From Pedobacter sp. SYSU D00535 (lineage in GTDB: Bacteria; Bacteroidota; Bacteroidia; Sphingobacteriales; Sphingobacteriaceae): DNA of 64,000 nt. The position numbers were made by a program, and so were the translations under genes. The notes under the pieces were generated by a model. It saw only the letters and a list, made by a program, of their open reading frames with translations, did no database searches and was not told where the DNA came from. Numbering within the stretch: the first letter of the stretch is position 1; the number at the start of each line of letters is the position of its first letter. The stretch is taken from positions 1-64,000 of the forward strand of contig NZ_JAFEWD010000008.1 of assembly GCF_017355855.1 (NCBI RefSeq), read 5' to 3'. Shown in pieces: positions 1 through 64,000 of this stretch.

Positions 1-59
1 GCGGCTCAGGCCTATATGCGGATAACTGTCTTTTGTTTCCAGGATTACTTGGTATTGGA
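1..59 (-). CDS. IS3-family transposase OrfB, first codons only
   Basis: In the -1 frame relative to OrfA, after the slippery run at 60-66, the minus strand reads on without a stop to the window edge, giving VQYQVILETKDSYPHIGLSR. The SYPHIGLSR segment resembles the start of IS3 OrfB proteins, which usually continue into a Leu-Cys-Gly motif. The DDE catalytic domain would lie outside the window. No independent ATG is needed if OrfB is made as an OrfAB fusion by frameshifting. Confidence 0.6.
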
Positions 60-416
60 CTTTTTTCGGATAGGTATATTAAAGTCTCTTTCAGCAATTT
101 CTATCATGCGCCGGTAAGCCTCCAAGCGTAGCTGTTCGTCTTCTAACTGACGCTCAAGCAGCTTAATCCGGGCTTGCAGTTCTTCTGTCGATTGAGATGA
201 TGAAGGGGCTTTCGCAGGAGGTGCCATTACTTGTGTCTCTGTTACCAAAAGTAAAGAACATCGGCCATACTTAAGCAAATTTTGCTGCCAGCGCTGTATC
301 GCACTATGGCCTCTGATGTTGTAAAGGCGTCGGGCTTCCTCAATATTTACTCTTCCCTGAGCTACCTGCTCCACCACCATCCTTTTGAAGGATTCACTGA
401 ATGTCTGTTTGTCCAT
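45..416 (-). CDS. IS3-family transposase OrfA (helix-turn-helix)
   Basis: This 123-residue protein is the DNA-binding OrfA of an IS3-type element. Residues about 1-55 carry the helix-turn-helix of this family (FSESFKRMVVEQV, then a basic stretch with SAIQRWQ). Residues about 75-110 form a coiled coil rich in Leu, Glu and Arg (ARIKLLERQLEDEQLRLEAY), the oligomerisation zipper usual for OrfA. The frame closes at 45 just after the slippery run at 60-66, and orfB-like codons continue in the -1 frame. Known biology: OrfA and the OrfAB fusion together cut and join the element ends. The call to family is firm; the subgroup is not determined. Confidence 0.85.
   Translation of the reverse strand: MDKQTFSESFKRMVVEQVAQGRVNIEEARRLYNIRGHSAIQRWQQNLLKYGRCSLLLVTETQVMAPPAKAPSSSQSTEELQARIKLLERQLEDEQLRLEAYRRMIEIAERDFNIPIRKKSNTK
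60..66 (-). promoter_or_regulatory. -1 ribosomal frameshift heptamer A AAA AAG
   Basis: On the minus strand the OrfA zero frame reads CGA AAA AAG TCC, which contains the heptamer A-AAA-AAG in the phase used for -1 slippage. After a -1 shift the frame opens into OrfB-like sequence, while the zero frame stops at 45. This is the classical arrangement for OrfAB fusion production in IS3 elements. No stimulatory hairpin could be checked because the downstream sequence is cut off. Confidence 0.7.
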
Positions 417-460
417 TTGTCTACATTTTGTGTAAACCTATTTCAGGACAAGACAGATAG

Positions 461-500
461 TCACCTCATCCCTGACCCTTCTCCTCAAGGAGAAGGGAAC
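461..500 (+). repeat. REP-like palindromic repeat, copy 1
   Basis: A 40-bp unit that contains a 10-bp stem with a 2-nt loop (CCCTTCTCCT at 476-485, AGGAGAAGGG at 488-497). A diverged copy lies in inverse orientation at 691-727. The two copies share CACCTCA, CCC and CTCCTCAAGGAGA. Sequences of this form are common interspersed palindromes in bacterial genomes; genome copy number cannot be seen here. Confidence 0.65.
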
Positions 501-690
501 CACGCAACTTAGGAGCATCCTACAAAATCTCGTAGTTCGCAGATGTCCAGGGTTGGCGATATTAAGTTACGCGGAGGTAAGTTGTGTTTTTCCTGTCTAG
601 CAGTAGTGTGGTGAGAACCTGTAAACGCATAACCGGATTATTCTAAAACCTTAAATTTTCTTAGAACGAGACAGACGACACATCAAGGCA

Positions 691-727
691 CATCCCCTCT
701 CCTTGAGGAGAGGGTTAGGGTGAGGTG
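691..727 (-). repeat. REP-like palindromic repeat, copy 2 (inverted relative to copy 1)
   Basis: The reverse complement reads CACCTCACCCTAACCCTCTC followed by a CTCAAGGAGAGGGG segment, matching the unit at 461-500 with a few substitutions and one gap. The internal stem is CCCTCTCCT (695-703) and AGGAGAGGG (706-714) around a 2-nt loop. With copy 1 it bounds about 190 bp, so the pair could be the ends of a small non-autonomous element or two facing REPs. Confidence 0.65.
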
Positions 728-753
728 TTTGTATTATTATACGGGTTGCTGTT

Positions 754-784
754 GACGCAGGGTCTCTCGTAGAGGCCCTGCGTC
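754..784. repeat. strong hairpin, probable second interspersed repeat type
   Basis: GACGCAGGGTCTCT (754-767), a 3-nt loop and AGAGGCCCTGCGTC (771-784) form a 14-bp stem with one mismatch. A shorter stem follows (GTTGCG 790-795, CGCAAC 809-814). There is no T-run, so it does not look like a terminator. It lies upstream of pgk and downstream of the other palindromes. Similar short GC-rich hairpins built on GAGACGCAG recur in Bacteroidota and cyanobacterial genomes; that comparison is from memory and not checked. Confidence 0.5.
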
Positions 785-951
785 TCAAAGTTGCGCGATC
801 TGCTACTTCGCAACGTGTTTCAGACGAACCATATTTTGTAAAGCCTTAGCTGCTGTTTAAGACAAAAAACGTTTCTCTAATAATATAAATCAAACTTAGT
901 GTTGATTTCACACCTTTTATTTTAAATCAAAATGCTGTAGCTTTACCCACT

Positions 952-2142
952 ATGAAAACAATCGACAATCTAAATTTTTCGGGTAAAAAGGCGCTTATCC
1001 GCGTCGACTTTAACGTCCCTTTAGACAAAGATTTCAATATCACTGACGATAATCGTATTCAGGGAGCCCTTCCTACCATCAAGAAGATTCTTGCTGATGG
1101 AGGAGCCGTGATCCTGATGTCGCATCTGGGACGTCCGAAAGAAGGTCCAACAGAAAAATACTCACTAAAACATATAGTTAAGCACCTGTCTGATGTGTTA
1201 GGCCGGGAAGTTCAATTTGCTGATGACTGCATCGGGGACCAGGCAAAAGAAAAAGCAGCTGCGTTGAAAGATGGAGAAGTGCTGCTACTTGAAAACCTTC
1301 GTTTTTATAAAGAAGAAGAAAAAGGTGATGAGGCTTTCGCAGAGCAACTAAGTACCCTTGGTGACGTGTATGTGAACGACGCCTTCGGTACAGCGCATCG
1401 TGCCCATGCTTCCACTGCAGTAATTGCTAAGTTTTTCCCGGCAGCTAAATACTTTGGCTACCTGATGGCTGCCGAGTTGGAAAACGCCGAAAAAGTGTTA
1501 AACAACGCGGAGCGGCCTTTCACTGCTATCATGGGTGGTGCGAAGGTTTCCGACAAAATTCTATTGATTGAACGTTTGCTGGAGAAAGTGGACAACCTCC
1601 TAATCGGAGGAGGTATGGCTTATACTTTTGCGAAAGCGCAGGGTGGACAGATCGGAAAGTCGCTGGTAGAGGAGGATAAATTGGAACTTGCCTTGAGCCT
1701 GATCGAAAAGGCAAAAAGCAGGGGGGTAAATCTGATTCTTCCTACTGATTCTATCATTGCAGATAATTTTGCTGCTGATGCAAATACCGATACGGCTACT
1801 AATGATAATATTAAGGACGGCTGGATGGGATTGGATATCGGTCCTGAGTCAGTGACCAAATACACAGAAGTAGTTTCAGGTTCGAAAACCATCCTTTGGA
1901 ATGGCCCAATGGGTGTATTTGAAATGGAAAAGTTTGAAAAAGGAACCAAAGCGGTGGCTGAAGCAGTAGTTGCAGCTACGCAAAATGGTGCATTCTCACT
2001 AATTGGTGGTGGCGACTCTGCTGCTGCGGTAGCGAAGTTCGGCTTTGAAGACCAGGTGAGCTATGTATCCACCGGTGGAGGAGCCCTTCTAGAGTATATG
2101 GAAGGAAAAGAGCTTCCCGGTGTGAAAGCTATTAACGAATAA
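952..2142 (+). CDS. pgk: phosphoglycerate kinase
   Basis: Cytosolic glycolytic enzyme that moves a phosphate from 1,3-bisphosphoglycerate to ADP, giving ATP and 3-phosphoglycerate. At 396 residues it has the usual bacterial length. Visible signatures are RVDFNVPLD near residue 17, the substrate loop MSHLGRPKE near 56, [12 protein letters not shown] near 113, [13 protein letters not shown] near 142 and the nucleotide-binding [10 protein letters not shown] near 350. The ATG at 952 gives the normal N-terminus ([19 protein letters not shown]). It is a single-gene unit with its own terminator just downstream. Other glycolytic genes (pfkA, gapA) lie about 46 kb away in this window rather than beside it. 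Confidence 0.98.
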
Positions 2143-2151
2143 ATCTTGCGC

Positions 2152-2185
2152 GGCCGGGTCGATATGTTACCCGGCCAATTTTTTT
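2152..2185. terminator. rho-independent terminator between convergent genes
   Basis: GGCCGGGT (2152-2159), a 9-nt loop and ACCCGGCC (2169-2176) are followed by a T-run at 2179-2185. It ends pgk on the plus strand. It may also slow transcription from the minus-strand operon, whose last gene stops at 2193. Confidence 0.85.
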
Positions 2186-2192
2186 ATCATTA

Positions 2193-2468
2193 TTATTTTC
2201 GACCTACTCTAGCCATCCGGCCATTCCGCTGCCGGCTGATCACATACACTCCTGCTATTCCCCCGAGCAGCACTAAATAAATAGCTCCGTCATCTAGAGG
2301 CGCTGTTTCGTCGGGATTTCCACCGCCGCAAAATTCCGGGTCATTAGGGTCAATTCCGAACTCCTCACAATCGTCCGCCTGGCAAGTGGCCACCGAAGTA
2401 ACTAGTAGTAAAAGGGCAAATACCCCTCTTTGGAGAAGTCGTTGCAAGGATTTAGGTGCGTGGGTCAT
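2193..2468 (-). CDS. small secreted protein with PID-CTERM-like C-terminal tail
   Basis: This 91-residue protein starts with a signal peptide (hydrophobic GVFALLLLVTSVAT core, cleavage near CQA). A short acidic Cys-containing stretch follows (DDCEEFGIDPNDPEFCGG). The C-terminus has the order APLDDGAIYLVLLGGIAGVY then basic residues (SRQRNGRMARVGRK). Pro-x-Asp-Gly, a hydrophobic helix and a basic tail is the layout of the PID-CTERM sorting signals described in Bacteroidota. Its ATG overlaps the stop of the giant upstream gene (ATGA, 2465-2468), so the two are probably translationally coupled. What the mature peptide does is unknown; a plain small membrane protein is the alternative. Confidence 0.65.
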   Translation of the reverse strand: MTHAPKSLQRLLQRGVFALLLLVTSVATCQADDCEEFGIDPNDPEFCGGGNPDETAPLDDGAIYLVLLGGIAGVYVISRQRNGRMARVGRK

Positions 2469-5400
2469 TGTTTGATAAGTTTGGTTCTGGTGATCACTTT
2501 CCGTGTTTTTGCCTGAAGGACTTCCAGCAAATAGGCTCCGGGAGGCAGGGAAGCCAGATTCACATTCAGCAAAGGCAGGGACGATTGTTTTGCTATTTCA
2601 AGAAGTTTTCTGCCTGAAAAATCATATAGGGAGATGATATAATGTTGTTCTGTTTCCGGCAGGCTAATATTTACTTCGGTATATACCGGATTAGGATAGA
2701 CAAGTATCGGCCTGGCTTCTAGTCCGGTCATTTCTACCTGTGCAAGGTCCGAGTAACCCGACTGTCCGTTCAGCAGGGTGTATTTGATTCGATAGTAGTT
2801 CAATCCGGGCTTAGGGTCTGTGTCGGTAAAGTGGAACAGCTGACCTGGTTTTATTTCTCCTAAGGGAACCGTCGCGACCTTGGAAAGGTTGCTGGACGCT
2901 GTTCCCCGCTCCACTTCCAGCGTCTTTACTTCTGCGAGGCCGGAGCAAGCCCATTGGAGGTTTACCGCCCTAAGCGTGCGACTGGCGTTAAGGCCAGTCA
3001 CCATTACCGCAGGTGCTTTCTTCTTGCTGAATTCAAGCGTGAATCGTTCAGCGCCAAAAGTGGCGGCACTTGATTTATCGATGCTGAAATCATAGAAACT
3101 AATTTTCTTTAAATCGACCTTTAATCCCAGGAGAGCATCCCTTAGGAATACATCGTACTCGCCAAAGTCGCTGAAGTCCGGGAAGTTCAGGCTAACATTT
3201 TTCGATTCGGTGGCGTTCAGAAAGAGTTTTATCGTTCGGCCTTCTTCCAAGTCCGGGAGGAAATTGACGGCAAGGTTTTGATTGTCGGCTGAAAGGGTAC
3301 TAAGGCTGACGCTGCTCCCCGAGAAGTAAACCGCATCATCGGTCCCTTTTTCGGATTTGCCGCTTTCGAATACAATGGTTGCTTCGTCAGCATTAGCATC
3401 ATCCGCTAAAACGAGTTTAAACGTCTTGCGGGTGGAGGCGCTTTGAACTACAGGTGCAACTCCTCGCTTGGAGCCTGGTGCTGCTAATAGTTTCGCCCCG
3501 GTAGCACTGGTCGACTTACAGGCTTCAGTAAATTGTACGACTCCCGTCGTTGCATCGTTTCTAACCTTGACGTAGAAACCCTGGCCCGGCTGTATATACC
3601 TGGTCGCTCCACCATTACTTACACCGTTGATGTAGGTTGCCGTTCCTCCTCCTGGTTTGATCAGCACAATCATATCGTCCAGGTTCGTAGAGTTGGACAG
3701 CAGGCTGTGCCAGTCGATGGTAGAAGGGTAGGGGTTGCCCACCAGGTTGTAGCCGTTGTAGGGATCGTCCCTGATATACTGGGGAGCTTTATTTTGAGAG
3801 TTGGTGACTGGAATAGAGATGGTGTTTTTGTTGATAGGACCGCTATAAGTGACGGTCACATCCTCGGGTGCAGCATAGGGTGCATTTAGTTTGCCCGCTG
3901 CATCTTGCCGGTTACCCCGGAAGTAGACCAGGTAGCCTTTTCCTGGAAGGGCAGATTCAAAAATGGTGGGCAGCGGGCTAAAGATGGAACTTCCGGAGTA
4001 AGCGGGTTCATTATACGTCTGGATGGTGATGGCGTCGGGCGTCTTTTGTCCCCCGTAGTCGAAGCCGCGGCTCGTATTGCCCGGCCCAGTAATAAGGATA
4101 TAATCCTTTAGTTGCTGAAAGCTCTTCTTGCTCAAAGCGGCGTCATTAATGGGACTGGACATTGAGCGGGTTCCCCGGTAGCTTTCTACTTGATTTCCGG
4201 TGATGAAGCTCTGAACGTTTACATGACCGGTAATATCACTTCCTGCACTCAACGCACCGATACTCGCCGATCCGTTCTCATCCGAAAGGAGAAACAGCTT
4301 CCCGTTTGCATTTAAAGTTGCATTTTCAGATACGTTCAATGTCCCTCCGCTTTCTACAGAAAAACTTCCGGACTCTAACAGCTTCACTCCTGATCCTTTG
4401 AATGATACATTTTTAAAAATCAATCCCAAGCCCTCGTTTGTATTGTCATTGAGCTGCTGGTTGGATCCGGAAAAGGAGATCGCCGGATTGTTCAGCAGCA
4501 GATCAATTTTGCCTCCTTCAGAGGACCAGTCGCCGCTCACGTTTACCGTTCCTGCCGCTAAAGTTTTAGTGCCGGCCCCCGAGAAACTCAAATTTGTATA
4601 CGAGCCAGGTACGATGGTTTGCGGAAGATCTGACTGATAAGCGACACTAAAGGACCAAGTTTTATTGGATGGAAGGGGAGCGCTACTGCCATTTGCGGTA
4701 TATAGAATGCCGGAACCTTGAGTACTAAAGGCAGGACCCGCCTGGAGACTACTGCTGCTCATATCCAGGTGACCGCTGGAAATAGTCAATGTGCCGTTGA
4801 TGGTGTAGCCCGATCCGCTGCTAAGCGTGAGTCCTTCGCTATTATGGATAACCAGGTTGTTCAAGGTAGCAGGGAGCCCGCTTCCGCTAACCTGGGCGTC
4901 TTCTCCATTGAAAGTATAGTTTCCTGCTGTACTGAAAGTTCTGGTGGAAGTCTGAATGGTACCCGTACTACCCGAGTTACTCAAACCCTCAGGATGTGCG
5001 GTTATCAATGATCCTCCTGATTCCAGAACAAATCTCGAGGAAGGGGCATTTAAGACGGAAAGGCCGAAGTCAACCGTAGCGCCAGTGCTGACTGTAAAGT
5101 CAATGCTTCCTGAAAAACTTGCCGCCGGGCCCTGGTTGAATTTTTGTACGCTTGTGCCTTTGAAGTTAATCTTTCCTGAACCCGATCCCTCTTTTATAAT
5201 CCCCCCGTTGAAGCTGAAGTCGCCGAGGAGGTTGCAGTTTAGGGTACCGCTTGATGAGCTTAGGGTAAGCGTTCCCCCGCTTTGTATGAATCGGTCCTTG
5301 ATAAGTACCTCTCCTCCTGCAGTGCCAAATCGTAATTCGCCTCCCCCTGTGGAGATGAGGCTGAAGTATTGCGTGCTGAATGTGCCTCCCAGCGAGGGGC

Positions 5401-8400
5401 CTCTGTCCGCTACGTTCTGATCCGGGCAGTTCCAGACAATGTGGTAGAAATTTTGATTCATCCCTCCAATGCTGTTGAGGTTGCTGGTGAAGCTGATAAA
5501 CTCGCAGCTGGAGCCTTCCGACCAGGTAGCGAGCGGCACCGTTCCTGCCGACGTAGTGTAGAGATGTTCATACTTTCCGCTTTCCCGGAATACGATACTT
5601 CCCGTAGGGTTGATAGTTCCTGCATTTCTGACGGTCCCGTAAACGTCGAGATCGGTTCCTGCACCATCAGGAATGGAGAGGGAGACCGATGCATTTACCT
5701 GTAGCACTCCACCTGCTGCTACCAGGATCTGGTCTGCGCTCGTGTTGGCTGTAATGGTAATCTGGTGGTCTTGGTTGATAAGAATACCACTTGCAGCGGC
5801 GCCGGGGACAAGGGTTGCGGCATGCCAGTCTGTAAGCCCATTGGATGAGCTTTGCCAGCTGGAGGCATCCGACCAGTTGCCATTGCCATTGGATTGGAAA
5901 TAGTCAGAAGCTGTACTTAAAGCGATGTTGTCGGGCACCGCTACTGTTGTGCTGAATCCAGCCCCGGTCGCTGTGATGTTTTGTGTCCCGGGGCTACGCA
6001 AATTGACCCCAAATGATCTTCCTCCTGAGGAGAAGGTACTGGAGCCAGGAATGCTGGCGGCAGGGTCAGGACTGCTGAGGGACACCGAACTGTTAACACT
6101 GCTGATCCTGTTAAAGAACTCGTCCGTGGCATAGACGTTGACGGTAAAAGCAGTTCCGCGGGCTGGAGGTGCCGGATTGCCAATTTTCCCTCTGACGGTC
6201 CCCGGCGCAGTTGTTTCTCCGGGTAGTAGGAGCTGTAGTTGCGCCAGTGGTCCTGTTTGAACGGCGAAAGAGGGACTGCTGTTAGCGGTTTTTGATCCGT
6301 CCGTTATGTCGCTCACGCTGATCGTTCTATTGCCGGAGGTTTTAAGCGTTACCGTCTTGCTGAGGGTGCCATTCATCAGCTGGCTGTTGCCCGGTAGAAT
6401 TGCATTCGGATCACTCGAACTTACTTTTACCAGGTCGCTTGCTGAAGTAACCAGGTTCCAGGCATTATCGACGGCATTTATGGTAATGTTAAGTGGGACG
6501 CCGGCAGTCTGGGCAGTAGGCGTTCCGGTTTTTCCGGTGGCCGTGCCTGGAGCAGCCGTTTCTCCCGGCAAAAGGAGCTGAAGTCGTGCAAAAGCTCCCA
6601 CGTTGACGCTAAAGGTCGAGCTCGTTGCTGCCTGCACCGCCCCATTGTTTAAGTCGCTAGCGGTAATGGTATGTTCTCCCGGGTTCCTGAATGTGATGTA
6701 AAAATTTGTTTTGGTACCTGTTGAGAGCGTTGCATCTGCGGGGAGGCTGGCGTTCGCATCAGAGCAGTTTATTTTAATCAGGTCGCTTACCGTACTGACC
6801 CTATTCCAGCTATTGTCTACCGCGGTTACCGTGAAGCCAAATGCAGTGCCGGCGCTTCTTGCAGTAGGTGTGCCTTTTTTACCCGCTATCGTCCCCGGCG
6901 CAGCGCTCTCTCCCGGTAATAATATCTGCAACTGGACAAATGGACCCGGAATGACACTTACCGAACTGCTAGTAGCGGCCGACTTACTCGCATCGCTAAT
7001 GTCCGCTGCTGTAACAGATCTGCTCCCTGCGGTCCTTAAAGTAATGCTAAAGCTTTGCGTTCCTTCTGAAAGATTAAGTTGAGCCGGCAAAACAGCGTTC
7101 GGGTCGCTCGAGCTGATCTTGATCTGGTCGGTAACACTGCTGATCCTGTTCCAGGCCGCATCGACCGCATTTACCACTACGCTGAAGGAAGTTCCTGCAG
7201 TTTGTGTCTGCGGAGTACCTGTTTTGCCGGTGATGGTTCCGGGAGCAGCTGTCTCTCCGGGTAAGAGTATCTGTAACTTGACGAATGCACCTGTTGCTAC
7301 CGTTATGTTCGCGCTGCCTGAAAGGGAAGGGTTGTTGGTACTTGCGGCAGAAATCTGCTGTTGTCCGTTACCGCGAAGCGTGATCCCGAAACTTCTTGCG
7401 CCGGAGCTTAGGGTACTACTTGCCGGAAGGTTCGCATGGCCGTCAGTGGATGTTATTTTCACTTGATCACTTACCGAGGATACTCTATTCCAATAGTCGT
7501 CGGTAGCGTAGACGGTAAAGTAAAAGGAAGTGCCGGCAGCTGCGCTAGTAGCCGTTCCACTTTTACCAGCACTGGTTCCTGGCGCTAAACTTTCGCCCGG
7601 CAACAGGAGCAGCAACTTGCTGAACTGTCCGGCCAGCACGTTGAAAGAAGGGCTGGTATTCGCGGTCTTCGAAGCATCGGTAAGGTCTGCTGCTCTTATC
7701 GTTCTTGAGCCGGCAGTCTTCATCGTAATGCTGAAGCTTTGGGTTCCATTGACGAGGGCTGCGTTAGGCGGGAGGGTTGCATTTACATCCGTTGAACTGA
7801 TGTCGATCTGATCGGTTGCGGTAGTGATCACATTCCATGCAGCATCTACGGCATTGACTGTAACATTAAAAGGCGAGCCGGCGGTCTGCGGCTGAGGTGT
7901 GCCGGTTTTGCCTGTGCTTGTTCCGGGTGTCGCAATCTCTCCGGGAAGAATAATTTGTAACCGTGCAAAGGGTCCTACCACTACATCAGTAGTTACCGTA
8001 GCATTAATCGTGTTATCGGGAACGTTGGTAGCGGTAATGGTTGTTGCACCGACAGCTCTTAACGTGATGCTAAAGCTTCGGGAACCGGAAGATAGCGTGT
8101 TAGCTGCAGGAAGACTGGCATTCGGGTCGCTGCTGCTGATCTGGATACTATTACTGTTGCTGCTTATCCGGTTCCAGTTCTCGTCTACCGCGCTTACTGT
8201 GAACGAGAAGGAGGTGCCGGCCGGTCTTACACTGGCTATTCCAGTCTTTCCACTGCTGGTGCCGGGAGCTGCGGTCTCGCCGGGTAATATCACCTGCAAT
8301 TTCGCAAAGTTGCCTGGCGCCTGAGACAGGGAACCACAATTGCTGCCATTGCCAAATCCTGAAATACTTGCTGTGCCTGAAGTACGGGTAATATTGGCGG

Positions 8401-8839
8401 CGGATAGCACTCTTTTGGAGGAGCATTTTACCTCGATCCCCGCAATGCTAATACCTGTTTCTGCCGACTGTATTCCATTGGTACTGTAAGTAATCGTGAT
8501 GGTGGTAGCAGCGACGCTTATGCTGGCCTGTGTAATCGAGGGCCCTCTGAAGGTCACGGTACCTGCGTTTTCTTTAAATAACCAACCTGTTGGTGCACTA
8601 ATAACTAAGGTGGCATTGGATTGATTAGCAGCGAAGTCGGTGCTGAGGTTACTCGATATACTTAGGGTACCTAAGGGGCTAAAGGCTTCCCCTGAACTTC
8701 CTACTGATTTATCCGCCGATATATTTAATCCTCCGCTAGCGGTCGAAACAGTCACCGCGGCCCAGGTTTTAAAAGTTATTAGAAGAAACAGCAGCAGAAT
8801 AAGGGAAAAACCAATTCTCTTGGATGATGAATTGTGCAT
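2465..8839 (-). CDS. giant T9SS-exported surface protein with seven Ig-like repeats
   Basis: A 2124-residue protein of adhesin-like design. Residues 1-27 are a signal peptide (FSLILLLFLLITFKTWA). Residues about 178-975 hold seven tandem repeats of roughly 114 residues, each opening with LQ-x-LLPGE, then PGT-x-x-GK-x-G, AVD-x-x-WN, SSDPNA-x-LP and SF-x-ITL. They resemble the Ig-like repeats of large bacterial surface proteins. After a GNGNWSDASSWQ motif comes a long Ser/Gly/Thr-rich beta region, then GYNLVGNPYPSTIDW, a motif frequent in T9SS cargo. The last 80 residues (VYPNP, ISLYDFSGRKLLE, LPPGAYLLEV) are a type A T9SS sorting domain, implying passage through the outer membrane and surface attachment. 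Role in adhesion or gliding is inference. It shares an operon with the small gene overlapping its stop. Confidence 0.9.
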   Translation of the reverse strand: MHNSSSKRIGFSLILLLFLLITFKTWAAVTVSTASGGLNISADKSVGSSGEAFSPLGTLSISSNLSTDFAANQSNATLVISAPTGWLFKENAGTVTFRGPSITQASISVAATTITITYSTNGIQSAETGISIAGIEVKCSSKRVLSAANITRTSGTASISGFGNGSNCGSLSQAPGNFAKLQVILPGETAAPGTSSGKTGIASVRPAGTSFSFTVSAVDENWNRISSNSNSIQISSSDPNASLPAANTLSSGSRSFSITLRAVGATTITATNVPDNTINATVTTDVVVGPFARLQIILPGEIATPGTSTGKTGTPQPQTAGSPFNVTVNAVDAAWNVITTATDQIDISSTDVNATLPPNAALVNGTQSFSITMKTAGSRTIRAADLTDASKTANTSPSFNVLAGQFSKLLLLLPGESLAPGTSAGKSGTATSAAAGTSFYFTVYATDDYWNRVSSVSDQVKITSTDGHANLPASSTLSSGARSFGITLRGNGQQQISAASTNNPSLSGSANITVATGAFVKLQILLPGETAAPGTITGKTGTPQTQTAGTSFSVVVNAVDAAWNRISSVTDQIKISSSDPNAVLPAQLNLSEGTQSFSITLRTAGSRSVTAADISDASKSAATSSSVSVIPGPFVQLQILLPGESAAPGTIAGKKGTPTARSAGTAFGFTVTAVDNSWNRVSTVSDLIKINCSDANASLPADATLSTGTKTNFYITFRNPGEHTITASDLNNGAVQAATSSTFSVNVGAFARLQLLLPGETAAPGTATGKTGTPTAQTAGVPLNITINAVDNAWNLVTSASDLVKVSSSDPNAILPGNSQLMNGTLSKTVTLKTSGNRTISVSDITDGSKTANSSPSFAVQTGPLAQLQLLLPGETTAPGTVRGKIGNPAPPARGTAFTVNVYATDEFFNRISSVNSSVSLSSPDPAASIPGSSTFSSGGRSFGVNLRSPGTQNITATGAGFSTTVAVPDNIALSTASDYFQSNGNGNWSDASSWQSSSNGLTDWHAATLVPGAAASGILINQDHQITITANTSADQILVAAGGVLQVNASVSLSIPDGAGTDLDVYGTVRNAGTINPTGSIVFRESGKYEHLYTTSAGTVPLATWSEGSSCEFISFTSNLNSIGGMNQNFYHIVWNCPDQNVADRGPSLGGTFSTQYFSLISTGGGELRFGTAGGEVLIKDRFIQSGGTLTLSSSSGTLNCNLLGDFSFNGGIIKEGSGSGKINFKGTSVQKFNQGPAASFSGSIDFTVSTGATVDFGLSVLNAPSSRFVLESGGSLITAHPEGLSNSGSTGTIQTSTRTFSTAGNYTFNGEDAQVSGSGLPATLNNLVIHNSEGLTLSSGSGYTINGTLTISSGHLDMSSSSLQAGPAFSTQGSGILYTANGSSAPLPSNKTWSFSVAYQSDLPQTIVPGSYTNLSFSGAGTKTLAAGTVNVSGDWSSEGGKIDLLLNNPAISFSGSNQQLNDNTNEGLGLIFKNVSFKGSGVKLLESGSFSVESGGTLNVSENATLNANGKLFLLSDENGSASIGALSAGSDITGHVNVQSFITGNQVESYRGTRSMSSPINDAALSKKSFQQLKDYILITGPGNTSRGFDYGGQKTPDAITIQTYNEPAYSGSSIFSPLPTIFESALPGKGYLVYFRGNRQDAAGKLNAPYAAPEDVTVTYSGPINKNTISIPVTNSQNKAPQYIRDDPYNGYNLVGNPYPSTIDWHSLLSNSTNLDDMIVLIKPGGGTATYINGVSNGGATRYIQPGQGFYVKVRNDATTGVVQFTEACKSTSATGAKLLAAPGSKRGVAPVVQSASTRKTFKLVLADDANADEATIVFESGKSEKGTDDAVYFSGSSVSLSTLSADNQNLAVNFLPDLEEGRTIKLFLNATESKNVSLNFPDFSDFGEYDVFLRDALLGLKVDLKKISFYDFSIDKSSAATFGAERFTLEFSKKKAPAVMVTGLNASRTLRAVNLQWACSGLAEVKTLEVERGTASSNLSKVATVPLGEIKPGQLFHFTDTDPKPGLNYYRIKYTLLNGQSGYSDLAQVEMTGLEARPILVYPNPVYTEVNISLPETEQHYIISLYDFSGRKLLEIAKQSSLPLLNVNLASLPPGAYLLEVLQAKTRKVITRTKLIKQ
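5911..8308 (-). repeat. seven tandem ~345-bp coding repeats
   Basis: The DNA for residues about 178-975 of the giant surface protein is a diverged tandem array with a period of 338-348 bp. The LPGE-PGT segment recurs near 8275, 7930, 7585, 7240, 6900, 6555 and 6210. Units 2, 4 and 6 share one set of variants (D-x-SKTA-type end, AVDAAWN) and units 1, 3, 5 and 7 another, pointing to growth by two-unit duplications. Confidence 0.85.
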
Positions 8840-9009
8840 AAGGAGAGCGCTGAAGGTTTGATACTAAGGTTGATAAACTACCGACAATAATACCGATAAA
8901 AAATAAAATAGAAGGAAAAAAAGTTTCACATACCAACGGCGCGTTGCTCCTTTTTTCAGACGCTCCCACTTTAACCCTAATCGCGGAGCGACATCAAAAG
9001 CTGGCTTTT

Positions 9010-9080
9010 GGGGGCAAAGTGGGAGAAAGTTTCTTGTTGAAAACTTTTTGTGGAGGAAAGTGGTAGAAAGTGGGAGAAAT
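9010..9080 (+). promoter_or_regulatory. MraZ operator boxes upstream of the dcw cluster
   Basis: Three direct repeats with an exact 10-bp period lie at 9051-9080: TGGAGGAAAG, TGGTAGAAAG and TGGGAGAAAT. A further pair with the same spacing is at 9010-9029 (GGGGGCAAAG, TGGGAGAAAG). MraZ is known to bind TGGGA-type direct repeats with 10-bp spacing in front of its own gene. The proximal boxes cover the expected -33 region of the mraZ promoter, which fits autorepression. Confidence 0.8.
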
Positions 9081-9091
9081 GTTTTTACTTT

Positions 9092-9099
9092 TACTTTTG
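9092..9099 (+). promoter_or_regulatory. -7 element of the mraZ/dcw promoter
   Basis: TACTTTTG matches the Bacteroidota -7 consensus TAnnTTTG and sits 19 nt before the mraZ ATG. No TTG is present at the expected -33 position, which is occupied by MraZ boxes. Confidence 0.6.
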
Positions 9100-9118
9100 A
9101 ATAATAGTATAAGACCCG

Positions 9119-9583
9119 ATGTCTCATTTCTTAGGCGAATTTGAATGTAAACTTGATGCGAAAGGTAGGATGATGGTTCCTGCTGGATTGCGCAAGCAAA
9201 TGCCTGAGGCGGAGAAAGACGGATTGGTGGTGAACAGGGGATTTGAGAAGCATTTAGTAGTTTATAGCAGAAAAGAATGGGATCGGATTATGGAAGATCT
9301 GAGTAAGTTGAATCAGTACGAAAAAAAGACGAGGGAGTTTATTCGCTACTTCACTCGCGGAGCTACTGAGCTTTCTCTGGATGCTGCCGGTCGTGTTTTG
9401 TTTCCTAAATCTCTTCTTGATTATGCTGGTATCGGGTCTGATGTAGTATTGTCTTCTCAGTTTAATAAAATTGAAGTCTGGGCTAAGGAAGCTTATGATG
9501 CTCAGATGGATGATGAGCCGGAGAATTTTGCAAATCTGGCCGAGGAGGTGATGGGTGGCTTGGGAAGGAGGCTTGATGTCTGA
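9119..9583 (+). CDS. mraZ: transcriptional regulator MraZ
   Basis: A 154-residue DNA-binding protein with two AbrB-like halves, each carrying a DAKGRMMVP or DAAGRVLFP motif (residues about 13-21 and 88-96). MraZ proteins form ring oligomers and repress the division and cell-wall cluster they head. It is the first gene of the dcw operon here, and the operator boxes directly upstream indicate self-regulation. Its last 8 bp overlap the start of rsmH. Family assignment is certain; its effect on the rest of the cluster is inferred from other bacteria. Confidence 0.97.
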   Translation: MSHFLGEFECKLDAKGRMMVPAGLRKQMPEAEKDGLVVNRGFEKHLVVYSRKEWDRIMEDLSKLNQYEKKTREFIRYFTRGATELSLDAAGRVLFPKSLLDYAGIGSDVVLSSQFNKIEVWAKEAYDAQMDDEPENFANLAEEVMGGLGRRLDV

Positions 9584-10478
9584 TTATCATGTTCCCGTTA
9601 TGCTGAAAGAATGCATAGAGGGCTTGGACATTAAGCCGGATGGTGTGTATGTCGATGTTACTTTCGGTGGTGGTGGGCACTCCCGGGAAATACTGAAGCA
9701 TTTGAACGAGAAGGGCAGGTTGCTGGCGTTCGATCAGGATGTGGATGCGCAGCAGAATATTCCTAATGATGATCGGTTAACCTTTATAGATCAAAACTTC
9801 CGCTTTTTGAAAAACAATTGCCGCTTGTATGGGGCAATTCCAGTGGATGGAGTTCTGGCTGATCTAGGTGTTTCATCCCACCAGTTTGATCAGCCGGAGC
9901 GGGGGTTTTCTATTCGTTTTGATGCAGAGTTGGATATGCGTATGGATCAAAGCGGTTCATTGACAGCCCGGCAGGTGGTAAATGAGTATTCAGAAGAGGA
10001 TCTTCACAAGATTTTCGGCATTTACGGAGAAATCCAAAATGCAAAATCACTGGCGAAGGCGGTAGTGACTGCTCGATTGAATGCGCCGATCGAAACGGTT
10101 GCAGAGCTGAAGGAGGCAATCAGGAAAAATATCCCGAAAGGGAAGGAAAATAAATACCTGGCTCAGGTTTTTCAGGCCTTGAGGATTGAGGTGAACCAGG
10201 AGCTGGAGGCGTTGCAGGAGTTTTTAGCTCAGGCGGTAGATGTGTTAAAGCCGGGAGGTCGGCTAGTGGTGATGTCTTATCATTCATTAGAAGACAGACT
10301 TGTTAAAAATTTTATAGCAAAGGGGAAGTTTCGGGGTGAGGTGGAAAAGGATTTTTTCGGAAATGAAATTAAGCCGCTGGAGTCGGTGGTGAGAAAAGCG
10401 ATTACAGCTAGTGCAGAAGAGGTGGCGCAGAATAACCGGGCAAGAAGTGCAAAACTTCGGGTGGCGGTTAAGTTATAG
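9576..10478 (+). CDS. rsmH: 16S rRNA (cytosine(1402)-N(4))-methyltransferase RsmH
   Basis: SAM-dependent enzyme that methylates N4 of C1402 in 16S rRNA at the decoding centre (also called MraW). It has 300 residues from the chosen start. The SAM-binding motif DVTFGGGGHS lies at residues 27-36, LADLGVSSHQFD near 96, and the C-terminal VMSYHSLEDRLVKNF near 225. The ATG at 9576 is preferred over the in-frame GTG at 9555, because a good ribosome site (GGAAGGAGG, 9563-9571) precedes it and MSDYHVPVM is the usual N-terminus. It overlaps mraZ by 8 bp. Confidence 0.97.
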   Translation: MSDYHVPVMLKECIEGLDIKPDGVYVDVTFGGGGHSREILKHLNEKGRLLAFDQDVDAQQNIPNDDRLTFIDQNFRFLKNNCRLYGAIPVDGVLADLGVSSHQFDQPERGFSIRFDAELDMRMDQSGSLTARQVVNEYSEEDLHKIFGIYGEIQNAKSLAKAVVTARLNAPIETVAELKEAIRKNIPKGKENKYLAQVFQALRIEVNQELEALQEFLAQAVDVLKPGGRLVVMSYHSLEDRLVKNFIAKGKFRGEVEKDFFGNEIKPLESVVRKAITASAEEVAQNNRARSAKLRVAVKL

Positions 10479-10533
10479 TTAGGGGTTTTGTGTGGCTTGT
10501 AGCAGGAAAATAAAATTAGACTATTAGTTAACC

Positions 10534-10944
10534 ATGAGTAATCGTTTTAGGGCGCAGGTATTGGAAGAGGAGGAGCAGCAGGAGGCTCAGCCGGAGTTGA
10601 AGGAGAAAGCAGAGCTTCCTAAAAACTTTTTTACCACGTTTTTGACAGAAGGTGTGGTGACAAAGGAAGCGGCTACTGAGATGATGCCCTTTATAATTTT
10701 TCTTGCAATGCTGGGGATGGTCTATATCGCTAACAGGCATTTTGCAGAGAAAAATATCCGGCAGATAGACAAGTTGAACAAAGAGGTGAAGGAGTTGAGT
10801 TGGGATTATAAAACGTTGAAAGCTGACCTGATGCTGAAGAGTACGCAAACAGAGGTTGCAAATCAGGTTGACACATTGGGATTATTTGAACCGGTTGAAC
10901 CACCTAACAAAATAGTTGTATCGGTAAATGAATATCAGGACTGA
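10534..10944 (+). CDS. ftsL: FtsL-like cell division protein
   Basis: A 136-residue bitopic membrane protein. It has a basic and acidic cytoplasmic N-terminus of about 50 residues, one membrane segment (PFIIFLAMLGMVYIA, residues about 51-66) and a heptad-like coiled coil (residues about 70-105). This shape and its position between rsmH and ftsI identify it as the Bacteroidota FtsL-like divisome protein; sequence identity to proteobacterial FtsL is typically very low. The known partner proteins are FtsQ/FtsB-type proteins and the FtsW-FtsI synthase. It overlaps ftsI by 17 bp. Confidence 0.88.
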   Translation: MSNRFRAQVLEEEEQQEAQPELKEKAELPKNFFTTFLTEGVVTKEAATEMMPFIIFLAMLGMVYIANRHFAEKNIRQIDKLNKEVKELSWDYKTLKADLMLKSTQTEVANQVDTLGLFEPVEPPNKIVVSVNEYQD

Positions 10945-13030
10945 CATAATCTTAAGGGTTTATATCGCCTTTGGCTTGATCGTGCTGCTTGCCTTTGCAG
11001 TATTGTTCAAGTTGTTTCACCTGCAATTTACTCAGGGGGAGAAGTGGCGGGCGATGGCTGATAGTCTTTCTACGAAGTACGTAGATGTAGAAGCTGTTCG
11101 CGGAAATATCTACTCAGCAGATGGTAGCTTGTTGGCAACATCGGTTCCTGAGTATGAACTAAGGATGGATGTTGTTGCCGGTGGGATTGAAAAAGATAAA
11201 ATATTTTATGAAAAAGTAGATTCGCTCGCCGAGAAGTTGTCGGTGTTCTTTGGTGATAAAAGTAAGCGCCAGTATTCTCGGATGCTGCGCGAAGCGAGAC
11301 GGGACAGGTCGCGGTACTTATTGATCAAAAGGAAGGTAACGCATCAGGAACTAGCTGCTATTAAGAAGTTTCCGATATTTAATCTCGGACGTTACAAAGG
11401 AGGATTGATTGCGATTCAAAAGAACAAACGTATTCTTCCTTTCCGTACGTTAGCAGCTCGTACTATTGGTTATAAAAACGAGAATGTACAGCCGGTGGGC
11501 CTTGAAGGCGCCTATGCCAGTTATATAGATGGTCAAAGCGGCAGGAGGTTGGTTCAGCGAATTGCCGGTGGCGTGTGGATGCCCGTAAATAAAGATATCG
11601 AGATCGCTCCTAAAGATGGGGCTGATATTATTTCTACCATCGATATCAATATGCAGGACGTGGCACAAAATGCCCTGCGCAAACAGCTGATCAAAAGTAA
11701 GGCAGCTCACGGTTGTGTGATCCTGATGGAAGTGGCTACGGGAGAAGTGAAAGCCATCGCCAACTTTACCAAGGTAGGCGAGGGTGTTTATGAAGAGAAA
11801 TTCAATTATGCCATCGCGCAAAGCGCTGAGCCCGGCTCTACCTTCAAGCTGGCTTCTTATTTAGCCCTGCTGGAAGATCGAAAAGTGGATACGAATTCAC
11901 TGGTAGATTGTGAAGGTGGCACATGGAAAATATTCAGGAAAACAATTCGAGACTCACACGAAGGAAACGAGGTACTAACTGTCAAGAGGGCTTTTGAGGA
12001 GTCGTCAAATGTTGCTATTGCGAAGCTGGTGTATCAGCACTATAAAGATAACCCGTCAAAATTTACCGATCATCTTTATAATCTTCATTTGAATGAAAAG
12101 TTGGGTCTCCAAATTCCTGGTGAGGGATCTCCGCTGGTAAAAACCCCTGAAAGTCGTTTTTGGAGCGGCTTAAGTTTGCCGCAGATGGCGTATGGATATG
12201 AGATGAAGATGACTCCTTTGCAGATGCTTGCGTTCTATAATGCCATCGCCAACGACGGGAAACTACTGGCTCCGGTGTTTGTTCGGGAGATCCGTCGTTT
12301 AGGAAACACGGTAGAAAGCTTCGGCGCCAGAGTGATTGAGGATAAGATCTGCTCAGAAGAAACGCTGAAAAAGTTGCAGGGAATGCTGGAGGGCGTGGTG
12401 GAAAACGGATCGGGTAAAACATTTGTAAAGAACCCGCTCTATCGGATCGCCGGTAAAACCGGAACAGCGCAGATCGCTAACGGTGCAGCGGGTTATCGTT
12501 TGAAGCGTTCTTATCAAGCTTCTTTCTGCGGATACTTTCCCGCCGACAATCCAAAGTACTCGATGATTGTTGTGCTTACAGATCCAAAGGGTGCGTACTA
12601 TGCTTCTTCTGTAGCAGGACCGGTTTTCAGGGAAGTAGCAGATAAGATATATGCGAACGATATGGAGATGTACAATCCCGTACAGGATATTAAATACGTA
12701 GGCAATACGAAAATGCCGCCTTCGAAAGCGGGCTACAAGCATTCAACGCAGAAGGTTTACCGGGCGCTGGGAGTTAAAGCATTTTTTGCAGCCAACAGTG
12801 ATTTTGTAAACGTGGTCGATACTAACAATGGCGTCTCTGTAAAGGAAGTAAAACTGATCCCTCAATCAGTTCCGGATGTAACAGGAATGGGGCTGAAAGA
12901 TGCGGTTTACCTGCTCGCAAGCGCCGGCTTAAAGCCTTTGGTTAAGGGAAGCGGCAGAGTAGTAAAGCAGTCTCTTGACCCGGGCAGTCGGATTGTTAAA
13001 GGTTATCCCGTGACTATTGAACTTAAATAG
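10928..13030 (+). CDS. ftsI: division-specific peptidoglycan transpeptidase (PBP3/FtsI) with PASTA domain
   Basis: Septal class B penicillin-binding protein of 700 residues that crosslinks peptidoglycan with FtsW. It has a membrane anchor at residues about 8-32, then the dimerisation/pedestal region (RGNIYSADGSLLATS). The transpeptidase motifs are visible: STFK with catalytic Ser304, SSN at 359-361 and KTGT at 510-513. Residues about 640-700 form a PASTA domain (SVPDVTGMGLKDAVYLL), present in Bacteroidota FtsI but absent from E. coli FtsI. It overlaps ftsL upstream and abuts murE with no spacer. Confidence 0.96.
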   Translation: MNIRTDIILRVYIAFGLIVLLAFAVLFKLFHLQFTQGEKWRAMADSLSTKYVDVEAVRGNIYSADGSLLATSVPEYELRMDVVAGGIEKDKIFYEKVDSLAEKLSVFFGDKSKRQYSRMLREARRDRSRYLLIKRKVTHQELAAIKKFPIFNLGRYKGGLIAIQKNKRILPFRTLAARTIGYKNENVQPVGLEGAYASYIDGQSGRRLVQRIAGGVWMPVNKDIEIAPKDGADIISTIDINMQDVAQNALRKQLIKSKAAHGCVILMEVATGEVKAIANFTKVGEGVYEEKFNYAIAQSAEPGSTFKLASYLALLEDRKVDTNSLVDCEGGTWKIFRKTIRDSHEGNEVLTVKRAFEESSNVAIAKLVYQHYKDNPSKFTDHLYNLHLNEKLGLQIPGEGSPLVKTPESRFWSGLSLPQMAYGYEMKMTPLQMLAFYNAIANDGKLLAPVFVREIRRLGNTVESFGARVIEDKICSEETLKKLQGMLEGVVENGSGKTFVKNPLYRIAGKTGTAQIANGAAGYRLKRSYQASFCGYFPADNPKYSMIVVLTDPKGAYYASSVAGPVFREVADKIYANDMEMYNPVQDIKYVGNTKMPPSKAGYKHSTQKVYRALGVKAFFAANSDFVNVVDTNNGVSVKEVKLIPQSVPDVTGMGLKDAVYLLASAGLKPLVKGSGRVVKQSLDPGSRIVKGYPVTIELK

Positions 13031-14491
13031 ATGAAAGAGCTGCAAGAATTACTAAGAGGAGTTAGCCTACTTGAGCAGAAAGGAAACAGCTCGGTCCCGG
13101 TAACAAGCATTTGTTTTGATTCCAGGAAAGCGGGGCAGGGCGCGCTGTTTGTTGCGGTGCGGGGTACTGCTGTCGATGGGCATGATTTCATTCAGAAAGC
13201 TTTGGAATTAGGCGCATCTTTTATTGTTTGTGAAGCTTTACCTGAAGTGCTTCCTGAAGATGTAGTGTTCATCAGAACGCCTGATTCAGCGAAAGCACTG
13301 GGGCAGATTGCAGCTAACTTCTACAATAATCCGTCAGAGAGGCTTAAGCTGGTCGGTATAACGGGTACCAACGGGAAAACGACGGTTGCTACGCTTCTTT
13401 ACAAGCTTTTTGAGGAGCTCGGATATAAAACCGGGTTAATCTCTACAGTTCAAAATCATATACATACGGACATTGTCCCTTCCACTCACACCACTCCCGA
13501 TCCGGTAGCCTTGAACAAGCTGCTTGCAGAAATGGTAGAGGTGGGATGCGATTACTGTTTCATGGAGGTAAGTTCGCACGCTGTTGCGCAGCATCGTATT
13601 GCAGGGCTACAGTTTACAGGTGGAGTGTTCACCAATCTTACCCATGATCACCTGGATTTTCATAAGACATTTGATGCGTATCTAAAAGCGAAGAAAGCCT
13701 TTTTTGACGGTCTGGACAAAAATGCCTTCGCGTTAGTGAACGCTGATGATAAAAACGGGAAGGTGATGCTTCAGAACACCAGGGCGCATCAAAAGACCTA
13801 CAGCTTGAAGAACCTGGCCGACTTTAAAGCGAAGATTGTTGAGAACCAGTTTGGAGGGCTTCTGCTTAATATTAATTATCAGGAGGTTTGGTTTAAGCTG
13901 GTTGGAAGCTTCAACGCCTATAATCTGCTTGCTGTGTATGGAACCGCCATGCTCCTGGAGCAGGATAACACAAAAGTATTAACCGTACTCAGCAGGCTGA
14001 GTGGGGCTGAGGGTCGCTTTGATTACGTTGTTTCTCCTAACGGGATCATCGGTATTGTCGATTATGCTCATACCCCGGATGCCGTGCAGAATGTGCTGAA
14101 TACGGTTCAGGATATCCGCAAAGGAACGGAGCAGGTAATTACCATTATCGGCTGCGGGGGCGATCGTGACAAGGCGAAGCGCCCGATTATGGCTCAGGTA
14201 GCCTGCGAGTGGAGCGACAAAGTCATCCTTACCTCGGATAACCCGCGCTCAGAAGACCCGCTCACCATTATCAGTGAAATGGAGGCAGGAGTGGTGCTTA
14301 GCAATAAGAAGAAAGTGTTGACAATAGCAGATAGGAAAGAGGCCATCCGGACGGCTGTCCATTTGGCGAAACCGGGGGATATTATTCTCTTGGCAGGTAA
14401 GGGACACGAGAAGTACCAGGAGATTAATGGTGTGAAATACCCTTTCGATGATAAAGAAATTTTGACCGAACAACTTAATTTATTGAGCTGA
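13031..14491 (+). CDS. murE: UDP-MurNAc-tripeptide synthetase, meso-diaminopimelate-adding
   Basis: Cytosolic Mur ligase (486 residues) that adds the third residue of the stem peptide in an ATP-dependent step. The P-loop GTNGKTT is at residues 112-118. The amino-acid selectivity motif is DNPR (403-406), the form found in meso-diaminopimelate-adding enzymes rather than lysine-adding ones. This agrees with dapA elsewhere in the window. The start codon follows the ftsI stop directly, and the stop overlaps the mraY start by one base (TGATG), so translation is probably coupled. Confidence 0.97.
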
Positions 14492-15732
14492 TGCTTTACT
14501 ATTTATTTACCTGGTTAGACAGAGAATACGATATTCCGGGAGCGGGGGTGTTTCAATACATTACCTTCCGTACGGCAATGTCTATTATTTTTTCTCTTCT
14601 CTTTACCACAATTTATGGAAGCAAGCTCATTAAAATCCTCAGAGCAAAGCAGGTGGGAGAGACCGTGCGGAACCTCGGACTGGAAGGACAGATGCAGAAG
14701 CAGGGAACACCTACCATGGGAGGTCTTATTATCCTTGGCGGGATTTTGCTGCCAACCTTGCTTTTTGCCAAGCTGGAAAACATTTACGTGATCCTGATGC
14801 TCATCACGACGGTGTGGTGCGGAATTATTGGTTTTGTCGACGACTATATTAAGGTATTTAAGAAGGATAAGGAAGGCTTAGCCGGGCGCTTCAAAATTAT
14901 GGGACAAGTAGGACTGGCCCTGATCATTGGCTGGACCATGTACTTTCATCCTGATATTGTAGTTAGACAGCAGGTAACGCTACCAACGACGAACACGGCA
15001 CCGCTGGAAGTTCATCAGCGTGGGAATGAGTACTACTTTACGCAAAACCTCAAGTCCACTAAAACCAACATCCCTTTCTACAAGAACAATGAATTTGATT
15101 ATGCGAAGGTGCTTACTTTCCTGGGTGAAGGCTATGAGAAATATGCACTGGTCGTTTTCTTGTTTTTTGTGATTGTGATCATCACCGCCGTATCTAACGG
15201 TGCAAATATCACTGATGGTATCGATGGTCTGGCAACAGGAACCTCTGCTATCATCGCCGTTACGCTGGCGGTTCTTGCTTACGTGTCAGGTAATACCATT
15301 ACTGCTCAGTATTTGAATATTATTTACATACCTAATTCGGGAGAACTCGTTGTGTTTGCGGGTGCTTTTACAGGGGCTTGTGTAGGTTTTCTTTGGTATA
15401 ATTCATATCCCGCCCAGGTATTCATGGGCGATACAGGAAGCCTGGCCATCGGTGGTATTATAGCTGCCTTTGCTATCATGATCCGCAAGGAAATGTTAAT
15501 TCCTATCCTTTGCGGGATATTCCTGGTAGAGAACCTGTCGGTGATTATGCAGGTCTCTTATTTCAAATACACGAAGAAGAAGTTTGGGGAAGGAAGACGG
15601 ATTTTCCTGATGTCTCCCCTGCATCACCATTATCAAAAACGAGGCTATCACGAAGCGAAGATCGTGACCCGCTTCTGGATCATCGGCATCATCCTCGCCA
15701 TATTAACTGTTGTAACCCTTAAGCTCCGGTAA
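14491..15732 (+). CDS. mraY: phospho-N-acetylmuramoyl-pentapeptide-transferase
   Basis: Integral inner-membrane enzyme that transfers phospho-MurNAc-pentapeptide to undecaprenyl phosphate, making lipid I. It has 413 residues and about ten hydrophobic segments. Motifs are TPTMGG near residue 71, the Asp pair in GFVDDYIKV near 117, [12 protein letters not shown] near 243 and [11 protein letters not shown] near 375. An insert of about 60 residues (about 150-210) between membrane segments makes it longer than the E. coli enzyme (360), as is common in Bacteroidota. It sits one base into the murE stop and one base before murD. Confidence 0.97.
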
Positions 15733-15733
15733 G

Positions 15734-17080
15734 ATGGCAGAGAAGAAATACATGGTGATCCTTGGGGCAGGAGAAAGTGGCGCTGGTGCTGCGGTATTAG
15801 CGAAGAAGCAGGGCTACGAGGTCTTTGTGTCTGACCTCGGTCCGATAGCGGATAAATACAAGAGGGAGCTTGCGGAGCATGGTGTTGAATTCGAAGAGCA
15901 GCAACATACCGAAGAGCGGATCCTATCGGCAGACGAGGTGATTAAAAGTCCTGGTATTCCCGAAAAGGCGCCCCTGGTAAAGAAACTTAAGGAAAAAGGC
16001 ATTTCGGTCATCTCTGAAATCGAGTTTGCCGGTCGTTATACCTCTGCAAAGAAGATCTGTATTACGGGGTCCAATGGAAAGTCGACGACGACCATGTTGA
16101 CCTATCACATTTTGAAGAATGCGGGATTGAATGTGGGTCTTGCTGGAAATATCGGTAACAGTTTCGCTCGTCAGGTAGCAACGGAAGAGTTCGACTATTA
16201 CGTGCTGGAGATCAGTAGCTTTATGCTGGACGATATGTATGAGTTTAAGGCAGATATTGCTGTACTACTCAATATCACTCCCGATCACCTGGATCGCTAC
16301 GATTACAAGATGGAAAACTATGTGGATTCAAAGTTCCGTGTAGCTCAAAATCAAACTTCGGCAGATATTTTCATTTACTGTGCAGATGACGCGGAAACGG
16401 TGAATGGTCTTAGTCGCCACCCGATAGCAGCTAAAGCGTATCCATTTTCCATTCAAAAGGAATTGGCGGAAGGCGCTTTCTTAAAAAACGATCAAATTAT
16501 TATAAACCTGGATAAACAAGAATCATTCACCATGTCATTAACAGAACTAGCATTGCAGGGCAAACACAACATCTACAACTCCATGGCCTCTGGAATAGTT
16601 GCTAAAGTATTAGAACTGCGCAACGAAAGAATCCGCGAAAGCATGGGTGATTTCAAAAACATTGAACACCGCCTTGAACACGCTGGTCGTATATCCGGGA
16701 TCGATTTTATTAACGACTCTAAGGCAACCAACGTTAATTCTACATGGTACGCGCTGGAGAGTATGAATACCGACGTGGTGCTCATTCTTGGGGGTGTCGA
16801 TAAGGGAAATGACTACAGCATGCTGAAAGATCTGGTAAAAAGCAAAGTGAAGGCTATTGTTTGCCTGGGCAAAGACAACAAACGGATTCACGATGCTTTC
16901 GAGGATGACGTGGAAGTAATTGTGAATACTTTTTCGGCCGCTGAAGCAGTGCAAATCGCTTATCATTTGGCCAAGAAAGGCGATACTGTTCTTCTTTCTC
17001 CGGCTTGTGCAAGTTTTGATCTGTTTAAAAACTACGAAGACAGGGGCAATCAGTTTAAAGACGCTATAAGAGAATTGTAG
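15734..17080 (+). CDS. murD: UDP-N-acetylmuramoyl-L-alanine--D-glutamate ligase
   Basis: Second Mur ligase in the pathway, adding D-glutamate to UDP-MurNAc-L-Ala with ATP. It has 448 residues. The Rossmann-like N-terminus begins VILGAGESGAGAA, the P-loop GSNGKSTT is at about 113-120, and NITPDHLDRY and FINDSKATN mark the central domain. SPACASFDLFKNYEDRG near the C-terminus is the MurD-specific signature. Start at 15734, one base after the mraY stop, fits a polycistronic message. Confidence 0.97.
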   Translation: MAEKKYMVILGAGESGAGAAVLAKKQGYEVFVSDLGPIADKYKRELAEHGVEFEEQQHTEERILSADEVIKSPGIPEKAPLVKKLKEKGISVISEIEFAGRYTSAKKICITGSNGKSTTTMLTYHILKNAGLNVGLAGNIGNSFARQVATEEFDYYVLEISSFMLDDMYEFKADIAVLLNITPDHLDRYDYKMENYVDSKFRVAQNQTSADIFIYCADDAETVNGLSRHPIAAKAYPFSIQKELAEGAFLKNDQIIINLDKQESFTMSLTELALQGKHNIYNSMASGIVAKVLELRNERIRESMGDFKNIEHRLEHAGRISGIDFINDSKATNVNSTWYALESMNTDVVLILGGVDKGNDYSMLKDLVKSKVKAIVCLGKDNKRIHDAFEDDVEVIVNTFSAAEAVQIAYHLAKKGDTVLLSPACASFDLFKNYEDRGNQFKDAIREL

Positions 17081-17127
17081 CGCATATTGAGATAATTATT
17101 AAGGGTACGAACATAAATAGGTGTAAC

Positions 17128-18315
17128 ATGCTAAACGCTATACTAAGTAAGACAAAAGGAGACCGGTGGATTTGGCTGATAGTGATATTGCTTTCAGTAT
17201 GGTCTTTACTCGCTGTTTATAGCTCTACCGGTACCATCGCTTATAAAAACGATAAGTCTGCCGAGCAGTACCTGATTAAGCACCTGGTGATGATTGTGGG
17301 AGGTATCGCGCTGATGTACTTCTCCCATAAGCTCGATTACAGGTATTATGCGGGTATTTCAAAGATCTTGATGATTTTTACGATACCTCTTCTGTTGTAT
17401 ACCCTGATTTTTGGTAACAATGTGAACGATGCGAGTCGCTGGGTGACCATCCCGATCATCAATCAGACTTTCCAGACTTCGGATATGGCGAAACTCGCCC
17501 TTATTACATTTCTGGCCAGAACGCTTACCCGTAAACAGGAGAATATTAAAGATGTGAAAGATGCCTTCCTGCCCATTATGGGGTCGGTTTGCGTGGTATT
17601 TATACTGATCGCCCTGGCTAACTTATCAACAGCCATCATGTTGTTCGGTGTAAGCATTTTGCTGCTAATTATCGGTCGTATTAGTATTAAGCAAATTGCA
17701 ATTGTTTGTCTTGGCGGCTTGATATTGCTTTCCTGCGTAATCTTTTTGGGTCCACGTAGAAAAACATACATCTCTCGTATCGAGACGTTCATGCATCCCG
17801 AGAAGGCAGATCCTGATAAATCATTCCAGGCCAATCAGGCTAAAATTGCGATCGCTACTGGGGGTATCATGGGAAAAGGACCCGGGAATAGTACGCAGAG
17901 AAATTACTTGCCGCACCCTTATTCCGATTTTGTATACGCTTTGATCATCGAGGAGTATGGAATGGTAGGTGGTGTAGCGCTGGTGATCATCTACTTGGTG
18001 TTTTTGTATCGCTGTATATTAATTGTAACAGCGAGTCCGAAAGCTTTTGGAGCCCTGTTGGCGGCCGGCCTCAGTTTTAGTCTTACCATCCAGGCTTTTG
18101 CCAATATGGCGGTTTCGGTTGGACTTGGTCCCGTTACCGGGGTGCCGCTGCCTCTGGTCAGTATGGGGGGAACGTCCATCCTGTTCACCAGTGTTGCCTT
18201 TGGTATTATTCTTAGTGTTAGTCGCGATATCGAAGAAAAAAAGGACGGAAGCCAGGAGGGAAAGAAATCAAGTGATAATAAAGTAATCGTAGGGGAAATC
18301 CCGGCGATGGCCTAA
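17128..18315 (+). CDS. ftsW: septal peptidoglycan glycosyltransferase FtsW
   Basis: SEDS-family membrane protein of 395 residues with about ten membrane segments that polymerises lipid II at the septum together with FtsI. Family signatures include NDASRWVTIP, the region KADPDKSFQANQAKIAIATGG with GKGPGNSTQRNYLPHPYSDF (the large periplasmic loop), and the terminal PLVSMGGTS. It lies 47 bp after murD in the standard dcw position. RodA is the alternative paralogue, but the gene context settles FtsW. Confidence 0.95.
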   Translation: MLNAILSKTKGDRWIWLIVILLSVWSLLAVYSSTGTIAYKNDKSAEQYLIKHLVMIVGGIALMYFSHKLDYRYYAGISKILMIFTIPLLLYTLIFGNNVNDASRWVTIPIINQTFQTSDMAKLALITFLARTLTRKQENIKDVKDAFLPIMGSVCVVFILIALANLSTAIMLFGVSILLLIIGRISIKQIAIVCLGGLILLSCVIFLGPRRKTYISRIETFMHPEKADPDKSFQANQAKIAIATGGIMGKGPGNSTQRNYLPHPYSDFVYALIIEEYGMVGGVALVIIYLVFLYRCILIVTASPKAFGALLAAGLSFSLTIQAFANMAVSVGLGPVTGVPLPLVSMGGTSILFTSVAFGIILSVSRDIEEKKDGSQEGKKSSDNKVIVGEIPAMA

Positions 18316-18368
18316 ATAAAAGAATTACGGATAGAGCCGGGTAGAACCTGTTCTGTCATCAAACAAAA

Positions 18369-19472
18369 ATGAAGAAAGTAATCATAAGCGGAGGCGGAAC
18401 AGGAGGTCATATCTTCCCGGCAGTTGCAATTGCAAATGCCTTGAAGCGTATCGATCCCACCATTCAAATTCTGTTCGTTGGTGCCAACGGAAGGATGGAG
18501 ATGGAAAAGGTTCCGGCTGCAGGTTACGAAATTGTGGGTCTCGATATTCAGGGCTTTCAGCGGAAAGCTCTGTGGAAGAACATCCTACTTCCGGTGAAGA
18601 TGCTGAAGAGCTTGCTGAAAGCTCGCTCGGTGATCAAGTCGTTTAAGCCCGACGTCGCTGTTGGCGTGGGTGGATACGCTTCCGGACCTTTGCTTTATGC
18701 CGCAGGGTGGATGAATGTTCCCTATTTGATTCAGGAGCAGAATTCATATGCCGGCATTACCAACAAAAAACTGGGCCAGAAGGCAGAGAAAATTTGTGTG
18801 GCCTTTGAGGGGATGGAAAAGTTCTTTCCGGCGGAAAGGATCATGTTAACCGGTAATCCCTTAAGGAAGGAATCGGTTGCTATTGCAGGAAAGAGGGACG
18901 AGGCTTATGCAGCTTTCGGTTTAGATCCTGCAAAGAAGACGATCCTCGTTACGGGTGGGAGTCTTGGCGCCGGAACGTTGAACAAAAGTATGACGGCGGG
19001 CCTCGGAAAGTTGATCGCTGCAGATGTGCAGCTGATTTGGCAGACTGGGAAGTACTATTACAAGGCGGTGGTAGAACAAGTAGGGGAACGCCCCCACCCG
19101 AATGTCGTAGTGCTCGAGTTTTTGAATAGAATGGACCATGCTTACGCTGCCGCGGATGTGATCATTTCAAGGGCGGGAGCAGGAACCATTGCGGAGCTGT
19201 GTGTGATTAAAAAGCCGGTGATCTTGGTTCCTTCACCTAATGTGGCAGAGGATCATCAGACAAAGAATGCGATGGCTTTAGCCCAAAACGGAGCTGCGAT
19301 TTTGGTTGCTGACTCTGTGGCAGAGCGGGAGCTGGCAGATATCGCGCTAAGCTTAATTAATAAGCCTGATAAGATTAAAGAACTAAGTGAAAATATAGGA
19401 AAGCTGGCTTTGCCTAACGCCGACGAAGTTATTGCGGCGGAAGTCTTGAAGTTGGCTGACAGAAGGAAGTAG
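18369..19472 (+). CDS. murG: undecaprenyldiphospho-muramoylpentapeptide beta-N-acetylglucosaminyltransferase
   Basis: Peripheral inner-membrane GT28 enzyme that adds GlcNAc to lipid I to make lipid II. It has 367 residues. The glycine-rich loop SGGGTGGHIFPA is at 7-18, and PYLIQEQNSYAGITNK and TGGSLGA mark the acceptor and donor domains. The nucleotide-binding segment ISRAGAGTIAELC is near 257-269. It is 53 bp downstream of ftsW and 40 bp upstream of murC. Confidence 0.97.
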   Translation: MKKVIISGGGTGGHIFPAVAIANALKRIDPTIQILFVGANGRMEMEKVPAAGYEIVGLDIQGFQRKALWKNILLPVKMLKSLLKARSVIKSFKPDVAVGVGGYASGPLLYAAGWMNVPYLIQEQNSYAGITNKKLGQKAEKICVAFEGMEKFFPAERIMLTGNPLRKESVAIAGKRDEAYAAFGLDPAKKTILVTGGSLGAGTLNKSMTAGLGKLIAADVQLIWQTGKYYYKAVVEQVGERPHPNVVVLEFLNRMDHAYAAADVIISRAGAGTIAELCVIKKPVILVPSPNVAEDHQTKNAMALAQNGAAILVADSVAERELADIALSLINKPDKIKELSENIGKLALPNADEVIAAEVLKLADRRK

Positions 19473-19512
19473 GAACAGAAACAGAGGTTCGGATTAACCG
19501 GACAGAGTAGAT

Positions 19513-20868
19513 ATGGAATTGAATAACATAAAGAAAGTTTATCTGGTAGGAATTGGTGGCATTGGCATGAGTGGCCTTGCGCGCTACTTCCAAAAGAGGG
19601 GTTGTTTGGTGGCTGGATATGACCGCACGCAGACAACTCTTACCGATAGCCTTTCGGCGGAGGGAATGGACATTACTTATACGGATAGCGTGGAGGAAAT
19701 TCTTCCAGCCTTCCGTGATAGCGATGAATCCCTGCTGGTTATTTATACTCCGGCAATCCCTGCAGATGCTGCAATCCTCAATTACTTCCGGGAGAAAGGT
19801 TTCGAGCTGAAGAAGCGTTCGGAAGTGCTGGGTATCATCAGTAAAGGAATGTTTACGGTAGCGATAGGAGGAACACACGGAAAGACTACCACTTCCACCA
19901 TGATCGCCCATGTGCTGAAATATTCTGGATTTGATTGTACTGCCTTCCTTGGGGGCATTGCTTCCAACTACAACAGTAATGTGCTGTTTGGAGAAAACAA
20001 TGTAGTGGTAGTTGAAGCCGATGAATACGATCGTTCTTTTCTGCGCCTGCATCCGGATATCGCCGTAATTACTTCTATGGACGCCGATCATCTCGATATT
20101 TATGGAGATGACGAGCATGTGAAGGAGTCGTTCCGGCTTTTTGCATCGCAAATTAAAGAAGGCGGGCGACTGATCCACAAGAAAGGATTATCGCTGGAGG
20201 GCGGAACTACCTATTCTGCTAAAGAACAGGCGGATGTCTATGCAGAGAACGTGCGCATTGTTAATGGAACATTTCATTTTGACTTTGTAAGTGCTGAACT
20301 ACGCATTGACAATATTGAGCTCGGCCTTCCTGGTCTCCATAACGTTGAAAACGCGACTGCCGCAGTTCAGGTGGGACTGTTGCTGGGAATCGGAGTGGAG
20401 AAGATTAAGGCGGCCTTGGCGGATTTTAAAGGCGTTAAAAGACGGTTTGAATATATTCTTAAAACGGAGGATGTAGTTTTCATAGATGATTACGCCCATC
20501 ACCCGGAAGAACTAAGGGCTTGTATTACAGCGGTAAAAGCCTTGTATCCTGAAAAGAAATTGACTGTGATTTTTCAGCCGCACCTTTATTCCCGTACCCG
20601 GGATTTTGTGGAGGGCTTTGCAGAAGTTTTAAACATGGCCGATGAACTATTACTGCTGGATATTTATCCGGCCAGAGAATTGCCGATTCCGGGGGTAACG
20701 TCGCAGATTATTTTCGATCGAATGTCTTTGGAAATCAAGCAGCTGTGTGGAAAAAATGAAGCGCTTGAATTCGTGCGAAATAAAAAGCCGGAACTACTTT
20801 TAACGGTAGGAGCTGGTGACATAGATACCCTGGTTGAACCTATAAAGCGGATACTTCAAAATGCTTAA
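19513..20868 (+). CDS. murC: UDP-N-acetylmuramate--L-alanine ligase
   Basis: First Mur ligase, adding L-alanine to UDP-MurNAc with ATP; cytosolic, 451 residues. Motifs are GIGGIGMSGLA at about 12-22, the P-loop GGTHGKTTT at about 118-126, VVEADEYDRSF and DDYAHHPEE. Its position after murG is the normal Bacteroidota order. It overlaps ftsQ by 8 bp. Confidence 0.97.
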   Translation: MELNNIKKVYLVGIGGIGMSGLARYFQKRGCLVAGYDRTQTTLTDSLSAEGMDITYTDSVEEILPAFRDSDESLLVIYTPAIPADAAILNYFREKGFELKKRSEVLGIISKGMFTVAIGGTHGKTTTSTMIAHVLKYSGFDCTAFLGGIASNYNSNVLFGENNVVVVEADEYDRSFLRLHPDIAVITSMDADHLDIYGDDEHVKESFRLFASQIKEGGRLIHKKGLSLEGGTTYSAKEQADVYAENVRIVNGTFHFDFVSAELRIDNIELGLPGLHNVENATAAVQVGLLLGIGVEKIKAALADFKGVKRRFEYILKTEDVVFIDDYAHHPEELRACITAVKALYPEKKLTVIFQPHLYSRTRDFVEGFAEVLNMADELLLLDIYPARELPIPGVTSQIIFDRMSLEIKQLCGKNEALEFVRNKKPELLLTVGAGDIDTLVEPIKRILQNA

Positions 20869-21739
20869 GCGAATAAACTGGAAAGCGGTACTTACGGTGT
20901 TCCTATGGATAATTTCCATAGGAGGTGTGGTGGCGCTTATGAGTTTTATTGAGGTGAAGAAGGGAGATGCAAAGGTTACGGATATTAAAGTGCTTATTCC
21001 CGGGATGGAGAGCTTTATTGACCGGGATGAAATCGATGCAATTATTCTTCAAAACTCAGGACGTCTAATTGGGAGGAGCCTGGCTTCCGTAGATATTCAG
21101 GAGATCGAAGAGGCCATTATCGCTAATCCTTATATCAAGGACGCCAAGGTATACGCAGACATGGACGGCGTGATAAGTATTCAGATCGATCAGCGTGAGC
21201 CGGTGCTTCGCATACTGAACTACGTGAATCAGGATTACTATATAGATAAAGAGGGCCTGAAAGTACCTGTGTCGCATAGCTATACACCACATGTGCTGGT
21301 CGCCAATGGTTTCATCATGGAAGGCTTTAACGGGAAGGTAGACACGATGCAGACCAAGCTGGCCAAAGACTTATATAAAACGGCGGTTTTTATAGAACGG
21401 GACACTCTTTGGAAAGAACAGATTGAGCAACTCTATGTCAATGAACAGCGCGAGATCGAAATGATCCCCAGGGTGGGTAACCACAAAATTATCTTGGGAG
21501 ATGCAGATTCGTTAAAGAACAAGTTCAGAAACCTCCTGATATTTTACAAAAAGGCAATACCACGGGTTGGATGGGATGCCTATAAAACGATCAATATTAA
21601 ATACTCCAACCAGATTGTCTGCGTAAAGAGCGGCTTAGACAGTACTTCTATACAGGCAACCGTTGCCCCTAATCCGGCAACAGCGACAACAACCGGAACA
21701 AAAACAATTAAGGATACAATAACAACAGCAACACGTTAA
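20861..21739 (+). CDS. ftsQ: cell division protein FtsQ (DivIB)
   Basis: Bitopic divisome protein of 292 residues. A membrane helix at about residues 9-29 (VLTVFLWIISIGGVVALMSF) is followed by a periplasmic POTRA-like domain and a beta domain. The end is a Thr/Ala-rich tail (about 265-292). Sequence conservation is weak, as usual for FtsQ. The identity rests on topology and on placement between murC and ftsA. It links early and late divisome proteins. Confidence 0.92.
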   Translation: MLKRINWKAVLTVFLWIISIGGVVALMSFIEVKKGDAKVTDIKVLIPGMESFIDRDEIDAIILQNSGRLIGRSLASVDIQEIEEAIIANPYIKDAKVYADMDGVISIQIDQREPVLRILNYVNQDYYIDKEGLKVPVSHSYTPHVLVANGFIMEGFNGKVDTMQTKLAKDLYKTAVFIERDTLWKEQIEQLYVNEQREIEMIPRVGNHKIILGDADSLKNKFRNLLIFYKKAIPRVGWDAYKTINIKYSNQIVCVKSGLDSTSIQATVAPNPATATTTGTKTIKDTITTATR

Positions 21740-21743
21740 ATTT

Positions 21744-23093
21744 ATGGAAAAAGGTACTTCTACAACATCAAAAAGTTCACCTATTGTCGTAGGGCTAGAC
21801 ATAGGGACTACTAAGATTTGTGTGATAGTGGGACGAAGAAGTGGTCATGGGAAGATAGAAATACTAGGGATAGGGAAGGCAGAGTCTGCGGGTGTGACAC
21901 GCGGAGTTGTATCGAACATTCAAAAGACGGTACAAGGGATCCTTCAGGCAGTGGATGAGGCGGGTTCTCAGTCCAACGTCGAGATTAAGATTGTAAACGT
22001 GGGTATTGCGGGACAGCATATAAAAAGCCTGCAGCATCGCGGCATCTTGACGCGTAAAGATTTGCAGAACGAAATCCAGCGAAAGGATATCGAGAAGCTC
22101 ATCGAAGATATGTATAAACTGGTGATGCCTCCGGGAGAGGAGATCATCCACGTGTTGCCACAAGAGTTTACGGTAGATAACGAGCCGGGAATCAAAGATC
22201 CGATCGGTATGGCTGGGGTGCGCCTGGAGGCGAATTTCCACATCATCTCTGGTCATGTTAGCGCTGTGAAAAATATCCTTAAATGTGTTACCAATGCCCA
22301 TCTTGAAACTCAGGAACTAATTTTAGAGCCCCTTGCATCTTCTGAGTCTGTGCTAAGCGAAGAGGAGAAAGAGGCGGGTGTTGTGCTTGTTGACATTGGT
22401 GGAGGTACCACTGATATTGCCATCTTCCATGAAGGAATTATCCGTCATACGGCAGTGATTCCTTTTGGAGGTAATAGTATTACGGAAGATATCCGCGAGG
22501 GATGTTCAGTGATGCGCAACCAGGCAGAGCTGTTAAAGACCCGCTTCGGATCTGCTCTTGCCGATGAGAACAAAGAAAATGAGATCATTTGCGTTCCTGG
22601 TCTTCGGGGTCGCGAGCCGAAAGAGATCTCGGTTAAAAACCTTGCTTATGTCATCCAGGCGAGGATGGAAGAAATTTTAGAGCACGTGTACTACGAGATA
22701 AAGGCTTCGGGCTATGAAAAACGCCTCATTGCCGGTATCGTGATCACTGGTGGTGGTGCCCAGCTTAAACACCTGCCACAATTGGTAGAGTATGTGACGG
22801 GACTGGATTGCCGGGTGGGCTATCCAAACGAGCATTTGGCAAAGAACGAGGTGTTGCCGAAGAATATTTATGATGAGTTGAAAAGCCCGATGTATGCAAC
22901 GGGTATAGGATTGTTGATTAAAGGAATTCATAAAACAGAAGAGATGATGGAAATGATGAGACAGCCAGGGGTGTTCGTGGAAAAACCACAGCCGGAAAAA
23001 GCTAAAAAGTCTTTTGGACTATTTGACAAACTGCTGCAGACGGGAGCGAAATTTATCAAGGACGATATCAAGGACGAGGACTATATTAAATAA
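21744..23093 (+). CDS. ftsA: cell division protein FtsA
   Basis: Actin-like ATPase of 449 residues that ties FtsZ filaments to the membrane. Phosphate-binding motifs are VVGLDIGTTKICVIVG at about 13-28 and VVLVDIGGGTTDIAIFHEG near 212-230, with the adenosine motif IVITGGGAQLKHL near 334. The SHS2-type 1C domain (SNVEIKIVNVGIAGQHI) is present. The C-terminal 60 residues are basic and amphipathic (KSFGLFDKLLQTGAKF), fitting a membrane-targeting end. It starts 4 bp after ftsQ. Confidence 0.96.
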   Translation: MEKGTSTTSKSSPIVVGLDIGTTKICVIVGRRSGHGKIEILGIGKAESAGVTRGVVSNIQKTVQGILQAVDEAGSQSNVEIKIVNVGIAGQHIKSLQHRGILTRKDLQNEIQRKDIEKLIEDMYKLVMPPGEEIIHVLPQEFTVDNEPGIKDPIGMAGVRLEANFHIISGHVSAVKNILKCVTNAHLETQELILEPLASSESVLSEEEKEAGVVLVDIGGGTTDIAIFHEGIIRHTAVIPFGGNSITEDIREGCSVMRNQAELLKTRFGSALADENKENEIICVPGLRGREPKEISVKNLAYVIQARMEEILEHVYYEIKASGYEKRLIAGIVITGGGAQLKHLPQLVEYVTGLDCRVGYPNEHLAKNEVLPKNIYDELKSPMYATGIGLLIKGIHKTEEMMEMMRQPGVFVEKPQPEKAKKSFGLFDKLLQTGAKFIKDDIKDEDYIK

Positions 23094-23142
23094 TTATCCA
23101 CATTTTGGGAGTTTTCCACAAACTCAACAAGTGTGGAAAACT
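23094..23142. promoter_or_regulatory. DnaA-box-like cluster and inverted repeat between ftsA and ftsZ
   Basis: TTATCCACA at 23094-23102 matches the DnaA box consensus exactly. AGTTTTCCACA (23110-23120) and its perfect complement TGTGGAAAACT (23132-23142) are separated by 11 nt, and each half contains a one-mismatch DnaA box. This could be a DnaA site, another dimeric regulator's site, or an mRNA hairpin ahead of ftsZ. Function is not shown by sequence alone. Confidence 0.55.
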
Positions 23143-23219
23143 TGTGTGTAAAAATATTTAATATTACGACAAGGAATAGGTCTGAAAAAACGAAATCTAC
23201 TAAACTGATTAATAAGGAC

Positions 23220-24869
23220 ATGCAGTTTGAAATGTTAAAAGAAAAGTCATCAATTATTAAAGTAATTGGTGTTGGTGGTGGCGGTGGTAATGCTGTAAAC
23301 CACATGTACAGGCAAGGAATTACGGGTGTTGACTTCATCATTTGTAATACCGATGCGCAGGCTTTAGAGCTTAGCCCTATCCCGAATAAGGTTCAATTAG
23401 GAGCCAGTTTAACAGAAGGAATGGGTGCAGGTTCAATTCCTGAAGTGGGAAGAAATTCTGCTATTGAAAATATTGAGGATATCAAACGCATGCTTGGAAC
23501 TAACACCAAGATGTTGTTTATAACGGCAGGAATGGGAGGAGGTACAGGTACTGGTGCCAGTCCGATCATCGCGAAAGCTGCAAAAGAATTAGATATATTA
23601 ACTGTTGGTATCATCACTACTCCTTTTTCTTTCGAAGGAAAAAGACGTAGGATGCAGGCAGAGGAAGGACTTGAAGAGTTTAAAAAGCATGTAGACTCTT
23701 ATCTGGTTATTTCTAACGATCGCTTGCGTGAAATCTTCGGAAACCTGACATTAAGTGCTGCTTTTGCTCAGGCCGACAATATCCTGACCACAGCGGCTAA
23801 AGGGATTGCCGAGATTATAACTATCCCTGGTTATATCAACGTCGACTTTAAAGATGTTCGTACGGTGATGAACAACAGCGGTGTTGCCATCATGGGAAGT
23901 TATGCAGCTGATGGCGACAACCGGGCGCTTAGAGCAGTAGAAGGTGCTCTGGCATCTCCGCTTTTAAAGGATAATGAGATTGAAGGTGCGAGATATATTT
24001 TATTGAACATCAGCTCTGGTTCAACAGAGGTTTCAATGGATGAGGTAAGTATCATTACAGACTACATTCAGGAGGAAGCCGGTTTGGCAGCCGATTTGAT
24101 TTGGGGTAACTGTATTGATGAATCCTTGGGAGATAAACTTTCTGTGACGATCATCGCTACTGGTTTCCAGACGAAAGAAGAGCGAGCTATCGAAAAAAGT
24201 CAGCAGAAGAAAGTTTCGATGTTGACACCGGAGAATGCTCCGATGGTGAAGCCTGTTAACGTGGAGAATACATTCATTCAGGCAAGTCCTGTAGTTGCAC
24301 CAAGCCCCGAGCCAGAAACAAAATATTCTGCTGAAGTTCAGGCAGACCTGTTTGGCGGCTTCTTCAAGAAAAATACAACGGAGGAAAGACCTCAGCCGCA
24401 GCAGGTAGAGCAACCCCGGATTATTCGTCATACCCTGCAGGAAGAAGAGCCGGTAAAGCCAGTGGAAGAGACGCCATTTGAATTTGGACTTAAGGTTGCA
24501 GAATCAGAGTATCAGTTCGGAACAGCTGCACAGGAAATAAAACCAGAGCCCGTGAGAGAGCCTGAGCCTCAACCTGTGCAACCAGAAGCGTTCAATCCTG
24601 ACGAGAATAAGACTGACGAATCAATCGAAGAACAGCTGCGTAAATCAAGAGAGCGGATCCTGCGTTTGAAAGATCTGAGCATGAAGCTACGCACGGCGAA
24701 CGGCTTGCAGGAGCTGGAAAATGAGCCGGCTTATAAACGCAAGCAAATGGCGCTGCAACAAGTACCTCATTCTTCCGAGTCTCAGATTTCAAGGTTTACC
24801 CTTTCTAACGATGAGGGCAACACCGAGATCAGACCGAACAATTCGTTCTTACACGATAACGTAGATTAA
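23220..24869 (+). CDS. ftsZ: cell division protein FtsZ
   Basis: Tubulin-like GTPase that forms the Z ring. From the chosen ATG it has 549 residues, long for FtsZ because of a linker of about 200 residues, a Bacteroidota trait. The core carries VIGVGGGGGNAVNHM near 17-31, the tubulin signature GGGTGTGASP near 107 and the T7-loop region NVDFKDVRTVM. The linker (about 335-520) is rich in Pro, Glu and Gln. The extreme end NNSFLHDNVD is the conserved peptide expected to bind FtsA. An in-frame GTG at 23133 lies inside the inverted repeat; the ATG at 23220 with AAGGA upstream is preferred. Confidence 0.96.
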   Translation: MQFEMLKEKSSIIKVIGVGGGGGNAVNHMYRQGITGVDFIICNTDAQALELSPIPNKVQLGASLTEGMGAGSIPEVGRNSAIENIEDIKRMLGTNTKMLFITAGMGGGTGTGASPIIAKAAKELDILTVGIITTPFSFEGKRRRMQAEEGLEEFKKHVDSYLVISNDRLREIFGNLTLSAAFAQADNILTTAAKGIAEIITIPGYINVDFKDVRTVMNNSGVAIMGSYAADGDNRALRAVEGALASPLLKDNEIEGARYILLNISSGSTEVSMDEVSIITDYIQEEAGLAADLIWGNCIDESLGDKLSVTIIATGFQTKEERAIEKSQQKKVSMLTPENAPMVKPVNVENTFIQASPVVAPSPEPETKYSAEVQADLFGGFFKKNTTEERPQPQQVEQPRIIRHTLQEEEPVKPVEETPFEFGLKVAESEYQFGTAAQEIKPEPVREPEPQPVQPEAFNPDENKTDESIEEQLRKSRERILRLKDLSMKLRTANGLQELENEPAYKRKQMALQQVPHSSESQISRFTLSNDEGNTEIRPNNSFLHDNVD

Positions 24870-24886
24870 GAAATTAAAAGACCAGT

Positions 24887-24922
24887 AAAGCCTTTATCCC
24901 TGCAAACGGATAGAGGCTTTTT
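24887..24922 (+). terminator. rho-independent terminator of the dcw cluster
   Basis: AAAGCCTTTATCC (24887-24899), an 8-nt loop and GGATAGAGGCTTT (24908-24920) form a 13-bp stem with one mismatch, followed by T residues. It closes the 15.7-kb mraZ-ftsZ transcription unit. Confidence 0.8.
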
Positions 24923-24964
24923 GCATTAATAACATTCTCTAAAGAATTAAGCGCCGTAAATAAA

Positions 24965-24995
24965 TTGTTAATCAGGCATTTAAACGGTAAATTTG
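24965..24995 (+). promoter_or_regulatory. Bacteroidota-type promoter of the oxoamine synthase gene
   Basis: TTG at 24965-24967 and TAAATTTG (TAnnTTTG) at 24988-24995 are separated by 20 bp, the spacing seen in Bacteroidota promoters. The expected start site is near 25002, about 30 nt before the coding region. Confidence 0.65.
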
Positions 24996-25033
24996 CGGCT
25001 TTATCTGAATAGTAACTTTTAAATAATAACACA

Positions 25034-26275
25034 TTGGATTTATTTGATAAAATTTCTAAAAATATGGGGCCGATTGGCCAGCATCAGAAAATGGCTCATG
25101 GATATTTCGCATTTCCTAAGCTTGAAGGCGAGATCGCTCCCCATATGAAATTTCGTGGGAAAGATCATCTTGTTTGGAGTTTGAACAATTATTTGGGATT
25201 GGCAAATCACCCCGAAGTACGTGAGGCGGATGCAAAAGGCGCAGCAGAATTCGGTATGGCTTACCCAATGGGAGCCCGAATGATGTCGGGGAACTCGAAC
25301 CACCATGAGGCACTTGAGAAGGATCTTGCCGACTTTACCGGCTTTCAGGATGCTTTTTTGTTGAACTATGGTTATCAGGGCATGGTATCTATCATAGATA
25401 CCATGGTAGACAGAAATGATGTTATTGTTTATGATGCCGAATCACATGCTTGTATTATCGATGGCGTGAGATTACATATGGGTAAGCGTTTTGTATACCA
25501 ACATAACGACATTGAAAGCTGCAGGAAACAACTGGAAAGAGCAACTAAGTTAGTTGAGCAGACTGGAGGCGGGATTTTGGTCATCACAGAGGGCGTATTC
25601 GGAATGTCGGGAGCTCAAGGGAAGTTGAAAGAGATTGTCGACCTGAAGAAGGAGTTCAATTTCCGTCTGTTAATTGACGATGCTCACGGCTTTGGAACAA
25701 TGGGACCTACAGGAGCTGGTACACACGAAGCACAGGGAGTGATTGACGGAATCGACGTTTACTTCGGCACCTTCGCCAAGTCAATGGCGGGTATTGGTGC
25801 ATTTGTAGCTTCGAACGAAGAAATTGTAAACTACCTGCGTTATAACATGCGTTCGCAGACTTTTGCGAAAGCACTACCCATGCCGATGGTGATTGGCTTA
25901 CGCAAGCGACTTGAATTACTGAGGAATAAGCCAGAACTAAGAGAAAAGCTATGGACAATTGCTACTACACTTCAGAAAGGATTAAGGGATAGGGGCTTTG
26001 ATTTAGGTGTAACTAATACGATGGTGACTCCGGTCTTCTTGAAAGGGGAGCTGAACGAAGCTACTGCTGTTACTATGGACCTGAGAGAGAATTACGGAAT
26101 CTTCTGTTCCATTGTAGTGTATCCTGTAATTCCGAAAGGGCTGATGGAACTTCGGATCATTCCGACGGCTGCACACTCCTTAGAGGACGTACAAAGAACA
26201 CTGGATGCTTTCTCAGAAGTAGCAGAAAAGCTTCAAAGAGGTTATTACAAAGAGCAAAATATTGTGACAGCTTAA
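25034..26275 (+). CDS. PLP-dependent alpha-oxoamine synthase (serine palmitoyltransferase or cysteate acyltransferase type)
   Basis: A 413-residue PLP enzyme of the alpha-oxoamine synthase family, which condenses an amino acid with acyl-CoA or acyl-ACP and releases CO2. The fold markers are visible: NNYLGLANHP near 51, GARMMSGN near 80, LIDDAHGFG near 213 and the PLP lysine K249 in GTFAKSMAG. Known members make sphingoid bases (serine), sulfonolipids (cysteate), 2-amino-3-oxobutyrate or 8-amino-7-oxononanoate. A bio or threonine-degradation context is absent, so a membrane-lipid role is favoured by inference. Start is a TTG at 25034; an in-frame stop lies at 25013 and the next ATG would cut the conserved MDLFDKISKNMGP start. 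Confidence 0.8.
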   Translation: MDLFDKISKNMGPIGQHQKMAHGYFAFPKLEGEIAPHMKFRGKDHLVWSLNNYLGLANHPEVREADAKGAAEFGMAYPMGARMMSGNSNHHEALEKDLADFTGFQDAFLLNYGYQGMVSIIDTMVDRNDVIVYDAESHACIIDGVRLHMGKRFVYQHNDIESCRKQLERATKLVEQTGGGILVITEGVFGMSGAQGKLKEIVDLKKEFNFRLLIDDAHGFGTMGPTGAGTHEAQGVIDGIDVYFGTFAKSMAGIGAFVASNEEIVNYLRYNMRSQTFAKALPMPMVIGLRKRLELLRNKPELREKLWTIATTLQKGLRDRGFDLGVTNTMVTPVFLKGELNEATAVTMDLRENYGIFCSIVVYPVIPKGLMELRIIPTAAHSLEDVQRTLDAFSEVAEKLQRGYYKEQNIVTA

Positions 26276-26300
26276 TAGCTACCTCGTTAATAGGAGGAAA

Positions 26301-26330
26301 AAAAGCGCAACTCAGAAGGTTGCGCTTTTT
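26301..26330 (+). terminator. rho-independent terminator
   Basis: AAAAGCGCAAC (26301-26311), a 7-nt loop and GTTGCGCTTTT (26319-26329) form a perfect 11-bp stem ending in a T-run, directly after the oxoamine synthase gene. Confidence 0.85.
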
Positions 26331-26574
26331 GCATTTATGCCCCTTTCTCAAGCAGTGTTGGTTGCCACTTCGTTCTGTCTTGCGACAGAATTACCAGTTA
26401 AAAAGTAAATCAATCTGACTATTAGGAAGATACAGTTGTTAATTGTGAGGTTAATGTGGAAAAAAAATAAGGAACTAAGCCTTATATCTTCATGGAGATG
26501 CTTTTTTTTTCTGAAAAAAGAATTTACATTCGTTTGTCTTATTAAATAATTAACCATTAAAACTAAACTACACA

Positions 26575-26769
26575 ATGGCAAATTTTGAAAGATTTTCTGA
26601 GCTTAAAAACCTTCTTAATGGTTTAGAAGCTGATGCCGACAAGTTTTACAACAAGGGAAACAGTGCTGCAGGAACACGAGTTAGAAAAGGCTTGCAGGAT
26701 GTGAAGAACCTTGCCCAGGCGATCCGTTTGGAAATTCAGGAGGCTAAGAACGCTGCAGTTGCAAAATAG
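26575..26769 (+). CDS. histone H1-like small basic protein
   Basis: A 64-residue, Lys/Arg- and Ala-rich, mostly helical protein. The segment DKFYNKGNSAAGTRVRKGLQ is the signature of the histone H1-like (Hc1-type) proteins found across Bacteroidota and Chlamydiae. These are thought to bind and compact DNA; a function for this one is not shown. It stands alone between two terminators about 270 bp from the gene before it. The ATG at 26575 follows an AT-rich leader with no strong ribosome site, as is common in this phylum. Confidence 0.85.
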   Translation: MANFERFSELKNLLNGLEADADKFYNKGNSAAGTRVRKGLQDVKNLAQAIRLEIQEAKNAAVAK

Positions 26770-26796
26770 TAGCCGCTAGCGCGAAAGAAGAAATTG

Positions 26797-26828
26797 AGCC
26801 CGGTGGAAATTCTCCTCCGGGCTTTTTG
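26797..26828. terminator. rho-independent terminator between convergent genes
   Basis: AGCCCGGTGGA (26797-26807) and TCCTCCGGGCT (26813-26823) pair around a 5-nt loop with one internal mismatch, and a T-run follows. It ends the histone H1-like gene and lies against the 3' end of dapA on the other strand. Confidence 0.8.
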
Positions 26829-26829
26829 T

Positions 26830-27708
26830 TTATTTTAGGTTGTGGAGTTCCTGACCGATGCGCTCGAACGTCTTCTCGCTCACGTTCACTAGTGGTAAAC
26901 GCAGGGCATCTTCGCAAATTCCTAACTGCTTCAATGCCGCTTTTACGCCGGCAGGGTTTCCTTCGCAGAATAGCAGAGAAGCCAGTGGAAGTAATTGGTA
27001 ATGTAATTTTTGGGCTTCTTTGAACTTGCCTTCCAAACACAGGCGGACCATGTTCGAAAATATACGTGGAACAGCATTTCCTATCACCGAGATAATGCCG
27101 GCAGCACCCATCGCAATAAGCGGCAGTGTAACGCCATCATCTCCTGAGATGAACAGAAAATCCTCTGGTTTATCTTTCAGGATCTGATTGAACTGATCAA
27201 AATTCCCCGACGCTTCCTTTACAGCGATGATATTCTTGAAATCGTGTGCTAAACGTAGCGTAGTCTCGGGGGCTAAATTACTTCCGGTACGACCCGGAAC
27301 ATTATAAAGGATGATCGGGAGTGAAGCTGCTTCAGCAATCGCTCTATAGTGCTGGTACATCCCCTCCTGGATAGGCTTGTTATAATAGGGACTAACGGAA
27401 AGAATAGCATCATAGCCGGATACATTAAATTGCTGTACCTTCGAAACAATTTCCCTGGTGTCATTCCCGCCAATTCCAGCTACGAGCGGAACACGTCCGG
27501 CGACCGTCTCAGCTGTAAATTCCCAAACAGCTTTCTTTTCATCGTCGTTAAGAGTCGCTGATTCTCCGGTAGTACCGAGGGAAACAAGGTACTCTACCCC
27601 GCCTTCTATCAAGTGATTAATCAGATTTTTTAGGCCTGAAAAATCCACCTCCCTGTTTGTGTCAAAAGGAGTAACCATCGCTACCCCAGTTCCTATAAAT
27701 TTGTTCAT
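26830..27708 (-). CDS. dapA: 4-hydroxy-tetrahydrodipicolinate synthase
   Basis: Cytosolic aldolase-class enzyme that condenses pyruvate with L-aspartate semialdehyde, the committed step to diaminopimelate and lysine. From the chosen ATG it has 292 residues. Catalytic residues visible are T46-T47 (LGTTGESATL), Y135 (ILYNVPGRTG), R140 and the Schiff-base lysine K164 (IAVKEASGN). A longer frame opens upstream at 27768, but the ATG at 27708 gives the standard MNKFIGTGVAMVTPF start. The product feeds MurE in the dcw cluster. Confidence 0.97.
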   Translation of the reverse strand: MNKFIGTGVAMVTPFDTNREVDFSGLKNLINHLIEGGVEYLVSLGTTGESATLNDDEKKAVWEFTAETVAGRVPLVAGIGGNDTREIVSKVQQFNVSGYDAILSVSPYYNKPIQEGMYQHYRAIAEAASLPIILYNVPGRTGSNLAPETTLRLAHDFKNIIAVKEASGNFDQFNQILKDKPEDFLFISGDDGVTLPLIAMGAAGIISVIGNAVPRIFSNMVRLCLEGKFKEAQKLHYQLLPLASLLFCEGNPAGVKAALKQLGICEDALRLPLVNVSEKTFERIGQELHNLK

Positions 27709-27824
27709 TGATCTGATTGAATCTGGCCCTAATTTTACCAATAATACAGGATGGAAAGCTTGAACCAAAAGTGGGTGCTAATTTAACACCCTAATTTGCA
27801 ATTTGAAAGAATGTTTTGAACTTA

Positions 27825-30048
<2,224 letters not shown>

Positions 30049-30114
30049 GGTTTTCATAATCCTTTAATAAGTTTAAGTATTTGTGTTACTTTGGATTTTC
30101 GATAGGATCCATTC

Positions 30115-30300
30115 ATGGAAGATGTTAAAAAACTAAGAATTTCTTTTTTTATAAACCTGGCGCTGACTTTCCTGGCTTTGGGCTCCCTGCTAACGAGTTT
30201 GCAATCGGGTGAAGCTTACCGGATTGTCTTTGCTTTGACAGCCTCTGTGGGGTTCAGTATTTATTCTATTATCTTGCTGGCAAAGCTGATTAAAAGATAG
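30115..30300 (+). CDS. small two-helix membrane protein, unknown function
   Basis: A 61-residue frame encoding MEDVKKLRIS, a first hydrophobic helix (FFINLALTFLALGSLLTS), a short loop (LQSGEAYRI) and a second helix (VFALTASVGFSIYSIILLA) before a basic end (KLIKR). This layout and the clean ATG support a real gene rather than a chance frame. It stands alone, with ligA divergent on one side and the broken MBL gene convergent on the other. No family is recognised. Confidence 0.6.
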   Translation: MEDVKKLRISFFINLALTFLALGSLLTSLQSGEAYRIVFALTASVGFSIYSIILLAKLIKR

Positions 30301-30308
30301 GTTTTAGG

Positions 30309-31304
30309 TCAGGATTTCCACCAATTGCTGTTCATAGGCTGCCGGGTATTTACAGTTTGACCAGGAGCAGGAATGAGTAAATCGATCTGCTTTTCCGAGG
30401 CATAAGCCAGGAGTTGCTCAATGGGTTCGTCCCAGGGATGAAGAGCCAGATTGAAGGTTCCCCAGTGGATGGGGAGCATCAGTTTTCCTTTCAGCATTTT
30501 ATGGGCGTCGGCTGCTTTGTACGGGCCCATGTGAATGTCTTCCCAATCCTCATTGGCAGCACCGATTTCGAGGGCACAAAGATCAAAAGGGCCGTATTTA
30601 TTGCCAATATCCGCAAAGCCGGGAAACATGCCCGAATCAGCACCATAATACATTCGATGACTGGGACCAAGCAACACCCAGGAGGCCCAGAGCGTTTTGA
30701 ACCGATCGTTGATTCACCTACCTGAAAAGTGGCGGGCAGGAGTGGCTGCAATTTTGAAACCCGGCGCAATCTCCTTTTCTGTCCACCAGTCGAACTCTGT
30801 AATATTACCAGGCGCCACTCCGAAGCCTTGCAGTCGGGCTCCTACTCCCAGGGGACAAAAGAAGTGGTTTTGCGCCAGCGTCCTGACGGTAGAAGCATCC
30901 AGGTGATCGTAATGATCGTGGGAGATGATAATGCCGTCCAGCGGAGGCAGTTCTTTCAGGGGAAGTGGAGGTTCGAAAAAGCGTTTCGGACCGATGAAGC
31001 TGAAAGGTGAAACGCGTTCTGCCCAGACTGAGTCGGTTAGGAATCGTTTTCCGTCGATGTCTATCAGCAAGGTTGAATGTCCCAGCCAGGTAACGCGAAG
31101 CTCATCTGGAGGCAGATGCTGAAGGGTAGGAAGATGGGTTTTAAAAGGACCGAGCGGCGTTTGCGGCTCCCGCAAGTGTTTGTTCTTATCGAAAAAGTTC
31201 TCCCGCAAGATTTTCAGGAAGGCGCCCTGTTTGGTAACCACTGTAGGGAGTGGGTTTTTAAAAACTTTTCCGTTGAAATTTGGGGAATTGTAGCTTTTGC
31301 CCAT
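30309..31304 (-). pseudogene. MBL-fold metallohydrolase (UlaG/NAPE-PLD type) broken by an in-frame TGA
   Basis: The full frame of 331 codons is intact except for one TGA at 30714-30716. Upstream codons give an MBL N-terminal half with LGHSTLLIDIDG and the metal motif HDHYDHLD; the half ends at TPARHFSGR. Downstream codons continue in the same frame as INDRFKTLWASWVLLGPSHR, then YYGADSGMF and LPIHWGTF, the remaining metal ligands. Family members have Gly at the TGA position (HFSGRG), so one base change (GGA to TGA) explains it. Likely a recent nonsense mutation or a sequence error. If intact the enzyme would be a Zn-dependent lipid or phosphodiester hydrolase. Confidence 0.85.
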
Positions 31305-31356
31305 GCCTGTTCAATTAGTTGGATAAACGACAAGGAAGGGTAGATGTTTGGAGCAC

Positions 31357-32031
31357 TTAATTGATGCGCCTGTCGATCTCATTAAAGATCTCCATAAATT
31401 CGTCCTTGAGACGTCTTTGATAGTCGATGAGCACGCTGGTGAGCTGCAGTTTTTGAGTTTCGCTGAAGGGGTCGGACCAAAGTCGCATGCAAATACGCGT
31501 AAGTGCGTACATGATATTATTAGCTTCCCGGTAGCTGTTGAGGTAGGAAGCCTCGATGAATTCGTCGAGGAATCTGAAAAACCGGTCCGTTTGTTCAACC
31601 TGGTTGATCTTAAGGAACTGATTCAGGGCCAATTGATCTGCGGCGGCAATTTGTTCATAGAAGCTTTCTGCCTCCAGCACTGATTCAGTCAGCAGAAGCG
31701 CATCCAGCATCAGCTCGAGCGCGATATGGGCTACAAAGGAGGGCCTTACTAATGAGTTGCTTAAAACAGGCACGATTTGCAGTTTGATATTTTCGGTGTG
31801 CCGGCAGAAAAAGTCGGAAGAGTGAAAGATCTTGTCTACCTCGAGATGTCTTTTCCAGCCAATTAAGAGGCTCCTGAGGTGATCGTTCTCTTTAAATTTC
31901 TCTTCCTGTTTCTCCGGGCGTAAGCACCAATCTTTGCTGGCGTTCTTCACCAAATCCGGCAATACCATTCCTATCACCCTATCGGGATCTGTTGTAAACC
32001 GATCAAAATAGTAATGGGACAGGAAGTTCAT
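31357..32031 (-). CDS. acyl carrier protein phosphodiesterase-like protein (AcpH family)
   Basis: A 224-residue cytosolic, mostly helical protein. The start MNFLSHYYFDR and VIGMVLPDLVKN match the beginning of the AcpH/DUF479 family, whose characterised member removes the phosphopantetheine arm from acyl carrier protein. An Asp in LPDL and several His residues (HLRSLLIGWKRHLEVDKIFHSS) are retained. Bacteroidota members are distant from E. coli AcpH, so activity is uncertain. It lies 56 bp downstream of a Nudix gene on the same strand. Confidence 0.7.
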   Translation of the reverse strand: MNFLSHYYFDRFTTDPDRVIGMVLPDLVKNASKDWCLRPEKQEEKFKENDHLRSLLIGWKRHLEVDKIFHSSDFFCRHTENIKLQIVPVLSNSLVRPSFVAHIALELMLDALLLTESVLEAESFYEQIAAADQLALNQFLKINQVEQTDRFFRFLDEFIEASYLNSYREANNIMYALTRICMRLWSDPFSETQKLQLTSVLIDYQRRLKDEFMEIFNEIDRRIN

Positions 32032-32087
32032 AGGTTAAAGTAACGCCTGTTACTAGCGCTACTGTAGAATATAGTGAAAAAGGCCGA

Positions 32088-32657
32088 CTAAATCAGGTTT
32101 TTTATGATGGCATGCTGCAAAAGCACGATCGTTTTTACATCCTTTATTTTTCCGGAAAGTAATTTTTCACGGGCTTCCTGTGCTGAAAGCTCCACCAATT
32201 CAATTTGTTCACCTTCATCCTCTAATCCTCCTCCACTATTAACCTTCATGTCGGGGGAATATTTTCCGAAATAAAAATGTACATATTCAGAAAAGGCTGC
32301 CGGAGAGGTGTATGCTTCAGCGACTTTCTCAATCTCAGATATCCGGTAGCCAGTTTCTTCTTCAACTTCCCGCACAACGGCATGTTCGGGAAACTCGCCT
32401 TCGTCAATGAGTCCTGCACAAGCCTCTAAAATCGCTTCATCTTTTCCAAGATAAACAGGAAGGCGGAATTGACGAGTTAGTAGCACTGTCCGTCGGTCAG
32501 GATCATAAAGTAAAATAGTGGTAGCAGCAGGACGGAAGAAAATTTCTCTTTCCTGGGTTACCGTTTTCCCTTTTTCGGTCTTCTCTATCCTGAAGAGCTC
32601 CAGTTTTGAATGGTTTTCTGACAGTGTTTTCTGTTCGATGATTTTTACTTCTGGCAT
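32088..32657 (-). CDS. Nudix hydrolase (ADP-sugar/GDP-mannose pyrophosphatase type)
   Basis: A 189-residue Nudix enzyme from the ATG at 32657; a TTG at 32678 is a weaker start. The Nudix box is complete (GLIDEGEFPEHAVVREVEEETG), with the REVEEE metal-binding core. LEACAGLIDEGE and EYVHFYFGKYS resemble the ADP-ribose/NudK subgroup that splits nucleoside diphosphate sugars. The substrate cannot be fixed from sequence. It probably shares a transcript with the AcpH-like gene downstream and is divergent from tyrS. Confidence 0.85.
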   Translation of the reverse strand: MPEVKIIEQKTLSENHSKLELFRIEKTEKGKTVTQEREIFFRPAATTILLYDPDRRTVLLTRQFRLPVYLGKDEAILEACAGLIDEGEFPEHAVVREVEEETGYRISEIEKVAEAYTSPAAFSEYVHFYFGKYSPDMKVNSGGGLEDEGEQIELVELSAQEAREKLLSGKIKDVKTIVLLQHAIIKNLI

Positions 32658-32708
32658 GCAACTAAAACAGGAGTACAAAGCCGGCAGTTTTTAATTTCTC
32701 AATTCTTC

Positions 32709-32716
32709 TATCTTTG
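32709..32716 (+). promoter_or_regulatory. -7 element of the tyrS promoter
   Basis: TATCTTTG matches TAnnTTTG and lies 21 nt before the tyrS ATG. A T-rich stretch (32688-32692) stands at the place of the -33 element, without a clear TTG. Confidence 0.5.
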
Positions 32717-32736
32717 CAGCCTTAAATACCCATAAG

Positions 32737-34023
32737 ATGAACTTTGTAGAAGAATTACGCTGGCGTGGCATGCTGCACGATATAATGCCCGGAACTGAGG
32801 AAGAGCTGAATAAAGGTATGGTGTCGGGGTATATTGGCTTTGACCCTACTGCCGACTCTCTTCACGTTGGCCATCTTACACAAATCATGACCCTTATTCA
32901 CTTTCAGCGGGCAGGACACAAGCCTTTTGCTTTAGTTGGAGGCGCAACAGGAATGGTTGGCGATCCTTCGGGCAAATCTGCTGAGCGGAATCTGCTTTCT
33001 GAGGATGTTCTTAACCGGAACGTGGAGGCATTGAAATCGCAGCTGAGTAAGTTTTTAAATTTCGATAGCGATGCGCCCAACAGTGCTGAAATGGTGAATA
33101 ACTACGACTGGTTTAAGAGCTTTAGTTTTTTGGAGTTCATTCGTGATGTTGGGAAACATATCACTGTCAATTATATGATGGCCAAGGATTCGGTAAGAAA
33201 GCGACTGGAAGGAGAAACGGGAATGTCTTTTACTGAATTTACTTACCAGCTGGTTCAGGGGTACGACTTCTACTGGCTTTGGAAAAATAAAAACTGTCTG
33301 GTTCAGATGGGTGGTTCTGACCAGTGGGGAAACATCGTGACCGGTACTGAGCTGATTCGTCGGAAAGAAGCGGGTACGGCTTTTGCCATCACTACGCAGC
33401 TGATTAAAAAGTCCGACGGAACCAAGTTCGGTAAAACAGAAAGTGGCGCCGTTTGGCTCGACGCTAAAAAGACTTCGCCCTACAAGTTCTACCAGTTCTG
33501 GCTAAATGCAGCCGATGATGACGCAAAAAATTGGATCCGCATATTCTCTTTGAAAGGAAAGGAGGAGATTGAGGCAATAGAAAAAGAGCACGATGCAGCT
33601 CCGCACTTGCGTATTGTTCAGAAAGCATTGGCCGAGGAGATCACCATTCGCACGCACTCTGAGCAAGCCTTGCAAACCGCTCTAAAAACTTCCGAGTTTC
33701 TTTTTGGGACAGGAGGTGTTGAGTTCCTCGAGCAGCTAAGTGACGAGGAAGTGCTGGAAGTTTTTGAAGGGGTACCTCAATTTCAGGTAACTAAGGCGGA
33801 GTTAGAAGGAGGACTAAACGTGACAGATCTTTTGGCCGACCGCTCGAAAGTTTTCTCGTCAAAAGGGGAAGCTAAAAAAATGATCCAGGGTGGGGGAGTA
33901 TCCATTAACCGTCAGAAGGTTGCCGATCAGGCTCAGGTTGTCTCGGCATCTGATTTGGTTAAAGGTAAGTATCTGATCGCTCAAAAAGGTAAGAAGAACT
34001 ATTTTCTGCTGATCGCTGAATAG
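32737..34023 (+). CDS. tyrS: tyrosine--tRNA ligase
   Basis: Class I aminoacyl-tRNA synthetase (428 residues) that charges tRNA-Tyr. The HIGH-type motif is HVGH at 43-46 and the KMSKS-type motif is KFGKT at 230-234. TyrRS residues include [15 protein letters not shown] and [14 protein letters not shown]. The C-terminal S4-like RNA-binding domain covers about 355-428. Stop is followed within 20 bp by a strong terminator. Confidence 0.97.
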
Positions 34024-34040
34024 TTGGACGCTGATAAACG

Positions 34041-34072
34041 AAAAAGGCCGGGAGGAACTCCTGGCCTTTTTT
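34041..34072. terminator. bidirectional rho-independent terminator
   Basis: AAAAAGGCCGGGAG (34041-34054), a 3-nt loop and CTCCTGGCCTTTTT (34058-34071) pair over 14 positions with one G-T. A-run on one side and T-run on the other let it end both tyrS and the minus-strand glycosyltransferase operon, whose last gene stops at 34075. Confidence 0.88.
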
Positions 34073-34074
34073 AT

Positions 34075-35007
34075 TTAATTTCTCAGGTTCGTCTCGCGGA
34101 CGATATATTCAGGGCGCTGTTTCGACTGCATAAAAAGTTTGCCGAGGTACATTCCGATTACTCCCAGGATCAGCAACTGAAGTCCTCCAAAAAAAGCTAC
34201 TGTAACGATGAGCGATGCCCAACCGGAAATAGTTTCGCCCCGGAAATAGCTGATGAACGCGTAGGGGATATACAGCAAAGAAAGGCTGGAAATAATCAAA
34301 CCAAGGTACATCGCCAGGTGAAGTGGTTTTACGCTAAAGCTGGTAAGTCCTGAGGAGGCGAGTTTAATCATTTTCTGAAGCGAATACTTCGTTTCCCCAT
34401 GCAGCCGTACGCTGTGATCGTACTCTACTACGGCTTTTTTGAAACCCATCCAGGAGATGAGCCCACGGAAGAAAATGTCTTTTTCATTCAGATCTTTGAT
34501 GACGTTTACCAGCTTACGGTCTATGAGCCTGAAATCAGGCGAATTCGGTTCAACGGGAATATCCGTCAGGAAACTCATTAAACGATAAAAAGCCCGTGAG
34601 GTACTCTCTTTAAAAGCCCCCGCATTTTGTACCGCTCCTCTTCTTTTGCAAACCACCACTTCAAAGCCTTCTTCCCACTTATGGATCAGCTCTTCCACTA
34701 CCTCAGGCGGATTTTGCAGGTCAGCATCCATACAGATCACGGCGTCCCCGGAAGAGTAATCGTAGCCAGCCCTCAAGGCGTTCTGTTGACCGAAATTCCT
34801 GGAAAAGTCGATGTAGAAGAGGTTGTTGTACTGATTGGAAAGCTGCTTCAAAACATCCAGACTCTTGTCCCTGCTTCCATCATTGATGAAAATCAGTTCA
34901 AGAGAATAGGGTAATCGCTCAAAGAGTCTATACAGTTTCTCTGTCAACAAGGGCAGATTCTGCTCTTCGTTGTAGGCGGGTATGATAACGGATATGACCT
35001 TATTCAT
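34075..35007 (-). CDS. GT2-family glycosyltransferase (polyprenyl-phosphate sugar synthase type)
   Basis: A 310-residue membrane-anchored GT-A enzyme. The N-terminal domain has VIIPAYNEEQNLPLL at 7-21, the metal-binding DAD at 94-96 (MDADLQNPPE) and RLIDRKLV near 155. Two hydrophobic helices follow near 230-290. This is the layout of ArnC/GtrB/DPM1 enzymes that load a sugar onto undecaprenyl or dolichyl phosphate. The donor is unknown. It overlaps by 8 bp the GT87-like gene, a partner class that uses such lipid-linked sugars, which supports a joint pathway. Confidence 0.85.
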   Translation of the reverse strand: MNKVISVIIPAYNEEQNLPLLTEKLYRLFERLPYSLELIFINDGSRDKSLDVLKQLSNQYNNLFYIDFSRNFGQQNALRAGYDYSSGDAVICMDADLQNPPEVVEELIHKWEEGFEVVVCKRRGAVQNAGAFKESTSRAFYRLMSFLTDIPVEPNSPDFRLIDRKLVNVIKDLNEKDIFFRGLISWMGFKKAVVEYDHSVRLHGETKYSLQKMIKLASSGLTSFSVKPLHLAMYLGLIISSLSLLYIPYAFISYFRGETISGWASLIVTVAFFGGLQLLILGVIGMYLGKLFMQSKQRPEYIVRETNLRN

Positions 35008-36151
35008 TTACTGTCGCTGGTCTCTTTAAAAAATAACTTTCTCTAAGCACTTCCAGCCAGACTAAAAGACAAGGTAGTGCCTTGAGCCGATGTTCGCGTA
35101 TAAAAGTTCTCGCTTCGGCTGGAAAAAGATCCGTAGGTGATAAACTGGTTAGCACCAGGGCAAATATCAGCAAAAAGTGATCCCAGGCGTTCTTTTGCGG
35201 CTTTGTTACATACCAGATGGCCACGCCAACAAAGGCAATGATATAAGTTGCAGATTCTGAACCTGTAGAAAAGAGCACCGCGAACAGCAGCACGGCTGCC
35301 AGAAGCAGCATCCGGTACCGATCATTGGATAGCTGCTTAAAGTTGAGCAACACCATGGCGGACATCAGGATTAGTCCCACCCCTAATATGTAGGCAGTTG
35401 GGGCATCCGGGTAGATGTTTCGCTGGATCAAACCCATCACCGATACATTCTGCATGGTAGAGGTCAGGTTTAAACCGTTTTTCCGCGAAAGTGCAGCTGC
35501 CCAATCATGATAACCCTCCAGTTGGAATGTCCAGGAGGAAATAAACAGAGGTAATAAGGCTAGCAGTACGGTGAAAGCAGCAAAGGAAACGACAAAGACC
35601 ACGTATCGGCGGGCGAAAAGGATGAACGCAAAACCTACGATACCATAAAGTTTTATGAGGAAACCAATTGCAATCATTAGTCCCGCCAGAATCTCTTTAT
35701 GCTTAATCGCAAAAATATATGTGAAGATCACCAACGCTGTGGTAAAGGGATTGATCTGCAGGTTCAGCAGAGAAGTGATCAGCTCATGGGTGGATATCAG
35801 GAGAATGAGATTTCTTTGTTTAACGGTTAACGGAAGTTTCCAGATCGCCCAGAAAAGCATCAGCGAGTTGAAAAGCGCCCAGAGTACAGCGCCTGCCATA
35901 TCCGGAAGCAGTGCAAATGGCGCAAAGAACAATCCGAAAAAAGGGCCGTAGTGGTTGTTGTCCAAAAAATATTCCGGTTGCCTTTGGTAAAGCGGATGAT
36001 TATTTAAGGTGTTAATGAAAACGTGTTTAAAAATGAGGTAGTTGTTATGACTGTTAGTCGATACCTGTTTGACAGCCGATACAACTGGCAGAATAATCCA
36101 AAGTACAAGGAGTAAGCGGGTGTAACCGATCTTTTGAAGGAATTTTTGCAT
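35000..36151 (-). CDS. GT87/DUF2029-like membrane glycosyltransferase
   Basis: A 383-residue integral membrane protein with about ten hydrophobic helices. Features of the DUF2029/GT87 group are seen: a short N-terminal helix, NHYGPFFGLFFAPFALLPD near 66-84 and a following helix bundle with GFLIKLYGIVGFAFILFARRY near 163-183. GT87 members transfer mannose or related sugars from polyprenyl phosphate on the outer face of the inner membrane. The adjoining GT2 gene would supply that donor. Acceptor unknown; assignment is from topology and motifs. Confidence 0.7.
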   Translation of the reverse strand: MQKFLQKIGYTRLLLVLWIILPVVSAVKQVSTNSHNNYLIFKHVFINTLNNHPLYQRQPEYFLDNNHYGPFFGLFFAPFALLPDMAGAVLWALFNSLMLFWAIWKLPLTVKQRNLILLISTHELITSLLNLQINPFTTALVIFTYIFAIKHKEILAGLMIAIGFLIKLYGIVGFAFILFARRYVVFVVSFAAFTVLLALLPLFISSWTFQLEGYHDWAAALSRKNGLNLTSTMQNVSVMGLIQRNIYPDAPTAYILGVGLILMSAMVLLNFKQLSNDRYRMLLLAAVLLFAVLFSTGSESATYIIAFVGVAIWYVTKPQKNAWDHFLLIFALVLTSLSPTDLFPAEARTFIREHRLKALPCLLVWLEVLRESYFLKRPATVNE

Positions 36152-36193
36152 TGATGAGTCGAAAATAGGAAAAAATAAGGAGAGCGATATTTG

Positions 36194-37180
36194 CTATTGG
36201 ACCAAAAGATTGCAGCCCCGGATATCACTATTGTCAAAGCGACCTAAAACTTCGAAAGCTCTGTTGTTTAGTCTTCCAAGATCCTGAGTAGCAATGAAGG
36301 CACAGGAGTGAAGGTTTGCCAGGTCGATGATGTTCAGTGCCCCGGTTCTTCCTTCTTCTAGATAGTGGAATGGATCGTTGGTGTCCCTTACCAAAACCCG
36401 CATCCAGGCGGGGCATTCGAAAATGCCATTCCCTTTCGAATAAGCCTGTGAAAGTAGCTCAGTCATCCCATATTCTGAGTGGATGCGCGCTACTCCAAAG
36501 CCTGTCGTTAACGCCAAATGTAATTCTTCCCGGATCATCTCCTTTCTTTTGCCTTTCATCCCACCTGTTTCCATCACTATTAAGTTGGGAAAGTCGACTT
36601 GATACTGTTCAATAAAATCGAGCAATGCATAGGTAACACCAATCAGAATCACCTTCTCATTCTGGTCTCTTAGCTGAACCAATGTTTCATAAAGTTCTCG
36701 GTGGTTGTACAGAAAGTATCCACTAGCTGGTTTTTCGCTTTCGTGGATCAACGCATCGACCATATAGATCAGGGATGACCCTTCACGCTCCAGGTAGGAG
36801 GGAAGCAAAGCAAGGACCGAGTACTGCCGGATGTCGCCATAAAACAGCCGAAAACCCTTCCGGAAGCTTTCTTCATACAGCGCGATATTTCTCACGGGAT
36901 GTTTGCTTGTACTCATGCCAGTTGTTCCTGAGCTGGAGAAAACGACTTCCGGCTGGACATTTTCCCCACACCAGATCTCGTGTGATTTAAAGAACTCTAT
37001 GGGTAAAAAGGGGATGTCCCGCATCTGTTTTATTTCCTCTGGTATTATCCGCAAAGCTGTAAGGAACTTCCTGTACACCGGGTTAGCCACTGCCTGGTAA
37101 CGAAATACCTGGAGGGCGACAGTTTCAAACTCTTCTTCTGTCTTTATTGAAAAGATTTGCGCTGCGGATATCTGATTCAC
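36194..37180 (-). CDS. LuxE/PaaK-like acyl-protein synthetase
   Basis: A 328-residue adenylate-forming-type protein. The nucleotide loop is SSSGTTGMSTSKH near 81-93. Further motifs are SVLALLPSYLEREGSSLIYM, METGGMKGKRKEM and IHSEYGMTELLSQAY, typical of LuxE acyl-protein synthetases. LuxE activates a fatty acid as acyl-AMP and passes it to a Cys. No luxCD genes are present, so the substrate here is unknown. A TTG at 37225 gives 15 more residues; the GTG at 37180 is preferred since a TATCTTTG promoter-like element lies just upstream. Tightly packed with membrane-protein and glycosyltransferase genes. Confidence 0.75.
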   Translation of the reverse strand: MNQISAAQIFSIKTEEEFETVALQVFRYQAVANPVYRKFLTALRIIPEEIKQMRDIPFLPIEFFKSHEIWCGENVQPEVVFSSSGTTGMSTSKHPVRNIALYEESFRKGFRLFYGDIRQYSVLALLPSYLEREGSSLIYMVDALIHESEKPASGYFLYNHRELYETLVQLRDQNEKVILIGVTYALLDFIEQYQVDFPNLIVMETGGMKGKRKEMIREELHLALTTGFGVARIHSEYGMTELLSQAYSKGNGIFECPAWMRVLVRDTNDPFHYLEEGRTGALNIIDLANLHSCAFIATQDLGRLNNRAFEVLGRFDNSDIRGCNLLVQ

Positions 37181-37205
37181 CCCGCAAAGATAAATAGAAG
37201 AATGA

Positions 37206-37556
37206 TTACCTCTTAGTAAAAGCAAGGCGACAATAATATCCCGCTAAAGCGGCAACACCTGCTGCCAGTCCCCCAATCAATGCAGTAACCATCAGCATTA
37301 TCACCCAGTTGAAGTTCCAGGCAGGTAACATAAATAGCTGTCCGACTCGATTTGCAAGGATATTCTCGTTCTCGAGGGTATGAATAAGAGCAATAACAGC
37401 CCACAGAAGAGCAACTGCGTAAAAGGCGGATTGAAATGCATTTCTTCCGCTGTAGGCTTTCCAGAACGAAAAGCCAAAAGCAAGCGGTCCGATGATCCAC
37501 CAGGGTAAAAAGAATTGAAACAGCAGGCAGCTAAATGCGATAAGTAAAAAAAGCAT
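37206..37556 (-). CDS. small four-helix membrane protein, unknown function
   Basis: A 116-residue protein made almost wholly of four hydrophobic helices (LLIAFSCLLFQFFLPWWIIG, an Ala/Phe-rich second, a Trp-rich third near AWNFNWVIMLMV, and LIGGLAAGVAALAGYY) with a basic end. It starts one base after the penicillin-acylase-like gene stops, and its 3' end lies 25 bp before the LuxE-like start, so it is surely co-transcribed. No family recognised; a helper or channel-like role cannot be told from sequence. Confidence 0.65.
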   Translation of the reverse strand: MLFLLIAFSCLLFQFFLPWWIIGPLAFGFSFWKAYSGRNAFQSAFYAVALLWAVIALIHTLENENILANRVGQLFMLPAWNFNWVIMLMVTALIGGLAAGVAALAGYYCRLAFTKR

Positions 37557-37557
37557 C

Positions 37558-39984
37558 TTATTTTTTTGATAAAGTTAATCTTCCTTTGATTCGGGGATTT
37601 TTTTCTTCTTTCGAACGGAGAAAAAGGAGTTCGTCAAGTTGACCTTCAGTCCAACTTGAAATCATGTCGTCATAGAACACGCTGCCCGGGTTGCCCGACT
37701 GCCCGCCCGGGAAAATTCCATACGCCTTGGGTGTTCGGCCGAGATCGACCACCATTCTCCAGGAGGGGCCGTTGCTCTCTGCGAGAGCGTTAACCGAAGT
37801 TTTTGAGCCCCCGGTAAATAGCAGTCCTGAACCAAAACCCGGGATTTTCGCCAGATGCGGGATATGTGTGTTTTTAACAAAGCCCCATTGCCATTTTTTT
37901 CCCAACAAACCAAACTTCCGGGAAAGGCTATCGATAGCAAATTTAAAGGAGGCTTGGATTAACTGCTCCCGACTTTCCTTGACAGGAGTGGCAACGACAT
38001 CGAACCAGCGCGACTGCGGTTCTTTCAATAGTAACTGAACAGTCCGGTCCCTGGAGGGTGTGCGCATCGGTTTTTCCGGATCATGGAACTCGTCCCAAAT
38101 CTTTTTGTGCAGATCCTTGTGCCAAATTTCGAAAATGCTGGCAGCGATGGATTGGGCGTCATAGGTATAGTTCCATTTACTCAGCAAGTTAAACGCCTCC
38201 TGCTCGGTAGCGTTCAGGTGGTCGCTTTTCAAAGCCTGAGTCATTAGCGGAAGTACATTTTGGGCCAGTACACTGAAGTTGTCTGTCTGTAGTTTTCGCA
38301 AGCTGTCTGCTGTCGCGTTCTGCATGGCGGTCAAACGAGTGTTAATCCTGTTCGCCCGTTCATATCCGGCAAAGTCCCAGTTTAAATAGTAGGGATAGCT
38401 GCGGTCTGTGGAGGGTTGGTTGGCGGAACTGACAAAACCCCGGGGAGGATTTAATACAGTCGGATTATGTTCCACCGGGATTCGGCCTTGCCATTCGGCT
38501 TGTTTTTCACTGCCGTTCAGTAAAAACTTGCCGTGTCCTGAGCGCTTAAGGGGGAAGTAGCCATTGGCTGTGATAGCTATATCGTTTTCTACACTCGCGA
38601 AAGCGAAGTTTTGAGCGGGAGCCGTGTAAAAAGTAAGCGCTTTACGGTAGTCGTTATAGTTTTTCGCCCGATTTAAATAATAGAAAGTAGCAACATCTAC
38701 AGAAGGATCATGAGCAATCCAGCGGAGCGCGTAACCTGCCGGAATATTCGACGCCTTCCCGAAATTCTTTGGTTTTTGAGTATAAACCACCGGTCCATGA
38801 TGCGTGTAATACACGGTGTCTGAAAGCGTTTTCCCACCTCTCACTTTAATAGTTTCGATGCGCTTGGAGGTTTTTCTCCAGCCCTCTTCATGAAAGTATT
38901 CCTCCTTGCGGTTGTTCTTAAATTTGATCTCATACCAATCCAATACATCTGACCCGACGTTTGTTACTCCCCAGGCTACCTGTTGATTAAATCCGATAAT
39001 TACCCCTGGAGCCCCAGGAATTGACACGCCATTTACATTAATCCCGGGCCCGACTAACTGGATTTGATACCATATGGCAGGCAGAGTCAGGTCGAGGTGT
39101 GGATCATTAGCCAACAGAGGAAAGCCACTGGCTGTTCTGCTGCCCGATACTGCCCAGTTATTGCTTCCAATGCCCTCTCGTTTCTCCCGAGTTTTTATAT
39201 CGGTATGGCCGATGAAGCTGGTGCCTGTTGACGCTTCAGGCTCTATTGGTTTGAACTTCCAGGGGGTGCCTTTCGGGATGATCGGTTCTTCTCTGAAGGG
39301 ATAGTTGGGAAACAAGTCGTTCATTACCTCAGGGCCAAATTTACCAAGCGCATTGCTCATGTAGAATTCATCCGATCCGCCCGCCAGGGTAGCCGACATG
39401 AGCTTGAGGAGTAAGCCGGTGTTCAGCACAGTCCATTTCTCCGGCTTGTAATCCAGTAGTTTAAACTCTACCGGGTAATCTTCCGCGGAAAGCGAACTGA
39501 TATAAGCATTGATGCCATCTGCATAGGCCTCCGTCATTGCTTTTATTTTTGGGTGCTTTTCCAGTTCCTTTACCATGTTTTCTGCGCCGTAGGTCATCCC
39601 CAGCCGTCGTTGATAACGGTCCAGCTCCAGCGCTTTTTCACCCACTACTTCGGACAGCCTTCCCGCCGCAAATCTGGTTTGAAAATCGAGTTGCCACAAG
39701 CGGTGCATGGCCGTGACGTAGCCCTGAGCAAAATACAAGTCGTGGTCGTTCTCTGCGAAAATGTGAGGGATAGCGTGATCATCAAACAGTATCTCGACTT
39801 CACTTATTAAGCCTTCTATTTCAAAATTTTTGTCAGGAAGTTGCTGTAGTTCTGCCTTTTGCCAAAAGCCCTTGAATGGATTGAGAAACTTCCCAAGAGG
39901 AGGCATCATACCCAGTTTCTTATCTAAAGCTACAAAGGTGATGATGGTAATAGCCAGTAAAAAAACTGCTTTAAAAGTTTTCAT
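37558..39984 (-). CDS. penicillin acylase family protein (N-terminal nucleophile hydrolase)
   Basis: An 808-residue periplasmic Ntn-hydrolase made as a proenzyme. Residues 1-20 are a signal or anchor helix (FKAVFLLAITIITFVAL). The self-processing site is G273-S274 in GSNNWAVSGS, so S274 would be the new N-terminal nucleophile of the beta chain; LLANDPHL follows as usual. Family members cleave amide bonds in penicillin G, acyl-homoserine lactones, lipids or peptides. The substrate here is unknown. It heads a five-gene operon with a LuxE-like acyl activator and glycosyltransferases, which suggests a natural acylated substrate rather than an antibiotic. Confidence 0.9.
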   Translation of the reverse strand: MKTFKAVFLLAITIITFVALDKKLGMMPPLGKFLNPFKGFWQKAELQQLPDKNFEIEGLISEVEILFDDHAIPHIFAENDHDLYFAQGYVTAMHRLWQLDFQTRFAAGRLSEVVGEKALELDRYQRRLGMTYGAENMVKELEKHPKIKAMTEAYADGINAYISSLSAEDYPVEFKLLDYKPEKWTVLNTGLLLKLMSATLAGGSDEFYMSNALGKFGPEVMNDLFPNYPFREEPIIPKGTPWKFKPIEPEASTGTSFIGHTDIKTREKREGIGSNNWAVSGSRTASGFPLLANDPHLDLTLPAIWYQIQLVGPGINVNGVSIPGAPGVIIGFNQQVAWGVTNVGSDVLDWYEIKFKNNRKEEYFHEEGWRKTSKRIETIKVRGGKTLSDTVYYTHHGPVVYTQKPKNFGKASNIPAGYALRWIAHDPSVDVATFYYLNRAKNYNDYRKALTFYTAPAQNFAFASVENDIAITANGYFPLKRSGHGKFLLNGSEKQAEWQGRIPVEHNPTVLNPPRGFVSSANQPSTDRSYPYYLNWDFAGYERANRINTRLTAMQNATADSLRKLQTDNFSVLAQNVLPLMTQALKSDHLNATEQEAFNLLSKWNYTYDAQSIAASIFEIWHKDLHKKIWDEFHDPEKPMRTPSRDRTVQLLLKEPQSRWFDVVATPVKESREQLIQASFKFAIDSLSRKFGLLGKKWQWGFVKNTHIPHLAKIPGFGSGLLFTGGSKTSVNALAESNGPSWRMVVDLGRTPKAYGIFPGGQSGNPGSVFYDDMISSWTEGQLDELLFLRSKEEKNPRIKGRLTLSKK

Positions 39985-40226
39985 TCTTTAAATGTAACAT
40001 TATAAAAGTACGCCTGTATAAGGATTGTTTAGGCCCTGGGCGAACTTTAAAGGGTTTTTTTATATATATTTAGTCGCCGGAACATCAGCACAATACCTGT
40101 GAAGGTTTTTAATTTGCCATGAAGTAAACAATAAACGTCTGCAATCGTTTAAAGGGCAACTCTGGTTAAATAGCTGATACTATCTAAAGGGAAAGCAAAG
40201 TTATCAGTAAGAAATATTAAGATTTA

Positions 40227-42686
40227 ATGGTAGAAAAAGAGAACAAAGAATCTTTACCAGAAATAAGCATTGAGCAGTTAGAGGAAGGGATTCAACACGT
40301 CAATAACCCAATCATTGGGTTAATGCCAATCGAAAAGAGGTATCTGAAGCCGGTAAAGGAACATGTGCAGAACGGCAATAATTTTTACTTTTCAGATGGA
40401 GAGGCCCGCGTAGAAGTGAGGGTAGTAAGTGATGAGATTATTCGGGTTCGCCTGGCTCCGCACGGAACTTTTTTGGAAGAATTTTCCTACGCTGTGCCAA
40501 AGCCTGAACAAAGGGTAACCGTCTTTTCTTTTGATGAAGATGATGATTTTTACAAGGTTAAAACGAACACGGTCGTTTGTCTGATCAATAAAAAAGACTT
40601 TCTAATTTCTTTCGAGGATAATCAAGGGATCGTTACTAACCAGGACTTTATCCCAATGCACTGGGAGGAGAACGCCGATTTTGGTGGTTACTACGTGTAT
40701 TGTACCAAGCATTGTAAGGACACCGAGCATTTTTATGGCTTAGGTGATAAACCTACTGAATTTAACCTTCGTGGAAAACGTTTCCAGAACTGGAATACCG
40801 ACACCTACTCTTTTGCTAAAAATCAGGATCCACTCTACAGGTCTATACCTTTTTATATTGGTCTAAAAGAAGGGGTTAGTTACGGGATTTTCTTCGACAA
40901 TACCTATAAAACGCATTTCGATTTCGCTCATCAGGAGGCTAATAAGACGAGTTTCTGGGCTGATGGCGGAGAGTTGCAATATTATTATATCCACGGTCCG
41001 CATATGATGGACGTCGTGAAAAGATATTCGTCCTTAACCGGAACGCACCCAATGCCGCCACAATGGGCGCTTGGATATCACCAGTGCCGGTGGAGTTACT
41101 ATCCCGAAAGCAAGGTGAAACGCCTGGCGCAAAATTTCAGGGATCGAAAAATTCCTTGTGATGCTCTTTACCTGGACATCGACTACATGGATGGCTATCG
41201 TTGCTTCACCTGGAACAAAAAGTATTTCCCGGATCCTAAGAAGATGGTAAAGGAGCTTGCTGATGACGGCTTCAAAACCGTGGTAATCATTGACCCGGGT
41301 ATCAAGGTCGACGAAAACTACTGGGTGTTCCGCGAAGGAAAAGAAAATAAGTACTTCTGCCGCCGCAGCGACGACTACTTTATGGAAGGTCACGTGTGGC
41401 CGGGTCGTTGCCAATTCCCGGATTACACCAATCCGGAAGTAAGGGAATGGTGGGGTGGCTTGTTCAAAGAACTTGTTGAAGTGGGAGTTGCAGGGGTTTG
41501 GAATGATATGAACGAACCGGCTGTTTTCGGTTCTGGAACCTTTCCTAACGACGTACGCCATAACTATGATGGTCATCGGGGATCGCACCGCAAGGCTCAT
41601 AATGTGTATGGGATGCAAATGGTTCGCGCTACTTATGACGGCTTGAAGAAGCTGCAGAAGAATAAACGACCATTTACTATTACCCGTGCCGGTTATTCCG
41701 GAGTTCAACGTTTTTCTTCTGTATGGACCGGAGACAATCTGGCTTCATGGGAGCATTTGAAGCTCGCGTCTTTGCAGTGCCAGCGTTTGTCTGTGTCAGG
41801 GATCTCTTTTTGCGGTACTGATATCGGCGGCTTTACCGGTGAACCAGATGGTGAGCTTTTTACCCGTTGGATTCAGCTGGGTGTTTTCACACCATTTATG
41901 AGAGCTCACTCTGCAGGCGACACCCGAGAGCGCGAGCCATGGAGCTTCGGCGTGGAATTCGAGGATATCAACAGGAAGTTCATCGAATTGAGATACCGTC
42001 TCTTACCATATATCTATTCTGCCTTCTGGGAGCAACATAAATACGGCTTTCCAATTTTACGTCCGCTGGTAATGACGGAACAGGAGAATCCGACCAACTT
42101 CTATCGTGAGGATGAATTTACCTTCGGAGATAAGATCCTGATTTCTCCTGTGTTTCATGCGGGGCAGAAATCAAAGGTAGTGTATTTGCCTCAGGGATCC
42201 TGGTATGATTACTGGACCCACGAGGTGTTTGAAGGAGGTAAAGAGCATACTGTTCTTACGCCCTTAGATAGCATGCCTATTTTTGTAAAAGCAGGGTCTG
42301 TAATCCCCGAGTGGCCATTGATGCAATATGTTGGAGAGATCGAGCCGGATGAAATCAAATTCCAGATCTACTATTCCAACTATGAGGTAAATTCCTTTTA
42401 TTTCGAAGATCACGGAGATACCTTTGCCTATGAGCAGGATATCTACACCGAGAAGAAGTTCGTGGTGAAGGGTGATGCCAACACTTTCAACATCCGACAA
42501 TCGTCGGAAGGTCTATATACGCCAAGATACCAGACCTATGAATTGAAGTTAATAGGTATGCCTTTCTTACCTACAAGAATATTGGTAGACGGAAAAGAGT
42601 TGCAGCAGGAGTTTGTGTTTGATGAATTAAAACGTGTAAATATTCAGGTAAATAAAAATTTCAGGGAAATTCAAGTAATTAGATGA
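40227..42686 (+). CDS. glycoside hydrolase family 31 alpha-glucosidase
   Basis: An 819-residue alpha-glucosidase-type enzyme without a signal peptide, so probably cytosolic. The nucleophile is D427 in GVWNDMNEP, and the acid/base is D503 in VWTGDN, 76 residues later. RAHSAGDTREREPW near 561 is a further GH31 signature. An N-terminal beta-sandwich and a C-terminal DUF5110-like beta domain flank the barrel. It would release glucose from the ends of alpha-glucans. The stop overlaps the glgB start by 4 bp (ATGA), so both genes work on the same polymer class. Confidence 0.93.
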   Translation: MVEKENKESLPEISIEQLEEGIQHVNNPIIGLMPIEKRYLKPVKEHVQNGNNFYFSDGEARVEVRVVSDEIIRVRLAPHGTFLEEFSYAVPKPEQRVTVFSFDEDDDFYKVKTNTVVCLINKKDFLISFEDNQGIVTNQDFIPMHWEENADFGGYYVYCTKHCKDTEHFYGLGDKPTEFNLRGKRFQNWNTDTYSFAKNQDPLYRSIPFYIGLKEGVSYGIFFDNTYKTHFDFAHQEANKTSFWADGGELQYYYIHGPHMMDVVKRYSSLTGTHPMPPQWALGYHQCRWSYYPESKVKRLAQNFRDRKIPCDALYLDIDYMDGYRCFTWNKKYFPDPKKMVKELADDGFKTVVIIDPGIKVDENYWVFREGKENKYFCRRSDDYFMEGHVWPGRCQFPDYTNPEVREWWGGLFKELVEVGVAGVWNDMNEPAVFGSGTFPNDVRHNYDGHRGSHRKAHNVYGMQMVRATYDGLKKLQKNKRPFTITRAGYSGVQRFSSVWTGDNLASWEHLKLASLQCQRLSVSGISFCGTDIGGFTGEPDGELFTRWIQLGVFTPFMRAHSAGDTREREPWSFGVEFEDINRKFIELRYRLLPYIYSAFWEQHKYGFPILRPLVMTEQENPTNFYREDEFTFGDKILISPVFHAGQKSKVVYLPQGSWYDYWTHEVFEGGKEHTVLTPLDSMPIFVKAGSVIPEWPLMQYVGEIEPDEIKFQIYYSNYEVNSFYFEDHGDTFAYEQDIYTEKKFVVKGDANTFNIRQSSEGLYTPRYQTYELKLIGMPFLPTRILVDGKELQQEFVFDELKRVNIQVNKNFREIQVIR

Positions 42687-44677
42687 TAAAAAAAAGTGTG
42701 AAGAAGTCGGATAAGAAGGCGCCAGCAGAAGTTTCTGCGTCTGGCGATAACAGCGTCAGGCCGTTTTCGAGATTTACTGACTTCGATATACATTTGTTCA
42801 GATCAGGCAAGCATTATAAATTATATGAGAAATTAGGTTCTCATGTAATGCAGGTAGAGGGACGTACCGGAACCTATTTTGCAGTATGGGCGCCAAACGC
42901 TAAATATCTATCAGTAATAGGAAACTTTAATGGATGGAGCCGCGAGTCTCATCCATTGTTTCTTCGCTGGGATAGTTCCGGGATATGGGAGGGCTTTATC
43001 CCTAATATCGGTAACGGAGAAGTTTATAAGTTTTTCATTCGCTCGAACTCGGGAGAAGAACTTGAAAAATCAGATCCTTACGCGTTGCGCTGGGAAGAAC
43101 CCCCTCGCACTGCTTCCATCGTTTGGGATACATGGTATGAGTGGAAGGATAACGACTGGATGCAGAATCGTTATAAACACAACAGCCTGAATAGTCCTTA
43201 CTCCGTTTACGAGGTTCATTTTGGTTCCTGGATGCGCAGTCCTGATGACCCTGCTAAATATCTCGGCTATCGTATTATGGCTGATAACCTTGTTCCTTAC
43301 GTGAAGGAAATGGGTTTCACTCATGTGGAGTTCATGCCCTTGATGGAGCACCCCTTTTATCCTTCCTGGGGCTATCAGATTACCGGCTATTTTGCTGCTT
43401 CATCTCTTTACGGAACTCCCCAGGATTTGATGTACCTCATTGAAAAGCTGCATGAGAACGGAATAGGAGTCATTTTCGATTGGGTTCCTTCACACTTTCC
43501 AGGAGATGTCCACGGCCTTTTTCGGTTTGATGGAACACACCTCTACGAGCATTCGAACGAGAAGGAGGGTTTTCATCCCGACTGGAAATCATATATCTTC
43601 AATTACGGTCGTAATGAAGTACGATCTTTTTTAATAAGCAACGCCATCTTTTGGCTCGAGCGCTTCCACGTGGATGGACTGCGGGTTGATGCAGTTGCAT
43701 CAATGCTTTACCGGGACTATTCCCGAAAAGAAGGAGAGTGGATTCCTAACCAGTTTGGCGGCAGGGAAAATCTGGAGGCCATTAGCTTCTTAAAGGAATT
43801 TAATATCGCTGTTTATTCACATTTTCCGGATGTACAGACCATAGCAGAAGAATCAACCGCGTTTCCGGGAGTCAGTAAGCCTGTGTTTAGCGACGGTCTT
43901 GGTTTTGGGATGAAGTGGATGATGGGTTGGATGCATGATACATTGAAGTATTTCAAGGAAGATCCTATCAATCGCAAATATTATCACGGTCAGATAACGT
44001 TCAGTACTGTATATGCTTTCACCGAAAACTTTATGCTTCCTCTCTCTCATGATGAGGTGGTACACGGCAAGCATGCGATGATCAATAAAATGCCTGGAGA
44101 CGAGTGGCAGAAGTTTGCTAATCTTCGGGTGCTTTATACCTATATGTTTACTCATCCGGGAGCTAAGCTGCTGTTTATGGGTAGCGAATTTGGCCAGAAG
44201 GCTGAGTGGAATGTAGAAAAATCATTAGACTGGCATTTACTTGACTTAGCCCCGCACAAGGGGATGAAGGAATTGGTAAAGGGGCTCAACCAGCTTTATA
44301 GGGGAGAGCCGGGGCTCTACGAGAAGAATTTTGAGTGGGATGGCTTCCACTGGATAGAAGCCGGAGATGCGGAAAATTCGGTACTGGTATACTGCCGCAA
44401 AGGAAATGATCTTGCCGACAGTAAGCTGGTTATAATTTTAAACTTAACACCGATTCCACGATACGACTATCGGGTGGGGCTCCCTCATCATGGTGACTGG
44501 GAAGTTGTTTTCAACTCAGACGAAAAGCAGTATTACGGAAGCGGGTTTGAAATTGCAAAACACATTAGCACTGAAAACGTACACTGGCATGGCAGCTCTC
44601 AGTCTGCTACCCTTAATCTGCCACCATTATCCGGGGTGGTACTGAAAAGATTCAACCGAACTGCTAAATTCTGGTAA
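42683..44677 (+). CDS. glgB: 1,4-alpha-glucan branching enzyme
   Basis: GH13 transferase of 664 residues that makes alpha-1,6 branches in glycogen. A CBM48 domain is at about 55-160 (VWAPNAKYLSVIGNFNGW). The catalytic residues are D336 in DGLRVDAVASML and E389 in TIAEEST, 53 apart as in E. coli GlgB. LPLSHDEVVHGK is the branching-enzyme form of the third catalytic region. The N-terminal 30 residues are Lys-rich and low complexity. No glgA or glgC is in the window. It ends before a strong terminator. Confidence 0.95.
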   Translation: MIKKSVKKSDKKAPAEVSASGDNSVRPFSRFTDFDIHLFRSGKHYKLYEKLGSHVMQVEGRTGTYFAVWAPNAKYLSVIGNFNGWSRESHPLFLRWDSSGIWEGFIPNIGNGEVYKFFIRSNSGEELEKSDPYALRWEEPPRTASIVWDTWYEWKDNDWMQNRYKHNSLNSPYSVYEVHFGSWMRSPDDPAKYLGYRIMADNLVPYVKEMGFTHVEFMPLMEHPFYPSWGYQITGYFAASSLYGTPQDLMYLIEKLHENGIGVIFDWVPSHFPGDVHGLFRFDGTHLYEHSNEKEGFHPDWKSYIFNYGRNEVRSFLISNAIFWLERFHVDGLRVDAVASMLYRDYSRKEGEWIPNQFGGRENLEAISFLKEFNIAVYSHFPDVQTIAEESTAFPGVSKPVFSDGLGFGMKWMMGWMHDTLKYFKEDPINRKYYHGQITFSTVYAFTENFMLPLSHDEVVHGKHAMINKMPGDEWQKFANLRVLYTYMFTHPGAKLLFMGSEFGQKAEWNVEKSLDWHLLDLAPHKGMKELVKGLNQLYRGEPGLYEKNFEWDGFHWIEAGDAENSVLVYCRKGNDLADSKLVIILNLTPIPRYDYRVGLPHHGDWEVVFNSDEKQYYGSGFEIAKHISTENVHWHGSSQSATLNLPPLSGVVLKRFNRTAKFW

Positions 44678-44681
44678 GGTT

Positions 44682-44711
44682 AAAGAGGGGCGAATACGCT
44701 CCTCTTTTGTT
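44682..44711 (+). terminator. rho-independent terminator
   Basis: AAAGAGGGGCG (44682-44692), a 4-nt loop and CGCTCCTCTTT (44697-44707) pair over 11 positions with one G-T, followed by TGTTTT. It closes the GH31-glgB unit. Confidence 0.82.
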
Positions 44712-44844
44712 TTATGATGGTCCTTTTCAATCACAGTCCGTTGTTAATCTTTAGTTTAATTTAATAGTTTTACAGCGCGCCGGGTGCTTTAGGTATCTCC
44801 AGGGATTACGGCGATCTTCTTTCTGTCACAGTTGCAAAGGTTCT

Positions 44845-46845
44845 ATGGAAGTTCCTCTTTTACAGGATATAATTATCATTTTAGGGTTGTCGGTAGTAAT
44901 TATTCTGCTTTTTCAGATGTTACGCCTGCCGTCGGTACTTGGTCTGTTACTTACCGGAATCATTTCAGGACCTCACGGTTTGAGTTTAATCGAAGCTACG
45001 CATGAGGTAGAGCTGTTAGCAGAAATCGGGGTAATTTTTTTACTGTTCGTTATTGGGATTGAGTTCTCTCTGGATAGCCTTTCAAAAATTAAATACACCG
45101 TGCTGGGTGCCGGATCCTTACAGGTATTTGGTACCATTGGACTGACGGCTACTCTTTGTTACATTATGGGGCTGCCAGGTAAAGAAGGCATCTTCATGGG
45201 TTTTCTGCTTTCTTTAAGTAGTACTGCCATCGTTCTGAAGATGTTGCAGGAGAGGGGCGAGACTACTGCTCCTCACGGACGCATGTCGGTGGCGGTTCTG
45301 ATCTTTCAGGATATCATTGTGGTGCCAATGATGCTCATCTCACCGCTGATGGGAGGGAAGGGAGGTGATCTTCAATCTACTATCCTTTGGCTAGTTGTTA
45401 AAATTGCCGCGATTATCGGCGTTGTTATTGTGCTGTCCCGATACGTAGTACCTGTAATTCTTAATCAGGTCGTTAAAACCAAGAGCCGGGAGCTCTTTAT
45501 TCTTACCACTATAGTAATCTGTTTTTCTACAGCCTGGCTTACCTCCTCGGTCGGTTTGTCGCTCGCGCTAGGGGCTTTCTTCGCCGGACTTATTATATCT
45601 GAATCTGATTATAGTCATCAGGCCACCGCCAATATCCTGCCCTTTCGGGAGATTTTTATTAGCTTCTTTTTTGTTTCAATCGGAATGCTGTTGAACCTGA
45701 ATTTTTTTATCCAGCACATGGGAACTATTTTTCTTCTTACACTCGCTGCGATTTTGGTGAAAGTGCTCATACTGATCGTCACAGTGCTGGTGATGTCTTA
45801 TCCGCCCCGGACGGTTTTTATTACAGCCTTAAGCCTGTTTCAGGTAGGAGAATTCGCCTTTGTTCTGTCGGTTACAGGTCTTGAAAATAACTTGATGTCG
45901 GAAGAAGTTTATCAGTACTTCTTAGCTATCTCAATTATTACGATGGCAATTACTCCATTCGCCATTAAGTACTCTTCGCAAATTACCGATTATATTTTAA
46001 GGCTTTCTTTACCTCAGCGCGTTCGCAAACGGCTGAAATCAATGTCACGGGGAAGAACAGGTACGGAAAGTATTAAGGAGGAGGTGACCGGGCATTTGGT
46101 GATTATCGGCCACGGACTAAATGGCGAGAATGTCGCAAAAGCGGCAAGGCAGGCTAAAATTCCGTATCAGATTATCGAACTCGATCCTCATATTTTTAAA
46201 ACAATTAAAGAGCGGAATGAACCCGTTGTGTTTGGGGATGCTTCCGATGAAACTATTTTAAAACATGTTGCCATTCAAAACGCCAGGGTGGTAGTTGTGG
46301 CGATTTCTGACCCGGCCGCTACTAAGAACATCATTCGTAGGGTGCGTGAGTTTACCCGAACCGCTCATATTATTGTAAGGACCCGCTATTTGAAGGAGAT
46401 AGAAGACAACCTTAAATTAGGTGCAAATGAGGTTATCCCCGAGGAATTCGGTACGTCTATCGAGATCTTTAGTAGAGTATTGAAACGGTACTTAGTGCCG
46501 GAAGATGAGATACAGGAGTTTATCGGCCAAATACGATCTCATAACTATGAAATGCTTCGGGAAGTACATGCAATGACCGATAGTTCTTTTAGTCCTCCGC
46601 TTCATCTTTCAGACATGGAAATTGCGGCTCTGCCAGTTGAGCAGGGGAGAAACTCGATCGTTGGAAAAACGATTATGGACTCCGGCTTGCGTTCTAATCA
46701 TGGGGTGACGGTGCTTGCTATAAAAAGGGGTAGCCGTTACCTAACAGAGATTGCGGCTAATGATGAAATCAAGCAAGATGACGTCCTGTACGTATTTGGC
46801 AGTGCTCAAAATATTGCAAGACTGAATAAATACCTGGAGCTTTAG
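44845..46845 (+). CDS. CPA2 cation:proton antiporter with RCK domain (KefB type)
   Basis: A 666-residue inner-membrane transporter. Residues about 1-390 form the Na/H-exchanger fold with about twelve helices (LPSVLGLLLTGIISGPHGLSL, LSSTAIVLKML, LGAFFAGLIISES). Residues about 410-530 are a TrkA-N/RCK nucleotide-binding domain (HLVIIGHGLNGENVAKAA, PVVFGDASDETILKHV), and about 575-666 a TrkA-C domain. Such proteins move K or Na against H and are gated by nucleotides or glutathione adducts. No KefF/KefG partner is adjacent. Single-gene unit convergent with a minus-strand gene. Confidence 0.9.
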   Translation: MEVPLLQDIIIILGLSVVIILLFQMLRLPSVLGLLLTGIISGPHGLSLIEATHEVELLAEIGVIFLLFVIGIEFSLDSLSKIKYTVLGAGSLQVFGTIGLTATLCYIMGLPGKEGIFMGFLLSLSSTAIVLKMLQERGETTAPHGRMSVAVLIFQDIIVVPMMLISPLMGGKGGDLQSTILWLVVKIAAIIGVVIVLSRYVVPVILNQVVKTKSRELFILTTIVICFSTAWLTSSVGLSLALGAFFAGLIISESDYSHQATANILPFREIFISFFFVSIGMLLNLNFFIQHMGTIFLLTLAAILVKVLILIVTVLVMSYPPRTVFITALSLFQVGEFAFVLSVTGLENNLMSEEVYQYFLAISIITMAITPFAIKYSSQITDYILRLSLPQRVRKRLKSMSRGRTGTESIKEEVTGHLVIIGHGLNGENVAKAARQAKIPYQIIELDPHIFKTIKERNEPVVFGDASDETILKHVAIQNARVVVVAISDPAATKNIIRRVREFTRTAHIIVRTRYLKEIEDNLKLGANEVIPEEFGTSIEIFSRVLKRYLVPEDEIQEFIGQIRSHNYEMLREVHAMTDSSFSPPLHLSDMEIAALPVEQGRNSIVGKTIMDSGLRSNHGVTVLAIKRGSRYLTEIAANDEIKQDDVLYVFGSAQNIARLNKYLEL

Positions 46846-46857
46846 GTGTCAGGCCAT

Positions 46858-47304
46858 TTAATTAGGGCTGTTGTTACGATCTTTTATTAGTATAGCTTGT
46901 TTCGGTACGTAAAATTCTCCGCGGGGTTGTTCAAGTATTTCCCAGAGAATATTGAAGCCATCGAACGTTAGTTGCAGTTTCCCCGTCAACTCTGAAAAAG
47001 CTGATTTGAATGGAACGATAAAGGTGGTGGTAGCGGGGATTGGTCCGGCAAATGAAATAGCGTTTTCCTCGGCACAATCAATCTTCAAGCCTTTTTTCAT
47101 CACGCTGCAATAACTGCCTTTGAGGTAGTTTCCTGAGCGGATAATTTTCAGCACAAAGTTGTGTTCAAGGTCGTTGTCTTCCCATTCCCATTCTCCTTCA
47201 AACGGGGAAACAGTATTACTCATACCAGCCGACGCAAATTGAGCAAAGCCTCGGTTCAGCATAAGAAAAAGACAAACTAAAATAATGGTAGAAGCTTTTT
47301 TCAC
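46858..47304 (-). CDS. secreted protein of unknown function
   Basis: A 148-residue protein with a signal peptide (KKASTIILVCLFLMLNRGFAQ, cleavage near residue 21). The mature part is beta-rich with Trp and aromatic residues (FEGEWEWEDND, NYLKGSYCSVMKKG) and two Cys in CSVMKKGLKIDC that could form a disulfide. No family is recognised; a small lipocalin-like or calycin-like fold is only a guess. It uses a GTG start 7 bp after the stop of the histidine kinase, so it is probably in its operon. Confidence 0.6.
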   Translation of the reverse strand: MKKASTIILVCLFLMLNRGFAQFASAGMSNTVSPFEGEWEWEDNDLEHNFVLKIIRSGNYLKGSYCSVMKKGLKIDCAEENAISFAGPIPATTTFIVPFKSAFSELTGKLQLTFDGFNILWEILEQPRGEFYVPKQAILIKDRNNSPN

Positions 47305-47311
47305 AGCCGTT

Positions 47312-48361
47312 CTATTTTAATCTTATGACAAGATTTATCTGAAAGCTATCTTTCGATTCCTGCACTTTAAACTCGTGATCGTTCGGATAGTAATTATTCA
47401 AACGGAGCTTAACATTCGCCAAACCGATCGAGCTGCTCTTTATAACTTTCCTTTTTCGTTTTTTGTTTACAGCCCTGAAATAAAGAATACCATTTACGTA
47501 ATTGATGTGAATAAGCGCGGGGTTTTTGACTTCACTCAGGTCACCGTGCTTAAACATATTCTCTACTAGTGGCAGAAGTACCTGAGGGTAGATACGCACT
47601 TCTTCTTCTAATCCCGTTTTTACAATATTTACAAAGACCTTGTTCCCAAATCTGAGCTGATTTAAACGGATGAAGTTTTCGACGTTTAAAACTTCTTCGG
47701 CTAGCTCTATTTTTCCTTCATGGTCCGGTTCGCGCAAAGCATACCGCATTAGATCATTCACGATCATTACCATTTCAGAAGCCTCATCTGATGCCTTCTG
47801 AACTGAGTTGTAAATGAAATTTAAGGTGTTAAACAGTAGGTGCGGATTTATTTGCGATTGGAGAAACGAGTTCTGGCTAACCTGCAATTTCTTTTCCATC
47901 TCAGACTTTTCCGCGAGCAATTGTAATTGTAGTTTGCTTAATTCCCGGCTTTTTCTTCGTTGCTTTACATGAGCTACTCCCAGCCAATAAAAGAACGATA
48001 AGGAAACAAAGTACATGGCTCTCCAGGCGTTCTCATCTAAGTATTCCAGCAAGGTTGTTCCGTTGAAATTTCTCATCGACGTATTCTCCAGTACCAGAAA
48101 GGAAAGCGTTGTAAATGCTCCGTAAATGAGGAGTTCTGCAAGGGTAAGGAGGCACAAGAAAATGGGGTTGGACCTGAGGTTAATCTGGGAATTAAAGGCC
48201 AGGAAGGAGTTAAAATAGAAAATTACAAAGATCAGGATGAGGTGAATGCTATACTCTCTTTCCGGAATAAAGTTTCCCTTACCTGAGATCTTTAAGAGAA
48301 ACTCATAAAATAAAAAGAGAATCCATCCAAAGATATGTTTTCCAATCTTCTTGAAGTCCAT
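47312..48361 (-). CDS. LytS/YehU-type sensor histidine kinase
   Basis: A 349-residue membrane kinase with about four N-terminal helices (residues 8-130), a coiled coil (about 135-165) and the His-kinase domain. The phospho-acceptor is H174 in QSQINPHLLFNTLNF, the signature of the LytS class. A shortened ATPase region follows (LPLVENMFKHG near 257) and ends NVKLRLNNYYPN. These kinases normally pair with LytTR response regulators, but none is next to it here. The ATG at 48361 is preferred to the GTG two codons upstream. Confidence 0.88.
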   Translation of the reverse strand: MDFKKIGKHIFGWILFLFYEFLLKISGKGNFIPEREYSIHLILIFVIFYFNSFLAFNSQINLRSNPIFLCLLTLAELLIYGAFTTLSFLVLENTSMRNFNGTTLLEYLDENAWRAMYFVSLSFFYWLGVAHVKQRRKSRELSKLQLQLLAEKSEMEKKLQVSQNSFLQSQINPHLLFNTLNFIYNSVQKASDEASEMVMIVNDLMRYALREPDHEGKIELAEEVLNVENFIRLNQLRFGNKVFVNIVKTGLEEEVRIYPQVLLPLVENMFKHGDLSEVKNPALIHINYVNGILYFRAVNKKRKRKVIKSSSIGLANVKLRLNNYYPNDHEFKVQESKDSFQINLVIRLK

Positions 48362-48477
48362 TACCACGCCGCCCGGAAGCTGTTGTCGAGATCCATAAAT
48401 TGCGCTTTTAAATCCTTCATCAAAACCGGTTCAATAACTCCCAATTGCAAATGAAAGTAGAGTTAAGATCTTTAGAT

Positions 48478-48515
48478 AAAAATAAAAAAGCCCTGTAAAA
48501 TTTAATTACAGGGCT
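48478..48515 (-). terminator. rho-independent terminator of the pfkA-gapA operon
   Basis: Read on the minus strand, AGCCCTGTAA and TTACAGGGCT (48506-48515 and 48489-48498) form a perfect 10-bp stem with a 7-nt loop, followed by a T-rich run. It lies 21 bp after the gapA stop. Confidence 0.85.
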
Positions 48516-48536
48516 AATATAGTAGTTTTGAGTTTA

Positions 48537-49535
<999 letters not shown>

Positions 49536-49538
49536 CTA

Positions 49539-50387
49539 TTAATTTTTATTCGTGTAATAATTCAAAATATTGTAAATCGGTTTCCTGATAATATTTCCAA
49601 CGCTTATTCCATATCCATCGGCCATCTCCTTTATAGTGTCCTGAAAAATATCAGCAATGGCCCCTGTGAAATGTACTGGCAAATCTGGGTGTTTTTCTGC
49701 AAGAGGAAGAATATAAGTTTCAAAAAAAATTTTAAAGCCATTTTTTACCAGATCGTCCACGTATTTTTCCTGTCTGTTCTCGGCCAGGAAGTCGGTGAAA
49801 GATGTCAAAAATAAGATTGGCTGAGGATTTCTGTAGACTTTGTCAAGGATCTGTTTTCTCTCGGGGTTGAATTTTTGAACGAATTTTTGTTCAAACTTCT
49901 CAGGAAGTAATCCGGTGAGATAATCTTTCAACAGACGTCTTCCTAGCCAGTTCGCTGATCCTTCGTCTGCCAGGATGTAACCCATCCCAAAGTTATTTTC
50001 TTTGATCTTCTTCCCGTTGAAATACGCAGCATTCGATCCGCTACCCAAAATACCTACTATTGCGGGCTGGTCGCCGCACGTTGCTATGGCCGACGCTGTC
50101 AAATCATGTCCTACAGTTACCTTCGCATAGCGGAAGAATTTGTTAAAGGCATTAACGATGATTTGTTGTCTATCTTTCGACGTTGCTCCTGCCCCATAGA
50201 AGTAAATCCGTTTGATCTCTTCGGCATAGGTGATGAGCTCGTTTTTTTTATTTAATAGATTGCTGATAAACTTCTCATCATACAGAAAAGGATTGATTCC
50301 TGGCATTCTAAATTCTGATACTATTTGCCCTCTGTCAGACAATTTCCAGTCTGCATTTCTCGACCCACTATAGATTACCGCAATCAT
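49539..50387 (-). CDS. BadF-type N-acetylglucosamine kinase homologue with degenerate phosphate loop
   Basis: A 282-residue ASKHA-fold protein, a diverged paralogue of the intact kinase at 52250-53107 with the same length and layout (IYFYGAGATSKD, VGHDLTASAIA, GILGSGSNAAYFNGKKI, GYILADEGSANWLGRRLL). The first phosphate-binding loop, DGGSTKTNW in the paralogue, reads YSGSRNADW here, losing the Asp and both Thr. GTGTNT is GSGSNA. ATP-dependent kinase activity is therefore doubtful. It sits 18 bp after pfkA and 6 bp before gapA, so a glycolytic sensor or regulator role is possible but unproven. Confidence 0.85.
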   Translation of the reverse strand: MIAVIYSGSRNADWKLSDRGQIVSEFRMPGINPFLYDEKFISNLLNKKNELITYAEEIKRIYFYGAGATSKDRQQIIVNAFNKFFRYAKVTVGHDLTASAIATCGDQPAIVGILGSGSNAAYFNGKKIKENNFGMGYILADEGSANWLGRRLLKDYLTGLLPEKFEQKFVQKFNPERKQILDKVYRNPQPILFLTSFTDFLAENRQEKYVDDLVKNGFKIFFETYILPLAEKHPDLPVHFTGAIADIFQDTIKEMADGYGISVGNIIRKPIYNILNYYTNKN

Positions 50388-50405
50388 TTTAATTTTACTC
50401 CAGCC

Positions 50406-51395
50406 TTAAATTGCTAGGATATGTGACATTTCAAGTAAATCTTCTTCCAGCTTCGTTGAGTGATTTGTTATTGACTCCTGAATGTCGGTTAACTGAATTT
50501 TATTAGATACGAGACCTACCATTTTCCTATTTTCGCCAGCGAGCAGTGCATTTACTGCTGCATAGCCAAACCGACTTCCTAAAACCCTGTCGAAACTGGT
50601 AGGTGATCCACCCCGCTGCAAATGTCCTAAAATAGTTACTTTAACATCGTAAAAATTAAATTTTTCTTTTACGCGTTTGGCCACATTATAAGCGCCGCCA
50701 TTTTTTTCGCCCTCTGCTATAATTACGATACTCGAGGTCTTATTACTTCCTGCACCTGCTTCAAGCTTGGAAATCAAGTCCTCAATTGCTGTATCCTTTT
50801 CGGGTAGCAAAATCGCTTCTGCGCCTCCGGCAATCCCTGCCTGCAACGCAATACACCCAGAATCTCTTCCCATTACTTCAACGAAGAAAAGCCTGTCGTG
50901 AGAAGCAGCAGTGTCTCTTATTTTGTCTATCGCGTCAATTACTGTATTGGTGGCAGTGTCATAGCCTAAGGTAAAATCAGTACCATAAAGGTCGTTGTCA
51001 ATAGTACCTGGCACGCCGATTACTGGTATGTCAAACTCTCTGGAAAGTAGCTCCGCACCCGTAAAAGTACCGTCACCGCCAATGGCAACAAGAGCATCAA
51101 TACCGGCTTCTTTAATGTTTTTATATGCGAAAGCTCTACCTTCCTTTGTTTTAAAATCAAGGCAACGAGCTGTTTTTAGTATGGTTCCTCCTAACTGAAT
51201 GATGTGGCATACTGAGCGGGCGTCCATCTTGATAAATTTTTTATCAATCATGCCTTGATACCCTTGTTGTATACCAACCATTTCTACGCCTGAATAAATC
51301 CCCGTGCGCACTACTGCGCGTACGCAGGCATTCATTCCTGGTGCATCACCCCCTGAAGTAAAAACACCGATTTTCTTAATAGTTGACACGCTCAT
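50406..51395 (-). CDS. pfkA: 6-phosphofructokinase
   Basis: ATP-dependent phosphofructokinase (329 residues) that makes fructose 1,6-bisphosphate; cytosolic. The ATP site is GVFTSGGDAPGMNACVRA near 10-27 and GGDGTFTGA near 109-117. The catalytic GTIDNDLYGTD is near 130-140, with Asp in TIDND. FVEVMGRDSGCIAL near 168 and LGHLQRGGSPT near 256 complete the family pattern. It is the first gene of the pfkA-kinase-like-gapA operon. A 15-bp palindrome lies 25 bp upstream of its start. Confidence 0.97.
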   Translation of the reverse strand: MSVSTIKKIGVFTSGGDAPGMNACVRAVVRTGIYSGVEMVGIQQGYQGMIDKKFIKMDARSVCHIIQLGGTILKTARCLDFKTKEGRAFAYKNIKEAGIDALVAIGGDGTFTGAELLSREFDIPVIGVPGTIDNDLYGTDFTLGYDTATNTVIDAIDKIRDTAASHDRLFFVEVMGRDSGCIALQAGIAGGAEAILLPEKDTAIEDLISKLEAGAGSNKTSSIVIIAEGEKNGGAYNVAKRVKEKFNFYDVKVTILGHLQRGGSPTSFDRVLGSRFGYAAVNALLAGENRKMVGLVSNKIQLTDIQESITNHSTKLEEDLLEMSHILAI

Positions 51396-51419
51396 TTGAA
51401 AATATTTGCCGAATATAAG

Positions 51420-51434
51420 GTGTAAGACTTACAC
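51420..51434. promoter_or_regulatory. perfect palindrome in the pfkA / Nudix-regulator promoter region
   Basis: GTGTAAGACTTACAC has two perfect 7-bp arms around one base. It lies in the 70-bp region between divergent start codons of pfkA and the Nudix-type regulator, in a spot where it could overlap the promoters of both. A good candidate operator for that regulator, not demonstrated. Confidence 0.6.
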
Positions 51435-51465
51435 TAAGCGAAAAATCTAAGAATTTTTTCCACTT

Positions 51466-52203
51466 TTGTGCGAACAATTATATTTTCACAATAAATATAC
51501 CGCTTTGCAAACTCCGCTTCCAAAATTTGATTCTGTATTCTCAGTTGACTGTGTAATCTTCGGGTTTGAAGAAGGTGTTCTTAAGATCTTGTTGATTGAG
51601 CGAAATGAGCCTCCGTTCAAAGATTGCTATGCGCTTCCCGGTTTATTTGTCGGGCATGATGAGGGGATAGACTATGCAGCGGAGCGGACCTTGTACGAGT
51701 TGACAGGACTGCGGGATATTTATATGGAGCAGTTGTACACCTTCGGCGACCTGGACAGGCACCCGGAGGGAAGAGTTATCACAGTTGCTTATTATGCATT
51801 GATCCGGCTGAGCAGTAAGATAGAGGTTAGGCCGCATTCCAACTACGCAAAAACAGCGTTCTGGCATCCGGTAGCAGACCTTCCTCAGCTGGCTTTTGAT
51901 CATACCCTGATTTTCCAGAAGAGCCTGGAGAAGATTCGGCGAAAGATTAGCGATCAGCCTATTGCCTTTGAACTGCTGCCGGAAAAGTTCACGCTGACGC
52001 AGTTACAGAACGTGTATGAGGCTATCCTGAACAGAAAGTTGGATAAGAGAAATTTTCGTAAGAAAATGTTGAATTATGGGATTTTGAAAGAGTTGGATGA
52101 GAAGCAAAGGGGCGTGTCTTACAGGGCCGCAACCTTGTATAAATTTGACAGAAGAAAATACGCCAAGGTATTTCAGAAAGAGCTTTCTTTCATTAAGGAA
52201 TAG
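51466..52203 (+). CDS. Nudix-domain transcriptional regulator (NrtR/AraR-like)
   Basis: A 245-residue protein with an N-terminal Nudix-fold domain (about 25-150) and a C-terminal winged helix (about 165-245, TLTQLQNVYEAILNRKLDKRNFRKK). In the Nudix box GLFVGHDEGIDYAAERTLYELTGL the REUxEExGU core is degenerate (RTLYELTG), so it should bind a ligand rather than hydrolyse. Known relatives are NrtR (NAD metabolism) and the Bacteroides arabinose regulator AraR. It is divergent from pfkA, with a palindrome between. The track start is a TTG at 51466, uncertain; a start a few codons further in cannot be excluded. Confidence 0.85.
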   Translation: MCEQLYFHNKYTALQTPLPKFDSVFSVDCVIFGFEEGVLKILLIERNEPPFKDCYALPGLFVGHDEGIDYAAERTLYELTGLRDIYMEQLYTFGDLDRHPEGRVITVAYYALIRLSSKIEVRPHSNYAKTAFWHPVADLPQLAFDHTLIFQKSLEKIRRKISDQPIAFELLPEKFTLTQLQNVYEAILNRKLDKRNFRKKMLNYGILKELDEKQRGVSYRAATLYKFDRRKYAKVFQKELSFIKE

Positions 52204-52249
52204 AATGAGAAAGCCTACAACACGTTAAAAGTGCTATAGGCCTCTCGCT

Positions 52250-53107
52250 TTAAGCTTTTGCGCGGTTGTCCACGTGAAACTGTACCAAGTCATCTATCGG
52301 AGAGCGAACCAGCCTGCCTATTTTCATGCCGTATTCTCCAGCAACTTCCTCAAGTATATCCCGAAAACTGTACCCCACAGATCCAATAACATTTAAGCTG
52401 TACTTTTGATAATTAGGGTAGTGGCTAACCAGGTTTTTGAAAAATTCGCTGAAACTTGTTTTTACTAGCTGACGAGTATAGCTCCGGTTCGCAGTACAAT
52501 CGTATACGAACTTTGCGAAGCTAGCACAGAACCTGTTTGCCAAAGGTTTGCTGTATACATTTTCCTGCACGTCATCAGGGGTAAGCTTAAACGTCTCCCA
52601 AAACTCTTTCCTCACTTCTTCCGGCATGTAACCTCTCAAATAATCTACCAGCAGTTTTTTTCCTATATGGCAGCCACTGCCTTCATCACCAAGAATATAA
52701 GCCCCAGAGTCAATGTGTTCTATGATTTCCTCCCCGTTATATATGCAGGTATTGGTCCCGGTACCTAAGATTGCTGCGAAACCTTCATTTTTGCCAAGTA
52801 GCGCCCGTGCAGCAGCAAGAAGGTCGTGGCCTACAAATACCTGGCTGCTGGTAAATACGGCTGAAAAGGCACCTGCCAATTCTGCTGCTTTTTCCTCATT
52901 ATGGACGCCTGCTCCGTAAAAGTTCACCTCTTCAATTTTTGACAGGTCCAGGTCTTGAGGAAGATTTTTTTTCAAAGAGTTGATTACATATTCCTGATCC
53001 ACGAAGTATGGATTGTATCCCTCTGTATTGAAATATACTTTCTTGTTATCCTCATTAAGTAAACACCAGTTAGTTTTGGTGGAGCCTCCGTCAGCAATGA
53101 TGATCAT
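52250..53107 (-). CDS. BadF/BadG-family N-acetylglucosamine kinase
   Basis: A 285-residue cytosolic sugar kinase of the ASKHA fold. The phosphate-1 loop is complete (IIIADGGSTKTNWCL, residues 2-16), with Asp6. Catalytic-region Asp lies in VGHDLLAAARAL, and phosphate 2 is GTGTNTCIYNGEEI. GDEGSGCHIGKKLLVDYL is the conserved family block. It probably phosphorylates GlcNAc or a related amino sugar salvaged from peptidoglycan or chitin. A diverged paralogue lies 2 kb away between pfkA and gapA. Single-gene unit, convergent with the Nudix regulator. Confidence 0.9.
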   Translation of the reverse strand: MIIIADGGSTKTNWCLLNEDNKKVYFNTEGYNPYFVDQEYVINSLKKNLPQDLDLSKIEEVNFYGAGVHNEEKAAELAGAFSAVFTSSQVFVGHDLLAAARALLGKNEGFAAILGTGTNTCIYNGEEIIEHIDSGAYILGDEGSGCHIGKKLLVDYLRGYMPEEVRKEFWETFKLTPDDVQENVYSKPLANRFCASFAKFVYDCTANRSYTRQLVKTSFSEFFKNLVSHYPNYQKYSLNVIGSVGYSFRDILEEVAGEYGMKIGRLVRSPIDDLVQFHVDNRAKA

Positions 53108-53158
53108 TTTGAATTTGTTTAGTGCCCTAAAGTAAAAATTAATCTATACACGTTTAAA

Positions 53159-53172
53159 AAACTTTAAAGTTT
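53159..53172. promoter_or_regulatory. AT-rich perfect palindrome upstream of the threonine aldolase and sugar kinase genes
   Basis: AAACTTTAAAGTTT is a perfect 14-bp palindrome in the region between the divergent kinase (starts at 53107) and threonine aldolase (starts at 53209). In AT-rich DNA this may be chance. Confidence 0.3.
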
Positions 53173-53208
53173 CTGTTTGTATTATTGTTTTATCTCTACT
53201 TTAATTCT

Positions 53209-54231
53209 ATGATAGTTGACTTAAGAAGTGATACGGTTACTAAGCCTACACCGAGCATGCTTGAAGCGATGTTTGCCGCCATTGTTGGTGATGATGTTTA
53301 TGAAGAAGATGAAACGGTAAATCAGCTCGAAGCAGAACTTGCACAGATGTTTGGGATGGAAGCGGGTTTGTTTTGCCCTTCAGGAACTATGACAAACCAG
53401 ATCGCCATTAAGTGTCTTACTCAGCCTCTGGATGAGGTAATATGTGAAGAAGGCTCCCATGTGTACAGGTATGAGGGTGGAGGGATCGCTTTCAATTCTG
53501 CGGCTTCAGTTAGATTGATTAAAGGGGATCGGGGCAGGTTAACAGCGGAGCAGATTGAATCAGCTATCAATCCTTCAAATATTCATTACCCTCATACACG
53601 CCTGGTAGTGCTTGAAAATACGTCAAACCGGGGAGGAGGAAGTTACTATACGGCAAGCGAGATCGAACCCATATATCATCTTTGCCGCTTAAAGAACTTG
53701 TATTTGCATTTAGATGGTGCCCGGATATTTAACGCCCTGGTAGAAACTCATGATGACCCAAAAAAATACGGGCACATGTTCGATAGTATTTCCATCTGCC
53801 TTTCGAAAGGCTTAGGTGCCCCTGTGGGTTCAGTTCTGATAGGAAGTACAGATTTGATCAGAAAGGCCAGACGGGTGAGGAAAGCCTTCGGTGGAGGAAT
53901 GCGACAGGCGGGCTACCTGGCAGCCGCAGGATTGTACGCCTTAGAACATAACATTGCTCGTCTGAAGGAAGATCATGAGCAGGCAAAACGATTGGGACAG
54001 GCGCTGCAGGAATGCCATTTTGTTAAAAATATGCTCCCTGTTGATACAAATATTATCATTGCAGATTTAATAGATTCGTATTCTGCTGACAACTTTGTAA
54101 ATAGATTGGCCGATCATGGCATCAAATGCGGAACTTTTGGGCATCAGAAAGTTCGCTTTGTAACGCACCTTGGGATTTCATCTTCCATGATTGACTATAC
54201 TATTGACATATTGCGAAAGGATCGCCATTAG
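53209..54231 (+). CDS. low-specificity L-threonine aldolase
   Basis: PLP enzyme (340 residues) cleaving L-threonine or allo-threonine to glycine and acetaldehyde. From the ATG at 53209 the N-terminus is the standard MIVDLRSDTVTKP. H84 in EEGSHVYRYE stacks on PLP, and the Schiff-base lysine is K200 in CLSKGLGAPVGS. HLDGARIFNA near 167 gives the Asp that binds the pyridine N. An upstream TTG at 53185 is not needed. The gene is followed by cysE and cysM, so it may supply glycine within a small amino-acid block. Confidence 0.93.
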   Translation: MIVDLRSDTVTKPTPSMLEAMFAAIVGDDVYEEDETVNQLEAELAQMFGMEAGLFCPSGTMTNQIAIKCLTQPLDEVICEEGSHVYRYEGGGIAFNSAASVRLIKGDRGRLTAEQIESAINPSNIHYPHTRLVVLENTSNRGGGSYYTASEIEPIYHLCRLKNLYLHLDGARIFNALVETHDDPKKYGHMFDSISICLSKGLGAPVGSVLIGSTDLIRKARRVRKAFGGGMRQAGYLAAAGLYALEHNIARLKEDHEQAKRLGQALQECHFVKNMLPVDTNIIIADLIDSYSADNFVNRLADHGIKCGTFGHQKVRFVTHLGISSSMIDYTIDILRKDRH

Positions 54232-54322
54232 GGCCTTTCATTTTTACAATTAAAAAAGATTCTTTTTCCTAAAATTGTGGCGTAGCTTTTAATTCAGAAA
54301 GTTGCCCCGAATTCTTACAATA

Positions 54323-55141
54323 ATGAATCAGGAGTTTTTCCAGCATATTTTTGATAAGCACCAGGACATAGAAGCAGTTCCTTCCAATAAGGAAATAGCT
54401 ACCTGGGCTCTAAAGCTGATTCGATTACTATATCCGGAGCAATCCAAAAAGTTTTTCTCTTCAGTGGAGGAAATTGAGCACGAATTGCAATTGTTGGAGA
54501 GTGAGTTGACAAAGATCATGAATGCCACTAAAGCTTGTGAGAATTGCGACAATCAGGAGAAATCGAGGGAGTTCTTCAAGAAGCTTCCAGACCTTTATGC
54601 TCTGTTAAATACCGATGTGCAGGGGATTTTGAATGGCGATCCAGCGGCGAAAAGCGAATTTGAAGTGATCAGAGCTTATCCCGGATTTTATGCAATTTCT
54701 TTTTACAGGGTAGCGCACGGTTTGCTGAAACTCGATATTCCTGTGATTCCTCGGATCCTTACCGAATACGCTCATTCCAAGACCGGTATTGATATTCATC
54801 CGGGCGCAGAAATTGGTGAATACATGCATATCGATCATGGGACCGGAATTGTCATTGGGGAAACAACCAAAATCGGAAATAACGTGAAGATCTATCAGGG
54901 CGTCACTCTTGGAGCACTAAGTGTGGAGAAGAACATGGCTTCCACCAAACGACATCCTACGGTAGAAGATCACGTGGTTATTTACGCCGGCGCCACTATT
55001 TTAGGGGGAGAAACAGTGATAGGGGCTCATAGCATAATTGGGGGTAACGTTTGGCTTACCAAAAGCGTTCCTCCTCATTCTTTGGTCTACCACGAGTCGA
55101 AAGCAAAGGTGGTTGAAAGGCAAGTTAAAGATTCGCAGTAA
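54323..55141 (+). CDS. cysE: serine O-acetyltransferase
   Basis: Left-handed beta-helix acetyltransferase (272 residues from the ATG at 54323) making O-acetylserine from serine and acetyl-CoA. The alpha-helical N-terminal part covers about 1-150. Hexapeptide repeats follow: GIDIHPGAEIGEYMHIDHGTG, VIGETTKIGNNVKIYQGVTLG and VIYAGATILGGETVIGAHSIIGG. The catalytic His lies in HIDHGTG. The gene overlaps cysM by one base (TAATG), coupling the two steps of cysteine synthesis. A TTG at 54302 would add 7 residues. Confidence 0.95.
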   Translation: MNQEFFQHIFDKHQDIEAVPSNKEIATWALKLIRLLYPEQSKKFFSSVEEIEHELQLLESELTKIMNATKACENCDNQEKSREFFKKLPDLYALLNTDVQGILNGDPAAKSEFEVIRAYPGFYAISFYRVAHGLLKLDIPVIPRILTEYAHSKTGIDIHPGAEIGEYMHIDHGTGIVIGETTKIGNNVKIYQGVTLGALSVEKNMASTKRHPTVEDHVVIYAGATILGGETVIGAHSIIGGNVWLTKSVPPHSLVYHESKAKVVERQVKDSQ

Positions 55142-56013
55142 TGGGAAGTATTTTAGATTTAGTAGGAAACACTCCACTCGTAGAGATTAGAAAGTTAAAC
55201 CCAAACCCGGCGGTACAGATTTTTGCCAAGCTGGAGGGAAACAATCCGGGAGGAAGTGTCAAAGATCGTCCTGCGCTTAATATGATAAAAAGCGCTGTAG
55301 ACCGGGGCGAAGTGAAGCCGGGAATGAAGCTAATTGAGGCGACGAGTGGGAATACAGGCATTGCGTTGGCCATGATTGCCCGCTTGTTTGATTTAGACAT
55401 CGAGTTGGTAATGCCTTCAAGTTCAACCCGTGAGCGAACACTTACCATGGAAGCATTCGGAGCAAGGGTCGTGTTGCTGGATAGTATTGAAGCTTGCAGA
55501 GATTATGCGGAGGAAAAAGGGGCCTCAGGCGAATATTTCCTGTTAAACCAATTTTCTAATCCTGATAATTATCTGGCTCACTACAAAACAACGGGACCTG
55601 AGATATGGAGAGATACAGATAGAAGAATCACCCATTTTGTAAGTGCCATGGGCACCACGGGAACGATAATGGGAACCTCTATGTTTTTCAAGGAGCAGGA
55701 TCAGGATATCCAGATCGTAGGTTGCCAGCCTACCGAAGAATCGTCCATACCTGGAATCAGAAGGTGGCCTGAAGAATATTTGCCGAAAATATTCGACCCT
55801 TCACGGGTAGACAGAGTGATGGATGTTTCGCAAGCTGAAGCTACCGAAATGGCGAGGCAGCTTGCTAAAGTGGAAGGTATTTTTGCCGGAATGAGTAGTG
55901 GAGGCGCTGCCGCGGCGGCTTTTAGGCTAGCTGCTGAGTTGACGGAAGGTGTAATCGTTTTTATTGTTTGCGATCGGGGGGACCGGTATTTAAGTAGTGA
56001 CTTGTTCGGATAG
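55141..56013 (+). CDS. cysM: cysteine synthase (O-acetylserine sulfhydrylase B type)
   Basis: PLP enzyme (290 residues) that replaces the acetyl group of O-acetylserine with sulfide or thiosulfate. The PLP lysine is K41 in GGSVKDRPAL, and TSGNTGIAL is at 68-76. SAMGTTGTIMG near 170 binds the phosphate, and QPTEESSIPGIRRWPEEY is the CysM-type version of the loop. The C-terminus is short (DRGDRYLSSDLFG), in line with CysM rather than CysK. Directly coupled to cysE. Confidence 0.93.
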   Translation: MGSILDLVGNTPLVEIRKLNPNPAVQIFAKLEGNNPGGSVKDRPALNMIKSAVDRGEVKPGMKLIEATSGNTGIALAMIARLFDLDIELVMPSSSTRERTLTMEAFGARVVLLDSIEACRDYAEEKGASGEYFLLNQFSNPDNYLAHYKTTGPEIWRDTDRRITHFVSAMGTTGTIMGTSMFFKEQDQDIQIVGCQPTEESSIPGIRRWPEEYLPKIFDPSRVDRVMDVSQAEATEMARQLAKVEGIFAGMSSGGAAAAAFRLAAELTEGVIVFIVCDRGDRYLSSDLFG

Positions 56014-56048
56014 CGAGTTTAAACAATTTCCAGCCCAAATGTCTTATT

Positions 56049-56543
56049 ATGATATCTATGAAAGTATTATCAGCAATAGGGGGTGGTCTGGCGGGAGCTT
56101 GTGCCCTCACAATATTACATGAAGTTACCCGAAAATTAGATAAAGATGCTCCGAGGATGGACCTGCTGGGAATGCAGGCGATATCTAAGGGGTTAAGAAA
56201 GGCGGGGCAAAGTGTGCCGGGTCAGCAAAAACTTTATACGCTTTCCCTTGCGGGAGAGATATTAAGTAATACTTTTTATTACAGCCTGGCGGCAGCCGGA
56301 AACAGAAAATACGTAGTGCCCAAAGGAACACTGCTGGGGTTGGCTGGAGGGGTAGGAGCCTTATTCCTTCCCAAATCGATAGGGCTGAATCCCCAACTAA
56401 GCAATAAAACTCTAAAAACTCAGCTGTTGACAACCTCCTTCTATATGCTCGGAGGCCTGATAGCCTCTTTTGTTGCAAAACGAATAGATAAGCGTAAAGA
56501 AAGACCGTTAGAGCGAGGACGGGTCGTCAATTTATTCAGGTAA
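56049..56543 (+). CDS. small membrane protein, unknown function
   Basis: A 164-residue protein with about four hydrophobic segments (VLSAIGGGLAGACALTILHE, LSLAGEILSNTFYYSLAAAG, GTLLGLAGGVGALFLP, TTSFYMLGGLIASFVA) and a strongly basic end (KRIDKRKERPLERGR). No family is recognised. It lies 35 bp after cysM and may share its transcript. The start is either 56049 or the ATG at 56058, which differ by three codons. Confidence 0.6.
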   Translation: MISMKVLSAIGGGLAGACALTILHEVTRKLDKDAPRMDLLGMQAISKGLRKAGQSVPGQQKLYTLSLAGEILSNTFYYSLAAAGNRKYVVPKGTLLGLAGGVGALFLPKSIGLNPQLSNKTLKTQLLTTSFYMLGGLIASFVAKRIDKRKERPLERGRVVNLFR

Positions 56544-56556
56544 TTTCTTGGAAAGA

Positions 56557-56602
56557 GGTTGCCTTGATCTGTTAGGGCCACTTCTCAAGGCAACCGTCTT
56601 TC
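56557..56602. terminator. terminator-like hairpin between convergent genes
   Basis: GGTTGCCTTGA (56557-56567) and TCAAGGCAACC (56585-56595) are perfect complements around a 17-nt loop, followed by GTCTTTCTT. The long loop and broken T-run make it weaker than the others. Confidence 0.6.
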
Positions 56603-56613
56603 TTGGCTACTAA

Positions 56614-57126
56614 CTAATGTTTGTTTTTTCCCTTCCCTTTTTCTCCGCCCTTCCCGTTATTACTCTTAAACTCTTTTTTGCTATTATTTGACTTGACAGC
56701 CTGCGTAGTACGAGAGTTGCCTGCTTGGTTGTATTTATTTTTGGATAGGCCTTTGCCGCTCCTTAGGGTAGATTGTCCCCTATACGTTTTGTATTTCCCG
56801 TACTTAACCTTGTGCTCTTTGTAGTTCAGGAACGGTTTCGGGGAATTTAGCACCACCTTGTATCCGCTGTAAAGATCATAGCCCTGATATTGGGAAGGCA
56901 ATGAACTGCTGTATAGCCACTTTCCGTTGTTGAGATAGATGAATTGCCTGTTGGGCACGTGATAATACGTTTCTATCCCTGGGAGGTAATAATACTCTGC
57001 ATAATCGTAACCTGCAGGCCCCCAGGCAGGTTGAGCTCCAATGTTGATATTCACATTGACCTGCGAATACGCCCTGCTTGCCATCCCCGCAAGTACGAGC
57101 ATTGAAAATAAAACTAGCTTTTTCAT
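56614..57126 (-). CDS. secreted protein with basic low-complexity tail, unknown function
   Basis: A 170-residue protein from the ATG at 57126 (a frame opens earlier, at 57189, without a better start). Residues 1-22 are a signal peptide (KKLVLFSMLVLAGMASRAYS). The mature part begins QVNVNINIGAQPAWGPAG and contains YDYAEYYYLPGIETYYHVPN, a Tyr-rich pattern recalled from many Sphingobacteriaceae proteins. The last 70 residues are Lys/Asn/Gly-rich and likely unstructured. Envelope location is inferred. No enzyme motif is visible. Confidence 0.7.
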   Translation of the reverse strand: MKKLVLFSMLVLAGMASRAYSQVNVNINIGAQPAWGPAGYDYAEYYYLPGIETYYHVPNRQFIYLNNGKWLYSSSLPSQYQGYDLYSGYKVVLNSPKPFLNYKEHKVKYGKYKTYRGQSTLRSGKGLSKNKYNQAGNSRTTQAVKSNNSKKEFKSNNGKGGEKGKGKNKH

Positions 57127-57383
57127 AATAAGTGTGTGTGAAGGGAAAAAACAATTATAGTGCCAGTTAAGAGTGCATGATATAACCATTCTGTTTTTGC
57201 GGCAGAGAAGGCTTCAGTATTAGAACGCATAGCTACGCTATAGCAAAATCGAGGCCGATGCCGATAGTTATTTTGGAGTATTTAGAGTCTCACGGGACTT
57301 TAATAATCATCACTAATTAAAGAGGATAAGGTCACTACTTTTGCATTTAATTATTATAATGCGCGGATTAAGGATGCACATCA

Positions 57384-57391
57384 TATTTTTG
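57384..57391 (+). promoter_or_regulatory. candidate -7 element of the susC promoter
   Basis: TATTTTTG fits TAnnTTTG and lies 16 bp before the LacI-like palindrome, so a bound repressor would sit just downstream of the start site. No TTG was found at the -33 position. Confidence 0.4.
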
Positions 57392-57407
57392 TAATGTAAA
57401 GCTTGGT

Positions 57408-57425
57408 ATCGTTACCGGGAACGAT
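57408..57425. promoter_or_regulatory. LacI-family-like operator upstream of susC
   Basis: ATCGTTACCGGGAACGAT is an 18-bp palindrome with a CCGG centre and a single symmetric mismatch pair (A/G). A central CG flanked by inverted AACG/CGTT arms is the classic LacI/GalR-family operator form. Its place ahead of a SusCD pair fits sugar-responsive control. Confidence 0.6.
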
Positions 57426-57661
57426 TGCGTAAATTTTTAGTACGAAAGGCACGTTTCTTTTCATGAAACTCGCTAGAATTGTAATAGGAAGCTAACCAAT
57501 AAGTCAGTAGCACATAATAAAGGGAGAAAAAGTAAGTTATTACATTGCTGATTTTGACCCAATGATCAGTTTAATGAAGAGAAGGGGAATGATGAGTTCG
57601 TGGTTAGATCCAAAAAGTCTTAAATTTTAAACTAGTAAGCCTAATTGTTAATTAATTTTTT

Positions 57662-60600
57662 ATGAGGAAAGTAATACTTTTAACGTGTATGCTGTTTACG
57701 ATCGTATATACAGCATTTTCACAAACCCGGCAAGTTACGGGTAAAGTAGTTGATAAGGGTGGGGAGGCTCTTATCGGCGTAAGTGTGTTAGTCAAGGGTA
57801 CTACCCAGGGGGCTAGTACTGATCTTAATGGTAACTTCAAAATCAACGTGTCTACTACTGGAAATCCCGTTCTTGTTTTCAAGTACATTGGATTTAAGAT
57901 CAAGGAAGTAGCAGTAGGAAAACAAACGCAAATCAACGTTACTCTTGAAGATGATGCAACGGCTCTGGATGAAGTTGTCGTTGTTGGTTATGGTACCGTA
58001 AAAAAGAAGGATTTGACAGGAGCGGTGGGAACTGTCAGTGCTGAAACTATCACGGCTGCCCCAGTTTCATCAGCCTTAGAGGCTATTTCAGGTCGAGTAG
58101 CAGGGGTAAATATCTCCAGTACAGAAGGCTCTCCTGATGCCGAAATGACTGTCCGCGTTCGTGGTGGTGGATCTATATCTCAGAATAACTCGCCTCTCTA
58201 CATCGTCGACGGTTTTCCTGTAAGTTCTATCTCGGATATAGCTCCTCAGGATATCGAATCAATTAGTATATTGAAAGACGCTTCGTCAACTGCGATCTAT
58301 GGATCAAGAGGTGCAAATGGGGTTGTTTTAGTGACTACCAAAGGTGGGAAAGGTGGAAAAACTGCGATTAGTTTTAATACGTTCACCGGAACAAGAAAAA
58401 TTGCCAATACTTTAGACGTACTCTCTCCTTTCGACTACGCTACATGGCAGTACGAAAGAGCGCTCCTTGACAACAGCGTGGAAGATTACACTAAGTATTT
58501 TGGTAATTTCCAAGATATCGATCTATACGCGAATGTCCAGGGGAACGATTGGCAGGACCTTGTTTTCGGACGTACTGGTACCACGTATAATCAAAACTTA
58601 AACATCAGTGGTGGTGGCGAAAAAACTAAATTTAGTATTAGTCATAGTTTTGTAAAGGATAAAGCAATCATGCAGCTTTCAGGCTACCAGAGGCATAACC
58701 TGAATTTTAAATTGAATCACAAGCTGTTTGAGACCTTGACTTTAGATTTCGGAGCGCGTTATGCTGACGCGAAAACAGAAGGGGGAGGAGCAAATGAGCA
58801 GAACGAAAAGTCGTCTGCAGATTCTCGTTTGAAATTTGCTATGATCTATCCTGCCATCCCCGTAGCAGGATTGACAAACTCTGCAGAAACTGATCCTGAT
58901 TTCAATTTATACAACCCGCTCGTTGCTATTTCTGACAATGATCAGTTCGTTCAACGCAAAACGTACAATTTAAATGGTGCGTTAACATTTGAACCTATCA
59001 GAAATCTTAGCCTGCGTTCTGAAGTAGGTTACGATGGGTTTAGAAATGACCATGATAGGTTCTACGGTTTAACTACCTATTATGTGCAAAATGCGCCAGC
59101 AGCTGCAAACCAGGATTTGCCCGCTATCATCTTTACCAACGCTCGAAGAAACACGTTCCGGAATACAAATACCTTGAACTACGACTTTAAAAACATGTTG
59201 GGGAAAGATCATAAGTTGAACCTGCTTTTAGGACACGAATACATTCTAACCGAAAGTGGAACTTTAACGAATGTGGTGCACGGCTTTCCTGCAACTTTTG
59301 ATTTCGACGCATCTCGAAGGTTGTCCACTCAAGGTCAGGCTAATTCCATCGAGAACTTCTTCTTTCCTGACGATAAATTGTTGTCATTTTTTGGTCGCGC
59401 GAACTACGATTACAAGGGAAGGTATTTGTTGACAGCCACTTTGCGTGGAGACGGATCTTCCAAATTCCTGGGTTCAAAGAGTTGGGGATATTTCCCTTCA
59501 GCTTCAGTAGCATGGAGAATTTCGGACGAGAGTTTTATGGAAGGATTTAGATCATGGCTTACTGATGCTAAAATCAGGGCAAGTTATGGTGAGGCAGGTA
59601 ACAACCAGATTCCTGGAGGGGTAGCTCTGCCAGCGATGTTAAACTCAACTACGACCTGGGTTAATGGAACCAGCAATTATTGGGCTCGTTCGAAAACTAT
59701 GCCAAATCCAGATTTGGTTTGGGAAACAACAATTTCAAGAAACGTGGGAGCAGACCTGACGCTATGGAATGGCAAAGTTAGTGCAACTGCTGATGTTTAT
59801 CTAAACAACACAACTGACTTATTAATGGCCTACCCTGTTACAGGAACAGGCTACGATATTCAATATCGTAACGTTGGGGAAACTCAAAATAAAGGTCTAG
59901 AGCTTTCTGGAACCTGGAATGCGTTGAGAAAGAAAAATTTCGACCTATCAATAAATGCGAATATCAGCTTTAACCGGAATAAGGTTATATCTCTTGGGGG
60001 TATAGCTAACTACCCTGGAGCGTCTGGTTGGGCATCTACAGAAATAGGGAATGACTACCGTGTTGTTGAAGGTGGCCCGATAGGTGCAATGTATGGTTAT
60101 GTAAGTGCTGGACGGTATGAGGTTTCGGATTTTGAGCCAAATCCTGTAAACGGGGTATGGGTTTTGAAAGCAGGAGTACCTACTGCAAATGGTGTCGTGG
60201 GAACTATTCGCCCGGGATCTATGAAGCTAGCAGATCTTAACGATGATAAGATGATCAATGACTCAGATAAAACTATTATCGGAAATGCCAATCCGCTGAA
60301 CACCGGTGGTTTCTCGATCAACTCCCGCATTTTCAATTTTGATTTGGGCGCTTACTTCAACTGGAGTTACGGAAATGATATCTATAACGCTAATAAAATC
60401 GAGTATACTTCAACCAGTAAGTATAGTTCAAGAAACATGATCTCTATTATGGAGAGCGGTCAACGCTGGACCAATTTGCGGGCTGACGGAACTATCAGTA
60501 ATGATCCTGCAGAATTGGAAGCAATGAATGCAAATACTACATTATGGTCTCCCTACATGAGCAGGTACGTGTTTAGCGATTGGGCGGTAGAAGATGGATC

Positions 60601-60841
60601 TTTTTTGAGATTAGGAACTTTGACACTGGGTTACACCGTTCCTAAATCAATTACCAGCAGATTGAAAATGAATAGCGTTAGAATTTATGCATCAGGTTAC
60701 AATCTATTCTTGCTAACGAATTACACTGGATTTGATCCGGAAGTTTCTACCAGACGCCAGACTCAACTTACACCTGGTGTAGATTATTCCGCTTATCCTA
60801 AAAGTAGGTCTTACGTTTTCGGCCTAAATGTTAATTTCTAG
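57662..60841 (+). CDS. SusC/RagA-type TonB-linked outer-membrane transporter
   Basis: A 1059-residue outer-membrane beta-barrel that imports oligosaccharides with a SusD lid. Residues 1-20 are a signal peptide. A carboxypeptidase-regulatory-like domain follows (TGKVVDKGGEALIGVSVLVKG), then a TonB-box-like stretch (ALDEVVVVGYGT), the plug (IYGSRGANGVVLVTTKGGK) and the barrel, ending in an aromatic residue (VFGLNVNF). Glycan specificity cannot be read directly. It is first in a PUL-type operon with susD 20 bp downstream. Confidence 0.95.
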   Translation: MRKVILLTCMLFTIVYTAFSQTRQVTGKVVDKGGEALIGVSVLVKGTTQGASTDLNGNFKINVSTTGNPVLVFKYIGFKIKEVAVGKQTQINVTLEDDATALDEVVVVGYGTVKKKDLTGAVGTVSAETITAAPVSSALEAISGRVAGVNISSTEGSPDAEMTVRVRGGGSISQNNSPLYIVDGFPVSSISDIAPQDIESISILKDASSTAIYGSRGANGVVLVTTKGGKGGKTAISFNTFTGTRKIANTLDVLSPFDYATWQYERALLDNSVEDYTKYFGNFQDIDLYANVQGNDWQDLVFGRTGTTYNQNLNISGGGEKTKFSISHSFVKDKAIMQLSGYQRHNLNFKLNHKLFETLTLDFGARYADAKTEGGGANEQNEKSSADSRLKFAMIYPAIPVAGLTNSAETDPDFNLYNPLVAISDNDQFVQRKTYNLNGALTFEPIRNLSLRSEVGYDGFRNDHDRFYGLTTYYVQNAPAAANQDLPAIIFTNARRNTFRNTNTLNYDFKNMLGKDHKLNLLLGHEYILTESGTLTNVVHGFPATFDFDASRRLSTQGQANSIENFFFPDDKLLSFFGRANYDYKGRYLLTATLRGDGSSKFLGSKSWGYFPSASVAWRISDESFMEGFRSWLTDAKIRASYGEAGNNQIPGGVALPAMLNSTTTWVNGTSNYWARSKTMPNPDLVWETTISRNVGADLTLWNGKVSATADVYLNNTTDLLMAYPVTGTGYDIQYRNVGETQNKGLELSGTWNALRKKNFDLSINANISFNRNKVISLGGIANYPGASGWASTEIGNDYRVVEGGPIGAMYGYVSAGRYEVSDFEPNPVNGVWVLKAGVPTANGVVGTIRPGSMKLADLNDDKMINDSDKTIIGNANPLNTGGFSINSRIFNFDLGAYFNWSYGNDIYNANKIEYTSTSKYSSRNMISIMESGQRWTNLRADGTISNDPAELEAMNANTTLWSPYMSRYVFSDWAVEDGSFLRLGTLTLGYTVPKSITSRLKMNSVRIYASGYNLFLLTNYTGFDPEVSTRRQTQLTPGVDYSAYPKSRSYVFGLNVNF

Positions 60842-60861
60842 TCACACTATTATTCTTAGAA

Positions 60862-62637
60862 ATGAAAAAGATTTTAAATATATCACTAATGATCACAGGG
60901 CTTGCATTCCTTGGCGGTTGTAAAGAGGTCTTAGATGCTCCTTCAAAATCGACCTTGGATGAGTCTGTGATTTTTTCAACACCGAGCCTTGCAGAGGGAA
61001 CCATCGCAGGAGTTTTACAGTCTTTTGGAGAGACAAACTCGTACCGGGGAAGGTTTCTGGTAAATTATGGTGTAAATACTGATGTTGAAGTATACAACAG
61101 TTTGAAGAACACCAATGATGAGAAATCGCAGTTGGCTAACTACAATACTACTGCCAATAATGGGCAGATGAACACTGATAACAATGCCTATGCTAAGTTT
61201 TACGAGGGCATTGAAAGGGCTAACGTTGCTATTGTAGGACTAAGAACTTACGGCGATGTTGCAAACAACCCTCGCCTTGCACAGGTGCTTGGTGAAATGT
61301 TAACACTTCGTGCAGTACTTTATAATGATTTAATTAAGGGTTGGGGAGATGTTCCTGCTCGTTTCGAGCCAATCACCACAGAAACTATGTATTTGCCGAG
61401 GAGCGATAGGGACGTGATTTACAAGCAACTTTTGGTAGATCTTGAAGAAGCAGCAACTTTGCTTCCATGGCCTAATGGTTCAGCTGCTACCAGTTCTGTA
61501 GAGCGTGTTAACAAGGCGTTTGCAAAAGGATTACGCGCCCGGTTGGCCTTAGCTGCTGGTGGCTATGCTCAGCGCCTGGATGGTACAGTCAGATTGAGCA
61601 ACGATCCTGACTTGTCTCGCGACAAGATGTATGCCATTGCAAAAAAAGAATGTCTTGATATCATTGAGAGTAAAACGCTGAGACTACTAGGCTTTGAGGA
61701 GTTATTCAGAACATTTAATGAAGAGACCAACAGAGCAGGTTTAGAGTCAATGTGGGAAATTCCTTTTAGCGAGGGTAGGGGTCGTGTGATTTTTGATCTT
61801 GGTGTTAGACATACCACTACGGACAAATACACCGGACAAAACCGCGGAGGTACTGATGGTCCAAACCCTATTATGCTTTATGAGTTTGATCCTGCGGATG
61901 TTCGTAGAGACGTGAGTATCGTTCCATACGAGTGGACAAACGGAGTTCAGGTTCCTTCAAATCTTAATCGCTTGTACTTTGGTAAATACCGTTACGAGTG
62001 GATGAAGAGAAGGGTGACTTCTACAAACGACGACGGTTTGAACTGGATGTACATGCGTTATGCTGATGTTGTTCTGATGGCAGCAGAAGCGATTAACGAA
62101 ATTGATGGTCCCGCAGCAGCGGCACCTTACCTAAGGATGATTATGGAAAGAGCATTTCCATCCAGTCCACAGAAGGTAACTCAGTACATGGCACAGGCTA
62201 CAGCTTCTAAACCTGCCTTTTTCAATGCAATAGTAGATCAGCGAGCTTTAGAGTTTACTGGAGAAATGCTTAGAAAAGCCGATCTTATACGCTGGAACCT
62301 GCTTGGTTCGAAATTAAATGAGGCTAAAGTTAAATTGGAGCAGTTAGAGAAGAGAGAAGGAAAATACGCTAGCCTTCCTGCTAGAATTTACTATAAAACG
62401 GCGGCTGACGGCGAAAAGGTTGAAATCTATGGACTAAATTTTGGGGACACTGATGTGCAGGGAGCTGCATTAGGTTACGCCGCAAACAAAACATGGACTC
62501 TTTCTGCAAGTAATGATCAGACAACTTACTGGAATGCTCTGTTCGTCAAAAATCCAGATGCTCAACAGGTTTGGCCAATCTGGCAAATATTCCTTGATAA
62601 CTCTAACGGCATGTTAAATAATGCTCATTTAAAATAA
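60862..62637 (+). CDS. SusD/RagB-type outer-membrane glycan-binding lipoprotein
   Basis: A 591-residue lipoprotein: signal peptide with lipobox LGGC (Cys20), then an alpha-helical SusD fold with TPR-like helices (TLRAVLYNDLIKGWGDVPARFEP). A C-terminal RagB/SusD part has LRKADLIRWNLLGSKLNEA. It forms the lid of the SusC barrel and binds the glycan. It is followed after 13 bp by a third lipoprotein gene. Confidence 0.95.
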   Translation: MKKILNISLMITGLAFLGGCKEVLDAPSKSTLDESVIFSTPSLAEGTIAGVLQSFGETNSYRGRFLVNYGVNTDVEVYNSLKNTNDEKSQLANYNTTANNGQMNTDNNAYAKFYEGIERANVAIVGLRTYGDVANNPRLAQVLGEMLTLRAVLYNDLIKGWGDVPARFEPITTETMYLPRSDRDVIYKQLLVDLEEAATLLPWPNGSAATSSVERVNKAFAKGLRARLALAAGGYAQRLDGTVRLSNDPDLSRDKMYAIAKKECLDIIESKTLRLLGFEELFRTFNEETNRAGLESMWEIPFSEGRGRVIFDLGVRHTTTDKYTGQNRGGTDGPNPIMLYEFDPADVRRDVSIVPYEWTNGVQVPSNLNRLYFGKYRYEWMKRRVTSTNDDGLNWMYMRYADVVLMAAEAINEIDGPAAAAPYLRMIMERAFPSSPQKVTQYMAQATASKPAFFNAIVDQRALEFTGEMLRKADLIRWNLLGSKLNEAKVKLEQLEKREGKYASLPARIYYKTAADGEKVEIYGLNFGDTDVQGAALGYAANKTWTLSASNDQTTYWNALFVKNPDAQQVWPIWQIFLDNSNGMLNNAHLK

Positions 62638-62650
62638 TTAAGTTCATAAC

Positions 62651-64000
62651 ATGATTAATATGAATAAGACATTAGTTGCTCTCTGTATTTCTGCCACTGT
62701 GTTCAGTTTTTCCAGTTGCAGCGATGATATTGGAGAGGAGATAACAACTCTTAATGTTAGCAGAACTTTCTCGCCTACCGGCCTTACTGCTACAGTTGTA
62801 AATAAAACGGGGGTGAGACTTGTCTGGAAAGCGGTGCCCAATGCAAAGTCCTATACGATTGAAGTCTTTGAAAATGCTGATTTTAGCGGTACGCCGGTAA
62901 AAACCGTAACAGGTGTTCCATTTGAGCAGCAGCCCTATACCATTTCGGGCCTGTCGGGCGAGACCCAACATTATGTGCGGGTTAAAGCTGTAGGTGAAGG
63001 CATTGATGATTCAAAATGGGTTACAGCCTCATTTACTACAGATGCTGAACAAATATTTCAGGATATTGATCCGGCGAAATTGACAGCAACGTCGGTAACG
63101 GTAAACTGGCCTGCGGGTGAAACTGCTACTACTATTACTCTGTCTCCAGGTAATATATCACGTGCAGTTACGCCTGCGGAAATTGCCGCAGGGCAAGCAA
63201 CAATTTCTGGTTTAACTGGCGAAACTACATATACGGTGAAATTGATGAATGGCACTAAAACTCGCGGTACGAAGACGTTCACTACCTTGATCGATCTGGG
63301 TGGGGCGATTGCTGTTAATCCTACTGATGATCTCGCAGCATTGATTACTAATGCTCAGGGAGGAGAAGTGTTTGCACTGATGCCGGGAGTTTATAATATC
63401 AATGCCGATGTAATAGTTACCAAAACTATATCTATTAAAGGCGTTAGACCAGCGAATAAACCAGTAATTAATGGTATGGTTTTAAAGATGAGGGCTAACG
63501 CTGGTCTATCTTTGAAAGATCTAGTTCTTAATGGTACAGGCGCACCAACTGCTAGCCAATTAGTTGTGTACGACCAAGCTCTAAATACCGCATACGGCGC
63601 CTTAAGCGTACAGGATTCCGAAATCAAGAATTATAGAGGATTGATTTATGTGAATATAAAGGCCCTTATTGAATCGGTTACCTATAGTGGAAATATCATC
63701 CACGATATAGCCTCTAATGGTGGTGGTTTTGTGGATTTTAGACAGGGCTTGGCGAAAACATTTCTTTTTGAAAACAATACCGTGTACAATGTCACCGAAG
63801 ATGGTAGCAGAGACCTGTTCCGTATGGATGCTGGCTCAGAAGTAACCGCGAACTTCTCAGGAATACCAAGCGTTATCACAATAAGAACAAATACATTCTA
63901 CAACGCTTTGAACCGTGCAGCTGGTCGGTACTTGTATATCCGCCTGCCTTTGCACCAGATACACTTCACAAAAAATTTAATTGCAGAAAGCGCGAATTAC
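62651..64000 (+). CDS. surface lipoprotein with Fn3-like and parallel-beta (DUF4957/DUF5123-like) domains, 3' end outside window
   Basis: The frame stays open for 450 codons to the window edge. Signal peptide and lipobox FSSC (Cys23, or Cys20 from the ATG at 62660) suggest an outer-membrane lipoprotein. Two Fn3-like modules follow (VRLVWKAVPNAKSYTIEV near 53; VTVNWPAGETATTITL near 148), then a beta-helix-like part (GGEVFALMPGVYNINADVIVTKTISIKG near 237). This order matches the DUF4957/DUF5123 proteins found beside SusCD in pectin-type loci as far as is recalled. Probably a glycan-binding surface protein; any enzyme module would lie outside. Confidence 0.75.
   Translation, partial: MINMNKTLVALCISATVFSFSSCSDDIGEEITTLNVSRTFSPTGLTATVVNKTGVRLVWKAVPNAKSYTIEVFENADFSGTPVKTVTGVPFEQQPYTISGLSGETQHYVRVKAVGEGIDDSKWVTASFTTDAEQIFQDIDPAKLTATSVTVNWPAGETATTITLSPGNISRAVTPAEIAAGQATISGLTGETTYTVKLMNGTKTRGTKTFTTLIDLGGAIAVNPTDDLAALITNAQGGEVFALMPGVYNINADVIVTKTISIKGVRPANKPVINGMVLKMRANAGLSLKDLVLNGTGAPTASQLVVYDQALNTAYGALSVQDSEIKNYRGLIYVNIKALIESVTYSGNIIHDIASNGGGFVDFRQGLAKTFLFENNTVYNVTEDGSRDLFRMDAGSEVTANFSGIPSVITIRTNTFYNALNRAAGRYLYIRLPLHQIHFTKNLIAESANY

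Follow-up and report, generated by a model that had tools for sequence, protein, structure and literature searches.

A Sugar-Kinase Homologue Lacking Key ATP-Site Residues Is Encoded between pfkA and gapA in Sphingobacteriaceae

RESULTS

Gene Arrangement and Family Assignment

The window, a stretch of 64,000 nucleotides from Pedobacter sp. SYSU D00535, contains a cluster of three genes in which P1, encoding a homologue of the MurK/NagK-type sugar kinases, is located 18 nt downstream of pfkA and 6 nt upstream of gapA. A divergent gene for a Nudix regulator lies between this trio and P2, a second BadF/NagK-type gene (Table 1). An earlier note, made from the letters of this DNA, had described P1 and P2 as two open reading frames that align along their whole length, and the alignment indeed comprises 284 columns at 31% identity (BLASTP 2e-46). 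Its placement of P1 between pfkA and gapA likewise held, in the window and in the orthologues described below. ROK proteins are also encoded in the genome of the window, so the role of glucokinase need not fall to its BadF proteins.

Table 1. Genes and sequence features of the P1 locus
Feature	Position in window	Strand	Evidence
gapA, type I glyceraldehyde-3-phosphate dehydrogenase	48537..49532	-	TIGR01534, 459.9 bits (cut-off 367.2)
P1, MurK/NagK-type sugar-kinase homologue lacking key ATP-site residues (pseudokinase), 282 aa	49539..50387	-	ORF, homology, residue table, model
Degenerate phosphate-1 loop YSGSRNADW, P1 residues 6-14	50346..50372	-	Translation, 94 orthologues
pfkA, ATP-dependent 6-phosphofructokinase, first gene of the conserved trio	50406..51395	-	TIGR02482, 411.5 bits (cut-off 371.35)
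NrtR/AraR-type Nudix transcription regulator, divergent	51466..52203	+	PF21906 and PF19368 above cut-off
P2, intact BadF/NagK-type kinase paralogue (DGGSTKTNW), 285 aa	52250..53107	-	ORF, alignment to P1, residue table

The best matches of P1 in both sequence and fold are the putative NAGK/MurNAc kinases PG1100 (1zbs) and Q8A1P1 (1zxo), the former being matched by phmmer at 6e-48 over residues 2-281. The structure model of P1 (pLDDT 93.1) matches 1zbs at Z 35.1 and shares its whole-length fold with the MurNAc kinase MurK of Tannerella forsythia (8oqw, 8ow9; Z 34.9, with rmsd 1.6 over 275 aligned residues of 8oqw) and with the MurK paralogue K1058 (8oqk, 8ow7; Z 34.7), and the ROK-family repressor Lmo0178 (5f7r) is among the weaker matches (Z 16.1); none of these fold matches carries information on function. 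The BadF label of the earlier note stands by virtue of the homology to MurK and NagK and not by the Pfam profile, as the scores of P1 and P2 for PF01869 BcrAD_BadFG (14.6 and 26.8 bits) are both under the 31.5-bit cut-off. Both proteins are also under the 370-bit equivalog cut-off of NF046058 NagK_SO3507 (19.2 and 28.2 bits).

Orthologues and Conservation of the Gene Order

Of 300 genomes of the order, 291 contain a P1 match that passes a threshold of 1e-60, and in every one of these the best E value is at most 1.1e-77; those genomes listed all belong to the family of the window. In a class-wide sample, which reports matches at 1e-62 or better only, 20 of 295 genomes have a match, so degenerate relatives of lower similarity may occur elsewhere. 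A contig scan yielded four P1 loci, three of which are exact protein copies of other sampled loci. The orthologue set comprises 93 distinct sequences from 16 genus codes and one MAG. The residue table counts 94 distinct sequences in its first part and 93 thereafter, one of the 94 being a 76-aa fragment from genome G112, where an indel of a single base within a run of T breaks the P1 frame. A third BadF gene is split in the same genome, making sequencing error the likely cause. The dN/dS of 0.25 obtained for G112 stems from an out-of-frame fragment, and the three copies of this locus (L077, L101, and L103) are left out of the dN/dS medians and the count of 93.

pfkA is found directly upstream of P1 in 92 of 93 orthologues and gapA directly downstream in all 93, with median gaps of 4 and 6 nt, respectively. 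The Nudix regulator gene adjoins the trio in nearly all loci compared, the exceptions being L054 and L075. The parts of the trio can be uncoupled: one genome (G022) keeps pfkA-gapA without P1, and another (G066) keeps P1 beside gapA without a linked pfkA, for which reason PfkA or GapA was rejected as an obligate partner of P1. In the genomes of g5, g7, and g22 that were looked at, no P1 is present beside pfkA-gapA; thus neither enzyme needs P1 everywhere.

The ATP Site

P1 residues were mapped onto the published MurK structure, and the roles of the ATP- and sugar-site residues were taken from the MurK crystal structures as given in PMC10465942. Against the other relatives, two changes in the loop are diagnostic of P1. 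At position 6, the phosphate-1 Asp of the DxGxT motif, the 94 orthologues have Tyr (74) or Phe (20) and never Asp, and at position 10, the β-phosphate Thr, they have Arg (63), Asn (12), Lys (11), His (4), Tyr (3), or Asp (1) and never Thr. In the 22 other relatives, which include the 134-aa fragment L099 as well as L094 and L096, which are nearer to P2, position 6 is Asp in 21 and Glu in one, and position 10 is Thr in 15 and Ser in seven. The earlier note had listed the Asp and both Thr residues of the loop as lost and had named a restored loop in close relatives as grounds for refutation. The loss of the Asp is conserved throughout and no restoration was found among the 94 orthologues; the second Thr is uninformative, since this column is Thr in 11, Ala in five, Cys in five, and Ser in one of the 22 relatives.

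Phosphate binding by Arg10 was considered as a family-wide trait and rejected, as 16 of the 94 orthologues have no basic residue at position 10; with Asn, Tyr, or Asp there, phosphate binding at this position would be weak. Thr116 of phosphate-2, present in all 22 other relatives, is Ser in all 93 P1 orthologues, so the substitution reported earlier is invariant, albeit conservative. Ala195 is kept in just 3 of 93 orthologues, the adenine-stacking Tyr244 in none (Phe in seven), and the Ser198 column is variable. The reported C-terminal change of GSVG to GAIA did not hold up as a family trait: the corresponding column is Ser in 49, Thr in 26, and Ala in 4 of 93 orthologues. As judged from these alignments, key ATP contacts are lost in P1, though Ser9 (β-phosphate contact, 94 of 94), Gly117 (γ-phosphate, main chain, 93 of 93), and mostly the Ser241 column (Ser or Thr in 75 of 93) remain.

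The Sugar Site

In P1, the sugar-hydroxyl contacts Asp95 (93 of 93), Asp141 (93 of 93), and Asn119 (90 of 93) are retained, as are Asn32 and Gly67 (93 of 94 each), all of which are common to MurK and P1. P1 retains the catalytic base Asp95 as well as the DEG(S) block, the latter as the earlier note had it, and the same would be expected of a kinase that is slow or unusual. The sugar-substituent loop carries a P1-specific pattern of Asn131 (92 of 93), Asn132 (91 of 93), and Tyr or Phe133 (91 of 93). Tyr/Phe133-Gly134 replaces the Ser133-Pro134 of MurK and, by the steric argument in PMC10465942, should exclude the lactyl group of MurNAc. The hydrophobic N-acetyl cavity is variable (F34 column: Tyr 49, Phe 30, Cys 8, and others; F35 column: Phe 52, Leu 19, Ile 16, and others), leaving GlcNAc itself uncertain as a ligand.

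P1 thus has the full-length homology, fold, and Asp95/sugar-hydroxyl contacts of a MurK/NagK kinase and lacks its phosphate-1 DxGxT motif, the Asp and the Thr of which are each absent from all 94 orthologues. The earlier picture of a protein that has lost ATP contacts, kept sugar contacts, and become fixed in the operon stands at the level of sequence, with sugar binding putative.

Selection and Phylogeny

P1 is under purifying selection. The dN/dS values (Nei-Gojobori, 239 pairs preselected for shared k-mers, many of them saturated in dS and, through shared branches, not independent) have a median of 0.040 and a maximum of 0.199 for nine pairs with dS of 0.1-0.6 and a median of 0.016 for 29 pairs with dS of 0.6-1.5; the corresponding PfkA medians are 0.023 and 0.025. 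The highest ratios, 0.185 and 0.199, are those of L021 with L028 and L029. A dN/dS near 1, which the earlier note took as a sign of decay, is far above both P1 medians. In dN, P1 exceeds PfkA by a factor of 1.46 (median of 223 pairs) and P2 by a factor of 2.2 (53 pairs). With its fold conserved, purifying selection acting on it, and key residues of the catalytic site missing across the orthologues examined, P1 has the features of a pseudokinase.

In trees from quick searches with SH-aLRT support only, the P1 sequences form one clade (SH-aLRT 100, stem 0.89), pointing to a single origin in the family, and no sister group was fixed for this clade.

Intact Relatives

P2 is intact, as claimed; it is not the nearest intact relative of P1, since identities of 33-41% to P1 are reached by other BadF genes, whose loops are of the DSGST/SK..W and GTGSN types, and P2 alone was dropped as a yardstick. 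The structurally characterized 1zbs and 1zxo carry intact DSGSTKTDW and GTGSN loops, which P1 does not. Of 11 loci with intact relatives, four are linked to pfkA and four have a neighboring HAD enzyme, a β-phosphoglucomutase above the NCBIfam cut-off in three of three tested; L058-L060 have no glycolytic neighbor by eye, and the L057 aldehyde dehydrogenase stays below every NCBIfam cut-off. Because several intact relatives lie in pfkA/GapN-like or β-phosphoglucomutase loci, the ancestor of P1 was plausibly a glucokinase-type kinase of a glycolytic locus.

DISCUSSION

P1 would belong with proteins of a kind already known, exemplified by the pseudoenzymes and the ROK repressors. NagC and Mlc have lost kinase function. 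Similar to what is proposed here for P1, the ROK-family repressors Lmo0178, NagC, and Mlc use a kinase fold as a sugar sensor; P1 differs in belonging to the NagK/MurK branch, and its 282 residues do not include a DNA-binding domain. Yeast Gal3 signals without catalysis. NagC and Mlc are grouped with the glucose-kinase superfamily in PMC12696579, the accessible part of which makes no mention of BadF, inactive, or pseudo. The S177A variant of AtHXK1 supports hexokinase signaling without catalysis (PMC8256278). AtHXK1 and Gal3 resemble the proposed P1 in that a signal can arise from sugar binding and domain closure with no phosphorylation, whereas both are eukaryotic and from other branches, and AtHXK1 is catalytically active and signals as a moonlighting function. 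No report of a P1-type gene was found in searches of an open-access library, judged mostly by title and the start of the abstract.

Missing from P1 in comparison with MurK are the Asp and Thr of DxGxT, Thr116, and Tyr244, and Ala195 is rare. The loss of these ATP-site parts alongside a kept sugar site suggests a role for P1 in sensing a sugar and not in phosphorylating it, and we infer that kinase activity is absent. Since the two-domain fold and the hexose-hydroxyl contacts are kept and the ATP-site residues are gone, P1 probably binds a hexose (glucose, GlcNAc, or the 6-phosphate of one) without phosphorylating it. On balance, we favor the reading that P1 is a pseudokinase that binds a sugar and serves glycolysis as a sensor or adaptor. 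A hexose would enter the retained pocket with no phosphoryl transfer, and the sugar-driven closure of the two domains would be the signal; open or closed P1 may then act on PfkA or GapA from the same cluster, or on an active BadF paralogue, such that glycolytic capacity would be matched to sugar supply. A narrower version would make P1 a glycolytic governor: as a dead glucokinase, it would detect free glucose or a hexose 6-phosphate in its retained pocket and, as it opens and closes, directly set the activity or assembly of PfkA and GapA from the same cluster. This is a tentative idea that we consider unlikely.

Similarly unlikely is that P1 serves as a regulatory pseudo-subunit that heterodimerizes with an active BadF paralogue, P2 or a third, its position in the pfkA cluster setting expression only. 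MurK and K1058 are dimeric, and the N-domain of the neighboring subunit reshapes the active site upon sugar binding (PMC10465942). Three or more BadF matches are usual in genomes that have a P1-level match, and 18 of 20 genomes with only weaker matches have one. Against such pairing, several P1-less genomes retain P2, and a genome that is 99% complete (G139) has P1 and only one other match, the neighboring gene, which contradicts obligate pairing with the third paralogue.

That P1 is a still active kinase with a rebuilt donor site, using another donor or a metal-free mechanism, appears improbable. Little or no variation is seen at Asp95, Asn119, Asp141, Ser9, the phosphate-2 glycines, and Ser116, as would be expected of such an enzyme, but the Thr10, Ala195, Ser198, and Tyr244 columns vary and only an aromatic residue is fixed at position 6, unlike a dedicated new donor site. 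Still less probable is a purely structural scaffold of a PfkA-GapA assembly from which sugar binding has been lost; the fixed position between exactly pfkA and gapA would fit, but the sugar-hydroxyl contacts are strictly retained and P1 occurs in G066 without a linked pfkA. A decaying pseudogene held in place by its operon through translational coupling to gapA is scarcely credible: although P1 has been lost in G022, was lost or never gained in g5/g7, and changes faster in dN than its neighbors, its median dN/dS is 0.016-0.040, its frame is open in 93 distinct orthologues with the broken copy a likely sequencing error, and its sugar-hydroxyl contacts are nearly invariant.

In most sampled members of the family, a core glycolytic cluster gene thus encodes a sugar-kinase look-alike that is very probably no ordinary kinase. 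The carriers of P1 include many soil and water bacteria of this one family. Annotating P1 as a kinase from its homology would introduce an error into metabolic models of the family at their very first step. If P1 senses a sugar as we favor, it would be a metabolic enzyme turned regulator inside the pathway that it once served, and the governor version, if true, would make it a bacterial counterpart of the glucokinase regulatory proteins that is derived from the kinase itself.

Locus and Family Assignment

P1, the 282-residue product of the gene between pfkA and gapA, shares 31% identity over 284 aligned columns with P2, a 285-residue intact paralogue encoded nearby. Both proteins score under the Pfam cut-off of 31.5 bits for the PF01869 profile (14.6 bits for P1 and 26.8 bits for P2); MurK/NagK-type is therefore the preferable family name. 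The closest solved relatives of P1 are PG1100 (1zbs), Q8A1P1 (1zxo), and T. forsythia MurK and K1058. The window's genome carries a second pfkA gene, 85% identical to the one in the window; the 1.5 kb examined on each side of it contains no BadF gene.

Features of the P1 locus and of related loci
Feature	Position	Strand	Remark
gapA	48537-49532	-	6 nt from P1
P1	49539-50387	-	between pfkA and gapA
pfkA	50406-51395	-	18 nt from P1
Nudix-type regulator	51466-52203	+	divergent, upstream of trio
P2	52250-53107	-	intact paralogue, upstream of trio
Second pfkA	G000:C20:128775-129749		L174, window's genome
Aldehyde dehydrogenase	L057 3941-5563		between pfkA and intact BadF kinase
Aldehyde dehydrogenase	L065 1176-2789		GapN-like by resemblance

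Predicted Structure and Active Site of P1

An AlphaFold2 model of P1 built from a 97-row alignment (mean pLDDT 93.1, pTM 0.87) superimposes on 1zbs (Z 35.1, rmsd 1.7, 279 aligned), MurK (8oqw; Z 34.9, rmsd 1.6, 275 aligned), and K1058 (8oqk; Z 34.7, rmsd 1.9, 276 aligned), as well as on MurNAc-bound K1058 (8ow7; Z 34.5, rmsd 1.9, 275 aligned) and MurNAc-bound MurK (8ow9; Z 31.5, rmsd 2.1, 274 aligned). The predicted fold is intact, which means that the residue losses of P1 do not belong to a collapse.

Residue roles at the ATP and sugar sites follow the available account of MurK (PMC10465942). The loss of the phosphate-1 Asp, noted earlier in the window, extends to all 94 P1 orthologues, in which the D6 column holds Tyr (74) or Phe (20). 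The T10 column holds Arg (63), Asn (12), Lys (11), His (4), Tyr (3), or Asp (1), T116 is replaced by Ser in 93/93, A195 is retained in 3/93, and Y244 is retained in 0/93, with Phe in seven. Still present on the ATP side are S9 (94/94) and G117 (93/93), and the S241 column holds Ser in 49 and Thr in 26 of 93. The comparison set comprised 43 P2-type sequences and 22 relatives that belong to neither the P1 nor the P2 class. In the latter, position 6 is Asp in 21 and Glu in one, position 10 is Thr in 15 and Ser in seven, T116 is invariant (22), position 195 is Ala in 20 (one Ser, one gap), and position 244 is Tyr in 11, Phe in six, and His in four (one gap). The P2-type sequences keep D6 in 41 (two are cut off), T10 in 42 (one Met at a cut start), T116 and A195 in all 43, and Tyr (40) or Phe (3) at position 244. 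S198 is not diagnostic, as it also varies among the 22 intact relatives (Ser 9, Ala 6, Met 4, Thr 2).

The loss in P1 is selective for ATP-site residues as opposed to sugar-hydroxyl contacts: N32 (93/94), G67 (93/94), D95 (93/93), N119 (90/93), and D141 (93/93) are retained. The aromatic N-acetyl cavity is laxer, with Tyr (49), Phe (30), Cys (8), and others in the F34 column, Phe (52), Leu (19), Ile (16), and others in the F35 column, and Tyr (88), Phe (4), and His (1) in the F137 column. The 131–133 loop, located at the sugar substituents, has a P1-specific pattern of N131 (92/93), N132 (91/93), and Tyr/Phe133 (91/93), followed by a Gly134 (93/93) that is common to 14 of the 22 intact relatives. 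In the MurK account, MurNAc acceptance is attributed to small residues at 133–135, and a NagK glycine is set against a MurK proline at position 134 (PMC10465942). Tyr/Phe133 therefore argues against MurNAc as the ligand of P1, and Gly134 corresponds to this NagK glycine.

Conservation, Selection, and Origin

A P1 match at 1e-60 or better is present in 291 of 300 genomes of the order, with a best E-value of ≤1.1e-77 in each. Among the matches listed, other BadF genes of the family reach 8e-66 or weaker with the P1 query, so these 291 genomes are counted as orthologue-bearing by score; gene order and residues were checked in the subset whose DNA was examined. Among 93 distinct, full-length orthologues (16 genus codes plus one MAG), the proposed pfkA-BadF-gapA order is upheld: pfkA immediately precedes P1 in 92 of them, and gapA immediately follows it in all 93. 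Median gaps are 4 nt on the pfkA side (≤25 nt in 87/93) and 6 nt on the gapA side (≤10 nt in 80/93). In the sole exception, genome G066 (L054), P1 adjoins gapA with no pfkA upstream, and the only pfkA is a different gene elsewhere, 62% identical to that of the window.

In almost all P1 loci examined, the NrtR/AraR-type Nudix regulator is oriented divergently to pfkA, and this type also adjoins intact BadF kinases elsewhere; it is probably a sugar-responsive regulator of the glycolytic cluster. A third, intact BadF paralogue of the family (L066-L069, L087) adjoins, by eye, TolC-like outer-membrane efflux or response-regulator-like genes.

Decay, for which dN/dS near 1 would be expected, is contradicted by Nei-Gojobori medians for P1 of 0.040 (nine pairs, dS 0.1–0.6; maximum 0.199) and 0.016 (29 pairs, dS 0.6–1.5); the PfkA medians in these bins are 0.023 (11 pairs) and 0.025 (39 pairs). 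The dN of P1 is 1.46 times that of PfkA (median of 223 pairs) and 2.2 times that of P2 (median of 53 pairs); P1 thus changes more quickly than its neighbours but remains under firm constraint. The P1 sequences fall in a single branch of an 89-row tree (SH-aLRT 100), on a stem of 0.89 changes per column; the sister of this branch is placed tentatively (support 68). In the PfkA tree, the pfkA genes of P1-bearing loci form one branch (99), which includes genome G022, where pfkA-gapA stands without P1; P1 was thus lost in G022. Genera g5 and g7, in which pfkA adjoins gapA without P1, neighbour this branch (five rows, 97), indicating that P1 was either inserted into an existing pfkA-gapA pair or lost in g5 and g7. 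In the single-contig genome G112 (L077), a one-base indel within a run of Ts splits P1 (DNA 90% identical to a relative); because the third BadF paralogue is split there too, both breaks are probably sequencing errors.

Discussion

By sequence, P1 combines a kinase fold and conserved sugar-hydroxyl contacts with a damaged ATP site, and its gene forms one tight cluster with pfkA and gapA. The earlier note proposed a metabolite sensor or partner, and we consider a pseudokinase sensor or adaptor reasonably probable as a whole; the loss of ordinary kinase activity, taken alone, is held with greater confidence. P1 would bind a hexose or hexose phosphate. MurK is described as closing by 4.5 to 6.9 Å on sugar binding (PMC10465942), and P1 may close on its ligand in the same manner, the closed or open form then acting on a partner, with PfkA, GapA, and an active BadF paralogue as candidates. 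Given G022 without P1 and G066 without a linked pfkA, no single enzyme depends on P1 everywhere. That P1 instead forms a heterodimer with a paralogue is unlikely. Neither the loss on the ATP side nor the retention on the sugar side is total. Residual or unusual kinase activity in P1 is improbable.

To our knowledge, no pseudoenzyme of the NagK/MurK branch has been described in a glycolytic cluster, and a search of an open-access paper library returned nothing on one. Pseudoenzymes derived from sugar kinases are an already known kind; Gal3 is one, and the ROK repressors, one of which is among the weak fold matches of the P1 model, are others. Hexokinases with signalling roles (PMC8256278) are counted here too, and NagC and Mlc are listed within the glucose-kinase superfamily (PMC12696579).

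In the class sample, intact relatives with a match at 1e-62 or better occur in ten genomes from outside the window's family. Position 6 is Asp in all ten loci (L056-L065) and Glu in an eleventh from the family of the window's organism (L078, G010). Four of the 11 loci are linked to pfkA: the kinase gene lies right behind pfkA in L056 and L063, and an aldehyde dehydrogenase of 537–540 residues intervenes in L057 and L065. The L057 enzyme is tentatively GapN-like, its sole PDB match at 1e-60 or better being 3prl, an NADP-dependent glyceraldehyde-3-phosphate dehydrogenase; it passes no NCBIfam cut-off, and its top score is to a lactaldehyde dehydrogenase model. In L061, L062, L064, and L078, the intact kinase has an NrtR-like regulator on one side and a HAD enzyme on the other; this enzyme is a beta-phosphoglucomutase over the NCBIfam cut-off in the first three and was assigned by eye in L078. 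A GH65 protein is also encoded at L062 and, by eye, a similar one at L064; neither a pfkA- nor a beta-phosphoglucomutase-type neighbourhood was seen by eye at L058-L060. We know of no assayed member of this branch, and ROK proteins are also present in the window's genome. A GH65 phosphorylase and beta-phosphoglucomutase would together leave free glucose needing phosphorylation. The intact branch is therefore plausibly glucokinase-like, whatever its database name, and its BadF kinases may be unrecognised glucokinases.
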